A stretch of 64,000 nucleotides of DNA, from positions 1 through 64,000 of the forward strand of contig CAJWAA010000004.1 in assembly GCA_913020295.1 (NCBI GenBank), read 5' to 3'. The stretch's first letter is position 1. Every line of letters begins with the position of its first letter. A program made the translations under genes and the position numbers. The notes under the pieces are model-generated. The model searched no databases and had not been told where the DNA came from. It saw only the letters and a program-made list of their open reading frames with translations. Positions 1 through 64,000 of the stretch are shown here, piece after piece. The DNA is from an uncultured Flavobacteriaceae bacterium. GTDB lineage: Bacteria > Bacteroidota > Bacteroidia > Flavobacteriales > Flavobacteriaceae.

Positions 1-3000
1 GACAAACCTCTATCAGGCGCTAATCCTGATCCTACCGCTTGTACTAATAACACAACCTCTATAACATTAATTGTTTCAAATCCTCCAGTGGTTACCCTGA
101 CCGTAACTGGAAGTATCAACAATACTTTCTGCAGTGGAGAGGACTTAACTTATACAGCTACAGCAATTGTTTCTGCCTCTTACAGGTTTAAAGTTGATGG
201 AATAACTAGACAAAATTCAGTGAGTAATACATTCACTGTGAATAATATTACTGATGGACAAAATGTAAATGTTGAAATTACATTGGTTTCAGGTTGTACA
301 ATTTCAACTGCTACTGTAACGATGATTGAGAATGAAATAACTGATGCAGGAACCATCTCAGGAACCCAGCAAATTTGTTACAACAATATTCCAACTCAAT
401 TAACAAGTGTTTCTACTGCAACAGTTAGATATGCTGCATCAAATTTAAATTATGAATGGTATAGCTCAACAGATAATGTTACATTCAATCCCACAGGAAT
501 AACGACTCTTGATTTTCAACCTCCAGCACTAACTCAAACAAGTTATTTTAAAAGAGTTGTAACAAGCGAGCTAAATAATGAATTCTGTGATGCTGATTCT
601 AACATATTAATAGTTGAAGTTGCCCCAGAATTAATTGGTGGTACTGTTTTACCATTAAATGATCAATATTTATGTTTTGATCCATTAGCACCACCTATTT
701 TACCTCCTGCATCCCTATCTGTAACTAATAGTGTTGTAGATCCTTTAATAACTTATCAATGGCAAGAGTCAGCAGATACTGTAAGTTGGACAAATGTGGC
801 TGGTGAGGTAAATCCAACATTTAACCCCCCCCTTTTAACTTCATCACAAACTATTTATTATAGAAGAATGGTGAGAGCACTTGGCGGAGGAGCTGGGTGC
901 GAGGAGTTTAGTACTGTTCATTCATTATTTGTAAGTGATTTGGATCCAGGCGAAATTGATACTGCCTCTAATGAAACATATTGCTTTGGAACTAACCCAC
1001 CAATAATTGGAAGTACAATTGATGCGTCCTCATCATCTGGACCAGTTTCATATCAATGGGAAAGCAGAACAGCTGGAACTGCATATGCTCCTATTGGTGG
1101 TGCAACCCTCAATAGTTATAATCCTGGAATACTAACAGAAACTACTTGGTTTAAAAGAACCGTTTCCTCAAATATCAGTCTTACAACGTGTGAATTAGAA
1201 TCTAATGAGGTAATAATAGAAATTCTTAATGAGGTAAATACAGGAAACATTCTCACCAGTCAAGTTATATGTGAAAATACAATACCAAATGATCTTAATC
1301 TGGTTGGAGCAGATGCAGGTGGTTCAGTTTCTTATCAATGGGAAAGCTCTATTGATTATCTAAATTGGAGTGAGGTCACAGGTGAAGTTGGTAATACATT
1401 ATCTTTTTCATCTGTTGCAACCCAAACAACTTATTATAGAGTAGTTATAAGAAATGCTACTAACTCCCCAACGGTATTAGCCCCTAACCAAATGCAGTTA
1501 TTATTAACAAGAATTGCTAATCCATTAAAAGTAGGAGAAAACTATACAGTAGTTGTTGGTACAAACACCTATTCATTCACAACAACTAATATTGCAAGCG
1601 ATACAAACGATATTGGAGCTGCATTAGCAAATCTAATAGACGCTACTGGTGGAATAACTTCAAGTTATGATATTAATACCAATTCAATCGCTATTTCTCC
1701 AATAGTAAATAATGTCTCAGTATTTATTCAAAATCCAGATAATGCTCCATCTCATTCGATTAGAATTTTGAAATCTATTACTGGTGAGGGATGTTTAAGT
1801 ATAACAGACCCTGTAGCTATTGAGGTGACACCATTACCTACGCTTGAACAAAATGGTGGACCACTTAACTCTCAGGGGCCAATTTGTCCGGGTGATGCAA
1901 TTCAACCTATCACTTTCGAATGGTCTGGTGTTTCAACGGTTGTAATTGAAGATCTAAATACTGCCTACACCCCCTCTGCATTATTTGGTGGAACTGTTAC
2001 TACAACTGGTCTTCCTGTTGGATGGTATAGAGTTTATAATACAAACTCTTTTACAATAACTGGAACTGCAGGTCCTACTGATTTCTTTACCATAAGAACT
2101 GAAGGAAGTGATTGTACTGAACAGTTTATTGATTACTCTATTACTGTAAATCCAAATGCTGCTATCCCAGATGTAATAATGAAAGATTTCAATTCAATTG
2201 ATTATGCAGTATTATATAACCCTGATAATGATAAGTGGCACAATAACACGGTTTGTCAGGATAGAAATGATATTAATGGTGGAGGTCCGACTGGCAGTAC
2301 TGATTTTTATGCTTGTTTTGTAGACAATTCTTTTAATGTACTATATAATAATTTTGTTTGGAATATTGAACCTGAGGCTGCAGGTGCCCTTGTTCAAGAC
2401 GAGTTTCAACAGGCGAGGATATTAATTACTTCTGCAACAGCCACACTTACACCAGGTGCAGATTATACTGTTAGTATTAATGGAACAAGTTATACTGTTT
2501 CTTCTTCTGGAGCAGCTTACACCACAAATGATCTTGGGAATGATTTAGCTGCTGCAATTGCTGCTGATCCTGCAGTAAATGCAACTTTTGCTGCAGGAAG
2601 AATAGTTGTGACTGCACTTGTTCAAGATACACCATTTACAATCCAAAGAAATAATCCAATTACAGGTGGTGATAATGCTGTTCTTGGTAATCCAGAAATT
2701 GACACAGCCAATCAAAAAGTAACTATCAACTGGGATCAATTATTTTCTGGAACTGTTACATTGAGTGTTAGAACTGAGGGTTGTGGAGCACCGTCTGACT
2801 GGTATCGAGTAAGTATTGAGGTTGTACCGGAAACAGTTCTTCCAGGAGTTCAGGCTAGTGAAATTTTAGCTCCTTATGATATGAGCGCAATAAATCCAAA
2901 TTTTGGAGCAATTCTGTGCGATGGAGATTATACCAGTGTATTACCTAATTGTGAAATAACAAACAATACTAGAGATACACAATTTTTCTCGGCCACTGTA

Positions 3001-6000
3001 TCTGGAACTAACGATCATGCTTCTCTTGAATGGAGAATTACAAATCCTATACCAGGAAATCCCCTAGTTCCATCTCCAGGAATAATTAATCCATCTACAG
3101 GAGTAGTTAACTGGACTACAGGTTGGTGGGGAACCTTTGATATAGAAGTTAGACCTGTGTCATGTAGTGGAACAGTTACTGATACTTGGATTGGTACAAC
3201 CTTCACCATCGGACCAAGTGAAGACGATCGACCAAACATTCTACCACAGACTGATCTTCCTAATTGTCCAATACCAGCGGCTGGTCTTCAAACTACTCTT
3301 AGAGTTCCTGACTTTCCTGTTAGATGGTTCATTAATGACCTAAATGCTATACAAACGGGTGCTCCATCAAATGTTGTAATTAGTAACTTTAGAAGAGAGC
3401 TTCAGGCTGATGGAGGTACTAATGATCAAGAGCTTACACTTTACTGGAGACCAGGTTATTCTGGTGTAACGATAATTAGAGCTATACCTAGAGACTGTCC
3501 TGGATCACAAAGAAATTATGCCATAGTTGTTCCTGGCCCAGCTGATATTAGATGGATAGACCCAACTGATCCAAACTCCCCATTAGCTACAAATGGGCTT
3601 CCAAGTCAAACAGTTTGTCAAAACGAAAACATTGATGATATTACTTTTGAGCTCCTTGGTGCTGCAACTGGTGTCGTTTCTCAAGCCTCTATGAATTTAC
3701 CACCTGGTATTAATGCGAATGTTGTTAATTTCTTCCAAGAAAGTGAAATTACATTAACTGATGTAACAACTATTACTACTTCTAACCGATATACTATAAC
3801 AATTGATGGATTTGATTATGATTATAGAGTCCAAGGCGGTGATGATATTGATGATATTGGTAACGAACTTTCCAATAGTATTCCAGCAGCTGTAATATCA
3901 ACTACTTATGATGCAGCTACAAATATTTTATCGTTTGAAGGATTAATTGCTGGTAAATATTATGTAATTGTCCCTAACCCACCTGTAAATAACGGGGTTG
4001 ATATGTCAGCTCCCGTAAGTACTAATACACTTAGAAGAGTTACTCTCACTGGAGCTCCCGATAATTCTGCAACTACAGGAACTGATTATTTCTATAATAT
4101 TACAACTTCAAGTGAATCAAGTACTTGTACAACTGACACATTTGCTGGAAGTGCAATTACTGTAAGAAATAATCCATCAATTACGCTTGTTTCAGGTAAT
4201 ATTAGTGAAACTGTCTGTGATGGTTCTGCTATTAATCCAATTATTTTTAAAATTGACGATGCACCTAATATAGTTCTTCCAATACCTGGTCTACCTGCAG
4301 GTGTAAACGGCCAGTTTGCTGGAGGATTTTTAACTATTTCAGGCATCCCAAATATTGGACCTGCAGCACCCTTTACTTTCACGTATTCTGTAACAACAAT
4401 TAATGGAGCTTGTGCAGACACTATAGAGTACGGTAGTATTAGAGTTCAGCCTTCTCCTACAGTTAATATTGAAAACATATTAACTGAAAATCAAACTGTA
4501 TGTGCTCAAGAACCCATAACAAACATAGAATATACAGTAACTAATCCAGCATTTGGACTTGAATTTATTGCTGGCTCAACAGATCTACCCGACGGAGTAT
4601 CAGGAACACTCAATGTAAGAAATCAAGTTTCAGAAATTACTTTTGGAGGTGCAGCTGGGGTCACTGGAACGCTTAGTGTTGAGATAAATAGTGGTATTCC
4701 CATCACTTTCAATGCAGTAGCAACATCAACAATCGACGACGCAGGAACAAGTCTAGCTGCCAATATTGATGCTAGCCCAAATTATCAGGCAACTTATGCT
4801 GGAGGTGTAATTGAAATAACTCATAATAATTCAGGTGTTGCCTTCTCTACTGTTGTAGATGGTGGAGGAACGAATATTACAATGAGTTCGTCAATAGAGA
4901 CTACCCCCGCCGTTTTTGTCATATCAGGTACACCATCTGTTACGGCAGGAGGTCTTCCTAAAACATATTTTTATGATCTAAGGGCAACAGGTCCCTCCTG
5001 TACAGATGGCAGTAGCATTGCAAGTGGAACAATCCTAGTAAATCCTAATACCTCAGGTACACTTAATGCTGCCTTTGGAAGTGATGATCAATCAGTTTGT
5101 GATGAAACACCTATTGATCAGATTCAATACAATTTAGTTGGTGCGGCAGCAGTTGCACCTGATGCTGGAAATCCTGCATGGTTAAATGGTAATCTAGATT
5201 TAGCTGCGCAGACATTTACAATTGATGCAACTCCTGTAGTAGGTAATCTTCAAGAACAAACATTTGAGTACAGCTTTACCGTTCTTGGTAATGCATTTGG
5301 TTGTGCAGCCAGCACAAGTACCCTTTCTGGAATTATAACAGTTATACCAGCCGAGAGATTAATTCTAACTTCCGGTGTTGCCTCTCCAAGTCAAGAAGTT
5401 TGCTTAGAAAATGATATTATTGATATTGTTTATGAATTCTCAGGCTCAGCAAATGCTGTAGCATTTTCAGTCGCAGGTTTACCAACAGGTGTTACGGGTA
5501 ATTATACCCCAAGACAGCAAGTAAGTGTTATTCAAATTAATAATACAGGAGTTACTGTAGTATCTGAGACTTATGTTATAAATGTTAACTCAGTACCTTA
5601 CAACTTTAATGCCCCTATTGGAAGTGATGAGAATGATATTGGATCAGGAATTGCAAATCAAATTGATGGTGATCCTGATGTGAGTGCTTCCTTTGACAAT
5701 GGAACAAATAGAATAACAATAACTGCCAATGTGGCTGGAGATTCATTTGGAATTTACATACCTAGCAGTACTAACACAATTGGATTTAATAGGCCCACAC
5801 TCGCTACAAGCCAGGGTGTATATGTTATAAGGGGAAGGCCCACAAATAATGTTTCAGGAACTTTCAATTATACACTAACCACACCGGGTATAATTTGTGA
5901 TCCTGATACTCAACTAGGTGCAATAATTGTTCACCCTAATTCTACAATTGAAATAGCTGCAGGAACGACTGACAATCAAACAATTTGCGATGGTAGTGTT

Positions 6001-9000
6001 GGGGATTTTGTAGACATGGTTTACAATATCGGAGGTGGAGCTAGAGGAATTATCGCTAGTGGTTTACCGCAGGGAATAGTTCCAGTATTAGATAATGCTC
6101 TGAATCCAACAACTGTTACTCTTCAAGGTGACCCAGTTACAGGTGATACAGGTACAAATATTTATAATTTTACACTCACCACAACAGCCAATGAGGAAGG
6201 TTGTGATGAGGTTTCAATTAATGGAACAATAACAATTGAGCCAAATGATACCTTGACACCATCACCTACAACCGCTCCAGCGATAATCTTTAATCAAGAA
6301 ATTTGTATTGGTGAACCCATCACTCCAGTGGTTTATGAATTCTCTGGAGGTGCAATCGGAGCTTCTGCAACTGGACTTCCCCCTGGAGTCAATGACAGTT
6401 TTGAATACAGAAAACAAATTACTTCAGTCAGATTTACGGGTCCTAACATTAACGCAAATGAAGTCTATAATGTAATTATTGATAATATAACTCATACTGC
6501 TACCTCTACTGCTGGTCAAAGTCCATCAGACGTTGTTACTGATCTGATAGCTATTATTAATGCTGAGTCCACTGTTGCCACTGCATCTAATAATGGGAGT
6601 ATTTTGATTCTTACAAGTGTTAATGATGGACAAGCTTTCAGTGTTAGAACAGATAAAAGTGCATTTGCTCAGTTAACAATTGATCCTCCTGTACTGGAAA
6701 ATGGAACTGGTATTTTATCCATTACTGGAACTCCTACCATCAATGCTATTATTGCCGGACAATCAAGTCAGAGTTATACAATCACAGTTACTACTGTTAA
6801 TGGAAATGGATGTGAAATTGATATCGAAAATCCAACAATAAAAGTAAACTCCACATCAACAATAAGTGTAACATCATTGCCTTCCACTCTTGCTCAAAAT
6901 TTATGTTTGAATGTGGATATTGATCCAATTCAGTTTACTATTGGAGGAGGGGCCACTTTTGCAATCGATGATGGTGGATTGCCGCCAGGAGTTGGACTAA
7001 ATCCACTAGGAGGAAATAATTTTGAAATTGTGGGTAAACCAGTAGTTGCAATTTTAGTACCAACTACATATACATTTACTGTTTCTACAACAGGCAATGC
7101 GGGAGGTTGTGAAGAAGTTTCGTTCACAGGAACTATAATTATCTCACCTGACGATGAGATTAGTTTATCATCTGTTGCAACTACCACTAATCAAACAATA
7201 TGTGTGGGTAATGATCCGTCAATTAGTCAGATAACTACAATCACATATCAATTGGCTGGTGGAGCTACTAATGCCTCAGCTGCTGGATTACCGGCTGGAA
7301 TTCAAGCCAACTATGATCCAATAACTAGAGTATTTTCAATTTTTGGATTTTCAACCGAGACAGTTACCAATACTACAACATTCAATTACACAGTAACAAC
7401 CTCCGGCACGTGTATAAATGATAGTGAAAATGGCTCAATAATCGTAGAGCCAAGCGCAACTTTAAGCTTGACTTCGGTTTCCTCTACACTTAATCAAACT
7501 TTATGTGATAATACCGCTATAAATAATATTGAATTTGATCTAGTTGGCAGTGCTTTAGGAGCTCAAGTATCAGGACTTCCTGCTGGAGTGGATCTTAATA
7601 TAGTTGGTCTGACTGCTGTAATTTCGGGATCACCAGCTACGGCAGTGTTAACTCCTACAACATATTCTTTCACTATAACTGCTACTACTGGTTCTGGATG
7701 TGAGGTTAATAGCTACTCAGGAGAAATCAATGTATTACCTGATGATGGGTTAACTCTTACATCGCCCGCTACATCAATAAGTCAAGAGATTTGTGTATCT
7801 AACGACCCAATACTTAGTAGACTAACAACAATCACATATGAACTATCAGGAGGAGCAACTTCTGCTAATTTCATTGGATTACCTCCTGGATTTGGGACAA
7901 TTTATGATCCAATATCTAAAGTATATAGTATTTATGGTTCAACCACTGGTTCAACAGTTACCCAAACAACAATTTATAATTATACCGTTACTACATCTGG
8001 AACATGCGCTGCACAGACTGAGGTTGGTGATATAACTATTGTTCCAATAGCTACTATAGACGTAACATCAGTTAGTTCAACCCTTAATCAAACAATTTGT
8101 GATGGAGATAATATTACTCCTATCACATTTGACTTTGGAGGAAGCGCAACAAATGCTTCTGGATTAGGTCTTCCATTGGGTGTAACTCTTGGACCTATTG
8201 TTGGAAATACAATTACAATTAGTGGACCAGCAAATGTAAATGTAGTAACTCCGACAACATATACATTTACTGTAACCGCAACTGGTAATGGAACCTGTGA
8301 AGAAGAATCTTTTACTGGTAGGATTGTTATTTTACCAAATGATACGCTGACTCACTTATCGGGTGATAAAAATCCAACTATATGTAATGGTAATGATCCT
8401 GCTAATCCTGGTATGACTCCAATTGTTTACCAATTAGGTGGTGGAGCAACTTCAGGAATAGTAACAGGGCTTCCTAATGGAGTTTCATTTACTTATAGTG
8501 CAACTACACGTCAGCTAACAATCGACGGAATACCATCACTAGCAATTGCTGTACCTACACCCTTTAATTATACAGTTACTACTATTGGCTCATGCGCAAG
8601 TCAAACTGATTCTGGAATAATTACGGTTAATCCTTTGTCTACAATTTCACTCTCATCAGCTATTTCAACTACCAGTCAAATTGGTGCGGATGGAATATGT
8701 ATGGGAGATAGCATAGCTGAAATTTTCTACACCTATGGTGGTGGTGCAACATCATTCTCAATTTCTGGTTTACCTGCTGGTGTTCAGGCTCAAGCCACAG
8801 GAAATCCAAATGAAGTAAGAATTTTTGGAGAACCAAACACAGGATCAACTGTAATGGAGATATTTACTTATACAATTTCAACTACTGGTAATCCCTGTGC
8901 GCCAGAAACGAGCTTGAGTGGAGTTATCCAGGTAAATCCATCTCCATCCATTGATAGTAACTTTATCTTAAATAACGATGTAACTCATGTGACATGTAAC

Positions 9001-12000
9001 GGAGGAAGTGATGGATCAATTGTAATACCTGAGGCATCTCCAGCATTTGATTTACGAATTTTTGGTGGTCAAAACAGTGTAAGGCAAGTAGATCGATTAA
9101 GTATTACTGGAAACTTTAATATGGGGGATAGAGTTCATGTTATAATTAATGGCAACCCGTATACTCATATTGTAGAGGAAACTGCCTTTGGAAGTGGAAT
9201 TGCTGAAGGTAACCTATCAATTGCATCTAAATTAACAGATATAATAAATAATGCTATTCCCGCATTAGCTGTTCCAGTTACAGCTAGTGCCGTGGCTCCT
9301 GGAGATATTGTTCTTAATGCAGATACTGCTGGAGTTCCTTTCACTGTTACTTTCCCAGTTCCTCCTACTCAAACATTATTAAATGGAGATATTTCAAATA
9401 CTAATGTAGTAGCTAATCTACCATTGAATTACAATTATTTATGGACCTACCCTGATAACTCAACTAATACTAACTTGAGTATTTATAATCTTCAAGCGGG
9501 TGATTATACGTTTGAAGTTACATTAAATGGGTGTTCCTCTGGTGTAGCAAGTTTTACAATCGAGGAACCTGACGCTCTTACAATCTCAACTACATCTTGT
9601 AATGGAGCATTTACTGCACTTGTTGAGGGAGGCACTGCTCCTTATACTCTGACATTATTTGATAGTAATAATGTTCAAATTGATCAAGTAGTTTCAAATA
9701 GTGGTAAAACATATGTTGGACTTACACCAGGTGCAGATTACAGACTTGAGGTATTAGATTCAAGGTGTGCAATCATGGAACAAATTGCAATTGAACTTCC
9801 TTTCGGCCTTCAATATGATGATTCTAGAACTAGGGTTGTAAATGATTTCTGTGATGAAGTCCCAATAAATATTGGTGGTGGAAGTATTGAACTTGAAACT
9901 AATCTTGGTCTAGCATTCAGTGGCGGATCTAACCAGTATACTTATTCCTGGACAGGCCCTAATGCCTATACTAATAGTACAATGAACATAACAAACCTTT
10001 TACCAGGAGTTTATACTGTTAGAGTAATAGATAATATTTTCAATTGTGAGGATACTCAGAGCTTCACCATTCTTCCTGCCGACCCAATTACTGTAATCCC
10101 CACAGGAGGAACATCCCCCTCACCACAGGCGGGAGTTAGTAATGTTGCAGACTTTAAAGTTGATATAACTTGTCCTGGAGATACATTTACACTTGAAGTT
10201 CAGGCTCAAGGAGGTGGTACTATTAACCACATATACAATTGGACTAGAAATGGCATTGCTATTGCCCCAGCTGGAGCAGGTAATCAATTAACTGCAAGCC
10301 AACCTGGCATCTATAATGTTGAAGCCTCTATAGATTTGACTGGAGTTGACATTCCATATCAATTTACTGCGGCTCAAATGGTATGTGCACAGAGTATTTC
10401 TTTCGAAGTAGTTGAACCAACTGAAATGAGTATTGTTGAAATTTTCGACAGAAGAGTGATTCCTGCATGTTCTGGTGACACAGCTCAACTTGTTTTTGAA
10501 GTAGTTGGAGGTGCACTAAATGCAGGACCCTATACGCTTGATTTACAAAATGGAGCTCTATCTGGAACTTCAGTTGGTGGAGCAAGTGTCAAAGAAATTA
10601 TAATAAATGGAATCGATACCAATAATCTTGGTCAGTTGACTGATTATACCATAACCGATGTTAATGGATGTAGCACAACTGCAACTCTCACTACGATGAT
10701 AGAATTACCACAATTTTTAGATTCTAGTTTCCAAATTGATGGTAATAATATCGACTGTGCTAATGGAGAGGAAGGTAGAATTGATATCTCATTGAATTCA
10801 GCAACCGCTCCCTCTGAAGTTGGTGTTCAAGTTTCATCAACTGGATCTAATTTCAACTATTTTGTTAATTGGGATAATCCTGCTGCTGGAAGTATTTCGG
10901 TTCCTATAGGCCAGGCTGGAATTTATACTGTCAGAATAATTGGTATTCCAGCAGTTGGAAATACAAGCACTAATACAACAGTTTGTGATATTTTTTCTGG
11001 AAATATTGAAATCCAAGAAACTGAAAATAGTCAAATACTATTAAGAGATATTGAAACCACGCAACCTGGTTGTGGAGAAACTGTAGGGTCAATTTCTCTA
11101 ATTTTTGACGAGCCCACAATTCCTCCAACAATGTCAATTAGATGGGAGAAGTTTGTAACATCAACTACTAGTTCAACCTCAGGAACAATTAATTCTCAAG
11201 AATGGTCTCCAATTCCATCTTTAGATAATCAATTAATTGCATCAGATCTTGAACATGGAACCTATAGAGGAATTATTGATCCTGGAAATACACAAAACGG
11301 TTGCGGTGGAGGAATAATTATTACTCGTTCCATTGCGATTGGCAATAATTCAGGTATCGAAATTTTAAATCCAAGGTATGTGGCCGTTAATCAAAATCCT
11401 TATCCATGTGACAATCCAGACGGTCTTAAATATAATCTTTTGTTTAGAGTTGATAATAATCTTGATGATTTTTCAGGTAATTTAGAAATTACTGTAAATA
11501 AAATAAGCTCAGTTGGCATTCCATACAGCCAGACATTCCAGACCAATGCTCAAGGTCAAGGCGGAATTTCTATACCTTCAACTCAAGATAAAAGTGGAGC
11601 TTACAGAATAGAGGAAGTGCCTTTTGGGGAATTTGAAATTTTAATTAGTGAATCTGGAGGAGCGACAAACACCACCTCATGTGATGTAGTTCAAACGATT
11701 GTGATTCCAGAAGTAGTAGACTTAGTTTACACAGGCGATTTACAGTTTGAAATTGATCCATGTATAGAAGAGGTAACAATTGAAGCGTCCGTGGAGGGTG
11801 GTCAGCCATTTGTTTCACCAAATGGCGATACTTTTTATCAATATAAATGGGTATTAACTACAACTGATAATGAAATTTTTAATTATTCTGGCAAAAGTAT
11901 AATTGTTCGAGATGCTGGAAATCTTGAGCTTACTGTCTATGATAGTTCAGGATGCGAGTATACTCTTATAGATCAGACAAGCCCCATAGAAATAAACGAG

Positions 12001-13269
12001 GGAATTAGTCCTTACAGGTTAGAACCTAGACTCAATAATAATACTGAATTTGCTGAGGAGCCAACTTGTGACAACCCACTAAGAGATAATGGTCAAATCA
12101 ATTTTGAAGTTGTAGGTGGAGATCTTCCTCAAGGAGGTCAATATCCATATGAAATAATATGGGAGAAATTTGATGTTGGAACTAACTCTTATCTTGAAAT
12201 GAACGGTAGTAGCGGCTTACCTAACCTAGCTAATCAACAGTTTGCTAATAATCTTGTACCTGGACAATATAAAATTAGTATTGTACCTATGAATTGGAGT
12301 TGTACTGGGCAATCACCATTTGACACTGTAGCTATTTCAAAAAATATTACTGTTCCACAAAATCAAGACCTTGTAATCACTAATGGACCTCTTATTAACT
12401 TGAGCGAGTATGACTTCTCTGATCCAAACCAGCTAACCATTTGTGATGTTGGTGGAGCTGGTAATCTTTATGTCAGGGTATTTAATAACTACGAGGGTGA
12501 TTTAAGTTTTTACTATCCTACTGATACGGATTTGGTTCCAGCAGAACAACTAGATGGACAATCATACAGAGTTCAAATCTCACAATCAGTTGCTGACGGT
12601 GTTTTAACAGTTACAAATGAGGAGGGATGTAGGCTTAGTGTAGATATAGGTCTTGAAATTGGAGAACCTAGTTTTAATTACAACTCACTAAATGCTCAAA
12701 TTTCAGGAAACTCCACTCAAACCCAACTTCCACTAATACTTGCTCGGGAGGAAGTTACATTTACAAATGTCTCAACTGGAACATATACATATTCTGAGTG
12801 GGATTTTGGAGATAGTAGCCCAGTTGAAAGATATCCATTCTTGGCTGGGGCTGTATCACCAGTCACGCATGTTTACGGCGTCTCTGGAACTTATTATCCA
12901 AAACTTAGAGTATATAATTCGGTTGGTTGTTATAAAGAGTCAGTTGAGGTGCTGGTTGTTGGAAAAGGTTATAATATTTTAGCTCCAAATGTATTTACTC
13001 CTAACGGAGATACCTATAATGATACATACAGGCCTCTTTTCAGCGGTTTCCAATCTATTCAACTAACTATCTACGACTACCGTGGAAATTTACTTTATTT
13101 TGAGGAATCCTCAGCTGATCCTGCTAACCCTTTACAGCCGATAACTCTAAACGGTTGGAATGGTGACATAAATACAGAGTCTCCATATTATATTTACACA
13201 GTTTCCGGAGTTACCCTTTTCGGTGATATAGATGTTCAAAAAAGTGGAACCTTTATTATTATTAGATAA
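1..13269 (+). CDS. Giant T9SS-secreted SprB-like adhesin, 5' partial
   Basis: The frame is open from base 1, so the N-terminus and signal peptide lie outside; 4422 residues are visible. In order they hold four Ig-like modules sharing a YQWE-type core (about 346-1830), two longer unique modules, fourteen modules with a Q-T-I/V-C strand and a GLPxGV turn followed by ISGTP (about 3600-8940), SprB-type repeats with VTCNGGSDGSI and SWTGPN motifs (from about 8940), a PKD-like domain with WDFGDSSP and a conserved HVYG turn (about 12700-12960), and a gliding-motility-associated C-terminal domain beginning NVFTPNGDTYND (about 12973-13269). That last domain is the type B sorting signal of type IX secretion, so the protein is expected outside the cell. 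The role in adhesion or gliding is inferred from the family; the ligand is unknown. An eight-C tract lies at 825-832. Confidence 0.9.
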   Translation, partial: DKPLSGANPDPTACTNNTTSITLIVSNPPVVTLTVTGSINNTFCSGEDLTYTATAIVSASYRFKVDGITRQNSVSNTFTVNNITDGQNVNVEITLVSGCTISTATVTMIENEITDAGTISGTQQICYNNIPTQLTSVSTATVRYAASNLNYEWYSSTDNVTFNPTGITTLDFQPPALTQTSYFKRVVTSELNNEFCDADSNILIVEVAPELIGGTVLPLNDQYLCFDPLAPPILPPASLSVTNSVVDPLITYQWQESADTVSWTNVAGEVNPTFNPPLLTSSQTIYYRRMVRALGGGAGCEEFSTVHSLFVSDLDPGEIDTASNETYCFGTNPPIIGSTIDASSSSGPVSYQWESRTAGTAYAPIGGATLNSYNPGILTETTWFKRTVSSNISLTTCELESNEVIIEILNEVNTGNILTSQVICENTIPNDLNLVGADAGGSVSYQWESSIDYLNWSEVTGEVGNTLSFSSVATQTTYYRVVIRNATNSPTVLAPNQMQLLLTRIANPLKVGENYTVVVGTNTYSFTTTNIASDTNDIGAALANLIDATGGITSSYDINTNSIAISPIVNNVSVFIQNPDNAPSHSIRILKSITGEGCLSITDPVAIEVTPLPTLEQNGGPLNSQGPICPGDAIQPITFEWSGVSTVVIEDLNTAYTPSALFGGTVTTTGLPVGWYRVYNTNSFTITGTAGPTDFFTIRTEGSDCTEQFIDYSITVNPNAAIPDVIMKDFNSIDYAVLYNPDNDKWHNNTVCQDRNDINGGGPTGSTDFYACFVDNSFNVLYNNFVWNIEPEAAGALVQDEFQQARILITSATATLTPGADYTVSINGTSYTVSSSGAAYTTNDLGNDLAAAIAADPAVNATFAAGRIVVTALVQDTPFTIQRNNPITGGDNAVLGNPEIDTANQKVTINWDQLFSGTVTLSVRTEGCGAPSDWYRVSIEVVPETVLPGVQASEILAPYDMSAINPNFGAILCDGDYTSVLPNCEITNNTRDTQFFSATVSGTNDHASLEWRITNPIPGNPLVPSPGIINPSTGVVNWTTGWWGTFDIEVRPVSCSGTVTDTWIGTTFTIGPSEDDRPNILPQTDLPNCPIPAAGLQTTLRVPDFPVRWFINDLNAIQTGAPSNVVISNFRRELQADGGTNDQELTLYWRPGYSGVTIIRAIPRDCPGSQRNYAIVVPGPADIRWIDPTDPNSPLATNGLPSQTVCQNENIDDITFELLGAATGVVSQASMNLPPGINANVVNFFQESEITLTDVTTITTSNRYTITIDGFDYDYRVQGGDDIDDIGNELSNSIPAAVISTTYDAATNILSFEGLIAGKYYVIVPNPPVNNGVDMSAPVSTNTLRRVTLTGAPDNSATTGTDYFYNITTSSESSTCTTDTFAGSAITVRNNPSITLVSGNISETVCDGSAINPIIFKIDDAPNIVLPIPGLPAGVNGQFAGGFLTISGIPNIGPAAPFTFTYSVTTINGACADTIEYGSIRVQPSPTVNIENILTENQTVCAQEPITNIEYTVTNPAFGLEFIAGSTDLPDGVSGTLNVRNQVSEITFGGAAGVTGTLSVEINSGIPITFNAVATSTIDDAGTSLAANIDASPNYQATYAGGVIEITHNNSGVAFSTVVDGGGTNITMSSSIETTPAVFVISGTPSVTAGGLPKTYFYDLRATGPSCTDGSSIASGTILVNPNTSGTLNAAFGSDDQSVCDETPIDQIQYNLVGAAAVAPDAGNPAWLNGNLDLAAQTFTIDATPVVGNLQEQTFEYSFTVLGNAFGCAASTSTLSGIITVIPAERLILTSGVASPSQEVCLENDIIDIVYEFSGSANAVAFSVAGLPTGVTGNYTPRQQVSVIQINNTGVTVVSETYVINVNSVPYNFNAPIGSDENDIGSGIANQIDGDPDVSASFDNGTNRITITANVAGDSFGIYIPSSTNTIGFNRPTLATSQGVYVIRGRPTNNVSGTFNYTLTTPGIICDPDTQLGAIIVHPNSTIEIAAGTTDNQTICDGSVGDFVDMVYNIGGGARGIIASGLPQGIVPVLDNALNPTTVTLQGDPVTGDTGTNIYNFTLTTTANEEGCDEVSINGTITIEPNDTLTPSPTTAPAIIFNQEICIGEPITPVVYEFSGGAIGASATGLPPGVNDSFEYRKQITSVRFTGPNINANEVYNVIIDNITHTATSTAGQSPSDVVTDLIAIINAESTVATASNNGSILILTSVNDGQAFSVRTDKSAFAQLTIDPPVLENGTGILSITGTPTINAIIAGQSSQSYTITVTTVNGNGCEIDIENPTIKVNSTSTISVTSLPSTLAQNLCLNVDIDPIQFTIGGGATFAIDDGGLPPGVGLNPLGGNNFEIVGKPVVAILVPTTYTFTVSTTGNAGGCEEVSFTGTIIISPDDEISLSSVATTTNQTICVGNDPSISQITTITYQLAGGATNASAAGLPAGIQANYDPITRVFSIFGFSTETVTNTTTFNYTVTTSGTCINDSENGSIIVEPSATLSLTSVSSTLNQTLCDNTAINNIEFDLVGSALGAQVSGLPAGVDLNIVGLTAVISGSPATAVLTPTTYSFTITATTGSGCEVNSYSGEINVLPDDGLTLTSPATSISQEICVSNDPILSRLTTITYELSGGATSANFIGLPPGFGTIYDPISKVYSIYGSTTGSTVTQTTIYNYTVTTSGTCAAQTEVGDITIVPIATIDVTSVSSTLNQTICDGDNITPITFDFGGSATNASGLGLPLGVTLGPIVGNTITISGPANVNVVTPTTYTFTVTATGNGTCEEESFTGRIVILPNDTLTHLSGDKNPTICNGNDPANPGMTPIVYQLGGGATSGIVTGLPNGVSFTYSATTRQLTIDGIPSLAIAVPTPFNYTVTTIGSCASQTDSGIITVNPLSTISLSSAISTTSQIGADGICMGDSIAEIFYTYGGGATSFSISGLPAGVQAQATGNPNEVRIFGEPNTGSTVMEIFTYTISTTGNPCAPETSLSGVIQVNPSPSIDSNFILNNDVTHVTCNGGSDGSIVIPEASPAFDLRIFGGQNSVRQVDRLSITGNFNMGDRVHVIINGNPYTHIVEETAFGSGIAEGNLSIASKLTDIINNAIPALAVPVTASAVAPGDIVLNADTAGVPFTVTFPVPPTQTLLNGDISNTNVVANLPLNYNYLWTYPDNSTNTNLSIYNLQAGDYTFEVTLNGCSSGVASFTIEEPDALTISTTSCNGAFTALVEGGTAPYTLTLFDSNNVQIDQVVSNSGKTYVGLTPGADYRLEVLDSRCAIMEQIAIELPFGLQYDDSRTRVVNDFCDEVPINIGGGSIELETNLGLAFSGGSNQYTYSWTGPNAYTNSTMNITNLLPGVYTVRVIDNIFNCEDTQSFTILPADPITVIPTGGTSPSPQAGVSNVADFKVDITCPGDTFTLEVQAQGGGTINHIYNWTRNGIAIAPAGAGNQLTASQPGIYNVEASIDLTGVDIPYQFTAAQMVCAQSISFEVVEPTEMSIVEIFDRRVIPACSGDTAQLVFEVVGGALNAGPYTLDLQNGALSGTSVGGASVKEIIINGIDTNNLGQLTDYTITDVNGCSTTATLTTMIELPQFLDSSFQIDGNNIDCANGEEGRIDISLNSATAPSEVGVQVSSTGSNFNYFVNWDNPAAGSISVPIGQAGIYTVRIIGIPAVGNTSTNTTVCDIFSGNIEIQETENSQILLRDIETTQPGCGETVGSISLIFDEPTIPPTMSIRWEKFVTSTTSSTSGTINSQEWSPIPSLDNQLIASDLEHGTYRGIIDPGNTQNGCGGGIIITRSIAIGNNSGIEILNPRYVAVNQNPYPCDNPDGLKYNLLFRVDNNLDDFSGNLEITVNKISSVGIPYSQTFQTNAQGQGGISIPSTQDKSGAYRIEEVPFGEFEILISESGGATNTTSCDVVQTIVIPEVVDLVYTGDLQFEIDPCIEEVTIEASVEGGQPFVSPNGDTFYQYKWVLTTTDNEIFNYSGKSIIVRDAGNLELTVYDSSGCEYTLIDQTSPIEINEGISPYRLEPRLNNNTEFAEEPTCDNPLRDNGQINFEVVGGDLPQGGQYPYEIIWEKFDVGTNSYLEMNGSSGLPNLANQQFANNLVPGQYKISIVPMNWSCTGQSPFDTVAISKNITVPQNQDLVITNGPLINLSEYDFSDPNQLTICDVGGAGNLYVRVFNNYEGDLSFYYPTDTDLVPAEQLDGQSYRVQISQSVADGVLTVTNEEGCRLSVDIGLEIGEPSFNYNSLNAQISGNSTQTQLPLILAREEVTFTNVSTGTYTYSEWDFGDSSPVERYPFLAGAVSPVTHVYGVSGTYYPKLRVYNSVGCYKESVEVLVVGKGYNILAPNVFTPNGDTYNDTYRPLFSGFQSIQLTIYDYRGNLLYFEESSADPANPLQPITLNGWNGDINTESPYYIYTVSGVTLFGDIDVQKSGTFIIIR
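346..1830 (+). repeat. Four tandem YQW Ig-like modules in the adhesin
   Basis: The tryptophan codons of the Y-x-W core fall at 457, 760, 1057 and 1339, giving spacings of 303, 297 and 282 nt. Each unit ends with an aromatic-rich strand of the form YYRRxV or YFKRVV. The repeats are recognisable at the protein level and are diverged in DNA, so they look old. The fourth unit carries an inserted module (1486-1740). Confidence 0.8.
3600..7200 (+). repeat. Adhesin supermodule array, period about 890-900 nt
   Basis: Cysteine codons that open equivalent modules lie at 3616, 4501, 5401 and 6304, with the next equivalent at 7201: spacings 885, 900, 903 and 897 nt. Each supermodule is a pair of Ig-like units; the first of each pair carries an inserted module of about 85 residues after its GLPxGV turn, the second does not. 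The copies are diverged but keep the C-strand, the GLPxGV turn and the ISGTP strand. Confidence 0.75.
7201..8970 (+). repeat. Adhesin supermodule array, period 591-600 nt
   Basis: Cysteine codons of the units with a CxxNDP motif lie at 7201, 7792 and 8383, spaced exactly 591 and 591 nt. The intervening units have cysteine codons at 6904, 7504, 8098 and 8698, spaced 600, 594 and 600 nt. This is the same two-unit supermodule as in the preceding array but without the inserted module, which accounts for the shorter period. Confidence 0.75.
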
Positions 13270-14288
13270 TGAGAAAGAATAGGCTCACTTTTTTGACACT
13301 AATTATACTGATAACCTTATGCTTAAAAGGTTACAGTCAAGAAGATTATATTGTCAATCAAGCCAAATTTCTACAAAAATCAAATCCTAGTCATTTTGGA
13401 ATGAATCAACTTAACAGAGTTGGTGTTTTATATAATAGTTTAAGAATCAATGAAGCTACTGCAATGGACAATAAATATGCTTTTGGTTCAATCGCTTTTC
13501 AAGACAATAATTTTTCATTAGGCTTTGATATTAATTCTTTCAGAATAAATGAAACTGGATTAATTTCATCTCTGGTAAATTTCAGTTATGTTTATAAAAT
13601 TCAATTAAGTAACTACACATATTTTTTACCATCTGTCACACTTGGTCTTGGAAGTTCTAGAGTAAATGTAGATAATTTAGTTTTTGAGGATCAATTAAAT
13701 ATGGCAACTGGTTTTATAAGTACAGAATCCATTGACCCACTTGCACCAATAATTAGTAATGTAAATTACTTTGATCTCGGCGCTTCATTTATTATTCATA
13801 ACGAATACTATATGGTTGGCTTAAGTTTAAAACATTTAAACAAACCGAATGTTTCATATAATAAAGAAGTTCCATATGCAAAGCCTATTTCTATTGGGTT
13901 ACAAGGGGGATATGAATTCAATATTAATCCATATGAACGATCACTTCTTCCAAGATATTCTTACCTGTTTACTTTCCTTAATTTAACCAAATATGGTGAG
14001 TCAATTTATATGAGTTTAGCAGAGGATTTCCAATTTGGTGAATTTTCAATTGGATTTACTCAACAAGTTGCATCAGTTGACTCTTTCTCGCTTAATAATT
14101 TTGGTTTAACGCTAGGACTTGCACTGGAAAATTTTGACTTTGGAATTAATTACAATTTTCCTAATAGAAAACCTGGATCTGTATTTTCACCCAGTATTTT
14201 CGAATTAAGTATTATTTTTGACTTCAGTATCTACAGAAGAAATAATAGAGGGCTATACAAGAAACTTCAAATCGACAACTACTACTAA
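13269..14288 (+). CDS. PorP/SprF family type IX secretion outer-membrane protein
   Basis: 339 residues with an N-terminal signal peptide (hydrophobic to about residue 20, cleavage expected after GYSQ) and then alternating aromatic strands of an outer-membrane barrel. The N-terminal pattern after the signal, with NQAKFLQKSNPSHFGMNQ, fits the PorP/SprF family, members of which help export or anchor one large type B T9SS substrate. The start codon overlaps the adhesin stop codon by one base (TAATG), which implies translational coupling and a dedicated pair, as with SprB and SprF. The C-terminus is basic (RRNNRGLYKK), unusual for an exposed end but seen in the family. The family call is strong; the specific partnership is inferred from position. 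Confidence 0.88.
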   Translation: MRKNRLTFLTLIILITLCLKGYSQEDYIVNQAKFLQKSNPSHFGMNQLNRVGVLYNSLRINEATAMDNKYAFGSIAFQDNNFSLGFDINSFRINETGLISSLVNFSYVYKIQLSNYTYFLPSVTLGLGSSRVNVDNLVFEDQLNMATGFISTESIDPLAPIISNVNYFDLGASFIIHNEYYMVGLSLKHLNKPNVSYNKEVPYAKPISIGLQGGYEFNINPYERSLLPRYSYLFTFLNLTKYGESIYMSLAEDFQFGEFSIGFTQQVASVDSFSLNNFGLTLGLALENFDFGINYNFPNRKPGSVFSPSIFELSIIFDFSIYRRNNRGLYKKLQIDNYY

Positions 14289-14292
14289 TCGA

Positions 14293-15276
14293 CTACTTTT
14301 CCATAAATCCTTTTTTGATCATCCAGTCATCGTTATATATTTTACCTATATAGCGACTTCCGGAATCGTGTAGTAAAACAACTACCAAATCATCCTGTGT
14401 AAAATGATCTTTCAATTGCAAAACTCCTTTAATTGCGGCGCCACAAGAGTTTCCAGCAAAAATACCTTCTTCTCTTGCCAACTTTCGGGTGTATAAAGCC
14501 GCATCTTTATCCGTGACCTTCTCGAATTGGTCGATCAGTTCAAAATTAACATTTTCCGGAAGGATATCCTCTCCTATACCCTCTGTAACATAGGGGTAAA
14601 TTTCATTTTCGTCAAAAATTCCTGTCTCATGATATTTTTTGAAAACTGAACCATAAGTGTCGATCCCCCAAATCTTTATTTTTGGATTCTTCTCTTTTAA
14701 ATATTTAGCGACGCCAGAAATAGTACCTCCGGTACCTACACCGACTACGAAATGAGTAATTTTACCATCTGTCTGCTCCCATATCTCAGGTCCGGTTTGT
14801 TCGTAGTGCGCAACACTATTGGAAGGATTGTCATACTGATTAACATACCAAGAATTTGGGGTTTCTTCAGACAATTTTTTAGAAACACTATAATAAGAAC
14901 GTGGATCATCAGGAGCCACAGCAGTTGGACATACAACTACCTCGGCTCCCATTGCTCTTAGTACATCAAATTTTTCTTTAGACTGTTTATCATTGGAAAC
15001 ACAGATTAAACGATAACCCTTGACAATAGCTGCCAAGGCCAATCCCATACCTGTATTCCCTGAAGTACCCTCAATGATAACACCTCCAGGTTTTAAACGA
15101 CCATCCGACTCTGCATCTTCAACCATTTTAAGAGCCATTCGATCCTTCACCGAATTGCCTGGATTAAAACTCTCAATCTTTGCCAAAACCAATGCTGGAA
15201 CAACTTTAGTTATATTGTTGAGTCTAACCAAAGGAGTGTTCCCTATTGTCTCTAAAATATTGTTGGAATAATTCAT
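14293..15276 (-). CDS. PLP-dependent cysteine synthase / cystathionine beta-synthase family
   Basis: Fold type II PLP enzyme of 327 residues. The PLP lysine is K44 in NPGNSVKDR; the substrate loop TSGNTG is at 71-76 and the phosphate loop GTGGT at 181-185. There is no C-terminal CBS pair, so it is the short catalytic form. It should condense serine or O-acetylserine with sulfide or homocysteine; the two cannot be separated from sequence alone. A TTG three bases further out is possible, but the ATG at 15276 is preferred. Its 3' end is four bases from that of the convergent porP gene, leaving no room for a terminator. A CAAAGATA (TATCTTTG on this strand) lies at 15293-15300, upstream of the start. 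Confidence 0.9.
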   Translation of the reverse strand: MNYSNNILETIGNTPLVRLNNITKVVPALVLAKIESFNPGNSVKDRMALKMVEDAESDGRLKPGGVIIEGTSGNTGMGLALAAIVKGYRLICVSNDKQSKEKFDVLRAMGAEVVVCPTAVAPDDPRSYYSVSKKLSEETPNSWYVNQYDNPSNSVAHYEQTGPEIWEQTDGKITHFVVGVGTGGTISGVAKYLKEKNPKIKIWGIDTYGSVFKKYHETGIFDENEIYPYVTEGIGEDILPENVNFELIDQFEKVTDKDAALYTRKLAREEGIFAGNSCGAAIKGVLQLKDHFTQDDLVVVLLHDSGSRYIGKIYNDDWMIKKGFMEK

Positions 15277-15327
15277 CAAATGTTTTTCATGACAAAGATA
15301 CCATATCCCAAAGAAAGAGGAAACTAA

Positions 15328-16563
15328 CTAACGAAATCGTAATACACGAGCAGGATTAATATTACTGATGATCAATGAAGGAATCCAAAGTAACAAACTA
15401 CTAACCGCCAAAAAACCTAGATTTAACCATATAAAATCTCCAAAATTCAATGAAACAGGGGCAACATTAACATAATAGGTTTCAGGATCAAGACGAATCC
15501 AACCCAAATATTTTTGAGACAAAAAAAATAAAACTCCTACCAAATTCCCCCAAATTAGACCCTGACTCATAATGGCAATACCATTGTAAAGGAATATTTT
15601 TTGAATCATTTTATTTCTCGCACCCAAAGATTTAAACAAGCCAATCATACTAGAGCGTTCCAAAATCAAAACCAACAATGCAGTCGACATATTGATTACC
15701 CCCACCACTATCATAACAATGATAATGATCAATATGTTGAAATCAAAAAGAGAAATCCATTGAAAAATAGTCGCATATTGGCGGTTAATTTCTATGACAT
15801 CTAAATCCGAGGGTAATTTTTGGTATAACGAGGAACTCACGCTGATGGCTTTATTAAAATCGGTGGTAAAAACCTCGTAACCTCCAATTTCATTATTCTT
15901 CCATTTATTAATACGTTGAATATGACGTAGGTCTCCCAAAACAAAATTTTCGTCAAAATCAGGAAAACCTGACAAAAACAAGCCCACCACTTTGAACCTT
16001 CTCACATTTGGTAATTGCTGGTTTTGGTAATTCTGAAAATAGGCTGATACTTCATCACCAATACCTACAGATAAACGTTGTGCGATGACCTGAGATAGTA
16101 ATATTTCATTAGAGGTTTTTTTTCCTAACCTGGGAAAACTTCCTGATACCAAAAAGCTTTCTAATTGATCCCATTGGTAATCCCTTGAAACACCTTTCAT
16201 TACAATACCTTCAAACTGTTCATTGGCTTTCAGCAAGCCCCCTTTTAGAGCAACGCTTTGAACATGAGTTACTCCCTTATTATTCTTTATTAATCCCAAA
16301 ATTGTTGGATCATGAACTATGGGAAGCACTGAAATCCATGACTCACTATTTTCGAAAGGTGCAACTAACAAGTGACCATTAAAAGCCACAGTCTTTTTTT
16401 GTATCTCCTTTTGCAATCCCTTACCCGTTGCAACGGCAATCAAGATCATAGACATCCCCAACGCCACTGCAATCTTGGCAATTTTAATTATCTGAGCAGA
16501 AACATTACCTTTATGCAAAGGATCAAAACGCATCCTTCTGGCGATAAATATGGGTAAATTCAA
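15328..16563 (-). CDS. LolC/LolE-type ABC transporter permease
   Basis: 411 residues with the FtsX/MacB layout: one membrane helix near the N-terminus (about 30-50), a long periplasmic domain, then three helices (about 275-300, 325-350 and 375-400). The opening PIFIARR matches the LolC/E family, which extracts lipoproteins from the inner membrane for transport to the outer membrane. No ATPase gene is adjacent, as is common in this phylum. Start: TTG; the frame upstream reaches a stop within three codons without an ATG, and the first internal ATG (codon 11) would cut the conserved opening. The gene is divergent from the next one with only 14 bases between start codons. Confidence 0.85.
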   Translation of the reverse strand: MNLPIFIARRMRFDPLHKGNVSAQIIKIAKIAVALGMSMILIAVATGKGLQKEIQKKTVAFNGHLLVAPFENSESWISVLPIVHDPTILGLIKNNKGVTHVQSVALKGGLLKANEQFEGIVMKGVSRDYQWDQLESFLVSGSFPRLGKKTSNEILLSQVIAQRLSVGIGDEVSAYFQNYQNQQLPNVRRFKVVGLFLSGFPDFDENFVLGDLRHIQRINKWKNNEIGGYEVFTTDFNKAISVSSSLYQKLPSDLDVIEINRQYATIFQWISLFDFNILIIIIVMIVVGVINMSTALLVLILERSSMIGLFKSLGARNKMIQKIFLYNGIAIMSQGLIWGNLVGVLFFLSQKYLGWIRLDPETYYVNVAPVSLNFGDFIWLNLGFLAVSSLLLWIPSLIISNINPARVLRFR

Positions 16564-16577
16564 ATCAAATTAGTTTT

Positions 16578-17738
16578 GTGAAAGGCATATTCAAAATTAC
16601 ATTTTTATTTTTTCTTTTTTTAGGTAATACTTTAGTAAGTATAGCCCAAACTCATATCGTTTACGGAGCCACACAATTGGAGTCATATAATAAAATATTA
16701 CAACAGGAAAATGTTGGCGTAGTTGCTCATCAAGCGAGTCTCTTGGATCTAAAAACCCATCTGATAGACACCTTACTCTCTCTGAATGTTAATATCATAA
16801 AAGTCTTTGCTCCCGAACACGGGTTTAGGGGAGATGCAGACGCTGGAGAGAGTGTGAGCGATCAAAAAGACCTCAAAACAGGATTACCCATTCTTTCCCT
16901 CTATGGAAGTAATAAAAAACCTTCTAAAGAAAGTCTGAAGGGCATCAGCATCATGCTCTTTGATTTGCAGGATGTGGGTGTAAGATTTTACACCTATCTC
17001 TCAACGCTCCATTACGTAATGGAAGCCTGCGCCGAAAACGAGATTCCTCTGATTGTTCTGGATCGGCCCAATCCAAATACTAACTATATCGATGGTCCTG
17101 TTTTAGAGGAAGATTGCAAAAGTTTTGTCGGAATGCATTCTGTTCCAATCGTCTATGGAATGACTATCGGAGAATACGCCAAAATGATCAATGGTGAAGG
17201 ATGGCTTTCCGACGGGATTAAATGTGATTTGAGGGTAGTACCCCTTAAGAACTATACCCATCAAACCCCCTTCGAAATACCTCTAAGGCCTTCTCCTAAT
17301 TTGCCCAACGCTCATTCCATTGCACTTTATCCCAGTTTATGTTTACTCGAACCCACCGAAATCAGTGTAGGTCGAGGAACCGAAATGCAATTTCAGATCT
17401 ACGGTCACCCCGAACTACCTAAAACCAATTTTTCTTTTACTCCCATTCCTAATTATGGGTCTAAAAATCCAAAACTTCAAAATCAACTTTGTCACGGATC
17501 AGACCTAAGAAATATTGACTACCCAAAAAAAATTGAATTACAATGGTTGATTCAAGCCTACAGGGATTTTCCAGATAAAGAACATTTTTTCAAAAAGGGA
17601 TTCAACAGAATCGCAGGTAATAAAAGGTTGCAATTGCAATTGGCTCAAGGATTGGGTGAAGAGCAAATTCGTAAAACTTGGGAAAAGGACTTAGAAAAAT
17701 TCCAAAATATCAGAAAAAAATACCTCATATATCCATAG
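16578..17738 (+). CDS. NamZ-type exo-beta-N-acetylmuramidase (DUF1343)
   Basis: 386 residues with a signal peptide (hydrophobic 5-22, cleavage expected after SIAQ). The family motif PEHGFRG is at 79-85, followed by DADAGESVSD, the DLQDVGVRFYTY segment, DRPNP, and near the end the NLP and GRGTE segments typical of DUF1343. Family members release N-acetylmuramic acid from the non-reducing end of peptidoglycan fragments, so a role in cell-wall recycling or digestion in the periplasm is expected. The start is GTG; no in-frame ATG occurs before the upstream stop, and the first in-frame ATG downstream lies beyond the signal peptide. A TAGTTTTG box at 16571-16578 overlaps the start. Confidence 0.88.
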   Translation: MKGIFKITFLFFLFLGNTLVSIAQTHIVYGATQLESYNKILQQENVGVVAHQASLLDLKTHLIDTLLSLNVNIIKVFAPEHGFRGDADAGESVSDQKDLKTGLPILSLYGSNKKPSKESLKGISIMLFDLQDVGVRFYTYLSTLHYVMEACAENEIPLIVLDRPNPNTNYIDGPVLEEDCKSFVGMHSVPIVYGMTIGEYAKMINGEGWLSDGIKCDLRVVPLKNYTHQTPFEIPLRPSPNLPNAHSIALYPSLCLLEPTEISVGRGTEMQFQIYGHPELPKTNFSFTPIPNYGSKNPKLQNQLCHGSDLRNIDYPKKIELQWLIQAYRDFPDKEHFFKKGFNRIAGNKRLQLQLAQGLGEEQIRKTWEKDLEKFQNIRKKYLIYP

Positions 17739-17746
17739 TTTATTGA

Positions 17747-18466
17747 ATGATGATTGAGAAAAATGATACTTTTGGAAAAGCCCTACTGGACTATCATCAA
17801 TACCCCGGAGATCAACAATTAATTACATGGACCAGTCTCACCGATGAGGATCCAGTTCCAATCAGCTATTTTTTTAGGACATTTAACCAAATGCCCCTTC
17901 TAGAGCAAGAAGCTATGGAGATAGCCCATGGAAAAGTTTTAGATATAGGTTGTGGTGCTGGCCCCCATAGTCTCTTTTTACAAAATGAGAGAAATTTTAG
18001 CGTTACAGGATTAGACAACTCCCCTTCAGCCGTTAAAGTAGCTTCCGAAAGAGGTTTATTTTATACTATTCAACAATCCATTTTTGATTTCCATCAGGAC
18101 AATTATGATACTATACTGCTTTTGATGAACGGACTAGGAATTTGTGGTAATTTGGTAAGGCTACAATTATTACTTAAAAAACTCAAATCACTTCTTCATC
18201 CCAAGGGTCAAGTTTTACTGGATTCTTCAGATTTGATTTATCTATTTGATGAAACCCCTGAAGGTGAAAAAATCATCCCTGCGAATCACTATTATGGTGA
18301 ATTGGAATACGGACTTCGATACAAAAATATTAATCAAACCTTCCCATGGCTTTATATTGATTATGGCCTTCTAAGCTATATTGCCAGTAATATAGGATTT
18401 GAAACTAAAATGATTATTGAAGGAGAAAATTGCGATTATTTAGCCCGATTGACTAGGGAACATTAA
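17747..18466 (+). CDS. Class I SAM-dependent methyltransferase, target unknown
   Basis: 239 residues. Motif I VLDIGCGAGPHS (about 64-75) and the acidic ribose-binding segment VTGLDNSP (about 85-95) define a Rossmann-fold methyltransferase of the Methyltransf_11/25 type. The C-terminal half has no recognisable substrate domain. It begins eight bases after the NamZ stop, so the two are probably co-transcribed, but no functional link is visible. The last 14 bases overlap the end of queE on the other strand. The substrate cannot be assigned. Confidence 0.85.
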   Translation: MMIEKNDTFGKALLDYHQYPGDQQLITWTSLTDEDPVPISYFFRTFNQMPLLEQEAMEIAHGKVLDIGCGAGPHSLFLQNERNFSVTGLDNSPSAVKVASERGLFYTIQQSIFDFHQDNYDTILLLMNGLGICGNLVRLQLLLKKLKSLLHPKGQVLLDSSDLIYLFDETPEGEKIIPANHYYGELEYGLRYKNINQTFPWLYIDYGLLSYIASNIGFETKMIIEGENCDYLARLTREH

Positions 18467-19085
18467 GGTACTTATGGGTTTGTAAGGACACTTTCCATTT
18501 GGTGTTTTTCATTACGTAGTCGACGATCAGTGGCATCATCTTCTCTCGCTTACTCCATTCTGGTTGAAGATAAAGTTTACATTTCGGAGTGACTTTTTCC
18601 GCTTGCTTTTCTGCAAAACTAAAATCATCACGGTTATAAATGATCATTTTCAACTCGTCCGCACTGTCAAAAGCCTCCGCAGTTGGAAGTTTATTTTTTT
18701 TTGGAGATAAGCAAAACCAATCCCATTGGCCTGATAGCTCATAGGCACCCGAGGTTTCGATATGCGTTTTCATTTCCAGTGATTTCAAACCCTGTGTAAG
18801 GGGGTCCATATTCCACATCAAGGGCTCTCCTCCAGTCACAACTATGGTATCAGAGAACTTATGGGCTGTTTTAATAATTTCATCTACAATAGTTGGTGGG
18901 TGCAATTTGGGATTCCAGCTATCTTTTACATCACACCAATGACACCCAACATCACAACCTCCAATTCTAATAAAATAAGCTGCACTCCCTTTGTAATAGC
19001 CTTCGCCCTGAATGGAATAAAAAGCTTCCATTAAAGGAAGCATGGTTCCCTTTGCAAGCATTTTACCTTGTTTCTTAATATCCAT
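18453..19085 (-). CDS. queE: 7-carboxy-7-deazaguanine synthase QueE
   Basis: 210 residues. The radical-SAM cluster motif C44-x3-C48-x2-C51 sits in GGCDVGCHWC and is followed by TGGEPL. The opening SIQGEG loop is typical of QueE. The enzyme rearranges carboxytetrahydropterin to 7-carboxy-7-deazaguanine on the way to queuosine. The ATG at 19085 gives a short extra N-terminal arm; the internal methionine at residue 10 (19058) would also fit the family. A good promoter box lies just upstream, so close that the mRNA may have almost no leader. Confidence 0.93.
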   Translation of the reverse strand: MDIKKQGKMLAKGTMLPLMEAFYSIQGEGYYKGSAAYFIRIGGCDVGCHWCDVKDSWNPKLHPPTIVDEIIKTAHKFSDTIVVTGGEPLMWNMDPLTQGLKSLEMKTHIETSGAYELSGQWDWFCLSPKKNKLPTAEAFDSADELKMIIYNRDDFSFAEKQAEKVTPKCKLYLQPEWSKREKMMPLIVDYVMKNTKWKVSLQTHKYLNVP

Positions 19086-19090
19086 TTGAG

Positions 19091-19124
19091 CAAAGATAGT
19101 TCAGCTTTACAAACCTTAAACAAA
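19091..19124 (-). promoter_or_regulatory. Bacteroidota-type promoter for queE
   Basis: Read on the minus strand, TTTG (19124-19121), 22 bases, then TATCTTTG (19098-19091), which fits the TTTG...TAnnTTTG consensus of Bacteroidota. Transcription should begin within a few bases of the queE ATG at 19085. Confidence 0.55.
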
Positions 19125-19131
19125 AAAAAAG

Positions 19132-19139
19132 TATATTTG
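19132..19139 (+). promoter_or_regulatory. Candidate -7 box for the membrane protein gene
   Basis: TATATTTG matches TAnnTTTG exactly, 34 bases before the ATG at 19174. A perfect TTTG upstream element at the usual spacing is missing (TTTA at 19106-19109, 22 bases away), so this is a moderate candidate. Confidence 0.4.
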
Positions 19140-19173
19140 ATGCCATCCCTGTGATTGGTTAATTTAAATCCAT

Positions 19174-20061
19174 ATGAAGTCCTGGCATCAATTCATTGAC
19201 AATATTTTTATAAGCGTCTTTTCAGAAACAAACCAAAATAAAGTAGAACGCGCTACATTATGGTTTTCAATGATTGGATTTATCATCCACCTTTTCTTGA
19301 TTTATGCTAAAAAATATGAATTGTTTAAGATTTCCTTCGAAAGCAGTTTGCTGATAGATCCCATTTCTGCTATCTACACCCCTTTTTCTATAATTTTGAT
19401 TTATGAGATCTATCTTTTGGTTGTTAATCTTCCTCGGTCATTTACTACTTCCGTATCCAAACAATTTGAGATCATTTCATTAATACTTATTCGTAGAATT
19501 TTTGCAGATATCCCCAAAATTAATTTGGAGGCCAACTGGTTGAATACCAAAGAAAACGTCCAACTAATTTATGATGTTTTAGGAGTATTAATTATTTTCT
19601 TTCTGATTTTCTTATTCAACAAAGCACGCTCAAGATTGCCAAAAAAACCAATTAACCTTAATATACAAAGTTTTGTTGCCTCCAAAAAAGTAGTAAGTCT
19701 GATTTTATTACCCATTTTGATCATTACCTCTTTCATAAGTATTTATCAATGGATTTATGGGCTTTTCTACCTAAATATAACTTCAGATATCAATTCCATT
19801 TTTTACAACGAATTTTTTACCATTTTGATTTTGGCAGATGTGTTGATATTACTTCTCTCTTTTCAATATACAGAACGCTACAGTCAATTGATAAGAAACA
19901 CCGGATTTGTTATCTGTACCATCTTGATCAGACTCTCTTTTGGAGTAAGTGGACTTACCAACGTTCTATTGATTATTTCAAGTGTTGCTTTTGGTCTAGT
20001 GATACTTAATATTTACAATATGGAAGAAAACCCACTCCAAAAAAATAAGGTTACAAATTAG
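19174..20061 (+). CDS. Unrecognised multi-pass membrane protein
   Basis: 295 residues, not recognised. About seven hydrophobic segments are visible, roughly at 28-46, 66-88, 130-152, 172-192, 211-230, 240-256 and 260-278. Charged residues fall within hydrophobic runs: E in LIYEIYLLVV, D in ILILADVLILLL, R in CTILIRLSFG. A segment SKQFEIISLILIRRIF between helices 2 and 3 is amphipathic with a paired arginine. There is no signal peptide or known catalytic motif. The gene stands alone between divergent queE and convergent folD (six bases apart at the 3' ends). The buried charges suggest transport or sensing, but this is speculation. Confidence 0.7.
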   Translation: MKSWHQFIDNIFISVFSETNQNKVERATLWFSMIGFIIHLFLIYAKKYELFKISFESSLLIDPISAIYTPFSIILIYEIYLLVVNLPRSFTTSVSKQFEIISLILIRRIFADIPKINLEANWLNTKENVQLIYDVLGVLIIFFLIFLFNKARSRLPKKPINLNIQSFVASKKVVSLILLPILIITSFISIYQWIYGLFYLNITSDINSIFYNEFFTILILADVLILLLSFQYTERYSQLIRNTGFVICTILIRLSFGVSGLTNVLLIISSVAFGLVILNIYNMEENPLQKNKVTN

Positions 20062-20067
20062 CCTAAC

Positions 20068-20943
20068 CTAAGACTTTCGCTCGCAGGAAAGCAAAGTATT
20101 CTTTAGCAACATGGCAATAGTCATCGGACCAACTCCCCCTGGTACAGGGGTAATATAGCTCGATTTCTTGGCCACTTCATCAAAAGCCACATCACCCTTG
20201 ATGACATAACCCTTAGGATGCGAATCGTCATGGACTCTTGTGATTCCTACATCAATAACTATAACACCCTCTTTTACCATATATCCTTTCAAAAATTCAG
20301 GGATACCCAAAGCAGAAACTATTATATCTGCTTTTTGGGTTAACTGTTCAATATTTTTAGTTCTACTATGGGCAACAGTAACAGTAGCGTTCCCAGGGTT
20401 ACCTTTTTGACTCATCAAAATACTGATGGGTCTACCCACTATATTACTTCTGCCAATTACTACACAATGTTTTCCTGAAATATCAATTTCATTCCTTTTA
20501 AGCATCTCCATTATACCAAAAGGGGTCGCAGGGATGTAGGACTCCATTTCTAATGCCACTCGACCAAAATTAGAAGGGTGGAATCCATCAACATCTTTTT
20601 TGGGGTCAATAGCCAATAGGATTTTCTCCTCGTTTATATGATTGGGAAGTGGAAGTTGAACGATATAACCATCTAAAGTATCATCATTGTTTAACTCTTT
20701 GATTTTATCAATAAGTGCTTGCTCGGTAATATTGCTTTCTAGTCGGATTAGCGTGGATTTAAAACCCACTTGTTCACACGAACGAACTTTACTTCCAACA
20801 TATGTCAAACTAGCACCGTCATTCCCAACCAATAACGCCGCCAAATGTGGTATTTTTTCTCCCTTTTTTTTACGCAAAATGACAGCTTGCTTGATTTCCT
20901 CTTTTATTTGTTGGGATAATTTTTTTCCGTCCAGTATCTCCAT
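20068..20943 (-). CDS. folD: FolD methylenetetrahydrofolate dehydrogenase/cyclohydrolase
   Basis: 291 residues, the normal length. Visible landmarks are the catalytic lysine in the YVGSK segment near residue 50, the QLPLPNH loop, the NADP-binding GRSNIVGRP, and the C-terminal signature PVPGGVGPMT. The enzyme interconverts methylene-, methenyl- and formyl-tetrahydrofolate in the cytoplasm for purine and formyl-methionine synthesis. It begins two bases after the stop of ffh and is presumably read from the same transcript. Confidence 0.97.
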   Translation of the reverse strand: MEILDGKKLSQQIKEEIKQAVILRKKKGEKIPHLAALLVGNDGASLTYVGSKVRSCEQVGFKSTLIRLESNITEQALIDKIKELNNDDTLDGYIVQLPLPNHINEEKILLAIDPKKDVDGFHPSNFGRVALEMESYIPATPFGIMEMLKRNEIDISGKHCVVIGRSNIVGRPISILMSQKGNPGNATVTVAHSRTKNIEQLTQKADIIVSALGIPEFLKGYMVKEGVIVIDVGITRVHDDSHPKGYVIKGDVAFDEVAKKSSYITPVPGGVGPMTIAMLLKNTLLSCERKS

Positions 20944-20945
20944 AA

Positions 20946-22274
20946 TTATTTAAATCCTTGAAACATTTTCATCATTTGTTTTCCTTTTCCACCTTGCATC
21001 ATCTTCATCATTTTACTCATCTGACCAAATTGCTTAATCAATTGATTAACCTCATTTATGTCCCTCCCAGAACCTTTTGCGATTCTATTTTTTCTACTGT
21101 GATCTAGTAATTCAGGTTGTGTACGCTCCTGAGGAGTCATTGATCCAATTATGGCCTCTATATGTTTAAATGAGTCGTTGTTGAAATCTACATCTCCCAT
21201 CATTTTATTGGCACCAGGAATCATTCCCATCAAGTCTTTCATATTACCCATCTTTTTAACTTGCTGTATTTGAGATAGAAAATCATCAAATCCAAATTGG
21301 TTTTTAGCTATCTTTTTATTGATTTTTCTCGCTTCCTCTTGGTCAAACTGCTCTTGAGCTCTTTCGACCAATGAAACTACATCCCCCATACCCAAAATAC
21401 GGTCTGCCATTCGCTCTGGATAAAACACATCAAGTGCTTCCATTTTTTCTCCTGTTCCAATAAATTTTATGGGCTTTTTGACCACGGATTTAATGGATAA
21501 AGCAGCCCCTCCCCTAGTATCTCCGTCGAGTTTGGTCAAAATAACACCCTCAAAATTAAGGGTATCGTGAAAGGCTTTGGCGGTATTAACCGCATCTTGA
21601 CCTGTCATGGCATCGACTACAAATAGTGTTTCATCAGGTTTTACAGTGTGGTGAATGTCCGAAATCTCTTTCATCAAGACCTCATCTACTGCCAATCGTC
21701 CGGCAGTATCAATGATGACTACATCATTTTTTTGCTGTTTGGCATGTTTTATGGCGGTTTGTGCAATCTTTACCGGATTTTTTTCTTCGCGGTCACTAAA
21801 AACTGGAACGTCAATCTGCTCTCCCAATACAACCAACTGATCAATCGCTGCTGGACGGTAGACATCACAAGCAACCAGTAAGGGCTTTTTATTATTCTTT
21901 TTTTTGAGATATAATGCCAACTTTCCACTAAAGGTAGTTTTACCAGATCCTTGCAAACCTGACATTAAAATAACAGAAGGCTTTGAAGAAAGCTCCATTT
22001 CAGATGCACTGCTTCCCATGAGAAGGGTTAATTCATCCTTAACTAACTTTACCATCAACTGGCCAGGCTGAAGACTGGTCAATACTTTTTGGCCCAGGGC
22101 TTTTTCCTTAACTCGATTTGTAAATTCTTTAGCAATCTTAAAGTTAACATCTGCATCCAACAGTGCTCTTCTGACCTCTTTGAGGGTCTCGGCCACATTG
22201 ATATCGGTAATCTTTCCATGCCCTTTAAGCAGCTTAAAGGCACTCTCCAGTTTATTGCTTAAGCTATCAAACAT
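20946..22274 (-). CDS. ffh: Signal recognition particle protein Ffh
   Basis: 442 residues with the three expected parts: the N helical bundle, the G domain with GLQGSGKTT (about 108-116), DTAGRL and TKLDGDTRGGA, and a methionine-rich M domain at the end (MKMMQGGKGKQMMKMF). With 4.5S RNA (not in this window) it targets nascent membrane proteins to the FtsY/SecYEG pathway. It heads a two-gene unit with folD. No promoter box matching the Bacteroidota consensus was found in the 57 bases before it. Confidence 0.98.
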   Translation of the reverse strand: MFDSLSNKLESAFKLLKGHGKITDINVAETLKEVRRALLDADVNFKIAKEFTNRVKEKALGQKVLTSLQPGQLMVKLVKDELTLLMGSSASEMELSSKPSVILMSGLQGSGKTTFSGKLALYLKKKNNKKPLLVACDVYRPAAIDQLVVLGEQIDVPVFSDREEKNPVKIAQTAIKHAKQQKNDVVIIDTAGRLAVDEVLMKEISDIHHTVKPDETLFVVDAMTGQDAVNTAKAFHDTLNFEGVILTKLDGDTRGGAALSIKSVVKKPIKFIGTGEKMEALDVFYPERMADRILGMGDVVSLVERAQEQFDQEEARKINKKIAKNQFGFDDFLSQIQQVKKMGNMKDLMGMIPGANKMMGDVDFNNDSFKHIEAIIGSMTPQERTQPELLDHSRKNRIAKGSGRDINEVNQLIKQFGQMSKMMKMMQGGKGKQMMKMFQGFK

Positions 22275-22331
22275 TGGTCAATTTTTATAATATAAATTTA
22301 CTGTTTTCAATCGTATTTAAAACCTCACCAT

Positions 22332-23216
22332 TCATCCATTTTTGTGTTTCATTACAGCCATTACGATAGTATGAGGAAAAGTTATGGCAGCCAAAAAAGA
22401 AAAAAACATTGGCATGAAATAGTTGGCTTTGAAATCTACATAACTGTAAACCAAATATAAAGAGATCAAAGAGGCCAACCAATAAATCAATGAATGCTTA
22501 AAGTATTTCAGAAATGATTCTAAATTCATCTCTCCATAAAGGAATTTTAATTGATCCGAAAGGGAGGGTAAACTATGCCATACCACAAAGTAAAAGGCAA
22601 ATGCAAACCACAATGAGCCAATATAAAAAATAAACGCTAAAAGTAATATTAATACAGCCTCCTTTATAATATGAGAGCGAATAGAACCCTTTAAAAGGAT
22701 GTTTATTAATAAAATAATTCCCAATAGAACGGCAGTAAACTGGAAAAATTCAAAACCCAATCGATATCCAGAAATCTTTTCAATTACCTCTACAACCGAG
22801 TCGTATTGAAGTGTAAACATTAAAAAGAAAATAAACGCACCATATAATGTGAAAAAGGCTAAATGAAATAGGGAAAAAGACAATCGATCTTCCCAATGTT
22901 GTTCTCCAAAATGATAGCTACTAAAGAGTACAAAAACGATCAATGAAATAGAAGGAAGGGTAAAAAAGAGAACTCCCCCAAACAAAACTACCGAGATATA
23001 TAGTAAAATAGACTTTAAATAGAGATTATTCAGTTTTCCTTTAAAACTTTTTGAAATAATTTCAAGATCATTTGCACCATGCAAAATACCTAGGGTCAAA
23101 ACCCCAAAACCTGAAAAAAAATCAACAAAACTGCGGGATATTAGGGGCACGAGGACAATAAACACTATGGTAATCAAAATACCAATTTGGTAATTTTTAG
23201 TGGCTTGAAATATCAA
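22332..23216 (-). CDS. blh: Brp/Blh family beta-carotene 15,15'-dioxygenase
   Basis: 294 residues, almost entirely membrane-embedded. The family's histidine motifs are all present: GILHGANDL (H46), SYHFGEQHW (H102, H107), VVWHSLPS (H214) and TFPHTIVM (H282), expected iron ligands. The enzyme cleaves beta-carotene into two retinals, the chromophore of the adjacent proteorhodopsin. It is divergent from that gene across 96 AT-rich bases. The start is a TTG; the upstream frame runs into a stop nine codons away without an ATG and the next methionine is far inside. Carotenoid synthesis genes are not in the window. Confidence 0.93.
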   Translation of the reverse strand: MIFQATKNYQIGILITIVFIVLVPLISRSFVDFFSGFGVLTLGILHGANDLEIISKSFKGKLNNLYLKSILLYISVVLFGGVLFFTLPSISLIVFVLFSSYHFGEQHWEDRLSFSLFHLAFFTLYGAFIFFLMFTLQYDSVVEVIEKISGYRLGFEFFQFTAVLLGIILLINILLKGSIRSHIIKEAVLILLLAFIFYIGSLWFAFAFYFVVWHSLPSLSDQLKFLYGEMNLESFLKYFKHSLIYWLASLISLYLVYSYVDFKANYFMPMFFSFLAAITFPHTIVMAVMKHKNG

Positions 23217-23312
23217 TTTGATAAATTTTTTTGTAAAAAAATATTATATATATAGTGAGTAAGTTTAATTTTTTTTAAATTTACCTAAACAAAATAAATA
23301 ATTAATTTAATT

Positions 23313-24038
23313 ATGGAAAATCTTTTTAATTTATCTGCTGTGGCCCCTGCGATGGCTACAGACGATTATGTAGGGTTCACTTTTTTTGTAGGGTGTATGG
23401 CGATGATGGCAGCATCAGCGTTTTTCTTCCTATCTATGAACTCTTTTGACAACAAATGGAGAACATCCATTTTGGTATCAGGTTTGATTACCTTCATAGC
23501 TGCTGTGCACTATTGGTATATGAGAGACTATTGGGCAACTAATGCCACTTCTCCTACATTCTTCCGTTATGTGGATTGGGTGTTGACTGTACCGTTAATG
23601 TGCGTTGAGTTTTATCTCATTTTGAAAGCTGCTGGAGCCACTAAGTCTTTGATGTGGAAATTGATCTTTCTTTCTGTAATCATGTTAGTAACAGGTTACT
23701 TTGGAGAAGCAGTTCACACTACTGGACAAGGTCCTGCATTATGGGGTCTTGTGTCAGGCTTGTCTTATTTCGCTATTGTTTATGAAATTTGGAAAGGTGG
23801 AGCTGCCAAGCTTGCAGAAGCTGCGGGCGGAGCCGTTCTCTCTGCTCACAAAACTCTTTTGAAGTTTGTCTTCATTGGTTGGGCAATTTATCCGATAGGA
23901 TATATGGCCGGTACAGAGGGATGGTACAGCGGAATCTTTGGTGGACTTCCCATGGACGTTATTTATAACGTTGGTGATGCTATCAACAAAATTGGATTCG
24001 GTTTAGTTGTTTACAACCTAGCTGCTAGTTCTAAATAA
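23313..24038 (+). CDS. Green-absorbing proteorhodopsin (proton pump)
   Basis: 241 residues and seven helices. Helix C carries RYVDWVLTVPLMCVEF: D88 (proton acceptor), T92 and E99 (donor) form the DTE pattern of proton pumps, and M96 at the spectral tuning site indicates green absorption, the usual flavobacterial state. H66 is the partner of the acceptor. The retinal lysine is K226 in DAINKIGFG. It pumps protons outward in light, using retinal from the divergent Blh. The N-terminal 16 residues may be a short cleaved or extracellular segment. No exact TAnnTTTG promoter was found upstream. A strong hairpin terminator follows. Confidence 0.98.
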   Translation: MENLFNLSAVAPAMATDDYVGFTFFVGCMAMMAASAFFFLSMNSFDNKWRTSILVSGLITFIAAVHYWYMRDYWATNATSPTFFRYVDWVLTVPLMCVEFYLILKAAGATKSLMWKLIFLSVIMLVTGYFGEAVHTTGQGPALWGLVSGLSYFAIVYEIWKGGAAKLAEAAGGAVLSAHKTLLKFVFIGWAIYPIGYMAGTEGWYSGIFGGLPMDVIYNVGDAINKIGFGLVVYNLAASSK

Positions 24039-24071
24039 TCTTTTAATTACAGCAGTTTATCTGCTAAAGAT

Positions 24072-24101
24072 AAAAAAATCGCTCATAAGAGCGATTTTTT
24101 T
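24072..24101. terminator. Bidirectional intrinsic terminator, proteorhodopsin/argS
   Basis: A perfect stem of about 13 base pairs (24072-24084 with 24089-24101, loop ATAA) has a T-run on its right side and an A-run on its left, so it can end transcripts from both directions. It lies between the proteorhodopsin stop at 24038 and the argS stop at 24103. Confidence 0.9.
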
Positions 24102-24102
24102 T

Positions 24103-25881
24103 TTACATACTATCGGGTAAATCAATTCCTAATAAACCACTTGCGGACTCGATGTTGTTTGCCACTCCTTGACAAAGCAACAAACGGAAAGATTGTAGCT
24201 TTTGATCTTCAGCTCCAAAAATACTTACATTTTGATAAAAAGAATTAAATAGTTTTACCAAATCATATAAATAATTGGCTATCAAAGCTGGACTATATTG
24301 CTCACCAGCGGTTTTAATCAAGACCGTATAGGTACTTAAATGTTTGAGAATTTCTTTTTCCTTGTCTACCAAACTCAAATCCAAATGCAGTTCCAACTTA
24401 CCCTCTATCTTTCGGATCAAAGATTGAATTCGCGCATAAGTGTATTGTATAAATGGGCCGGTATTACCATTAAAATCAACAGAGGCCTCAGGGTCAAATA
24501 ATATCCTCTTTTTGGGATCAACCTTAAGGATAAAGTACTTTAAAGCTCCTAAGCCGATTTTTTGAAAAAGAGAATTTCTCTGTTGCTCGTCAAATCCTTC
24601 AATTTTACCGTGCTCTGCAGCAATTTTCTTTGCGGTATTCTTCATTCGCTGAATCAGATCATCCGCATCAACCACAGTACCTTCACGACTTTTCATTTTA
24701 CCTGAGGGCAAATCAACCATACCATAACTCAAATGAAATAAAGAATCAGCCCAAGAATAACCCAGTTTTTGAAGCACCAAGAACAATACCTTAAAATGAT
24801 AATCTTGTTCATTGCCTACCGTATAGACCATACCTTTGACCTCCGGATGATCTGCAACTCTTTGGGTGGCAGTACCGATATCTTGCGTAATATAGACAGC
24901 TGTTCCGTCTGAACGCAACAATAATTTTTCGTCTAAGCCCTCGTTCGTAAGGTCAATCCATACTGAGCCATCCTCTTTCCTATAAAAAACCCCTTTGTTC
25001 AATCCCTCCTCTATGATGGATTTGCCCAACAAATAAGTTTCACTTTCGTAAAAATAGGAATCAAAATCTATTCCTAAGCTTTTATAGGTAGCTTCAAAAC
25101 CGTCATACACCCATTGATTCATTTGCGACCAAAGTTTTCGTATCTCAGGATCATTATTTTCCCATTGCCGAAGCATCTGTTTGGCTTCTACCAGCAAGGG
25201 CACACTTTTCTCCGCTTCTTCCTGCGACTTTCCCCCAGCTACCAGGTCTGCTAGTTGTTTACGGTATTTTGTTTCAAACAATACATAGTATTTACCTACC
25301 AATTGATCGCCTTTTAAACCTGTACTCTCGGGGGTTTCGCCCTCACCAAAGTACTGCCAAGCCAACATGGATTTACAAATATGAATACCCCGGTCGTTGA
25401 TGATCTGTGTTTTGATGACATGATTACCATTGGCCTCCAGTATCTTGGACACCGAATGGCCCAAAAGGTTATTCCGGATATGCCCCAGATGGAGGGGCTT
25501 ATTGGTGTTGGGAGAGGAAAACTCTACCATTATGGTAGGAGAATCCACCGCCGGGGTTCTATGTCCGTAATCCTTGACCTTCAGAAAACCCTCCAAAAAG
25601 CTCAAGTAATAACGATCCGATATAGATAGGTTTAAAAATCCACTGACTACATTATAATGGGAAACATCGGGCGAATACTCTTCCAAAAAAGCTCCTATTT
25701 CTGCTCCCAAAACCGCAGGGTTTAGACGGGTCAATTTTAACAAAGGAAAAAGTACCAAGGTAATGTCCCCTTCAAAATCTTTACGGGTGGCCTGAAATTC
25801 AAGCGGTGGTTCTAAAAGACCGAACCGATCGGATAAAAAATGTTTTACGGATTGGGAAAGTACGTGTTCTAGAGATTCCAT
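24103..25881 (-). CDS. argS: Arginyl-tRNA synthetase
   Basis: 592 residues, a class I synthetase. The HIGH-type motif is HLGH at 131-134 inside SSPNTNKPLHLGH, and the second ATP loop is the reduced GKMKSREG form. The N-terminal Arg-tRNA synthetase domain (tRNA D-loop contact) and C-terminal helical anticodon-binding DALR domain are complete. It charges tRNA-Arg. It stands alone, convergent with proteorhodopsin across the shared terminator. Confidence 0.98.
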   Translation of the reverse strand: MESLEHVLSQSVKHFLSDRFGLLEPPLEFQATRKDFEGDITLVLFPLLKLTRLNPAVLGAEIGAFLEEYSPDVSHYNVVSGFLNLSISDRYYLSFLEGFLKVKDYGHRTPAVDSPTIMVEFSSPNTNKPLHLGHIRNNLLGHSVSKILEANGNHVIKTQIINDRGIHICKSMLAWQYFGEGETPESTGLKGDQLVGKYYVLFETKYRKQLADLVAGGKSQEEAEKSVPLLVEAKQMLRQWENNDPEIRKLWSQMNQWVYDGFEATYKSLGIDFDSYFYESETYLLGKSIIEEGLNKGVFYRKEDGSVWIDLTNEGLDEKLLLRSDGTAVYITQDIGTATQRVADHPEVKGMVYTVGNEQDYHFKVLFLVLQKLGYSWADSLFHLSYGMVDLPSGKMKSREGTVVDADDLIQRMKNTAKKIAAEHGKIEGFDEQQRNSLFQKIGLGALKYFILKVDPKKRILFDPEASVDFNGNTGPFIQYTYARIQSLIRKIEGKLELHLDLSLVDKEKEILKHLSTYTVLIKTAGEQYSPALIANYLYDLVKLFNSFYQNVSIFGAEDQKLQSFRLLLCQGVANNIESASGLLGIDLPDSM

Positions 25882-26099
25882 ATTTATCTAGTATAAATAT
25901 AATTATAAACTTTGTTGACACTGAGGGTGTGATTGGGTTTTTTAAAATGAAGTAAGATCAAACGATTATTAAATTTTTAAGAGGATTAACCTTTTATTTG
26001 TCAACTTTTACAAATTATGATTTAAACTTTATTTTATGAATTATAACTTAAAAGTATTGAGCTTTCGTGTTCAAGGGAGAAGATCATCGACTAAAATCT

Positions 26100-26107
26100 T
26101 ATCTTTG
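26100..26107 (+). promoter_or_regulatory. Candidate -7 box before the 141-residue protein
   Basis: TATCTTTG fits TAnnTTTG and ends eight bases before the ATG at 26116. No TTTG element is present at the usual distance upstream. The rest of the 234-base gap between argS and this gene (25882-26115) is AT-rich and shows no hairpin, repeat or RNA gene that I can support. Confidence 0.4.
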
Positions 26108-26115
26108 AAATAAAA

Positions 26116-26541
26116 ATGCTTTTAAACGTCTCTTATGACGATCCAAAGATCAAAGAAAAGATCGATGTGGCTGTGGGTAAACCTTTTTCTTTGAAAGAAC
26201 GCTGGGCCAAAGGGGGTATTGGTTCCTCTAAACTTTTAATTAGCCAATGTTCTATTGATATTCACAATCTTTTAGTTTTGGATAACAATCTTAATTCCTG
26301 TAATATCGAATTACGTCCCAAAGGCATTATACTAAGGTTTAGAAGCCTACTTGAAACTTACGCTTTGGTAATCCCTTATCATAAGTTGAACCTTTACAAA
26401 GGAAAAGCAAAGGAATATTCGATATATAAAGACAAGCAGTTTGTAAAAGTAGTAGCAGATACCAAAGCCGCTTTCAAGTTTTTCTCAAAAATCAGCGCTG
26501 AAAAAGCCGCCAACCAACTTCCAGGGATCGAGGATCTTTAG
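26116..26541 (+). CDS. Small protein of unknown function
   Basis: 141 residues, not recognised. No signal peptide or membrane helix. The middle has alternating hydrophobic strands (IDIHNLLVLDNN, GIILRFRSLLETYALVIPYHKL, LYKGKAKEYSIY, KQFVKVVAD) followed by an amphipathic C-terminal helix (AFKFFSKISAEKAANQL). This resembles a PH-like barrel capped by a helix, a structural guess only. It is convergent with citrate synthase, nine bases between stops, and stands alone. Codon use looks like its neighbours, which supports a real gene. Confidence 0.7.
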   Translation: MLLNVSYDDPKIKEKIDVAVGKPFSLKERWAKGGIGSSKLLISQCSIDIHNLLVLDNNLNSCNIELRPKGIILRFRSLLETYALVIPYHKLNLYKGKAKEYSIYKDKQFVKVVADTKAAFKFFSKISAEKAANQLPGIEDL

Positions 26542-26550
26542 CAGTATCGA

Positions 26551-27813
26551 TTATTTACGATGGGTATGTCCAGTATAAATCTGTCGGGGTCGTCCGATGG
26601 GTTCCTTATTGAATCGCATTTCTTTCCACTGAGCGATCCAGCCTGGCAAACGGCCGATGGCAAACATCACCGTAAACATTTCAACAGGAATGCCAAGGGC
26701 TCGGTAAATAATTCCGGAGTAGAAATCCACATTAGGATACAATTTTCGATCTACAAAATATGGGTCTTCCAAAGCTTCTTGTTCGAGTCTTTTGGCAATA
26801 TCCAAAACTGGGTCGTCTATACCCAATTCAGACAAAACCTCATCGGCGGCTTTTTTAATGATCTTTGCACGTGGATCAAAGTTCTTGTAAACCCTATGAC
26901 CAAAACCCATTAGTCGGAAAGGATCGTTTTTGTCTTTGGCCTTGGACATAAACTTTTTGGTATCACCTCCATCTTTATTGATCTCCTCCAACATTTCGAT
27001 CACAGCCTGGTTTGCACCTCCGTGCAAAGGTCCCCATAGAGCTGAAATACCAGATGCAATCGAGGGAAATAAGCCTGCATGAGATGATCCTACCATACGT
27101 ACCGTAGAAGTAGAACAGTTTTGCTCGTGGTCGGCATGCAAAATCAATAATTTATTCAAAGCACTTACCAGTATATTACTGGCTTTAAACTCTTTATTTG
27201 GCATCCTAAACATCATGTAGGCCAAATTCTCAGTGTACGGTAGATCGTAATTGGGATAATTAAGGGGTAAACCTTTCATTTTTCTATGTGTCCAAGAGGC
27301 TAGTACAGGAAACTTAGCCAACAACATGATAATGGCCTCTCTGAAATCCTTTTCTGAATTTATATCAACTGAGGACGGATTAAAGGCGATCAATGCCGAA
27401 GTCAGGGAGGACAGAATACCCATAGGGTGAGCGGACTTTGGAAAGCTCTTCAAAATGATTTTAAAGTCTTCATCTACCAAAGCATAATCTCGAATCTCGT
27501 CTTCGAATTGATCTAATTGCATCGCTTTCGGTAAATCTCCAAAAATCAATAGATAAGCCACCTCGATAAAGGAATAGTTATCTGCAAGATTTTCAATATC
27601 GTAACCACGGTATCGAAGAATTCCTTCTTCCCCATTGAGAAAAGTGATATCACTTAGACAAGAGCCCGTATTCTTAAAACCCGGATCAAGGGTAATCAAA
27701 CCTGTTTGAGCCCTGAGTGTTTTAATATCAATAGCACTCTCGTTTTCAGTTCCCTCAACAAGTGGGAATTTGTAGTTTACACCTTTATAGGTAAGATCAA
27801 CTTGGTCTGCCAT
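26551..27813 (-). CDS. gltA: Citrate synthase
   Basis: 420 residues, the hexameric type II length. Catalytic landmarks: the first active-site histidine in HADHEQNCSTSTVR, the second in WGPLHGGANQ, and the oxaloacetate-binding GFGHRVYKNFDPRA. It condenses acetyl-CoA with oxaloacetate as the entry to the TCA cycle. It lies 94 bases after enolase on the same strand; no clear terminator separates them, so partial read-through is likely. The enolase-citrate synthase order is common in flavobacteria. Confidence 0.97.
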   Translation of the reverse strand: MADQVDLTYKGVNYKFPLVEGTENESAIDIKTLRAQTGLITLDPGFKNTGSCLSDITFLNGEEGILRYRGYDIENLADNYSFIEVAYLLIFGDLPKAMQLDQFEDEIRDYALVDEDFKIILKSFPKSAHPMGILSSLTSALIAFNPSSVDINSEKDFREAIIMLLAKFPVLASWTHRKMKGLPLNYPNYDLPYTENLAYMMFRMPNKEFKASNILVSALNKLLILHADHEQNCSTSTVRMVGSSHAGLFPSIASGISALWGPLHGGANQAVIEMLEEINKDGGDTKKFMSKAKDKNDPFRLMGFGHRVYKNFDPRAKIIKKAADEVLSELGIDDPVLDIAKRLEQEALEDPYFVDRKLYPNVDFYSGIIYRALGIPVEMFTVMFAIGRLPGWIAQWKEMRFNKEPIGRPRQIYTGHTHRK

Positions 27814-27907
27814 AGGTCAAATAAAGAAGGGTAAAAGTAAGGAAATAAGCGTCAAAAAACAACTGAGATCACAAGGGACTTAGCAATAAGGACCCAATAG
27901 TCTATAA

Positions 27908-29203
<1,296 letters not shown>

Positions 29204-29220
29204 TTAAATTAAATTGATTT

Positions 29221-30336
29221 TTATTTTTTGGTTTTATAATTTTTGATATTTTGATAAAACTCATCAAACAAATAGGTGGCGTCGTTGGGGCCTGGTCCTG
29301 CCTCCGGATGATACTGTACAGAAAAACAATTTTTATTTTTCATACGCAAACCTGCTACCGTTTGGTCATTTAAATGCAAATGACTGATTTCAACGTCTTG
29401 ATGAGATTCAGCAGCAGATTTGTCTACTGCAAAACCGTGATTTTGTGAAGTAATTTCTCCTTTACCCGTTTTCAAATTCAAAACAGGGTGATTAATTCCT
29501 CTATGGCCATTAAACATTTTGTAAGTGGGAATACCGTTTGCTAAAGCAATGATTTGATGTCCCAAACAAATACCGAACAAAGGGAGGTTATGTTTAATAA
29601 TCTCTTGGGCAACCTGCTGTGCGCTATGGAGGGGATCTGGGTCTCCCGGACCGTTGGAGATAAAAAATCCGTCAGGTTCCCATTCCTGCATCTCGTCAAA
29701 AGAGGTATCATATGGAAAAACTTTTATATAAATCCCTCTATTTGACAAGTGTTTTAAGATGTTAGTTTTTATACCTAAGTCTAGAGCGGCAACCTTAAAC
29801 TCAGCACGAGAATCTCCATAGAAATAGTATTCTTTAGTAGAAACTTTAGATGCTAATTCTAGCCCCTCCATATTGGGTAGTTCCAATAATTTCCTCATCA
29901 ATTCCTCCTCACGATCCAAATATGTTGTAATAACGGCGTTCATTGCACCATTTTTCCGTATATAATTAACCAAAGCGCGGGTATCTACATCAGAGATGGC
30001 AAAAAGGTCATTTTTCATTAAATAAGCTTCCAGTGAAAGGTCAGCCAAAGGACGGGAATATTCATAACTAAAATTTTTACAAATCAATCCCGCAATTTTT
30101 ATACTGTCAGATTGGGAGTCTTCCATATGTACCCCGTAATTTCCTATATGAGCATTAGTGGTAACCATCAACTGGCCAAAATAAGAAGGATCAGTAAAAA
30201 TTTCTTGATAGCCTGTCATTCCAGTATTGAAGCAGATTTCTCCATAACGGGTACCATCTGAAGCTACGGATTTTCCGAAAAACTTAGTACCATCGGCCAA
30301 TAATAGAAGTGCTTTTTTTCTGTTTTTGTAAGACAT
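29221..30336 (-). CDS. carA: Carbamoyl-phosphate synthase small subunit
   Basis: 371 residues from the ATG at 30336 (MSYKNRKKALLLL); a TTG twelve bases further out is less likely because the family begins at this strand. The N-terminal CPSase domain is followed by a class I glutamine amidotransferase with the nucleophile in FGICLGHQ and the histidine-glutamate pair in QYHPEA. It supplies ammonia to CarB (not in the window) for arginine and pyrimidine synthesis. The gene lies directly behind the rplQ terminator hairpin, which may act as a control point. Confidence 0.96.
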   Translation of the reverse strand: MSYKNRKKALLLLADGTKFFGKSVASDGTRYGEICFNTGMTGYQEIFTDPSYFGQLMVTTNAHIGNYGVHMEDSQSDSIKIAGLICKNFSYEYSRPLADLSLEAYLMKNDLFAISDVDTRALVNYIRKNGAMNAVITTYLDREEELMRKLLELPNMEGLELASKVSTKEYYFYGDSRAEFKVAALDLGIKTNILKHLSNRGIYIKVFPYDTSFDEMQEWEPDGFFISNGPGDPDPLHSAQQVAQEIIKHNLPLFGICLGHQIIALANGIPTYKMFNGHRGINHPVLNLKTGKGEITSQNHGFAVDKSAAESHQDVEISHLHLNDQTVAGLRMKNKNCFSVQYHPEAGPGPNDATYLFDEFYQNIKNYKTKK

Positions 30337-30356
30337 AATTGGAAACAAAATAACAT

Positions 30357-30397
30357 AAAAAAAAGGATAAACCAGATAGCTTATCCTTTAATAAAGG
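30357..30397 (-). terminator. Terminator after rplQ with a competing hairpin
   Basis: Read on the minus strand, AAAGGATAA (30389-30381) pairs with TTATCCTTT (30370-30362) over a ten-base loop and runs into a T-tract ending at 30357. The first arm's AAAGG can alternatively pair with CCTTT at 30397-30393. The hairpin closes the ribosomal operon and ends 20 bases before the carA ATG. Confidence 0.75.
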
Positions 30398-30422
30398 TTA
30401 AAATTATTAACAACAAAATTTA

Positions 30423-31013
30423 TTATTCATCTCCTTCTTTTTCAGGTTCGGAGGCTTTTTTATCCTCAAACTTTTTTGCTCTTTTCTTTACTTTCGATTT
30501 TGGTGACTTTTCAAGGGTTTCCTCCTCGATATTCTCGGGACTTTGTTCTTTAACAGCTTCAGCAGGAACAGTTGTTTGAATATTCTCTCCTTTTTTTCTA
30601 GAACGGCTTCTTCTTGTCGATTTTTTACCGACAGACTTTTCTTTGTTGTAAACCTCATTAAAGTCCACCAATTCGATCATCGCCATAGAGGCATTATCAC
30701 CCAAACGATTTCCCATTTTGATGACACGGGTATAACCTCCCGGGCGATCACTGACTTTTTCTGCAACCACTCTAAAGAGCTCTGAAACAGCATATTTGTT
30801 TCTCAATGCACTAAAGGCTAAACGTCGGTTATGGATCGAGTCGTTTTTTGATTTGGTAATCAAGGGCTCAACAAACTGTTTTAATGCTTTAGCTTTTGCT
30901 ACTGTTGTACTAATTCGTTTATGTTCAATCAATGAGGAGGCCATGTTCGCCAACATCGACTTCCTGTGTGCTGCTTTTCTACCCAAATGATTGAATTTTT
31001 TTCCGTGTTTCAT
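30423..31013 (-). CDS. rplQ: 50S ribosomal protein L17
   Basis: 196 residues: a normal L17 core (about 1-115, beginning [18 protein letters not shown]) and an extra C-terminal tail of about 75 residues, first basic ([13 protein letters not shown]) and then alternating acidic and lysine-rich. Such tails are known in this phylum. L17 binds 23S rRNA near the exit tunnel. Last gene of the ribosomal operon, following rpoA by 20 bases and followed by a terminator. Confidence 0.97.
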
Positions 31014-31033
31014 GATTTTATTATCTAAAAAAT

Positions 31034-32026
31034 CTAATCTTTATCTAACTTATATTTGGCTAGATCCATCCCAAAAGACAACCCTTTTAAAACAACCAAC
31101 TCCTCTAATTCTGTCAATGATTTTTTACCAAAGTTCCTAAATTTCATCAAATCGTTTTTGTTGTATGATACCAAATCACCTAAAGTATCAACCTCTGCAG
31201 CTTTCAAACAATTCAAAGCCCTTACTGAAAGATCCATATCAATCAATTTGGTTTTGAGTAACTGTCTCATGTGCAAGGACTCCTCATCGTAGGTCTCTGC
31301 TTGGGCAATTTCATCAGCTTCTAGAGTAATTCTCTCATCAGAGAACAACAAGAAATGATGGATTAGTGTTTTAGCAGCTTCCGTCAATGCATCTTTGGGG
31401 TGTATAGATCCATCAGTAATGATTTCAAAAACTAACTTTTCGTAATCTGTTTTTTGCTCTACACGATAATTTTCAATACTGTATTTTACATTTTTAACAG
31501 GCGTAAAGACCGAATCAATTGAAATAACACCAAATGCAGCATTGGCTTTTTTATTTTCCTCAGCAGGAACATATCCTCTTCCTTTTTCGATGTTAAGCTC
31601 TATATTCAACTGAACTCCTTTTTCGAGGTTACAAATCACCAAATCTGGGTTTAACACCTGAAATCCGGAGATAAATTTCTGAAAATCAGCAGCCTTGAGT
31701 TGATCTTGACCTCCAACCATAATGGTAACTTTTTCATCTTCGACATCTTCAATTTGTCTTTTGAATCTTACCTGCTTGAGGTTGAGGATAATCTCTGTAA
31801 AATCCTCTACAATTCCTGGAATGGTAGAAAATTCATGTTCTATATTTTCAATTTTGACGGAGGTAATTGCAAAACCTTCCAAAGAAGATAATAGAACCCT
31901 TCTTAGTGCATTTCCAACAGTTAGACCGTATCCCGGTTCAAGAGGGCGAAATTCAAATTTACCCTCAAACTCTGAGGAGTCGATCATGATTACCTTATCG
32001 GGTTTTTGAAAATTTAATATTGCCAT
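31034..32026 (-). CDS. rpoA: RNA polymerase alpha subunit
   Basis: 330 residues: an N-terminal dimerisation domain (to about 235, with [12 protein letters not shown]) and a C-terminal domain (about 255-325, with ELSVRAL-like [19 protein letters not shown] and FGKKSLTEL) that contacts promoter DNA and activators. It nucleates RNA polymerase assembly. The order rpsD-rpoA-rplQ is the alpha operon end. Spacings of 20-25 bases to both neighbours indicate co-transcription. Confidence 0.98.
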
Positions 32027-32050
32027 AGTTTCTTTCTTCCTGTGTTTTAA

Positions 32051-32656
32051 TTATTTAGAGTACAATTCTACGATCAACTGTTCCTTGATATTCTCAGGAA
32101 TTTGAACGCGTTGAGGGATGCTAACAAAATTCCCTTCATAAGTTTCATTATTCCAGGTCATCCATTCATAAACAGATGAATTGGCTTCCAAGGAAGCTGA
32201 AATGGCCTGTAAAGATTTAGATTTTTCTCTCACTCCAATAGTATCTCCAGGTTGGAGGGTATAGGAGGGAATATTAACTACTTTACCATTTACGGTAATG
32301 TGTCTATGAGAAACCAATTGTCTTGCTGCATTTCTAGATGGGGCAACACCCAAGCGATAAACAACATTGTCTAATCTAGACTCACACAACTGAAGCAACA
32401 CTTCACCAGTAACTCCCTTACTGCTACTGGCTTTTTCAAAAATATTTCGGAACTGTCGTTCTAAAATACCATAAGTATATTTTGCTTTTTGCTTTTCGAG
32501 CAATTGTATTGCGTATTCAGATTTTTTTCCTCTCCTTCTATTGTTTCCATGCTGGCCAGGAGGATAATTTCTTTTTTCAAAGGCCTTATCAGCTCCGAAA
32601 ATAGCTTCTCCGAACTTTCTAGCAATCTTTGATTTTGGACCGATATATCTTGCCAT
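32051..32656 (-). CDS. rpsD: 30S ribosomal protein S4
   Basis: 201 residues. The N-terminal zinc cysteines found in some S4 proteins are absent ([20 protein letters not shown]). The S4 RNA-binding domain follows, with LDNVVYRLG and [13 protein letters not shown]. It starts 16S rRNA folding and in many bacteria represses its own operon; no leader structure for this was identified here. Lies between rpsK and rpoA. Confidence 0.98.
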
Positions 32657-32711
32657 ATAAAATGTTTGTGTTATGAATTAAGGTCTGATCCTTCGATAAC
32701 AGGTTAATATA

Positions 32712-33095
32712 TTAAACTCTTCTTCTCTTTGGTGGGCGGCAACCATTGTGTGGTAGAGGTGTAACGTCAATAATTTCTGTAACCTCTATTCCGCTATTGT
32801 GTAAAGTTCTGATGGCAGACTCACGACCGTTTCCAGGACCTTTCACATACACCTTTACCTTTCTTAAACCGGCTTCCAAGGCCACTTTTGAAACATCTTC
32901 AGCAGCAGTTTGAGCGGCATATGGAGTGTTTTTCTTTGATCCTCTAAAACCCATTTTTCCAGCAGAGGACCATGCAATGACCTCTCCTTTGTTATTTGTC
33001 AAAGAGATAATGATGTTGTTAAAAGATGCATTTATATGAGCTTCCCCAAAAGCTTCGACAACGACCTTACGTTTTTTAGTAGTTACTTTTGCCAT
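32712..33095 (-). CDS. rpsK: 30S ribosomal protein S11
   Basis: 127 residues, complete. Contains [13 protein letters not shown], the GRESAIRTL strand and the C-terminal [13 protein letters not shown] signature. It forms the platform of the small subunit with S18 and S21 and contacts mRNA near the Shine-Dalgarno helix. It begins 12 bases after rpsM; 55 bases separate it from rpsD. Confidence 0.98.
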
Positions 33096-33107
33096 AGTTA
33101 ATTGTAA

Positions 33108-33482
33108 TTATTTAGTAGCTTTCTTTTTGTTTGCAACAGTCTTTCTTTTTCCTTTTCGTGTTCTAGAATTATTCTTAGTTCGTTGTCCTCTCAAAGGTAA
33201 GCCAGTTCTATGACGAATTCCTCTGTAACAACCAATATCCATAAGTCGTTTGATATTTAATTGTAACTCAGATCTTAACTCACCCTCAATCTTAAAACCT
33301 CCTACAGCTTCTCGGATTCTACCAGTTTCCTGATCTGTCCAATCTGAAACTTTAGTATCTTCACTTACTTTGGAAATTTTCAATATCTCTTGGGCACGGC
33401 TTTTACCAATACCATATATATAGGTAAGGGCAATAACACCTCTTTTTTGTTTTGGAATATCTACTCCTGAAATTCTAGCCAT
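33108..33482 (-). CDS. rpsM: 30S ribosomal protein S13
   Basis: 124 residues, complete. Begins [26 protein letters not shown] and has the C-terminal [14 protein letters not shown] tail that reaches the tRNA sites. It sits in the small-subunit head and bridges to L5. Three bases separate its ATG from the rpmJ stop codon, so the two are tightly coupled. Confidence 0.98.
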
Positions 33483-33485
33483 AAT

Positions 33486-33602
33486 CTAACCTTGTCTTTG
33501 TTTGAATCGAGGATTTTTTTTATTAATAACGTACAAACGTCCCTTCCTACGGACGACTTTACAATCCACACTTCGTTTTTTTAAGGAAGCTCTTACTTTC
33601 AT
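33486..33602 (-). CDS. rpmJ: 50S ribosomal protein L36
   Basis: 38 residues read directly from the minus strand: [20 protein letters not shown], then [18 protein letters not shown]. Length and motifs are exactly L36. Only one of the four zinc ligands of the zinc-ribbon form remains (the cysteine in VDCKVV); the others are replaced, so it is the zinc-independent type. It lies between infA and rpsM, its normal position, nine bases after infA. Confidence 0.97.
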
Positions 33603-33611
33603 TTTTCTATT

Positions 33612-33827
33612 TTAAAATCTATAAGTAATCCTTGCTTTTGATAAATCGTAAGGACTCATTTCTAATTTAACTTTATCACCAGGCAATAATTTGATATAAT
33701 GCAAACGCATTTTGCCCGAAATATGTGCAGTTACAACATGACCGTTCTCAAGCTCAACACGAAACATTGCATTGGACAATGCCTCAATGATGGTACCTTC
33801 TTGTTCTATTGCTGCTTGCTTTGCCAT
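33612..33827 (-). CDS. infA: Translation initiation factor IF-1
   Basis: 71 residues forming one OB fold: [20 protein letters not shown], then [20 protein letters not shown], and the closing [11 protein letters not shown]. It occupies the ribosomal A site during initiation with IF-2 and IF-3. It begins one base after the secY stop, and is followed by rpmJ, the usual end of the spc cluster. Confidence 0.98.
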
Positions 33828-33828
33828 A

Positions 33829-35184
33829 TTATATTGTTCCTGTTCTTCTGTTTCTACTCGTTTTGGACATCAATCCATCATAATGACGATTTAACAAATA
33901 AGAATTTACTTGTTGGATTGTATCTATAGCAACTCCTACCATTATCAACAGTGAAGTTCCTCCGTAAAACAAGGCCCAACCTTGTTGCATTCCTATAAGT
34001 TTGACAACAACTGCGGGGAAAACTGCAATCGCTGCCAAGTACAATGACCCGGGGAAGGTAATGTGCGACATGACAGTATCTAAAAACTCTGAAGTCTCGT
34101 TTCCGGGTCGAATACCGGGTACAAAACCTCCACTTCTTTTTAAGTCATCAGACATTTTGTTGGTAGGAACCGTAATGGCAGTGTAGAAATAAGTAAAAAT
34201 GATGATCAACACAGCAAATAAAATATTGTACCACAATCCAAAAATATCTGAGAAATTGGTTTGAAGCCACTGTCCGACAGAGGAGTCACCAAAAGCACCG
34301 CCCACATATGCTGGGGCAAACATCAAAGCCTGTGCAAAAATAATCGGCATCACTCCGGAGGCATTCAGTTTAAGGGGGATGTATTGTCTTGAGCCAAACA
34401 CATTTTTCTCATTGGCCCCTGCTTGGGTTCTCCTTGCGTACTGCACAGGGATCTGCCGCACGGCCATTACAAGAAGTACACTCAACAATATGATCACCAC
34501 CCACAATACCAATTCGATCAGGATCATCATCAATCCACCATTGTTTTCAGAAACACGAGAAACAAATTCTTGTGTAAAAGAAAGCGGAAGGTTGGCTATG
34601 ATTCCGACCATAATCAATAATGAAATTCCATTACCGATACCTTTGTCGGTTATTTTTTCTCCCAACCACATAGCGAAGATGGTTCCCGTAACCAAGATGA
34701 TCACAGAGGAAATCATAAACAAAGGACCTCTACCAATGACAAAGGCACTGTCAGGTACACCCAAAGCAGAAAGCCCGTACAAATAAGCGGGTGCTTGAAC
34801 TACACAGATCAATATGGTCAACCATCGGGTGATCTGGGTTCTTTTTTTATTACCGCTCTCTCCCTCTTTTTGTAATTTTTGTAAGTAAGGTACTGCAATG
34901 CCCATCAACTGAACCACAATGGAAGCAGAAATATAAGGCATGATCCCTAGGGCAAAAACAGAAGCATTGGCAAAAGCCCCCCCCGTAAAGGCATTGAGAA
35001 TTCCCAATAAACCTCCTCCATCAGTACGGTTGGCCAATTCTGCCAATTGAACAGAATCGATCCCGGGCAGTACCACTTGAGCACCCAAACGATAAACCAA
35101 CAAAAGGGTGAGTGTGGTAACGATACGTCCACGCAACTCTTCAATGTTGTAAATGTTTAAAATGGTCTCAATAAATTTCTTCAT
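33829..35184 (-). CDS. secY: Preprotein translocase subunit SecY
   Basis: 451 residues with ten membrane helices, the plug-helix region after helix 1, and the cytoplasmic loop before helix 9 containing [11 protein letters not shown]. It is the channel of the general secretion pathway and the exit route for every signal-peptide protein listed here. It follows rplO by nine bases and precedes infA by one. Confidence 0.98.
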
Positions 35185-35193
35185 TTTTGTTTG

Positions 35194-35646
35194 TTAAATC
35201 GTAACGGCTTCACCACCTGCTGCCTCAATCGCTGCTTTTGCACTGGCTGAGAATTTATGGGCAGATACTTTTAAGGGGGATTCCAATTTACCCCTGCCTA
35301 ATATTTTTACCAATTCGTTTTTTCCCGCCAAGCGCATTTCCACCAACTTATCAAACGTAACTTCTTTTTTCACCTTCTTTTCTTGTGCAAGATTTTGTAG
35401 TGTATCCAAGTTGATCCCTTTGTAGGCTACCCGGTTGATATTTTTAAATCCAAATTTGGGAACACGTCTTTGAAGGGGCATTTGACCTCCTTCAAAGCCG
35501 ATCTTTTTAGAATATCCCGATCTGGACTTGGCTCCTTTGTGACCTCTTGCAGCTGTTCCTCCTTTACCGGAACCTTCACCACGGCCCAAACGTTTGCCTT
35601 GTCTTTGGGTAGAACCCTCTGCTGGTTTTAAATTTTGTAGATTCAT
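35194..35646 (-). CDS. rplO: 50S ribosomal protein L15
   Basis: 150 residues. Glycine- and arginine-rich start (RQGKRLGRGEGSGKGGTAARGHKG) typical of L15, then the globular domain with GFEGGQMPLQRRVPKFGF. A late assembly protein of the large subunit. It begins two bases after the rpmD stop. Confidence 0.98.
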   Translation of the reverse strand: MNLQNLKPAEGSTQRQGKRLGRGEGSGKGGTAARGHKGAKSRSGYSKKIGFEGGQMPLQRRVPKFGFKNINRVAYKGINLDTLQNLAQEKKVKKEVTFDKLVEMRLAGKNELVKILGRGKLESPLKVSAHKFSASAKAAIEAAGGEAVTI

Positions 35647-35648
35647 CT

Positions 35649-35828
35649 TTAAATTTCTGTGGTTTTAACCAAATGTTTTACTTTATCGATCATTCCAATA
35701 ATGTTGGGGGTTGCCTCATGGGTAACCTCTTTTCCAATCCCTCTTAAACCGAGTGCCTCTAAGGTTCTTTTTTGCGACTGCATTCTTTTGATGCTGCTTT
35801 TGACTTGAGTAACTTTTATCTTGGCCAT
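35649..35828 (-). CDS. rpmD: 50S ribosomal protein L30
   Basis: 59 residues read directly from the minus strand: MAKIKVTQVKSSIKRMQSQK, then RTLEALGLRGIGKEV and a closing MIDKVKHLVKTTEI. Length and the TLEALGLRGIGKEV turn identify L30. It sits between rpsE (11 bases away) and rplO (two bases), its normal place. Confidence 0.97.
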   Translation of the reverse strand: MAKIKVTQVKSSIKRMQSQKRTLEALGLRGIGKEVTHEATPNIIGMIDKVKHLVKTTEI

Positions 35829-35839
35829 GATCTAAATTC

Positions 35840-36364
35840 TTATCCGTTAAAAACTTTTTCCAAACTAATTCCTCTCTGCTTTGCTATGGTTTGGGGGCTT
35901 CTCAATTGAAGGAGTGCATCAAATGTCGCTTTAACCACATTGTGAGGATTTGAGGACCCTTGAGATTTTGACAATACATTGTGTACCCCTACGGCTTCGA
36001 GTACTGCACGAACGGCACCTCCTGCTATAACCCCTGTACCTTCGGAAGCTGGCTTCAAAAAGACTCTTGCTCCTCCGTATTTACCTTTTTGCTCGTGGGG
36101 CAAGGTTCCTTTGGCGATGGGAATACGAACCAGGTTTTTTTTGGCATCCTCAACAGCTTTGGCAATGGCCTCGGAAACTTCTTTGGACTTTCCAAGTCCC
36201 TGACCTATTACACCATTTTCATCTCCCACTACAACGATAGCAGAAAATCCAAATGCACGACCTCCTTTAGTCACTTTAGTTACACGTTGAACGCCTACCA
36301 AACGGTCTTTTAAATCTAAACCCGCTGGTTTTACCATTTCAATATTTTTATAATCTTGATACAT
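35840..36364 (-). CDS. rpsE: 30S ribosomal protein S5
   Basis: 174 residues. The double-stranded RNA-binding N-domain contains the glycine loop [19 protein letters not shown], and the C-domain contains [19 protein letters not shown]. It affects decoding accuracy and mRNA unwinding with S3 and S4. It begins nine bases after the rplR stop. Confidence 0.98.
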
Positions 36365-36373
36365 ATATGTTAT

Positions 36374-36733
36374 TTAGAAATTTAAACCTGCTTCACGAGC
36401 ACCGTCAGCCAATGACTTGACCCTACCATGATACAAATAACCACTTCTATCAAAACGAGTGGAGGTCACACCAACTTTTTTGGCACGCTCTCCAATCAAT
36501 TTTCCAACCAACTGAGCCTCAGCTACTTTATTATCAGCTTTCGCATTTACAACTTCTTCATCTCTAGAGGAAGCAGCGGCAATCGTCTTTCCATTTGTAT
36601 CGTCAATGACTTGTGCATATATTTCTTTATTACTGCGATAAACAGACAAACGAGGCTTTTCAGGAGTCCCCTGAATGATTTTTCTGATCCTGAAATGGAT
36701 TCTATTTCTTCTTGCTGAATTTGTTAATCCCAT
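36374..36733 (-). CDS. rplR: 50S ribosomal protein L18
   Basis: 119 residues, complete, with RLSVYRSNKEIYAQVIDD and the C-terminal FDRSGYLYHGRVKSLADGAR signature. It binds 5S rRNA with L5. It begins ten bases after the rplF stop. Confidence 0.98.
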   Translation of the reverse strand: MGLTNSARRNRIHFRIRKIIQGTPEKPRLSVYRSNKEIYAQVIDDTNGKTIAAASSRDEEVVNAKADNKVAEAQLVGKLIGERAKKVGVTSTRFDRSGYLYHGRVKSLADGAREAGLNF

Positions 36734-36743
36734 AACGATTTAA

Positions 36744-37286
36744 TTATGCAGATTTACCTGCTTTTCTTCTAATTTCTTCTCCTACAAACTTCACTCCTTT
36801 TCCTTTGTAAGGTTCTGGTTTTCTGAATGATCGAATTTTTGCTGCAATATAACCCAACAGCTGTTTATCGTGAGAGGATAGTTTAACGATCGGATTCTTT
36901 CCTTTTTCAGATAATGTCTCAACTTTAACTTCGGGAGCAATTTCAAATAAAATATTGTGAGAAAACCCTAAGGCTAGATCCAATTTTTGTCCTTGGTTAC
37001 TTGCACGGTATCCCACTCCTACCAACTCTAATTCTTTTGTGAATCCTACAGAAACTCCTTCAACCATGTTGTTAACCAAAGAACGATAAAGACCGTGTTT
37101 AGCTCGGTGGTCTTTGGAGTCGGAAGGTCGCTTTACTGTTAGAATATTATCCTTTAACTCAAAAGTCACATCACTGTAATCTTGAGTCAATTCTCCCAAT
37201 TTTCCCTTCACAATGATCTTATTCAATTGGATGTCTATATTAACACCTTCGGGAATAATGATTGGATTGTTACCTATTCTGGACAT
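36744..37286 (-). CDS. rplF: 50S ribosomal protein L6
   Basis: 180 residues, two alpha-beta repeats, with the C-terminal signature RKPEPYKGKGVKFVGEEIRR. It lies near the factor-binding site of the large subunit. It begins 18 bases after the rpsH stop. Confidence 0.98.
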   Translation of the reverse strand: MSRIGNNPIIIPEGVNIDIQLNKIIVKGKLGELTQDYSDVTFELKDNILTVKRPSDSKDHRAKHGLYRSLVNNMVEGVSVGFTKELELVGVGYRASNQGQKLDLALGFSHNILFEIAPEVKVETLSEKGKNPIVKLSSHDKQLLGYIAAKIRSFRKPEPYKGKGVKFVGEEIRRKAGKSA

Positions 37287-37304
37287 TTTTGTTATTAATT
37301 TTTT

Positions 37305-37706
37305 TTAATAAATGTAACATAGTAATTCTCCCCCCACGTGCTGTTGTGAGGCTTGCTTACCAGTCATGACACCTTTGGAAGTAGAGACGATCGAAATCCC
37401 TAATCCATTCAAAATTCTGGGATAATTGTTTGCAGAAGCATACTTTCGCAAACCGGGAGTACTAATTCTTTGTATTTTCTTGATCACAGGCTCTTTAGTG
37501 ATTTGATCATATTTTAGGGCAATTTTAATATTCCCTTGACGATTTTCAGTTTCCTCAAACTTATAACTCAGAATGTATCCTTGGTCATACAATATTTTGG
37601 TAATCTCTTTTTTTAATTTTGATGCAGGAATATCTACCACCATGTGTCCTGCGGAATTGGCATTTCTGATTCGGGTCAAATAATCTGCAATAGGATCTGT
37701 AAACAT
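37305..37706 (-). CDS. rpsH: 30S ribosomal protein S8
   Basis: 133 residues, complete, opening with DPIADYLTRIRNAN and closing with the GISIVSTSKGVMTGKQA region. It binds the central domain of 16S rRNA. Seventeen bases separate it from rpsN. Confidence 0.98.
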   Translation of the reverse strand: MFTDPIADYLTRIRNANSAGHMVVDIPASKLKKEITKILYDQGYILSYKFEETENRQGNIKIALKYDQITKEPVIKKIQRISTPGLRKYASANNYPRILNGLGISIVSTSKGVMTGKQASQQHVGGELLCYIY

Positions 37707-37723
37707 ATTTATTTATTATTAAA

Positions 37724-37993
37724 TTACCAGCTTGCTTTAGTTACCCCAGGAATTAAACCTTTGTTGGCCATTTCACGGAAGGTAACCCTTGAAATTCCAA
37801 ACTGACGAATGTATCCCTTAGGACGACCAGTTAACTTACAACGGTTGTGCATTCTCACTGGAGAAGCATTACGTGGTAACTTTTGTAAAGCCCCATAATC
37901 CCCGGCTTCTTTAAGGGCTTTTCTTTTGGCAGCATACTTTGCAACAGTTTTTGCTCTTTTTCGTTCACGAGCTTTCATTGATTCTTTTGCCAT
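37724..37993 (-). CDS. rpsN: 30S ribosomal protein S14 (zinc-free long form)
   Basis: 89 residues, the long form without the CxxC pairs; only one cysteine is present ([12 protein letters not shown]). Contains the signature [18 protein letters not shown]. Assembles late into the small-subunit head. It begins two bases after the rplE stop. Confidence 0.98.
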
Positions 37994-37995
37994 AA

Positions 37996-38547
37996 TTAAC
38001 TTTTTTTAAAGGGTAAACCCAATTCACTCAACAATGACTTTGCTTCTTTATCTGTTTTAGCTGAGGTAATGAAGGAAATGTCCATACCTGAGATTTTGTT
38101 AACCTTATCTATATTGATTTCGGGGAAAATAATCTGTTCTGTTATTCCCAAATTATAATTACCTCTTCCATCAAATCCATTGGCCTTTACACCTTGAAAA
38201 TCTCTAACTCTAGGCAATGCAGTAGTGACTAACCGGTCCAAAAATTCGTACATGCGTTCACCTCTTAGGGTTACTTTGGCACCAATGGGCATACCTTTAC
38301 GGAGCTTGAAGGCAGCAACATCTTTCTTAGAATTAGTAGGAATGGCTTTCTGTCCGGAAATTACAGTCAATTCTTCAACTGCATAGTCAATCAATTTCTT
38401 ATCAGCTACAGCAGCACCTACTCCACGGCTGATCACAATTTTCTGGAGTTTGGGAACCTGCATCACATTGATATATCCAAACTCTTCCTTCATAGAGGAA
38501 ATAATTTGTTCTATATATTCCTTTTTAAGTCTTGCTTGATAACTCAT
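37996..38547 (-). CDS. rplE: 50S ribosomal protein L5
   Basis: 183 residues, complete, with [14 protein letters not shown] near the N-terminus and the [20 protein letters not shown] end. It binds 5S rRNA and contacts S13 across the subunit interface. Its ATG shares one base with the rplX stop (TAATG). Confidence 0.98.
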
Positions 38548-38858
38548 TACACTACTTCATTATTTTTTTTTGCAAAACGAACCTTGTTTCCGTCTTCTAA
38601 TCTGTAACCTACTCGGGTAGCTTGCCCATCGGGCGTAGTTAAGGAAAGATTAGAAACATGTATAGGAGCTTCTTTTTCAACAATACCTCCCTGGGGATTT
38701 TGAGCACTGGGTTTGGAATGTTTTTTAATGACATTAACACCTTCAACGATGACCTTATTTTGATCGTTGATTACCTTTATTACCCTACCCATGGAACCTT
38801 TATGCTCTCCGGATATTACAAGTACATTGTCGTCTTTTTTAATTTTTATCTTAGTCAT
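38547..38858 (-). CDS. rplX: 50S ribosomal protein L24
   Basis: 103 residues with a KOW motif ([20 protein letters not shown]) and the [16 protein letters not shown]-like segment [16 protein letters not shown]. One of the two assembly initiators of the large subunit. Nine bases after rplN. Confidence 0.98.
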
Positions 38859-38867
38859 TTAAAAAAG

Positions 38868-39236
38868 TTAAAGCACTTCGGGTGCCAATGATACAATTTT
38901 CATAAACTGTTTATCTCTTAGTTCACGAGCCACAGGACCAAACACTCGTGTTCCTCTCATTTCGCCAGTTGGATTTAACAAAACACAAGCATTGTCATCA
39001 AAACGAATGTATGATCCATCAGCACGTCGAACTTCTTTTGTAGTTCTAACAACTACAGCTTGAGACACTTGGCCTTTTTTTATGGTTCCTGATGGAGAGG
39101 CTTCCTTGACAGAGACAACGATTTTGTCTCCAATAGAGGCATATCTTCTTTTAGTTCCTCCCAAAACCCTAATTGCCATAACTTCCTTAGCTCCAGTATT
39201 ATCAGCAACCTTTAATCTAGATTCTTGTTGTAACAT
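38868..39236 (-). CDS. rplN: 50S ribosomal protein L14
   Basis: 122 residues, complete, beginning [19 protein letters not shown] with the signature [20 protein letters not shown]. It lies at the subunit interface. Two bases after the rpsQ stop. Confidence 0.98.
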
Positions 39237-39238
39237 TA

Positions 39239-39496
39239 TTATTTAGCTCTTTCAATTATTTCAACCAATCGCCAACATTTTGATTTGCTCAAAGGACGAG
39301 TTTCCATTATTTTAACAGTGTCACCTACATTACAATCATTCAGATCATCGTGGGCGTGGTATTTCTTAGTCTTTAAAACGAATTTACCGTACATTGGGTG
39401 TTTGACCCTTTTAACCTCAGAGACAACAATGGATTTTTCCATTTTGTTACTAGTTACCACACCAATTCGTTCTTTTCTTAAATTTCTATTTTCCAT
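39239..39496 (-). CDS. rpsQ: 30S ribosomal protein S17
   Basis: 85 residues from the ATG at 39496 ([14 protein letters not shown]). A TTG at 39508 would overlap the rpmC end and add four residues not found in the family, so it is rejected. OB-fold protein with [19 protein letters not shown]. Binds the 5' domain of 16S rRNA. Four bases after the rpmC stop. Confidence 0.97.
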
Positions 39497-39500
39497 ATTC

Positions 39501-39701
39501 TCAGGCAATTATTTGATTTTGCTTGATACTAATAGCTGTCAATAATCTGGCTACTGTTTTTCTAACTGTTTTTATCTGCAATGGATTTTCTAGAGGGCTT
39601 ACTGAATGGTTCATCTTTAAATCAGACAATTGTTTTTGAAATTCCGTTAGCTTGTCTTGCAGGTCCTCTAAAGATAGTTTTTCGATTTCTGATGTTTTCA
39701 T
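39501..39701 (-). CDS. rpmC: 50S ribosomal protein L29
   Basis: 66 residues forming two helices: [18 protein letters not shown], then the signature [18 protein letters not shown]. It sits at the tunnel exit beside L23 and helps dock SRP and trigger factor. Twelve bases after rplP. Confidence 0.98.
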
Positions 39702-39713
39702 TTTCTTCTAAAA

Positions 39714-40133
39714 TTAGGCTTGAAAGTCTCTAGCAATTATGAATCTTGTCTTAACAGGTAATTTCTGGGCTGCCAATCTTAGTGCTTCCTTTGCTACAGA
39801 CAAGGGAACACCTGCAATCTCAAAAATGATTCGGCCTGGCTTAACGACGGCTACAAAGTATTCTGGGGCCCCTTTTCCTTTACCCATCCTAACCTCTAAA
39901 GGCTTTTTTGTGATAGGTTTGTCTGGAAAAATTTTGATCCATAATTGACCTTCTCTCTTCATATAACGAGTAGCTGCTATTCTTGCGGCTTCAATTTGTC
40001 GAGATGTAATGAATTTAGAATCTAAAGACTTAATACCAAACATACCGTTAGACAGCTGGCTTCCTCTCTGGGAAGTACCCTTCATGCGCCCTTTTTGCGC
40101 TTTACGGAATTTTGTTCTTTTAGGTTGTAACAT
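39714..40133 (-). CDS. rplP: 50S ribosomal protein L16
   Basis: 139 residues, complete. Begins [19 protein letters not shown] and contains [20 protein letters not shown]. It positions tRNA in the A site. Five bases after the rpsC stop. Confidence 0.98.
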
Positions 40134-40138
40134 TTTAC

Positions 40139-40876
40139 CTATGTGTTATTACTGTTTCCTCTTCTTTGCTGACGTCCTCCAGATCCACCAACTTTGTTAT
40201 TTCCACCTCCTGATTTTTTGGACATGCCTACCAAGGGAGAGAGCTCTCTCTTTCCAAAAACCTCACCTTTCATTATCCATACTTTAATACCTAAGCGACC
40301 GTAAGTAGTATGAGCCTCTACCAATGCGTAGTCAATATCTGCTCTAAAAGTCGACAATGGTATTCTTCCTTCTTTATAGGACTCAGATCGTGCCATTTCC
40401 GCACCATTTAATCGACCAGAAATCTGAATTTTAATTCCTTCAGCATTCATACGCATTGATGCGGCAATTGCCATTTTTATGGCACGACGATAAGAAATTC
40501 TGCTTTCAATCTGACGTGCTACACTGGCGGCAACCAATTGTGCGTCTAATTCGGGACGTTTAATCTCGAAAATATTGATTTGAATATCCTTATTGGTAAT
40601 CTTTTTTAATTCCTCCTTAAGTTTGTCTACCTCTTGTCCTGCTTTACCAATAATAATTCCTGGACGAGCTGTAGTGATAGTTATAGTAATGAGTTTTAGG
40701 GTACGTTCGATGATTACATTAGAAACACTAGCTTTAGCCAATCGGGCGTGAATATACCTTCTTATCTTTTCATCTTCAGCCAGTTTATCTCCGTAATTTC
40801 GACCGCCAAACCAGTTGGAGTCCCAACCTCTTATAATTCCCAAACGATTACCAATAGGATTAGTTTTTTGTCCCAT
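40139..40876 (-). CDS. rpsC: 30S ribosomal protein S3
   Basis: 245 residues from the ATG at 40876, giving the canonical [18 protein letters not shown] start. A TTG at 40888 would overlap rplV and is rejected. KH domain with [16 protein letters not shown], then the C-domain, and a glycine/asparagine-rich tail. Shapes the mRNA entry channel. One base after rplV. Confidence 0.98.
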
Positions 40877-40877
40877 A

Positions 40878-41282
40878 TTAATTTTCAATATTATTTGCTC
40901 CTAATACCAGGGTTACGTGATTGGAACGTTTTCTAATTCTGTGTGCTCTCCCTTGAGGAGCAGGACGAAGACGTTTCAACATCTTTCCACCGTCCACCTT
41001 AATTTCTTTAATAAATAAAGCAGCCTTTTCAACGTCTGACTCTTCATTTTTGGCTTGCCAATTTGAAATGGCAGATAGCAGTAGCTTTTCCAGCTTTCTT
41101 GAGGCCTCTTTAGGACTAAATTTTAAAATTGCCAATGCCTTGTTTACATCCTCACCTCTCAGTTGATCGGCAACCAATCTCATTTTACGGGGTGATGACG
41201 GACAATTATTTAGTTTGGCAAAGGCCAAATTTTCGTTAGCCTTCTTTATCACTGCTGCAGATTCTCTTTTACGTTTTCCCAT
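40878..41282 (-). CDS. rplV: 50S ribosomal protein L22
   Basis: 134 residues, complete, with [13 protein letters not shown] and the tunnel-lining hairpin ending in [18 protein letters not shown] basic N-terminal extension of about 20 residues is present. Nine bases after rpsS. Confidence 0.97.
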
Positions 41283-41291
41283 GTCCGTAAA

Positions 41292-41570
41292 TTATTTTTT
41301 GCCTTTATTTTTAGCCCCTGCATGTCCCCTAAAAGATCTAGTGGGGGAGAATTCTCCCAGTTTATGACCAACCATGTTTTCAGTGATATATACAGGAACA
41401 AACTGACGTCCGTTGTGAACTCCAATGGTTTGACCCACAAAGTCAGGGGTAATTAATGAAGCACGAGACCATGTTTTGATTACTGTCTTTTTATTTTCTT
41501 CTACGTTTTTCTGAACCTTTTTTTCAAGGCTGAGTGAAACGAAGGGTCCTTTTTTCAATGAACGAGCCAT
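41292..41570 (-). CDS. rpsS: 30S ribosomal protein S19
   Basis: 92 residues, complete, beginning [18 protein letters not shown] with the signature [19 protein letters not shown]. Forms the small-subunit head with S13. Nine bases after rplB. Confidence 0.98.
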
Positions 41571-41579
41571 AATTATTGA

Positions 41580-42404
41580 TTATTTTTTTCTACGTTCTAA
41601 GATGAATTTGTTACTCGCTTTATTCTTGGATCGGGTTTTGAAACCTTTGGCAGGGATACCATTTTTTGACCTGGGATGACCTCCGGAGGCACGTCCCTCT
41701 CCACCCCCCATTGGATGATCAACAGGGTTCATGGCAACTGGACGTGTTCTTGGTCTTCTTCCAATCCATCGAGATCGGCCTGCTTTTCCAGAGACTAATA
41801 ATTGATGATCAGAATTGGAAACTACCCCAATTGTAGCAATACAGTTTGTAGGCACCGTACGGGTTTCACCGGAAGGCAATTTGATAGTAGCTAGTTTTTT
41901 TTCTCGTGCCATCAATTGAGCAAATGCTCCAGCACTTCGCGCCAAAGCAGCACCTGCGCCTGGATTTAATTCAATACAAGAGATGATTGTTCCTAAGGGA
42001 ATTTTGGACAAATGAAGGGCATTACCCACCTCAGGTGAAGCCTTTTCTCCCGAAATTATTTTTTGTCCTATTTGAAGTCCATTTTGAGCAATTATATAAC
42101 GCCTTTCGCCGTCTTTATATTCCAAAAGTGCAATAAATGCTGTTCGGTTAGGATCGTACTCTATAGATTTGACTTCTGCAATAATGTCAAATTTATTACG
42201 CTTAAAGTCAATAAGACGATATCTTTTTTTGTGTCCACCACCACGATGGCGAACGGTCATTTTTCCCCTATTGTTTCTTCCTCCAGTTCGTTTTTTTGGA
42301 AAGAGTAAACTTTTCTCCGGCTTGTCAGTAGTAATTGCGTCAAATCCATTTACTACTCTAAAACGCTGTGCGGGAGTTACTGGTTTTAATTTTCTTACTG
42401 ACAT
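41580..42404 (-). CDS. rplB: 50S ribosomal protein L2
   Basis: 274 residues, complete, with RRTVMNAVDHP replaced by the equivalent [18 protein letters not shown] signature around the peptidyl-transferase-proximal histidine. Needed for subunit association. Nine bases after rplW. Confidence 0.98.
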
Positions 42405-42413
42405 TATACGATT

Positions 42414-42704
42414 TTAAATATTACTGTAAAAATCTATGGCATCACCATCTGCAACCTGAACCACAGCTTTTTTTGTGGCATTAGTTTTTCCAGATTGGAT
42501 ACCTGTTTTCGTATATTTTATCTTTCTCACGGGGCCGTAATTGAGTGTTCTAACTTTATCTACAGAAACACTGTATGCGGCCTCTACAGCTTTTTTAATT
42601 TCAACCTTGTTAGCTTTAATGTTGACCAAAAAGCTGTAACAATTATTAAGCTCACTGGCAGTAGTGGCTTTCTCGGTAATAATAGGTTTTATTAAAACAT
42701 CCAT
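42414..42704 (-). CDS. rplW: 50S ribosomal protein L23
   Basis: 96 residues, complete, with PIITEKAT at the start and NKVEIKKAVEAAYSV in the middle. Docking site at the tunnel exit for trigger factor and SRP. Four bases after rplD. Confidence 0.98.
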   Translation of the reverse strand: MDVLIKPIITEKATTASELNNCYSFLVNIKANKVEIKKAVEAAYSVSVDKVRTLNYGPVRKIKYTKTGIQSGKTNATKKAVVQVADGDAIDFYSNI

Positions 42705-42708
42705 GTTA

Positions 42709-43344
42709 TTAAACTTTATTTAAAATCGATTCAATTTCGGACACAGCACTTTCAAGAAATACCAAGCTTGAAGCATTGGTAATCTGATAAGTATTTAATT
42801 CTGAGTTAGTTATAACTTTTGAATACCCCAAATTTCGAGAGGACAAATATACATTATTATTTGATTCACCCAAGACTACTAAAGACTTTTTGTCGCTCAA
42901 ACCCAAAGCTTCTAAAACCTTTATGTATGAGGATGTTTTTGGTGTGTCGATTTTAAAATCCTCAATAATTAAAATAGACTTTTCCTTTGCTTTAATGCTT
43001 AGTGCAGACTTTCTAGCTAACCTTTTTACCTTTTTATTGACTTTCTGGTTATAATCCCTAGGGCTTGGGCCAAAAATTCGGCCTCCACCACGGAAAATAG
43101 GATTCTTAATACTACCGGCTCTGGCAGTACCTGTTCCTTTTTGTTTTTTGATCTTGCGTGTGCTTCCCACGATTTCTGCCCTCTCTTTAGACTTGTGATT
43201 TCCTTGTCTTTTATTGGCTAAATGTTGTTTAACGTCTAAGTAAATGGCATGATCATTTGGTTCAATCTCAAAAACCGATTGGTCCAGTTTGATTTTTCTT
43301 CCCGTCTCTTTTCCTTTGTTATTAAGTACTGCTAATTCTATCAT
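42709..43344 (-). CDS. rplD: 50S ribosomal protein L4
   Basis: 211 residues, complete, with the tunnel-lining loop [19 protein letters not shown] and [14 protein letters not shown]. In some bacteria L4 represses its own operon; no such leader was identified. Its ATG overlaps the rplC stop by four bases (ATGA). Confidence 0.98.
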
Positions 43345-43958
43345 TTCTGAACAATTACATATGAGTTTTTGTGACCGGGAACACAGCCTTTAAGCACTAA
43401 AAGATTCTTTTCGGTAACCACTTTCACCACTGAAAGGTTTTGCACCTTAACTTTCTCATTTCCAGTTTGGCCCGCCATACGCATGCCTTTAAAAACACGA
43501 GCAGGATAAGAAGCCGCCCCAATTGATCCAGGTGCTCTCAACCTGTTGTGTTGTCCATGAGTCGCCTGCCCAACCCCTGAAAATCCATGTCTCTTAACCA
43601 CTCCCTGGAAACCTTTCCCCTTGGATGTGCCTGAAACATCAACAAACTCACCCTCTGTGAAATGATCTACCGTAATGGTATCACCTAATTTATATTCTTC
43701 TTCAAAATCTCGAAATTCGACAAGCTTTTTCATAGGAGCAGTATTAGCTTTTTTGAAATGCCCTTTGGCGGCATTGGTGGCTCTTTTTTCTGCCTTGTAA
43801 TCGAAACCCAGTTGAAGCGCATCATACCCATCAACCGCTTCGGTTCTGACTTGGGTAACCACACATGGCCCTACTTCCAATACCGTACAAGGGATGTTTT
43901 TCCCTTTTTCGTCAAAGAGACTGGTCATGCCGATTTTCCTTCCTATTAACCCAGACAT
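43341..43958 (-). CDS. rplC: 50S ribosomal protein L3
   Basis: 205 residues, complete, with [15 protein letters not shown] at the start and [22 protein letters not shown] reaching the peptidyl-transferase centre, shown here by the segments [12 protein letters not shown] and GQATHGQHN. One of the two large-subunit assembly initiators. Eighteen bases after rpsJ. Confidence 0.98.
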
Positions 43959-43976
43959 TATTTAAATGTTTTAAAA

Positions 43977-44282
43977 TTAAACTTTGATTTCTACCTCTAC
44001 ACCACTGGGTAACTCTAATTTCATCAAAGCATCAATAGTTTTTGATGAGGAACTGTAGATATCCAATAGACGTTTGTATGAATTTAATTTGAATTGCTCT
44101 CTTGATTTTTTATTAACATGTGGAGAACGCAATACTGTAAAAATTTTCTTGTGAGTTGGTAAAGGGATAGGGCCTGTAACCACAGCACCAGTCGTTTTTA
44201 CGGTCTTTACAATTTTATCGGCAGATTTATCTACCAAATTATGATCGTAGGACTTTAATTTTATTCTAATTTTTTGGCTCAT
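43977..44282 (-). CDS. rpsJ: 30S ribosomal protein S10
   Basis: 101 residues, complete, beginning [19 protein letters not shown], with the signature [20 protein letters not shown]. Also a partner of NusB in antitermination. It follows fusA by ten bases; tuf, found here in many bacteria, is absent from the window, as usual in Bacteroidota. Confidence 0.98.
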
Positions 44283-44292
44283 TTTAAATACA

Positions 44293-46419
44293 TTATGAGT
44301 TATTCCCTTTTATTTCAGCGATAACACCTTCAGAGATGTTGGTAGGTGTTTCAGCATAGTGATCAAATTCCATGGTAGAAGTAGCACGACCTGATGAGAG
44401 TGTTCTCAGTGCAGTTACATATCCAAACATTTCTGATAACGGTACTTCTGCTTTAACTACTTTCGATCCAGCTCTGTCATCCATTGAGTTGACTTGTCCC
44501 CTGCGTCTATTTAAATCACCAACAATATCTCCCATATTTTCCTCAGGGGTCAAAACCTCCAACTTCATGATGGGTTCCATTATGACAGCTCGGGCTGCTT
44601 TAGCAGATTCTTTAAAACCAATTTTAGCGGCCAATTCAAAAGAAAGTGAATCGGAATCAACCGGATGGAAAGAACCGTCTTTAAGCGTCACCTTCATGGA
44701 ATCAACTTCAAAACCTGCCAGAGGACCATTTTTCATTGAATCTTTAAATCCTTTCTCTACAGAAGGGATATATTCCTTTGGGATATTTCCTCCCTTAATT
44801 TCATTGATAAATTCCAGTCCAACTTTACCTTCTTCGGCAGGCTCGAGTGTAAATACTATATCGGCAAATTTTCCTCGACCACCTGTTTGTTTTTTATATA
44901 CTTCACGATGATCTGCTAAAGCCGTGAGGGCTTCTTTGTACTCTACCTGAGGTTGTCCCTGATTAACTTCGACCTTAAACTCACGTCTGAGTCGATCAAT
45001 AATAATGTCCAAGTGCAATTCACCCATTCCAGAGATTACCGTTTGACCAGAGGCCTCATCGGTTTTAACCTGAAAAGTAGGGTCTTCTTCAGCTAGTTTT
45101 GCCAAAGACAACCCGAGTTTATCAATGTCAGCTTTGGTTTTTGGTTCGACTGCAATCCCGATTACAGGGTCAGGAAAGTCCATACTCTCCAATATTATGG
45201 GAGATTTCTCCGCAGATAAAGTATCTCCGGTTTTGATATCTTTAAATCCAACTGCAGCACCAATATCACCCGCTTCGATAAAATCGATAGCATTTTGTTT
45301 ATTAGAATGCATTTGATATATACGTGAAATACGTTCTTTTTTTGAAGTACGATTGTTCAAAACATAAGATCCTGCATCGAGTCTACCTGAATAAGCTCTA
45401 AAGAAGGCTAACCGACCTACAAAAGGATCTGTAGCAATTTTAAAAGCCAAAGCCGAAAATGGTTCACTCACCTCGGGTTTTCTAGAAATCTCATTGTCAG
45501 AATCGGGATCAGTGCCTACAATGGCATCTTTATCCTCAGGAGAAGGTAAATAACGACAAACGGCATCCAATAGAAACTGAACACCTTTATTTTTAAATGA
45601 AGAACCACAAATCATAGGTATGATGCTCATATCTTGAGTGGCTGCCCTGAGGGCATTGTGTACCTCATATTCGGAAATTGACTCGGGATCTTCAAAATAT
45701 TTTTCCAAAAGATTCTCATCATATTCAGCAACAGCTTCTATTAACTGACCTCTAAGTGTTTCAGCCTCACCCTTAAGTTCTTCGGGAATGTCAATAACAT
45801 CGAAAGTGGATCCAAAGTTATCATCGTGCCATACAATTGCCCGGTTTTTAACTAAATCGACAATTCCTTTAAAATCTTCTTCGTCTCCAATATTCAATAC
45901 AATAGGAACAGCGTTAGACTTGAGCATATCTTTGACCTGCTGACAAACATTAAGGAAATTAGCACCTTGTCGATCCATTTTATTCACAAAACCTATGCGA
46001 GGAACTTTATAATTGTCTGCCAAACGCCAATTGGTCTCAGACTGAGGCTCAACTCCGTCTACGGCTGAAAACAAAAAAACCAATCCATCAAGAACTCTGA
46101 GTGATCGGTTTACTTCTACCGTAAAATCTACGTGACCAGGGGTGTCGATAATATTAAAGTGATAACCCTTAGCTTCAGCAGTCGGTTTACCTTGCTCTGT
46201 AGGGAATTGCCATATACAGGTTGTAGCTGCAGATGTGATGGTGATACCTCTCTCTTGCTCTTGCTCCATCCAATCCATAGTGGCGGCACCATCATGTACT
46301 TCACCAATCTTGTGACTCACACCGGTATAGAACAATATTCTTTCGGTAGTAGTAGTCTTTCCAGCATCAATATGGGCTGCAATACCTATATTTCTTGTAT
46401 ATTTTAAATCTCTTGCCAT
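44293..46419 (-). CDS. fusA: Elongation factor G
   Basis: 708 residues, five domains. GTPase motifs: [14 protein letters not shown] (G1), ITSAATT (G2), DTPGHVDF (G3) and NKMDRQGA (G4). Domain IV, which enters the A site, includes GGRGKFADI. It drives translocation and, with RRF, ribosome recycling. It begins six bases after the rpsG stop. Confidence 0.98.
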
Positions 46420-46425
46420 TGGTGA

Positions 46426-46902
46426 TTAGAATCTAAAGTGTGAAAAAGCTTTATTCGCCTCTGCCATTTTGTGCGTATCAACTCTTTTTTTTACTGCAGC
46501 ACCTTCCTCTTTTGCAGCCGCTAAAACCTCTTGTGCCAAACGAAGGGCCATGGACTTTTCATTTCGCTTACGGGCAGAGGTGATCAACCACTTCATGGCC
46601 AGTGAAACTTTTCGGTCAGGTCGAATTTGCATAGGAATTTGAAAAGTGGCTCCTCCAACTCTTCTGCTTCTTACCTCTACATGGGGCATAACATTAGATA
46701 GGGCATCTTTCCATACCTCCAATGGTGTTTTTTCTTCATCTTGATTTCGCTCCCCTATAATTTCGATGGCGTCATAAAATATACTGAGGGCAATAGATTT
46801 TTTACCATCCCACATCAACATGTTAACAAAACGGGTAACAAGTTGGTCCTTGAATTTCGGATCGGGTAAGAGGGGGCGTTTTTTAGCTTGTCTTTTTCTC
46901 AT
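46426..46902 (-). CDS. rpsG: 30S ribosomal protein S7
   Basis: 158 residues, complete, opening [17 protein letters not shown], with [20 protein letters not shown] and a C-terminal [12 protein letters not shown] end. It nucleates assembly of the small-subunit head. Twenty-three bases after rpsL. Confidence 0.98.
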
Positions 46903-46925
46903 AATTAGTAATTAGGAATTTAAGG

Positions 46926-47300
46926 CTATTTCTTAGGTCTTTTAGCTCCGTATTTGGAACGGCGTTGCAACCGGCCCTCTACGCCGGCAGTATCCAGTGC
47001 ACCTCTTACAATGTGATAACGGACTCCCGGCAAATCCTTTACTCTTCCGCCACGGACCAATACTATCGAATGCTCTTGGAGGTTGTGTCCTTCTCCGGGA
47101 ATGTAAGCATTGACCTCTTTTCCATTGGTCAAACGAACACGAGCAACTTTGCGCATTGCAGAGTTCGGCTTTTTTGGCGTAGTAGTGTAAACTCGGGTAC
47201 AAACACCACGCCTCTGCGGACACGAATCCAAGGCCGCCGATTTACTCTTCTTGGTAATGGTGACTCTTCCTTTTCTTACTAATTGTGCTATGGTTGGCAT
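46926..47300 (-). CDS. rpsL: 30S ribosomal protein S12
   Basis: 124 residues, complete, beginning [12 protein letters not shown]. The decoding-site loops [16 protein letters not shown] and [11 protein letters not shown] are intact; the lysine of TPKKPNS, a common site of streptomycin-resistance changes, is the wild-type residue. First gene of the ribosomal operon, preceded by a good promoter. Confidence 0.98.
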
Positions 47301-47752
47301 ATGTTTTTTAAAAAACCCCCATTTTTATGGGCGTGCAAATGTAAAAATTATTTTTCTCTATTCAAACCATTGGCCCTAATTTTTATGGTTTTTTTTAAAA
47401 TGGGTTTAAATATTATTGCACATGAATTTTTCATTTTGATATCACACTTTGAATCTTAAAAAAAGGGTTAATTATCCTAATGTTACCATTAATATTACCA
47501 AGTATTTTTTTTATGTTTTAAGTGAATGTACCTTCAAAAACCTTTTTTAGAAAAAATGTCATATTGTTTGACATAATGTAACTTATCATAAGTGTAATTT
47601 TAATTTTATCTTATTTAAATAGACAGGGAATTAATCCATCATTACAGAGATGCTTTACCAAGTTAAATAGATATTATTATCTTTAAAAAATTTTTTAGTT
47701 CTACTGTTGTAATTCCTTTTTGGTATGAATTAAAAGATTGTTAAAGATATTT
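47301..47752. other. Intergenic region between rpsL and susC
   Basis: 452 very AT-rich bases between divergent genes. It holds the rpsL promoter and leader at its left end. The 9-mer TTACCAAGT occurs twice (47495-47503 and 47655-47663), with a third TTACCA at 47483-47488. A weak promoter for susC could be TTTA (47654-47657), 20 bases, TATCTTTA (47678-47685). I see no ORF or RNA gene. Confidence 0.6.
47336..47366 (-). promoter_or_regulatory. Promoter of the ribosomal operon
   Basis: On the minus strand TTTG (47366-47363), exactly 19 bases, then TACATTTG (47343-47336): a full match to the Bacteroidota TTTG...TAnnTTTG consensus. Transcription should start near 47329-47331, giving a leader of about 30 bases that begins inside a short hairpin (CCCAT/ATGGG, 47318-47331). 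Confidence 0.8.
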
Positions 47753-50700
47753 ATGAGACATTATTTAGTTTGCCAATTTTTGGCCTTGTGTACCCCTTTC
47801 ATTCTTACTGCGCAACAAAACGTGACTGTAAACGGAGTAATCTATGATGAATTCGGAATGCCTTTACCAGGTGCCACTGTCATCGAGGTGGGAACCGTAA
47901 ATGGTGTATCGACCGATTTTGACGGTAATTACAGTATAGAAGTTTTAGTAGGAGCCACATTGGAATACAGCTACGTAGGATATCAAGCTCAAACTAAACT
48001 AGCCGATAGCGCTAACCCCATCAATATTTCTCTGATTCCAGCTAACGAATTGGAGGAAGTCGTTGTCGTGGCCTTTGGAACTCAGTCCAAACAATCCATT
48101 GTAGGTTCAGTAGCAGTGATTTCAGAAAGTGACATACAGGCTCAACCCGCTACTACCATTACTCAGGCAATACAAGGAAGTGTCCCCGGTATCAATGTTG
48201 TAAATACTGGAGGTATTCCAGGTACCAACCCTACCATAAGGATTAGAGGTGTAGGTTCGATAAATGCATCCGCAGCTCCACTGATTATTGTTGATGGTGC
48301 TCCCTTTAATGGCAATTTAAACAGTATTGCTCAAGAGCAAGTAGCATCTATTTCTGTGTTGAAAGATGCTTCATCTACATCATTATATGGTTCTCGAGGT
48401 GCCAACGGAGTCATTATTGTAACTACAAAATCAGGAACCAAAGCGACACCTACAAGAATATCTTTCTCCACCGTTTATGGTAATTCCAACATGGCCACCC
48501 CCATGCATGATCTCTTAGAAATAGATGATTACACTCGATTTTTTTGGGAAGCCTATCGTAATAATGAATTATATGTAAATCAACTGTCAGCCGTTCAGGC
48601 AGGGGTTGCTGCCTCGTCCAACCTCGTTTCAGCTCTGGCATATAATCCCTATGGTATCGACCAACCCGTGGATAACCAAGGTAATCTAAGCTCAGCTGCA
48701 ATTTGGAATACTGACTGGAAAGACGCAATACTCAATAACAATGCTTATAAAGTACAAAATGGGATTTCTATTTCTGGAGGAAGTGAAAAAACAAACTTCT
48801 ATTTGGGTTCCAACTATATTAAAGAAGAAGGCCAAGTAAAAACAACCTATTTCGAACGCTTTGCCACCAGGCTCAACATAGATACACAGGTCAATGATTA
48901 CATTAAATCTGGGTTGAATCTATCATACACTACCTCTAAACAAAATGCTCCTAACCAGTCTGGAACCAGTTATTCAAATTCTATACAATGGATATACACT
49001 ATTCCAAGTTACTACCCCCTTTACAGAAGAAATGTTGATGGATTGATAGTCAATGATCCTAATGGAAATCCGGAATTCGACTATGGTAATAATAATAGTC
49101 AAATTGTTAATGGTGTTAGACCTGCTTTGTCAAATGAAAACGGTTTGGGTGCCATCATGAATAACGAAATATTGAAAACTAGAACCTACACCTCCATGAA
49201 TGGTTATCTCAAAATCGATTTACTCCCTGAATTGAATTTTAAATCGAATGTTTTTTATGAAAGGGCTACTTTGGATGACTTTAGATACACCCATCACAAA
49301 TTTGGTGCTGCCTCGTCTGTTGGAGGGAGGGTATCTCAAGACCGTGATTATTTTACCACATTAAATGCCATTCAAACTCTTAACTATAGTAATACCCTTG
49401 GAGCTCACACCATTAATGCGGATGCTATTTTTGAGTCCTACCGATTTGAACAGAACCTATTGGCTGCTCAAGGTACCGGTTACCTACCCAATGTAAGGGT
49501 TCTCAATGGAAGTACGGTACCCGAAAGTGTAGGTGGTGCTGTCAACGAGGAAAGAATCTTGAGTGCCATCACCCGTTTGAGTTATAACTACGACAACACC
49601 TACTTTGCGGAAGTATCTTTTAGAAGAGACGGTTCCACCAAATTTTCAAAAGACACCCGCTGGGGTAACTTTTATTCCTTTGGGGGTTCATGGATCCTCT
49701 CCAACGAGTCCTTTATTGATGAGATCGCTTGGATTGATTATCTCAAATTCAAATTTTCTTACGGTGAATTGGGTAATAACAGAAACATTGGATTTTTTCC
49801 CTACTTACAAGTCTTTGATACCGGTTATAACCAACTGGATAATACAGGGGTGATCTCTTCCGAATTTGTAGATCCAAATTTGACCTGGGAAAAAACTGCA
49901 CTGCAAAATTTTGGAACGGAGTTTACTCTTTTTGAAGGTAAACTTCAAGGTGGCATAGAGTACTACAGCAAAGAGTCTATAGATCTAATTTACGACAAAC
50001 CTCTGGCCCTATCGACCGGAAATGAATCTATCAAAACTAATGTTGGAGCAATTAAAAATTACGGTATTGAATTTTCATTTAATTCTATCGTCTTAAAAAA
50101 TGATGATTTGACAGTTGACTTAGGGATCAATTTTTCTTTTGACAGAAATGAGATCACAGATCTGACTCAAGATGAGTTCATTAACGGAACCAAAAAGTGG
50201 AAGGTTGGAAAATCACTTTACGAGTTCTTTATCAGGGAGTCTGCAGGAGTTGATCCTACAGATGGTTATCAAATGTGGTATAAAGATGTTTTAACGGAGG
50301 ATGGAGAAGAAACTGGAGAGCGAACTACCACAAAAGATTATAGCGAAGCTACTCGGTATTATTTAGACAAATCATCACTTCCTAAAATGATTGGAGGGTT
50401 CAATGCAAATGTATCCTACAAAAACTTTGACTTGAGTGCCTTGATCAATTTTAGTTTTGGATCATACGTTTATGATGGAGTATATGCAAGTTTGATGAAT
50501 GGATTTGAATCTCCAGGAAGAAACGGGCATCCCGACCTAAAAAAAAGATGGCAGAATCCAGGTGACCAAACCGACGTGCCTCTATTCCTCAATGGTCAAA
50601 ATGATTTTAATGCTACCTCTTCACGCTTTTTGTTTAAAAACAATTATATCCGGGTGAGAGGACTCAACCTGGGATACACTTTTGATGAAATTTGGATGGA

Positions 50701-50863
50701 AAAGTACCAGATACAAGGCTTGAGAGTTTTTTTACAGGGCGACAATTTATTCACCTACCAATCACATAAAGGTATTGACCCCGAGCAAGCTATCTCCGGC
50801 ATGACCAATTACAGATCACACCAAATGAAAACAATTTCCCTTGGAATTAATGTCCAATTGTAA
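47753..50863 (+). CDS. SusC/RagA TonB-dependent outer-membrane receptor
   Basis: 1036 residues from the ATG at 47753 (a TTG five codons upstream is rejected because the signal peptide starts at MRHYLVCQF). Order: signal peptide ending LTAQ, a carboxypeptidase-regulatory-like domain (GVIYDEFGMPLPGATV to YVGYQAQ), plug domain with SVLKDASSTSLYGSRGANGVI, then a large beta barrel ending in aromatic strands. SusC forms the pore beneath a SusD lid and imports oligomers using TonB energy. susD follows in tandem. No carbohydrate-active enzyme or regulator gene is near, so the substrate is unknown. Confidence 0.95.
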   Translation: MRHYLVCQFLALCTPFILTAQQNVTVNGVIYDEFGMPLPGATVIEVGTVNGVSTDFDGNYSIEVLVGATLEYSYVGYQAQTKLADSANPINISLIPANELEEVVVVAFGTQSKQSIVGSVAVISESDIQAQPATTITQAIQGSVPGINVVNTGGIPGTNPTIRIRGVGSINASAAPLIIVDGAPFNGNLNSIAQEQVASISVLKDASSTSLYGSRGANGVIIVTTKSGTKATPTRISFSTVYGNSNMATPMHDLLEIDDYTRFFWEAYRNNELYVNQLSAVQAGVAASSNLVSALAYNPYGIDQPVDNQGNLSSAAIWNTDWKDAILNNNAYKVQNGISISGGSEKTNFYLGSNYIKEEGQVKTTYFERFATRLNIDTQVNDYIKSGLNLSYTTSKQNAPNQSGTSYSNSIQWIYTIPSYYPLYRRNVDGLIVNDPNGNPEFDYGNNNSQIVNGVRPALSNENGLGAIMNNEILKTRTYTSMNGYLKIDLLPELNFKSNVFYERATLDDFRYTHHKFGAASSVGGRVSQDRDYFTTLNAIQTLNYSNTLGAHTINADAIFESYRFEQNLLAAQGTGYLPNVRVLNGSTVPESVGGAVNEERILSAITRLSYNYDNTYFAEVSFRRDGSTKFSKDTRWGNFYSFGGSWILSNESFIDEIAWIDYLKFKFSYGELGNNRNIGFFPYLQVFDTGYNQLDNTGVISSEFVDPNLTWEKTALQNFGTEFTLFEGKLQGGIEYYSKESIDLIYDKPLALSTGNESIKTNVGAIKNYGIEFSFNSIVLKNDDLTVDLGINFSFDRNEITDLTQDEFINGTKKWKVGKSLYEFFIRESAGVDPTDGYQMWYKDVLTEDGEETGERTTTKDYSEATRYYLDKSSLPKMIGGFNANVSYKNFDLSALINFSFGSYVYDGVYASLMNGFESPGRNGHPDLKKRWQNPGDQTDVPLFLNGQNDFNATSSRFLFKNNYIRVRGLNLGYTFDEIWMEKYQIQGLRVFLQGDNLFTYQSHKGIDPEQAISGMTNYRSHQMKTISLGINVQL

Positions 50864-50873
50864 AATTTTGAAA

Positions 50874-52289
50874 ATGAATAAAAGACACCTTGCATTTTTG
50901 GTTATAAGCCTTGTTTTCCTCACAGGATGTGAAAAGGGATATTTGGACGATCCCAAGCCCACTGAATCGGTAAACGCATCAGTGGTTTTTGAATCCCAAG
51001 ACGGAGTAGAAGCCTTTATGTCGGGTATCCTTAGGGAAACCCGTGGTCAATTTACAAGAACAGACTCTGGCGGACTCTACTCTATGTATTTCGCCAGAGT
51101 TGTAAAAGGAAATGATCTTGTATTGGGGTACCAATGGTACCTTTTTGACTATGAAAATGACAATAGAGAACCTACTTACACTCGCACAACTTTCAGTTGG
51201 GAATTTCCCTACTATTTGATCAATCAAATTAATCAACTCATTAAAGGGGTAAAAAACAGTAACAGCTTGTCCGATTTAGAGAAAGATGAATTCTTGGGCC
51301 AAGCCTACGCTATGCGAGGCTTCTATTATTTTCAATTGGCCATGGAGTTCCAACACACCTACAGTTATGACTTATCACTTCCTGCTCCACCAATCTATAA
51401 CGAGCCTGCAATCGAAGGAAAAGCCATGTCTACTTTAGGTGAGCTTTACGATTTTATCTTAGCCGATCTGAATGCCGCTGTCGAAACTGCCCCTGCTAGC
51501 AGGATCAACAAATCATATATCAACCAAAATGTAGCGTATGCAATTTTAGCTAGGGTTCATCAGGTAATGGGCAATTGGCAAGAGGCAGCCAATGCGGCAT
51601 CAATTGCTAGACAAGGCTATCCTCTCAACCCCGTCCAGTATGGTTTGGGTTTTGACGATATGAATGCCAGCGAGTGGATTTGGGCTATGCCCCAACGGGA
51701 CGACCAAACAAATTATTTTTACATTGCTCCTCACGCTTTTACAGACAATATTAACGACGGCTATGGTTTGGCTTTCTGGAACAAAGAATTTGTATCCTTG
51801 TTCACCCCGACAGATGTCAGAAACACCTTTATCGATCTCTACAATGTAGGAGACAGCGATCTTTATTATGCCAGGGCTTCATCTAAATTCACATTTGACT
51901 TTAGTTCAGACATTCCCATAATAAGATCGCCGGAAATGTTGTTGATCGAAATAGAGGCTAACGCAAGACTCGGAAAAGAAAGTGAAGCAGCAAATATGTT
52001 GTTGGCCCTTCAACAAAATAGAGATCCCGATGCGGTAGCCTCTGGAAATACTGGAGATGCATTGATCGAAGAAATATTGGTAGAACGAAGAAAAGAATTA
52101 TACGGAGAAATGGGTGTAGAATGGTTTGATGCTAAACGACTCAGAAGAGGCATCACCCGAACAGGAAATCACAGAGTTGGAAGTGCTGCCAACTTACTTC
52201 CTGACGATAAAAAGTTTTTCCTTAAAATACCGCAAAAAGAGATCGACGCAAACGATCTCATTGACGATAGTGTAAACACCGATCGTTAA
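50874..52289 (+). CDS. SusD/RagB nutrient-binding lipoprotein
   Basis: 471 residues from the ATG at 50874; the TTG at 50841 lies inside susC and would spoil the signal. Signal peptide with lipobox LTGC (C19) followed by EKGYLDD, whose acidic residues fit surface export of lipoproteins in this phylum. The SusD TPR-like helices (QAYAMRGFYYFQLAMEF, YAILARVHQVMGNWQEAANAA) and the C-terminal RRKELYGEMGVEWFDAKR signature are present. It forms the extracellular lid of the SusC pore. Ten bases after susC. Confidence 0.94.
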   Translation: MNKRHLAFLVISLVFLTGCEKGYLDDPKPTESVNASVVFESQDGVEAFMSGILRETRGQFTRTDSGGLYSMYFARVVKGNDLVLGYQWYLFDYENDNREPTYTRTTFSWEFPYYLINQINQLIKGVKNSNSLSDLEKDEFLGQAYAMRGFYYFQLAMEFQHTYSYDLSLPAPPIYNEPAIEGKAMSTLGELYDFILADLNAAVETAPASRINKSYINQNVAYAILARVHQVMGNWQEAANAASIARQGYPLNPVQYGLGFDDMNASEWIWAMPQRDDQTNYFYIAPHAFTDNINDGYGLAFWNKEFVSLFTPTDVRNTFIDLYNVGDSDLYYARASSKFTFDFSSDIPIIRSPEMLLIEIEANARLGKESEAANMLLALQQNRDPDAVASGNTGDALIEEILVERRKELYGEMGVEWFDAKRLRRGITRTGNHRVGSAANLLPDDKKFFLKIPQKEIDANDLIDDSVNTDR

Positions 52290-52336
52290 TCCGAAAAAAC
52301 AAGCTGTTTCTGGTCGGTAATTTCTAAATTGCATTA

Positions 52337-53071
52337 ATGAAAACAGCTCAAGAAATATATGGCATTCGTGCGATCATAGAAGCCATCGTTCAGGAAAAAA
52401 CAATAGATAAAGTATGGTTACTCAAGGGCCAAGAAGGACAGTTATTCAAGCATTTAGAACAAAAAATTCATGAAAAGGGAATTTCTCATAGCTATGTTCC
52501 CCAAGAACGTTTGAATCGTTTCTCCCATCAAAACCATCAAGGAGCAGTCGCCAGAATTGCCCCCATTAATTTTGTTTCTCTGGAGGATATAATCACGGAG
52601 AACGAGAACAAAAAAACAGTCTATCTTCTTTTGGACGGCATAACCGATACCCGAAATTTGGGGGCCATTCTCAGAACAGCCGCTTCGGTAGGTGTTGGGG
52701 GTATTGTTTTACCTCAAACCGGTTCTGCACCTGTCAATTCGGACACGGTAAAGACCTCTGCTGGTGGGATATTTTCTGTTCCTTTGGTCAAAGTAAATCA
52801 TCTGAAAGATGCATTGTTCATGTTTCAGGCCCATGAAATCATGATCATTGCATTAAGTGAAAAAGCCCAAAAAACAGCTTATGAATACAACTTTGACAGT
52901 TCTATCGCTCTAATCATGGGATCAGAGGACAAGGGGATTCAAAAAGGACTCTTAAAAATGGCCGACGATTCGGTAAAATTACCCATGAGTGATCAAATGG
53001 ATTCCCTCAACGTGAGTGTGGCTTGTGGGGTGATGCTTTATGAAATAAACAGACAGCAAAATTATATTTAA
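52337..53071 (+). CDS. rlmB: 23S rRNA 2'-O-methyltransferase, TrmH/RlmB family
   Basis: 244 residues. An N-terminal substrate-binding domain (YGIRAIIEAI, then SHQNHQGAVA) precedes the SPOUT knot with DTRNLGAILRTA, IMGSEDKGI and LPMSDQMDSLNVSVA. RlmB methylates the ribose of G2251 in 23S rRNA; family members with other targets exist, so the exact site is inferred. It lies 47 bases after susD and ten before rarA. Confidence 0.9.
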   Translation: MKTAQEIYGIRAIIEAIVQEKTIDKVWLLKGQEGQLFKHLEQKIHEKGISHSYVPQERLNRFSHQNHQGAVARIAPINFVSLEDIITENENKKTVYLLLDGITDTRNLGAILRTAASVGVGGIVLPQTGSAPVNSDTVKTSAGGIFSVPLVKVNHLKDALFMFQAHEIMIIALSEKAQKTAYEYNFDSSIALIMGSEDKGIQKGLLKMADDSVKLPMSDQMDSLNVSVACGVMLYEINRQQNYI

Positions 53072-53081
53072 ATACCATATC

Positions 53082-54356
53082 ATGAATACCCCATTGGCCG
53101 AAAGAATGCGGCCCAAAAATCTGGAAGAATATGTAGGACAAAAACACCTAATCGGGCCGAGAGGTGGGTTGACTCCTATCTTAAAAAGTGGAAACCTACC
53201 CTCAATGATCTTGTGGGGTCCTCCCGGCACAGGAAAAACAACCCTGGCAAGGTTATTGGCAGTGGAAAAAGAAAGACCCTTTTACCAACTCTCGGCCATC
53301 AATTCCGGAGTAAAAGAAATAAGGGATATCCTCCAAAAAGGAGAGCAAAATGGTGGTTTGTTTTCCAACAAAAGTCCCCTATTATTTATAGACGAAATAC
53401 ACCGATTCAGCAAATCTCAACAAGATTCGCTTTTGGGTGCAGTTGAGAAAGGTTCCATTACCCTGATCGGAGCTACAACGGAAAACCCAAGTTTCGAAGT
53501 CATCAATGCTTTACTTTCTCGGTGTCAGGTTTATGTCCTCAATTCTCTTGACAGGTCCCAGTTGAAACAACTGATCTCTAATGCCCTTGATCGAGATATT
53601 GAATTGAAAAATAAAAAGATAGAGATCCTCGAAAACGAAGCATTATTAAAAATCTCAGGTGGAGATGCCCGAAAATTACTATCAGCCTTGGAGTTGGTCG
53701 TCAACAGCTCTCCTGAGCCAATAAAGATCGATAATGCCTTGGTCTTGGACAAAGTTCAGACACATATTGGGATGTTTGACAAAAACGGTGACCTCCATTA
53801 TGATATTATTTCTGCCTTTATCAAATCCATTCGTGGAAGTGATCCAAATGGGGCTGTTTATTGGTTGGCGAGAATGATAGAGGGAGGGGAGGATATCAAA
53901 TTTATAGCCCGCAGGATGTTGATCCTTGCTTCAGAAGACATAGGAAATGCCAATCCCACTGCACTGGTTATGGCCAACAGCACCTTTCAAGCTGTAAATG
54001 TATTGGGTTTACCAGAAGCCCGAATTCCCCTAAGTCAATGTGCGATTTATTTGGCAGGTTCAGAAAAAAGTAATACCTCATATACAGCTATAAATAGGGC
54101 ACAACAAAAAGTAAAAGAAACAGGTGACCTTGAAGTACCCCTGTCCCTTCGGAATGCTTCTACAGAATTGATGAAACAATTTGATCACGGCAAAGGTTAT
54201 CAATATGCTCATGACCATGAAAATCATTTCATTAATATGGAGTTTTTACCGAAAGATCTCGAGGGTTTCCGTTTTTATGAGCCAGCAGAGAACACCAAGG
54301 AAAATCAAATGCGAAAGTTTTTAAAATCGAGGTGGAAAGATAAATACGGCTATTAA
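53082..54356 (+). CDS. rarA: Replication-associated recombination protein RarA/MgsA
   Basis: 424 residues, AAA+ clamp-loader-like ATPase. Walker A GPPGTGKTT at 46-54, Walker B LLFIDEIHRF at about 100-109, sensor 1 in GATTENPSF, and the C-terminal MgsA domain with ARRMLILASEDIGNANP. It acts at stalled replication forks. It is likely co-transcribed with rlmB. Its last four bases overlap the end of trkH on the other strand. Confidence 0.96.
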   Translation: MNTPLAERMRPKNLEEYVGQKHLIGPRGGLTPILKSGNLPSMILWGPPGTGKTTLARLLAVEKERPFYQLSAINSGVKEIRDILQKGEQNGGLFSNKSPLLFIDEIHRFSKSQQDSLLGAVEKGSITLIGATTENPSFEVINALLSRCQVYVLNSLDRSQLKQLISNALDRDIELKNKKIEILENEALLKISGGDARKLLSALELVVNSSPEPIKIDNALVLDKVQTHIGMFDKNGDLHYDIISAFIKSIRGSDPNGAVYWLARMIEGGEDIKFIARRMLILASEDIGNANPTALVMANSTFQAVNVLGLPEARIPLSQCAIYLAGSEKSNTSYTAINRAQQKVKETGDLEVPLSLRNASTELMKQFDHGKGYQYAHDHENHFINMEFLPKDLEGFRFYEPAENTKENQMRKFLKSRWKDKYGY

Positions 54357-55849
54357 TTTTTTTTCCAAAAGAAAGGCGTAAATAGAATCAATACCGTAAA
54401 GAGCTCTAAGCGACCCATTAACATTAAAAATGAAGACCAATATTTACCCAAAGCCGGTAATTCGCTGAAATTACTTGCGGGTCCAAAATTTCCTATAGCA
54501 GGCCCAACATTTCCAAGTGATGAGGCTGCAACCCCTACTGCATTTTTAAAATCTAACCCCATCAAGCCAAAAACCAAACTTCCTATGATAAAGGAAATCA
54601 TATATAGTATGAAAAAGCCTAAAATATTACCTATAATTTCTTTGCTTACCACCTTACCGTTGTAACGGGATGGAATAATGGCATTGGGGTGTAAAGCCCG
54701 CTTAAATTCCAAAAAACCACTTTTGATCATCAATAAATGCCTCACCACCTTGATTCCACCCGACGTGCTCCCTGCAGAACCACCCAAAAACATCAAACCA
54801 AAAAAGAAAATGGTCATGAAAGGAGTCCAAGCTGTATAATCAGCAGTTACAAATCCAGTTGTGGTAACAATGGCCAAAACTTGAAAAATAGAATGTCTCA
54901 AACTACTTTCAACCTTGCCCCAAACCTGGGGGTGCTCAAAAGACTCTTTCGTAAGATCAACTTGAGTAATCAATACGGCAAAAACTATCATGGAAAAGAC
55001 AAAAATAAATTTGGCAAAAGTCAAAAATTCATCGTCTTGAAAAATTTTTTTGATTTTACCCGTAAAAGCAAAATAGCTCAGTACAAAATTGGACCCTGCC
55101 AAAAACATGAATACTATAATGATATAGTGCACCCATGGCAAATGGTTCCAGTGGGCCAAACTTGCATTTTTGGTGGAAAAACCTCCAGAAGCCATCGTAC
55201 TCATGGCGTGGTTCAAGGCATCAAAAAATGACATTCCGGCCAAAGATAAAAGCAAAGTTTCGGCGAGTGTGTAGGAAACGTAAATCAACCACAATCTTTT
55301 GGCAGTATCAGTGATCCTAGGGTGAAGTTTGTCGCCATTGGGTCCCGGAGCCTCGGCGGAGAACAACTGCATTCCACCTATACCTAGTAGGGGCAAGATA
55401 GCTATGGCTAAGACTATGATTCCCATTCCACCTATCCAGTGGGTCATACTCCGCCAAAAAAGAATGCCTGCGGGTAGAGATTCTATGTCTTTCAAAATCG
55501 TAGATCCGGTGGCAGTATAACCCGACATTGTTTCAAAAAAAACAGAGGGCATATCCTGAATAGAATCGGTGAGAATAAACGGAGTCATACCCGTTACCGT
55601 CATCAAAACCCAACCAAAGGTCACAATTAAATATCCCTCTCTTTTCTGAATATGAGGTTCATGGTTTCTGGATAACAACATCATAAACCCTCCTAAGGTC
55701 ATAACGAAAAAAGCTGAGATGGTCATTTCATAAATCACACCATCTTTCATAATCCAACTGGCCAAGGTGGCCAATAACATCAAGCCTCCATTAAAAAGTA
55801 ACAGAATACCTATGATATATAGGATTACTTTATAGTTGAATTTGGACAT
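54353..55849 (-). CDS. trkH: Potassium uptake channel subunit TrkH
   Basis: 498 residues with four pore-loop repeats, each with a selectivity-filter glycine: SGYTATGSTI, MASGGFSTKN, TTTGFVTADY and LGNVGPAIGN. About ten or more membrane helices. It forms the membrane channel for potassium with TrkA, whose gene lies eight bases upstream on the same strand. Confidence 0.95.
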   Translation of the reverse strand: MSKFNYKVILYIIGILLLFNGGLMLLATLASWIMKDGVIYEMTISAFFVMTLGGFMMLLSRNHEPHIQKREGYLIVTFGWVLMTVTGMTPFILTDSIQDMPSVFFETMSGYTATGSTILKDIESLPAGILFWRSMTHWIGGMGIIVLAIAILPLLGIGGMQLFSAEAPGPNGDKLHPRITDTAKRLWLIYVSYTLAETLLLSLAGMSFFDALNHAMSTMASGGFSTKNASLAHWNHLPWVHYIIIVFMFLAGSNFVLSYFAFTGKIKKIFQDDEFLTFAKFIFVFSMIVFAVLITQVDLTKESFEHPQVWGKVESSLRHSIFQVLAIVTTTGFVTADYTAWTPFMTIFFFGLMFLGGSAGSTSGGIKVVRHLLMIKSGFLEFKRALHPNAIIPSRYNGKVVSKEIIGNILGFFILYMISFIIGSLVFGLMGLDFKNAVGVAASSLGNVGPAIGNFGPASNFSELPALGKYWSSFLMLMGRLELFTVLILFTPFFWKKN

Positions 55850-55857
55850 GTAATACT

Positions 55858-57207
55858 TTATAAAAATAAACTTTCAACGCGTTTGATTGCCCTCGGCATA
55901 GCACACACAACAACGCGATCACCTGGCATGATAGTATAATCCCCCAAGGCGATGATACCCAGGCCATCCCGTATAACTCCTCCAATGGTCGCCAATCTTG
56001 GAAAATCTAAATCTTTGATTTTTAAATTTGCTACCTTGGATTCGGGGTTGACAACAAATTCTAAAATTTCTGCATTGAGGTTATTTAGGGTAGTCATATC
56101 AACCACCTCTCCCCTTCTAATGTATCTGAAAATGGTATTTGCGGTAAGTAATTTTTTATTTATAAGTGTATCAATCCCAATGGCTTGTGACAAATGGAAA
56201 TAATCCATATTTTCAACTAAAGCAATGGTTTTTTCTACTCCCTTAGAGCTTGCCATTAGGCAGGACATTATATTAGTTTCTGAATTTTCAGTGACCGAGA
56301 TAAAGGCATCCATTGATTCAATGGACTCCTCCTCTAATAACTCAGAACTTCTTCCGTCACCATGGATGACCATCAAATCCGGTAATTCCTCAGTGATTTC
56401 CATTGCTTTGAGTTTGTTTTGTTCTAGTAATATCACACTGAATTTTTTTTCACAAAGTTCTCTAGCAGTATTAACACCAATTCTACTACCCCCAAGAATC
56501 ATTACGTTTTTTATAGGTTTGTTACTCTTACCTGAAAGTTTCTGAATTTCCTCAACTCCTTCTTTTAAGGTGATAAAAAAAACAGTGTCTCCAACTTCAA
56601 AAACAGTATCACCCCTAGGAATTAGTGTAAACTGAGTTCCTTTGCGTTGCACGGCAATGGGCATAAAATGAACATCGGGAAAAATAGAGGCTGCCTCCTT
56701 TACTGTTTTTCCGACAAATGGAACATTTGTGCCCAACTGGGTTCCAATCATCGTCAAGGCACCCTCCTCAAATTCATAACTGTTACTGAAAGCTGATTGA
56801 TCTAGTAGTTGCTGAATTTCATCTGCGGCAAGTTTTTCGGGAGAAATCAATTCGTCCACCCCAATATCCTGAAAGCTAATTGATTCATTAGTATTGGTAA
56901 ATTCAATATTTGAGATACGCGCAATGGTTCTCTTGGAACCCAACTGTTTAGCCAAAGCACAAACAGTGATATTCACTGATTCTGAACCTGTAACAGCAAT
57001 GAGCAGATCTGACTCAGCAGCATTGGATTCCTTAAGAACATTTAAAGAGCAGGCGTTCCCCCTAAGGGTTTTAATGTCTAAATGCCCTTCGGCATAATTC
57101 AATCGATCACGCTCAAGATCTATCAAAGTGATGTCAAGAGATTCATAGGAAAGCAGTTTTGCCAAATGGAAACCCACCTCTCCGGCTCCTGCGATTATTA
57201 TTTTCAT
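55858..57207 (-). CDS. trkA: Trk potassium system regulatory protein TrkA
   Basis: 449 residues: two NAD-binding RCK-N domains (first opening MKIIIAGAGEVGFHLA, second VMILGGSRIGVNTA), each followed by an RCK-C domain. The duplicated form is typical of TrkA. It gates TrkH in response to nucleotide. A TATATTTG box lies at 57238-57231 on this strand, 24 bases before the ATG, without a clear upstream element. Confidence 0.95.
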   Translation of the reverse strand: MKIIIAGAGEVGFHLAKLLSYESLDITLIDLERDRLNYAEGHLDIKTLRGNACSLNVLKESNAAESDLLIAVTGSESVNITVCALAKQLGSKRTIARISNIEFTNTNESISFQDIGVDELISPEKLAADEIQQLLDQSAFSNSYEFEEGALTMIGTQLGTNVPFVGKTVKEAASIFPDVHFMPIAVQRKGTQFTLIPRGDTVFEVGDTVFFITLKEGVEEIQKLSGKSNKPIKNVMILGGSRIGVNTARELCEKKFSVILLEQNKLKAMEITEELPDLMVIHGDGRSSELLEEESIESMDAFISVTENSETNIMSCLMASSKGVEKTIALVENMDYFHLSQAIGIDTLINKKLLTANTIFRYIRRGEVVDMTTLNNLNAEILEFVVNPESKVANLKIKDLDFPRLATIGGVIRDGLGIIALGDYTIMPGDRVVVCAMPRAIKRVESLFL

Positions 57208-57384
57208 AATACAAGTTCGAAAACTTATTGCAAATATAAGAAAACCATTGGGCTCGTTTTTTTAATTTGATGAAACCCTCATAGAGGGATTTAAATACAA
57301 TACTTAAAGACTTAAAGTTATTACTAAAAATCACTTTGATAACTTAAATCTATACGGATAAATCACAATAGGTTGCATTTATCA

Positions 57385-57392
57385 TATATTTG
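57385..57392 (+). promoter_or_regulatory. Candidate -7 box for ubiE/menG
   Basis: TATATTTG matches TAnnTTTG and lies three bases before the ATG at 57396. No TTTG at the standard distance is seen. If used, the transcript would have essentially no leader. Confidence 0.4.
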
Positions 57393-57395
57393 CAC

Positions 57396-58136
57396 ATGAC
57401 CAGGAAACAGGTGGTCCCCTACAAAGACAAAAAAAAATCAAAAAAAAATCAAGTACGTCAAATGTTTGACGGAATTTCTCCAAGTTACGATCTAATGAAT
57501 CGAATTATTTCATTTGGTATTGATATAAAGTGGAGAAAAAACGTAGTGGCTTTACTTCTGCCCAAAAAGCCTAAAAAAATTTTGGATGTGGCTACAGGCA
57601 CAGGAGATTTAGCCTTTGCTCTTGCCAAAACTCAGGCCACAGAAATAATTGGAATCGATATTTCCAAAGGTATGTTGGACATCGGTAAAAAAAAAGTGAC
57701 AAAAAGTCGTTGGGATGTAAAAATAAAAATGGAAATTGGCGATAGCGAAAAAATCGCTTATCCTGCCAACTATTTTGATGCTGTTACTGTAGCCTTTGGT
57801 GTTAGAAATTTTGAAAACTTGGACAAAGGGCTTTCAGAGATTCTAAGAGTACTTCGCCCAGGCGGAGATCTGATCATACTTGAAACTGCAGTACCTCAAA
57901 AATTTCCAATGCTTCAGCTTTACAAGTTATATACCCATTTTGTAATGCCCATTTTAGGTTGGTTTTTTTCAAAAGACAAATCTGCATATCAATATTTGTC
58001 TGATTCTGCGAAGGTATTTCCATTTGGCAAAGCTTTCAACAATATTTTAGCGAAAAATGGGTTTATAGACATAGATGATATTCCCCAAACCTTAGGAGTA
58101 GCTTCTATTTATCGTGCACAAAAACCAACATATTAA
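57396..58136 (+). CDS. ubiE: Demethylmenaquinone methyltransferase (UbiE/MenG)
   Basis: 246 residues from the ATG at 57396; the TTG two codons earlier is rejected because the family begins at this methionine (VVPYKDKKKSKKNQV). SAM motif ILDVATGTGDLA at about 63-74, then DISKGMLDIG and the family signature FGVRNFENLDKGL. It methylates demethylmenaquinone to menaquinone, the main quinone of this phylum. The 3' end overlaps porT by 23 bases. Confidence 0.96.
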   Translation: MTRKQVVPYKDKKKSKKNQVRQMFDGISPSYDLMNRIISFGIDIKWRKNVVALLLPKKPKKILDVATGTGDLAFALAKTQATEIIGIDISKGMLDIGKKKVTKSRWDVKIKMEIGDSEKIAYPANYFDAVTVAFGVRNFENLDKGLSEILRVLRPGGDLIILETAVPQKFPMLQLYKLYTHFVMPILGWFFSKDKSAYQYLSDSAKVFPFGKAFNNILAKNGFIDIDDIPQTLGVASIYRAQKPTY

Positions 58137-58863
58137 AATTCTTTTTTTTACAGTTGCCTTTATCTTTTTGGTAATTAATTACGTCATTGCTCAATATCCA
58201 ACAGTAAGAGAAAAAATAATCAATATCCCTACTTTTGATGATCGTTTGCTGCATTACGGGTATTTTGTAGGGATCAACTCATATGACTTTAAGTTTTCTT
58301 ATGAAAAGGATTATTATGCTGACAAATTTAAAGATGTTGAAGTTCAATCTAAATCAGGATTTAATGTTGGATTGATTGGCGACTTAAGAGTTAATAAATA
58401 CATCAATATCAGGATTGAACCAGGTTTGTATTATTCGAAAAGGGATCTAATATTTGAACGTCCTGTTTTAACTGATGAATCAGATCGTTTGAGAGAAGTA
58501 AAATCGACTTATATTCACCTTCCGTTGATTGTCAAATTCAGTGCCGAACGCATAAACAACTTCAGACCATTTGTTTTGGCAGGAGTTTCAAAAGATTTCA
58601 ATCTGTCGAGTAATCACAAAAACATTGACGATAACTATAGCAATGTTTTCAGAACCGAGCCTCAGAATATTAATTATGAAATTGGATTGGGATTTGACTT
58701 TTATTTGTTCTACTTTAAATTCTCACCATCAATAAGAGGTATATTTTCTATGCAAAATGAATTGATTCCTGACAACGTTATCCCCAAATCAGATAGTCCT
58801 TGGACAGGAGGTATCACTAAAATGGTCAGTCGAGGGTTTGCGATAAACTTTACTTTCGAGTAA
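58114..58863 (+). CDS. porT: Type IX secretion protein PorT
   Basis: 249 residues. Signal peptide (hydrophobic about 8-25, cleavage after VIAQ), then an eight-strand-type barrel with alternating aromatic residues (FVGINSYDFKF, IEPGLYYSKRDL, STYIHLPLIVKF, IGLGFDFYLFYFKFSP). Length, order and the ubiE-porT pairing are those of the T9SS component PorT. The only available start is a GTG inside the ubiE end; no ATG precedes the signal sequence. Convergent with the next gene, one base between stops. Confidence 0.88.
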   Translation: MHKNQHIKILFFTVAFIFLVINYVIAQYPTVREKIINIPTFDDRLLHYGYFVGINSYDFKFSYEKDYYADKFKDVEVQSKSGFNVGLIGDLRVNKYINIRIEPGLYYSKRDLIFERPVLTDESDRLREVKSTYIHLPLIVKFSAERINNFRPFVLAGVSKDFNLSSNHKNIDDNYSNVFRTEPQNINYEIGLGFDFYLFYFKFSPSIRGIFSMQNELIPDNVIPKSDSPWTGGITKMVSRGFAINFTFE

Positions 58864-58864
58864 T

Positions 58865-59590
58865 TTAGTAGACTCTGGAACGAAAGATTTCACTCAACAA
58901 AATAGCTGTAGCAGTTGCAACATTGAGGCTTTCAGCACCTCGATTCCTTGAATGAGCAGGTATGGTTATTCGATTTTTGATCTTAGCTAATAATTCATCA
59001 TTTATGCCGTGAGATTCACTTCCCATTAACAAAAGTCCATCAGTAGGAAAAGATTCTTTATAAACAGAATTTCCATCTAGAGTAGTGGCGTAAACTTCGG
59101 TCTGACATTTATCAATTAAGGTAAAGAGATCAACATAGTGGCACTGAACCCTCGAAATAGATCCCATGGTGGATTGTACCACCTTAGGATTGAAACAATC
59201 TACCGTATTGGGACTGCAAAAAAGGTTTTGGATCCCAAACCAGTCACAGAGTCTTATGATGGTCCCCAAATTTCCGGGATCTCCAATACTGTCTAATGCT
59301 ATAGAAAACCCATTATTTACATATGAAAATTGATATTTAGGCAGGTGAAAAACTCCAATTATCGTAGTAACTGAAGTCAAATTAGATATTTTCTTAAGCT
59401 CAGACCGGTCTACCAAGGTATGAGGAATATTTTGTAGCGGATTAGTGGTATAAATTTCATATACTTTCCAACCTGAATCTAATAATTCATAGACCACTTT
59501 TTCCCCCTCTGCGACAAACAAATTATTTTCTTGTCTGAATTTTTTTTGGTATAACTTACGGATAAGTTTCAGTCGATTTTTGCTTAACAT
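58865..59590 (-). CDS. SPOUT family RNA 2'-O-methyltransferase
   Basis: 241 residues. N-terminal substrate domain (KKFRQENNLFVAEGEKVVYELL), then the TrmH knot with SIGDPGNLGTIIRLCDW, LLMGSESHGI and NRGAESLNVATATAILLSE. A tRNA or rRNA ribose methyltransferase; the site cannot be named. It is divergent from the TamL-like gene, with 33 bases between starts and no clear promoter box. Confidence 0.92.
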   Translation of the reverse strand: MLSKNRLKLIRKLYQKKFRQENNLFVAEGEKVVYELLDSGWKVYEIYTTNPLQNIPHTLVDRSELKKISNLTSVTTIIGVFHLPKYQFSYVNNGFSIALDSIGDPGNLGTIIRLCDWFGIQNLFCSPNTVDCFNPKVVQSTMGSISRVQCHYVDLFTLIDKCQTEVYATTLDGNSVYKESFPTDGLLLMGSESHGINDELLAKIKNRITIPAHSRNRGAESLNVATATAILLSEIFRSRVY

Positions 59591-59623
59591 CCAAAAAACG
59601 TAATTTTAACGAATATTCTTCCC

Positions 59624-62179
59624 ATGGGATACATTGTACCGTCAAAGTTAACGATAATCTTTATTTTGTTGATTACACTCTTTGGGTGCGGTGTTACCAA
59701 AAAAAATATGGGTAATCAATACCTGCTTGAGAAAAACACAATCATCAAAAATAATCAAGAATTAATAAATGATCCAATAAAATTTTTGTTGGTTGACCAG
59801 CCCAACAAAAAAGTCTTTGGAATTCCTTTCAAAAGAAATCTTTACAATTTGTCAGTATCAAACTCTGATTCTGTTTTCAATGATTGGTTGAACAGAAAAG
59901 AAAAAAGAAAAAAGCGCTTGGAAAATTGGCTTTCTCCAAAACAAGTTAAGGAGTTAAGGAGATACAAATCTGGCTTCAACAATTGGCTAAAAGAAAATGG
60001 AGAAGCCCCAGTTTTTTTGGACACTGTTTCCTCGCAAAAAAGTGTCAATCGTTTAAAACAATTTTACAAAAATCAAGGCTATTATGACACAGAGGTTATC
60101 TCAAAAATAATTTTGGAAACAGAAAATAAATCTACGGTTCAATATTTTATCGATACGGGAGAACAATACACTATTGATTCAGTAAGTAAAAAAATAAATT
60201 CCAAGGCATTGGATTCTTTGTATGAATTGTCGATGGCGGAGTCCATGATTCAAAAGGGAAATCCATTTGAGATTGATAGGTTTGAAGCTGAAAGAACAAG
60301 GTTAATCAACTTTTTTAGAAATAACGGTGTTTACAATTTTCAGCAAAACAGCATTCAGTTCACAGCAGCAATTGACAGTAGTGGTGTAGACACCAAAATC
60401 CCTGTTGTAGTTGAAATCACTGATCTACAAAAAAGAGAAAATGATAGTCTGAAAAATGTTCCTTATCAAATTCATAATGTCTCGAAAATCAAAATCTATG
60501 TTGACACTCCGGGTCAACTAGGACAATTGTCAAGTTACAGTGACAGTATCAATCACAATGATTTTACTGTATATTTTAAAGGAAAATTAAAATACAAGCC
60601 GAAAGCTTTGGAAGAGGTTATTTTCATCCAAAAAGGTAAAGCTTATAGTGATTTAGAAAGGACTCAAACCTATCGATATATTTCCAACTTGAGAAATTTT
60701 AAATACCCGAGTATTACCTATGACCAAATAGATAGAGAGCATAACGACCTTGTAGCCAATATTTTTTTAAATCCAAAAGAGCGTTTTTCTATGGGTTTTG
60801 ATCTTGATCTTTCGCATTCAAACATACAAGATTTTGGTTTTTCAATAGGGAGCTCTTTTGGCATCAGAAATATCTTTAGGGGGGCAGAAATTCTTGAAAT
60901 AGGGGTTAAGAATACTTTTGGTTCATCTAGTGATATAGCCTCTATTGATAAACAGTTATTCAACCTCTTCGAGTTAGGAGCTGACATTAAGCTGAGATTC
61001 CCCAGAATTTTGTTTCCCTTGAATGTAGACCTCATCATTCCCAAAACCACTAATCCCTCTACCGATGTCACTTTTAGTGCAACACTTCAACAAAACATCG
61101 GATTGGATAAGCAATATTTTGGCGCTGGTTATCAATTTAATTGGCAGCCCAATTCATATGCTAAACTAAATCTCAAAATCATAGATCTAGAATTTATTAA
61201 TAACCAAAACATCAATAATTATTTTAATGTTTACAGAAATTCATATGATAAACTCAACAAAATCTCGAAATCCTATAATACCAATCCAAAAAACATTGAC
61301 ACTAATGGTAATTTGACAATTCCTGAGGGTGCAGATAACTTCATAACCGAAGTACAAAACTTTCAAACCTCGCTGCCTAACGATCACATCAAATACCAAG
61401 ATGTAAACTTAATTAGAGAAAGACAAACGCGATTGACCAACAACAACCTGATTTTTGGCTCCTCCTTTATATTAAACTATAATAGTCAACAAAACATTCT
61501 TGATGAATCTTTTTTTCAACTGCAGTGGAAACTCAGTTTAGTTGGAACTTTGCTCAATGAAATAATAAAATCTACTGGAACTAAAAGAAACGAAAACGAT
61601 CAATTTGAAATTGCTGGTGTTACTCCATCACAATACTTCAAAACAGAATTGAATTATATCAAGCACTGGCAAATATACGCCAAGAGCGTACTGGCATTTA
61701 GAGCCTTTGGTGGTATTGCCATTCCTTTTGGAAATGCAAACAGCATTCCATTTACAAGATCTTATTTTTCTGGCGGATCTAATGACAATAGAGGATGGCG
61801 GGCATATAAATTAGGCCCTGGAAGTAGTAATAATCTTAACGAATTTAATGAAGCTAATTTAAAACTAACTTTAAATTTAGAATATCGTTTTCCACTGACT
61901 GGTAAAATAAATGGTGCTTTTTTTGTAGATGCAGGAAATATTTGGAACGTTCTCGACAATGTAACTGATCCTGCATACCGTTTTGAAGGATTAAAAGATT
62001 TAAGTGAAATTGCCATTGGTTCAGGTTTTGGGTTACGTTATGACTTCAATTTTTTTGTCTTTCGACTGGATACCGGCTTCAAAACATATAATCCATCACT
62101 TCCTCAATCCTCCAGATGGCAAGTAGATTATGCCATTAAAAATGCCGTTTTCAATATTGGTATAAATTATCCATTTTAA
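59624..62179 (+). CDS. TamL-like Omp85 lipoprotein
   Basis: 851 residues. N-terminal lipobox LFGC (C22), no acidic residues after it, so the lipid should sit in the inner leaflet of the outer membrane. POTRA-like domains follow (about 120-340, with YKNQGYYDTEV and YSDLERTQTYRYISNLRNF), then a beta barrel with the conserved lid-loop motif GGSNDNRGWR and an aromatic C-terminal strand. Lipidated BamA/TamA relatives of Bacteroidota are called TamL. No tamB-like partner is adjacent. Followed after one base by the aldolase gene. Confidence 0.88.
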   Translation: MGYIVPSKLTIIFILLITLFGCGVTKKNMGNQYLLEKNTIIKNNQELINDPIKFLLVDQPNKKVFGIPFKRNLYNLSVSNSDSVFNDWLNRKEKRKKRLENWLSPKQVKELRRYKSGFNNWLKENGEAPVFLDTVSSQKSVNRLKQFYKNQGYYDTEVISKIILETENKSTVQYFIDTGEQYTIDSVSKKINSKALDSLYELSMAESMIQKGNPFEIDRFEAERTRLINFFRNNGVYNFQQNSIQFTAAIDSSGVDTKIPVVVEITDLQKRENDSLKNVPYQIHNVSKIKIYVDTPGQLGQLSSYSDSINHNDFTVYFKGKLKYKPKALEEVIFIQKGKAYSDLERTQTYRYISNLRNFKYPSITYDQIDREHNDLVANIFLNPKERFSMGFDLDLSHSNIQDFGFSIGSSFGIRNIFRGAEILEIGVKNTFGSSSDIASIDKQLFNLFELGADIKLRFPRILFPLNVDLIIPKTTNPSTDVTFSATLQQNIGLDKQYFGAGYQFNWQPNSYAKLNLKIIDLEFINNQNINNYFNVYRNSYDKLNKISKSYNTNPKNIDTNGNLTIPEGADNFITEVQNFQTSLPNDHIKYQDVNLIRERQTRLTNNNLIFGSSFILNYNSQQNILDESFFQLQWKLSLVGTLLNEIIKSTGTKRNENDQFEIAGVTPSQYFKTELNYIKHWQIYAKSVLAFRAFGGIAIPFGNANSIPFTRSYFSGGSNDNRGWRAYKLGPGSSNNLNEFNEANLKLTLNLEYRFPLTGKINGAFFVDAGNIWNVLDNVTDPAYRFEGLKDLSEIAIGSGFGLRYDFNFFVFRLDTGFKTYNPSLPQSSRWQVDYAIKNAVFNIGINYPF

Positions 62180-62222
62180 AATGAAAAAGTTTGATAATTT
62201 TGAAGCTGTAAACCCATTATTA

Positions 62223-63293
62223 ATGAACCATAACTTTCCTAGCGGTGTACTGACAGGAAGTGTAGTACAAGATTTATTTCAATTTGCCAAACGAAAAGCT
62301 TTTGCCCTCCCTGCGGTGAATGTAGTAGGGAGTAATTCAACTAATGCAGTCATTGAAACTGCTGCTGAATTGAACAGTCCCGTGATCATTCAATTTTCAA
62401 ATGGAGGGTCTCAGTTTATGGCTGGTAATGGCCTGTCTAACGAAAATCAAAGAGCTGCTATAGCTGGTGGTATATCTGGAGCCAAACACGTTCACGAGTT
62501 GGCAAAACACTATGGAGCAACCGTCATATTGCACACCGACCATTGTGCAAAAAATTTATTGCCATGGATAGACGGTCTTTTGGATGCTGGAGAAATTTTT
62601 TACAGACAAACAGGAAAACCCCTCTACAGTTCACATATGATTGACCTGTCAGAGGAACCAATTGAAGAAAACATAGAAATTTGCAAAAATTATCTTGCCC
62701 GAATGGAAAAAATGGGAATGACCCTTGAAATTGAACTGGGTGTCACAGGAGGTGAGGAAGATGGTGTTGACAATACTGATATTGATATTTCCAAATTATA
62801 CACTCAGCCAGCAGAGGTAGCTTATGCTTATGAAGAATTGAGTAAAATAAGCCCCCGATTTACCGTAGCCGCTGCTTTTGGCAATGTTCATGGTGTATAC
62901 AAACCAGGAAATGTAAAGTTGACACCAAAAATTTTAAAAAATTCTCAAGAATTTGTCTCCGAAAAATTTGGGGTACCAGAAAATACTGTAAATTTTGTTT
63001 TCCATGGAGGATCGGGATCGTCTCTTCAGGAGATTACCGAAGCTATTGGCTATGGAGTTATCAAAATGAATATTGATACTGACTTACAGTTTGCCTTTAC
63101 CGAGGGTATTCGAAACTATATTGAAGACAATATAGATTATTTAAGAACACAAATTGGGAATCCCGATGGCAAGGACTCTCCAAATAAAAAATATTACGAC
63201 CCTAGAAAATGGCTCAGAAAAGGAGAGGAAACCTTTAAAAGACGGCTTATAAAAGCTTTTGAAAATTTGAATAATGTAAATACCCTAGATTGA
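62223..63293 (+). CDS. fbaA: Class II fructose-bisphosphate aldolase
   Basis: 356 residues from the ATG at 62223, where family proteins begin (MNHNFPSGVLTGS); an ATG at 62181 adds 14 residues with no family counterpart but cannot be excluded. Zinc ligands and catalysis: HTDHC, ELGVTGGEEDGVDN, HGVYKPGNVKL and FHGGSGSS; the phosphate site follows in IKMNIDTDLQ. Splits fructose 1,6-bisphosphate in glycolysis and runs in reverse in gluconeogenesis. Read in line with the TamL-like gene. Confidence 0.96.
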   Translation: MNHNFPSGVLTGSVVQDLFQFAKRKAFALPAVNVVGSNSTNAVIETAAELNSPVIIQFSNGGSQFMAGNGLSNENQRAAIAGGISGAKHVHELAKHYGATVILHTDHCAKNLLPWIDGLLDAGEIFYRQTGKPLYSSHMIDLSEEPIEENIEICKNYLARMEKMGMTLEIELGVTGGEEDGVDNTDIDISKLYTQPAEVAYAYEELSKISPRFTVAAAFGNVHGVYKPGNVKLTPKILKNSQEFVSEKFGVPENTVNFVFHGGSGSSLQEITEAIGYGVIKMNIDTDLQFAFTEGIRNYIEDNIDYLRTQIGNPDGKDSPNKKYYDPRKWLRKGEETFKRRLIKAFENLNNVNTLD

Positions 63294-63324
63294 TGAAATT
63301 AGAAGTAATTAAATTGCTCCCCAT

Positions 63325-64000
63325 ATGAGCTGGTTTAAAAGAAGTGAAAAAGGTATTCAGACCAAAACAGAGGAGAAAAAAGATATTCCTAAAGGACTTT
63401 GGTATAAAACCCCTACTGGGAAGATTATCGAAACACAGGAATTGGCTTCGAATTTTTATGTTTCACCCGAAGACGACTATCACGTTCACATCGGTAGCAA
63501 AGAGTATTTTGAGATTTTATTTGATGAAAACCATTTCAAGGAATTGGATAAAAAAATAAAACCGAAAGACTTTATAGGTTTCAAAGACTCCAAAAAATAT
63601 GTGGATCGTCTGAAAGAAGCTCAGAAGAAAACGGGCTTAAATGATGCCATCCGAACTGCAGTAGGAAAATCCAAAGGAAGGGATTTGGTGGTTGCTTGTA
63701 TGGATTTTTCTTTCATTGGCGGATCTATGGGGTCTGTAGTGGGGGAAAAAATTGCAAGAGCTTGTGACTATGCTATAGAGCACCACTTACCTTTAATTAT
63801 CATTTCCAAATCTGGTGGTGCTAGGATGATGGAATCTGCGAATTCACTTATGCAAATGGCAAAAACCTCAGCAAAACTCGCTGCATTAGCCGAGGCTAAG
63901 TTACCCTATATTTCTCTATGCACTGACCCTACCACCGGTGGAACAACTGCCTCCTTTGCTATGTTAGGAGATATTAATATTGGAGAACCAGGTGCTTTGA
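63325..64000 (+). CDS. accD: Acetyl-CoA carboxylase carboxyltransferase beta, 3' partial
   Basis: 225 residues visible, cut by the window end. Begins [16 protein letters not shown], continues [16 protein letters not shown], and shows the carboxyltransferase core [29 protein letters not shown] and [18 protein letters not shown]. It transfers the carboxyl group from biotin to acetyl-CoA to make malonyl-CoA, with AccA. The four-cysteine zinc ribbon found near the N-terminus of many AccD proteins is absent. It begins 31 bases after fbaA. Confidence 0.95.

Follow-up and report, generated by a model that had tools for sequence, protein, structure and literature searches.

A module related to phage-tail and flagellar outer domains, nested seven times in a giant, probably type IX-secreted adhesin of a Flavobacteriaceae bacterium

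In flagellin and in FliD, which caps the flagellum, the outer domains are inserted and face outwards, and domain 2 of GbpA from Vibrio cholerae is not known to be nested. In the contractile tail sheath of Milano, the extension domain (residues 91–203) is inserted in a body domain made up of residues 24–90 and 204–380 (PMC10811340). GbpA domain 2, distantly like flagellin p5, is one of four chained domains, is unrepeated, and binds the surface of its own bacterium together with domain 3 (PMC3257281). Type B substrates of the type IX system are paired with PorP/SprF genes (PMC12618676).

The adhesin described here resembles each of these systems in part. Over most of its length the predicted fold of its repeated module is like the extension domain of the Mu, Milano, A-1(L) and PhiTE sheaths (Z 9.5–11.6), to which a sequence profile also links it, and in Milano that domain is likewise an insert. 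Unlike contractile sheaths, the adhesin has no whole-protein sheath family, and the module is nested in bacterial Ig-like and SprB-like domains, seven times. The module also resembles the flagellin outer domain and, by fold and by sequence profile, the middle region of FliD, whereas the adhesin carries no flagellar family. The fold match to GbpA domain 2 is weak. With SprB-type adhesins of Flavobacteriaceae the protein shares its giant repeat architecture, a weak candidate type B C-terminus, a putative PorP/SprF-family gene directly downstream and, around one module copy, a SprB-like repeat; it differs from them in its nested sheath-like modules, of which no description was found in the titles and abstract openings of the papers listed by literature searches. 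The outer domain itself is already known, and what is new is its nested, repeated use as a side-domain of a T9SS-type adhesin.

The adhesin frame and its seven modules

The window, meaning the whole stretch of 64,000 nucleotides analysed, comprises positions 1 to 64,000 of contig CAJWAA010000004.1 from an uncultured Flavobacteriaceae bacterium (assembly GCA_913020295.1). A giant surface adhesin of 4422 amino acids is encoded on the forward strand at 1..13269, in a frame that is open at the contig start and lacks its 5′ end. A second contig of the same genome (C2) shares 42 identical bases near its end and carries an in-frame reading frame of 2606 amino acids, which is probably the other half of the adhesin gene. 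The C-terminus of the adhesin matched TIGR04131 with 21.9 bits against a cut-off of 35 (aa 4328–4368 of 4422) and CHU_C with 22 bits against a cut-off of 27 (aa 4328–4399). Directly downstream, at 13269..14288 on the same strand, lies a gene for a putative PorP/SprF-family protein, which TIGR03519 matched over aa 6–319 of 339 (E 1.3e-23) with 83.9 bits, under the curated cut-off of 90.55. Judged from its sequence, the adhesin is probably secreted by the type IX system, possibly as a type B substrate, and displayed on the cell surface. A Pfam scan of the whole adhesin (E up to 1) returned only PKD_4, PKD, CHU_C and Sgo0707_N2 (0.25), and no flagellar family; a PHROGs scan returned only phrog_6064, at 0.045. 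Outside the modules, these two scans detected no body domain of a contractile sheath, and Pfam, PHROGs and NCBIfam gave no name for the module.

Seven diverged copies of the module, 16–31% identical to copy c5, were located on the forward strand with leave-one-out profiles. Copy c1 (1489..1779, aa 497–593) sits late in a 'YQWxxS...TTYYR' host, and c2 (2407..2709, aa 803–903) in a 'WNIEPxAAG ... TINWDxxFSGT' host. Copies c3 (3736..4029, aa 1246–1343), c4 (4624..4908, aa 1542–1636), c5 (5518..5811, aa 1840–1937) and c6 (6415..6705, aa 2139–2235) lie in hosts of the xLPxG type (H1, H3, H5 and H7, respectively). Copy c7 (9085..9429, aa 3029–3143) is found in a SprB-repeat-like host, shortly past a conserved GG and before YxYxW. 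In all seven trials the withheld copy was the next-best match of the six-copy profile, with domain E-values from 4.7e-5 (c7) to 4e-14 (c5) in a search of two sequences with filters off; the best background stretch scored 0.0015 in one trial and at least 0.015 in the other six. At E<1e-3 the real proteins gave 172 matches, with training proteins and overlapping loci counted, and reversed and shuffled proteins gave 0. The complete leave-one-out recovery and the empty decoys confirm that these are seven copies of one module, and the seven segments share a profile.

The leave-one-out profiles detected no eighth copy in the adhesin, profile search found none in the 2606-aa frame of contig C2, and a profile search of the window's genome with E up to 10 returned only the seven adhesin copies. 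Positions 3616–6720 of the window as a single query gave 69 pattern matches and no relative, and c2 against viral contigs gave 20 pattern matches and no relative.

Insert starts were set at a Gln residue, and ends were placed by eye against insert-free hosts. The inserted pieces measured in this way are approximately 95–115 residues long, and the 85 residues given in the preliminary description are wrong. Gln occupies the insert junction in all seven window copies and in nearly every copy overall. A wider profile, A5, comprises 89 copies (E<1e-5, at least 70 model positions), some of them from overlapping loci of one frame, which are also counted in the wider domain counts. At a threshold of 0.01 no Pfam family was common to the 89 copies: eight families matched one or two copies each, among them Phage_nozzle (two copies, 0.0015), Big_13 (one copy, 4.8e-5) and K1-lyase_C (one copy), and no flagellin-type model matched.

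Host domains and the predicted fold

Fourteen xLPxG host domains (H1–H14) span 3571..8943 on the forward strand; H1, H3, H5 and H7 carry an insert, the other ten do not, and the four insert-bearing domains alternate with four insert-free ones. The preliminary description had four copies following directly on a GLPxGV turn, with the host resuming at ISGTP. The common host type is borne out, but the inserts begin eight residues past the turn, within a hairpin and with Gln as the first residue, in all four cases. The turn has the form xLPxG[VI], with literal GLPxGV in the hosts of c5 and c6 only, NLPPGI in that of c3 and DLPDGV in that of c4. After the insert all four hosts continue with a strand ending in G-x-P (VTLTGAP, VISGTP, VIRGRP, SITGTP), which is literally ISGTP only in the case of c4. 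The remaining three copies do lie in other hosts, of three different kinds, so that four host kinds occur in one protein, and profile searches found the module in several kinds of host in other proteins also.

The c7 host follows the pattern C ... DG-x-I ... GG ... W ... G-x-Y, which we take to be that of the SprB repeat. In its alignment with 11 repeats from public genomes that lack an insert, the columns C, D, G, I, G, G, W, G and Y are invariant. The SprB Pfam model gave no match in the whole-protein scan (E up to 1), perhaps because the insert splits the domain. Both the xLPxG hosts and the SprB-like repeats (13 with insert, 11 without) align on both flanks of the insert whether or not they carry one; the 11 insert-free repeats were hand-picked from 24, and nine of the 13 insert-bearing ones are close Arenibacter/Maribacter-type relatives.

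Host H5 with c5 was modelled by AlphaFold2 with a pLDDT of 89.5 and a pTM of 0.80. In this model c5 is a self-contained beta-beta-beta-alpha-beta-beta domain that emerges from a hairpin of the Ig-like host, in agreement with the earlier proposal that the module is tolerated at a host loop. With the insert skipped, the host was Ig-like (SraP Z 10.6, titin about 8; rows spanning model residues ~1..196 with ~84–96 aligned residues), a match tested on H5 only. The model of c7 in its host was weaker (pLDDT 73.1, pTM 0.53). According to these models, the first and last strands of the module would be adjacent, with two host strands running into the module and back, and the module would therefore fit into the hairpin of a shaft domain, Ig-like or SprB-like, and leave that host undisturbed.

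The reading that we favour, and hold to be fairly probable, is that the module is a nested 'plug-in' side-domain related to phage-tail and flagellar outer domains, that its copies form lateral knobs that are likely adhesive, and that their positions are mostly old. It would be a self-folding domain whose kin are the contractile sheath extension domain, other phage tail proteins, flagellin and FliD. Repeat and nesting are seen in the protein itself, and fold and kinship were computed. The knobs would stand along the fibre of the adhesin and would most likely supply a contact surface, for glycans or neighbouring fibres, together with girth; the putative role of such lateral decoration is adhesion. 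That the module passively spaces or stiffens the shaft and binds nothing is a possible but clearly less likely alternative. The 16 most conserved columns are consistent with it: apart from the junction Gln, most hold hydrophobic residues or Gly or lie in turns, and they include no conserved charged patch. Against it, insertion in one hairpin would, on the models, give girth and not length, and the weak fold relative GbpA domain 2 takes part with domain 3 in binding the bacterial surface (PMC3257281). The suggestion that the modules lengthen the fibre is likewise not upheld, because both module ends meet in one hairpin and would widen it instead.

Kinship with phage-tail and flagellar domains

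Structural relatives were sought with VIA-align, for which the best Z is typically 7–8 for models lacking a clear match. Residues 53–155 of the c5 model aligned with residues 102–214 of the Mu sheath at Z 11.6 (97 aligned residues, 2.2 A), followed by a tail protein of P-SCSP1u (11.5), the A-1(L) sheath (11.4) and S. maltophilia flagellin (9.4). The same set led for c7, in a different host, with the PhiTE sheath at 11.5, Mu at 11.2 and flagellin at 10.2. The P-SCSP1u tail protein, like that of Kp9, is a nozzle protein. In the Milano sheath the region matched by c7, residues 91–204, coincides with the extension domain. The FliD (Z 6.6) and GbpA (Z 7.1) matches are in the range that VIA-align calls common. 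Foldseek of the c7 model against the PDB gave nothing at E<=0.001, the best match being the Mu sheath at 1.7e-3.

At the sequence level, the tail sheath family phrog_165 matched 22 of the 89 module copies at 0.01 or better, with a best value of 6e-9. The wide module profile against PDB sequences matched the Milano sheath at 1.8e-4. Its top match was an Ig-like adhesin repeat, MpAFP RII, at 2.5e-6 (0.042 for the best stretch taken singly), and Top7 and other designed proteins were also among the matches. Kinship with MpAFP RII or RTX-adhesin repeats was considered and dropped; the likeness was tentatively ascribed to composition because no RII stretch scored better than 0.042 and RII is described as an Ig-like domain (PMC4083281). 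Five FliD proteins were found by module profile search. In hhalign their middle region reached 95.7% against the 89-copy profile, a value that is not independent because the module profile had itself retrieved these proteins, and 76% against the seven-copy profile; scripted settings gave 91.6% and 40.3%, with controls at 0.03–0.32%. A local hmmsearch of A5 reported only one of the five (L103), the other four being dropped at the bias filter. No match at E 1 was obtained by tblastn of four single queries (c2, a c7-type composite from L069 and two other modules) against 50,697 phage records.

By fold and by sequence profile, the module is kin to the phage sheath extension fold and the flagellin outer domain. 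It is unlikely that this resemblance arose by convergence of proteins rich in Ser, Thr, Ala and Gly towards a common small alpha/beta arrangement. The modest E-value to solved sheaths, the matches to Top7 and other designed folds, and the passage of one in five FliD proteins through the local search would fit it. Against it stand the agreement between c5 and c7 in different hosts, Z-scores up to 11.6 where 7–8 is typical, the phrog_165 matches, and the failure of reversed-sequence controls.

Age and duplication of the inserts

The module's best match was also the best match of its flanks in 31 of 37 cases, against a permuted mean of 6.3 and a permuted maximum of 21. These are ordered pairs with targets of at least three copies, leaving out pairs of L063 with L064 and any among L053, L055, L056 and L057 (L055 and L057 belong to the same genome). 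On a module tree the site label required 8 changes, against a shuffled mean of 18.9; this tree covers 33 of 86 copies, with 31 sites assigned by us from flanks and order, and leaves out L064, which nearly duplicates L063. The label is partly wrong, as rows labelled c4 in L058, L061 and L081 group with the window's c6 (starred, 98/88; also by flank score). The protein label required 25 changes on the same tree, where 12 is the least possible for 13 proteins, a count given without a shuffled comparison. Across genera, copies tend to cluster according to their site in the host, and most would therefore have been in place before the genera split; most insert positions tend to appear old, fixed before the separation of several genera.

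Spreading of the module by internal duplication, as first proposed, is only partly right and is not supported in that form. The clear recent extra copies, in the related genomes G290 and G081, are sequence duplications of host and insert as one unit. These were the only Flavobacteriaceae with module pairs of at least 0.5 identity in a pair survey, and such pairs with both flanks measured have a mean flank identity of at least 0.36. In G081, two hosts are 98–100% identical in DNA over ~120 bases before and ~180 bases after their modules, and the modules between them are only 43–72% identical per 60 bases. Family f17 contains two module pairs, one in L042 (identity 0.50, flanks 0.31/0.24) and one in L036/L041 (0.63, flanks 0.36/0.21). 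Counterparts of the c1 site in L065, read from the printed sequence, and of the c2 site in L081 are probably empty: the module is absent from both, but the residues that align there, 101 and 82, do so loosely, so the two sites are called probable only. They make gain or loss of the module alone probable. Beyond the c4-type host, at the places taken by c5 and c6 in the window, the hosts of four relatives are all empty; L081 has one weak later copy.

A single origin of the four xLPxG inserts was considered and dropped; a tree of the 14 hosts, with H1 and H7 trimmed by a few host residues, has no starred branch and, with 3 changes, is compatible with one origin. Faster evolution of the modules was also dropped. 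In 43 of 59 site pairs the flanks were more alike than the modules, but dN/dS in five pairs had no consistent direction, with dS of ~0.5–2.2, near saturation. Module dN/dS was 0.04–0.24, as low as elsewhere in these proteins, which does not bear out the idea that the modules diversify the fibre.

An actively mobile cassette, moving alone between loops and leaving the seven copies as internal transpositions, is an improbable account of the module. Four host kinds within one protein, the two probably empty sites, the relatives with only empty hosts at the c5 and c6 positions, the near-identical G081 hosts around unlike modules, and the f17 pairs, whose modules are more alike than their hosts, would suit such movement. 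The low identity of the window copies to c5, their grouping by site across genera, and the flanks that accompany like modules in G290 and G081 argue against it. Equally doubtful is a system in which hosts are sockets and modules are interchangeable recognition cassettes, where recombination would keep the sockets alike while differing side-domains persist and give distinct lateral binding faces; the G081 identity valley, the junction Gln and the probably empty sites are what it would leave. It is very improbable that the module is an elaborated hairpin integral to the Ig-like host, the seven being alike as related Ig repeats, for although the modelled hosts are beta-sandwiches with the insert in a hairpin, the top PDB match was the Ig-like RII and one of 89 copies matches Big_13, ten xLPxG hosts and eleven aligned SprB-like repeats do without the insert and align on both sides of it, the remaining hosts differ in kind, the module contains a helix and resembles sheath and flagellin domains where the host resembles Ig-like ones, and module and host profiles compare at only 0.06–0.14%.

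The nested side-domain that we favour connects phage tail sheaths, flagellar proteins and giant T9SS-type adhesins, usually studied apart, through one outer domain, which is inserted into another domain both in the adhesin and in the sheath (PMC10811340). A module without a Pfam family gains a structural identity. Insert-bearing and insert-free hosts adjoining in one protein offer a test system for the gain, retention and duplication of nested domains. Should they bind, the modules would serve as contact faces in a large class of flavobacterial adhesins that is poorly annotated.

Seven copies of the module and their hosts

The nested domain, here called the module, occurs seven times in the adhesin frame 1-13269 (+), at aa 497-593 (c1), 803-903 (c2), 1246-1343 (c3), 1542-1636 (c4), 1840-1937 (c5), 2139-2235 (c6) and 3029-3143 (c7), where each start is the junction Gln and each end was placed by eye. 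These pieces are longer than the 85 residues of the preliminary description. The other copies are 16–31% identical to c5. When each copy was withheld in turn, a profile of the other six ranked it next-best in all seven trials. The weakest recovery was that of c7 (4.7e-5), and the best background stretch scored 0.0015 in one trial and at least 0.015 in the remaining ones. A widened profile, built over four search rounds, gave 172 matches at E<1e-3 in the real protein set and none in reversed or shuffled sets. These results confirm seven copies of one module with a shared profile. No eighth copy was found by profile searches of the adhesin frame, its probable part on another contig (C2) and the rest of the genome.

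Copies c3, c4, c5 and c6 lie in H1, H3, H5 and H7, respectively, of 14 consecutive xLPxG host domains (H1–H14, 3571-8943). The other ten hosts are insert-free, and align with the insert-bearing ones on either side of a gap corresponding to the module. Insertion is thus borne out for the xLPxG hosts, of which H5 is Ig-like in its model, with a common insertion point for these four copies, and the other three lie in other kinds of host, as had been noted. Copy c7 follows a conserved GG and precedes the YxYxW strand of a SprB-repeat-like host, and c1 and c2 occupy two further kinds. SprB-like hosts with the insert (13) and without it (11, taken from 24 listed repeats) are alignable on both flanks. 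By eye, the xLPxG hosts at 3571-8943 appear to be of two alternating types; inserts are confined to odd-numbered hosts, and to the first four of those. A tree of the hosts in this array was unresolved.

The junction Gln is present in all seven copies (aa 497, 803, 1246, 1542, 1840, 2139 and 3029), across different host kinds, and in 72 of 76 copies whose match extends to the profile start. In an alignment of 89 copies (E<1e-5, at least 70 model positions, overlapping loci included) it occupies 62 of the 76 rows filled at that column, the second most conserved, against a Gln background of 3.2% in these adhesins. It may have a role at the entry strand, the only explanation we can offer.

Predicted fold and its kin

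The structure of H5 with c5, predicted from 19 alignment rows, had a mean pLDDT of 89.5 and a pTM of 0.80 (residues 71-130 at 94–97). The module is predicted as a separate domain protruding from the host loop, in agreement with the self-contained fold proposed earlier, with beta-beta-beta-alpha-beta-beta topology and then a strand returning to the host. The top Foldseek match in the PDB was the cyanophage A-1(L) sheath (4e-4), and most remaining top matches were Ig-like surface proteins, as expected from the host. VIA-align, run on Foldseek's list of structures, split the model into a module part (53-155) and host rows over 1..196. The module part matched the Mu sheath 102-214 (Z 11.6), the P-SCSP1u tail protein 148-240 (11.5), the sheaths of A-1(L) (11.4), PhiTE (11.2) and Milano (11.1), and S. 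maltophilia flagellin 174-286 (9.4); the host rows matched SraP (10.6) and titin-like Ig domains (about 8).

The model of c7 with its SprB-like host was weaker (pLDDT 73.1, pTM 0.53), and Foldseek found nothing in the PDB at E<=0.001, the best match being the Mu sheath (1.7e-3). It repeated the VIA-align list (PhiTE 11.5, Mu 11.2, flagellin 10.2, Kp9 tail complex 9.4); its scores with GbpA (7.1) and FliD (6.6) are within the range that VIA-align calls common. The Milano range matched, 91-204, coincides with the external sheath extension domain, residues 91-203, which is inserted into the sheath body (PMC10811340). Baseplate proteins and tail sheaths are among the named matches from a viral library.

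Among PDB sequences, the seven-copy profile matched the Milano sheath best (0.0017). The 89-copy profile placed the Ig-like MpAFP RII repeat first (2.5e-6; best single stretch 0.042), followed by the sheaths of Milano (1.8e-4) and phage 7-7-1 (6.3e-4), gp76 (6.6e-4), an RTX-adhesin (0.0011), designed proteins (about 0.002), Phi92 gp130 (0.0043) and the PhiTE sheath (0.005); the Mu sheath sequence was not significant (0.7). The PHROG tail-sheath family was matched by 22 of the 89 copies at <=0.01 (best 6e-9), and tblastn against phages with four single sequences gave no match. Across 395 genomes of the phylum the 89-copy profile matched 12: the window's, six of another family (frames of 2,341–15,320 aa) and five with a frame of 483–595 aa that is FliD by Pfam. 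Local hmmsearch against these five FliD proteins reported L103 alone. Profile-profile comparison with the FliD middle region gave 76% (seven copies) and 95.7% (89 copies), and with second settings 40.3% and 91.6%, with reversed and host controls at 0.03–0.32%.

Age and origin of the copies

The module was found at 1e-4 in 15 of 299 Flavobacteriaceae genomes, the window's included. Eleven of these are <=2.2 Mb; the four larger ones have one copy each, in a roughly 2,500-aa protein and at its c7-type site. Modules are present at 12 of 22 loci in named genomes, the 12 being from Arenibacter, Maribacter and uncultured relatives. Copies per protein reach 16 (L053) and 19 (L054); the latter, a 5175-aa frame of genome G052, has the most seen, some of them adjacent (e.g. 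aa 824-918 and 924-1014).

Judged from sequence comparison, most copies are of old origin and were passed down at their present sites, because they tend to group by site on a tree and the best matches of modules and host flanks tend to agree. The two best matches coincided in 31 of 37 cases with flanks of at least 80 bits, where permutation gave a mean of 6.3 and a highest value of 21. With flanks of at least 40 bits they coincided in 90 of 221, against a permuted mean of 36.3 and a highest value of 60. On a tree of 33 copies, the site label, assigned by us, required 8 changes, against a minimum of 4 and a mean of 18.9 after shuffling, and the protein label 25 (minimum 12; no shuffle). There c7 forms one side of a branch (79/64), c3 and c4 need 2 changes and c1 and c2 need 3; most branches are weak. 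Global alignment paired the five modules of L064 with c1, c2, c3, c4 and c7.

Inserts occupy a first and a third position of the xLPxG array in relatives L061, L064, L065 and L081, and all hosts thereafter are empty, except for one weak later copy in L081; 9–12 hosts were detected, compared with 14 in the window, and the L061 contig ends inside the array. Since the second array insert pairs with c4 in some relatives (L065 and L063, host flanks 86 and 53 bits) and with c6 in others (L058, L061 and L081, 66, 40 and 42 bits, also on a starred branch with c6), both c4 and c6 look old. Copy c5 has no clear counterpart in these relatives. Weaker copies occur in L081/L082 at aa ~2211, 3429 and 3850-3859 (E 5e-5, 2e-2 and 4e-6 in L081), positions at which no module was detected in the window protein.

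Spread by internal duplication, as first proposed, is thus supported only in part: host and insert have been duplicated together in places, but most copies are old. Within the Flavobacteriaceae, module pairs of at least 0.5 identity occur in G290 and G081 only, with a flank mean of at least 0.36 where both flanks were measured. The repeated units of L053 near 3686, 4093 and 4494, with modules (0.68–0.81) and flanks (0.56–0.98) both alike, are by their sequence hosts duplicated with their inserts. A G081 pair is contrary to this pattern, with hosts alike and modules unlike. Two hosts (L055 aa 1-480, L056 aa 874-1351), successive as judged against L053 and located on separate contigs of a genome that is incompletely assembled, are 98–100% identical in DNA; the modules beside them fall to 43–72% per 60 bases, with identity dropping abruptly at the borders of the module, and each is nearer its G290 counterpart (0.67, 0.69) than the other (0.53). 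As the c2-type host of L081 and the c1-type host of L065 are probably empty, the module has probably also been gained or lost by itself. The other family (L036-L052 and some of L095-L101) has frames as long as 15,320 aa with numerous module copies, and there are hints there that similar modules occupy dissimilar hosts.

In five pairs of relatives dN/dS was 0.04–0.24 in modules and 0.05–0.22 elsewhere, with high dS. The modules thus appear constrained, with no sign of the diversification once suggested.

The complete adhesin and a possible role

The adhesin frame has no start in the window, which begins at base 1 of its contig. Window bases 1-42 recur at C2 175581-175622 (L003), 18 bases short of the C2 end, at the close of an in-frame stretch of 2606 aa that by eye seems to begin with a signal peptide; the last 18 bases of C2 are unlike the window. 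The contig break falls at a repeat within the adhesin gene, DKPLSGANPDPTAC. The C2 frame is probably the N-terminal 2606 aa of the adhesin, linked through a repeat, and because it ends on the window's first 42 bases the full protein is probably about 7,000 aa or longer. At the C-terminus a PKD domain scores over the Pfam cut-off and a candidate sorting domain of T9SS type B scores under the cut-offs, and a PorP/SprF-family gene lies directly downstream, a layout like that reported for type B substrates and shuttle genes side by side (PMC12618676).

The titles and abstract openings retrieved from an open-access library contained no description of this module in T9SS adhesins. As both module ends meet in one hairpin of the model, insertion would widen the fibre rather than, as first supposed, lengthen it. 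Additional sheath domains have been proposed to aid adhesion or stability (PMC9230969), and GbpA binds to the bacterial surface through its domains 2 and 3 (PMC3257281). By analogy with these, the most likely role of the module would be lateral adhesive contact, a proposal with about an even chance of being correct; a contribution to girth or stability would rank next.
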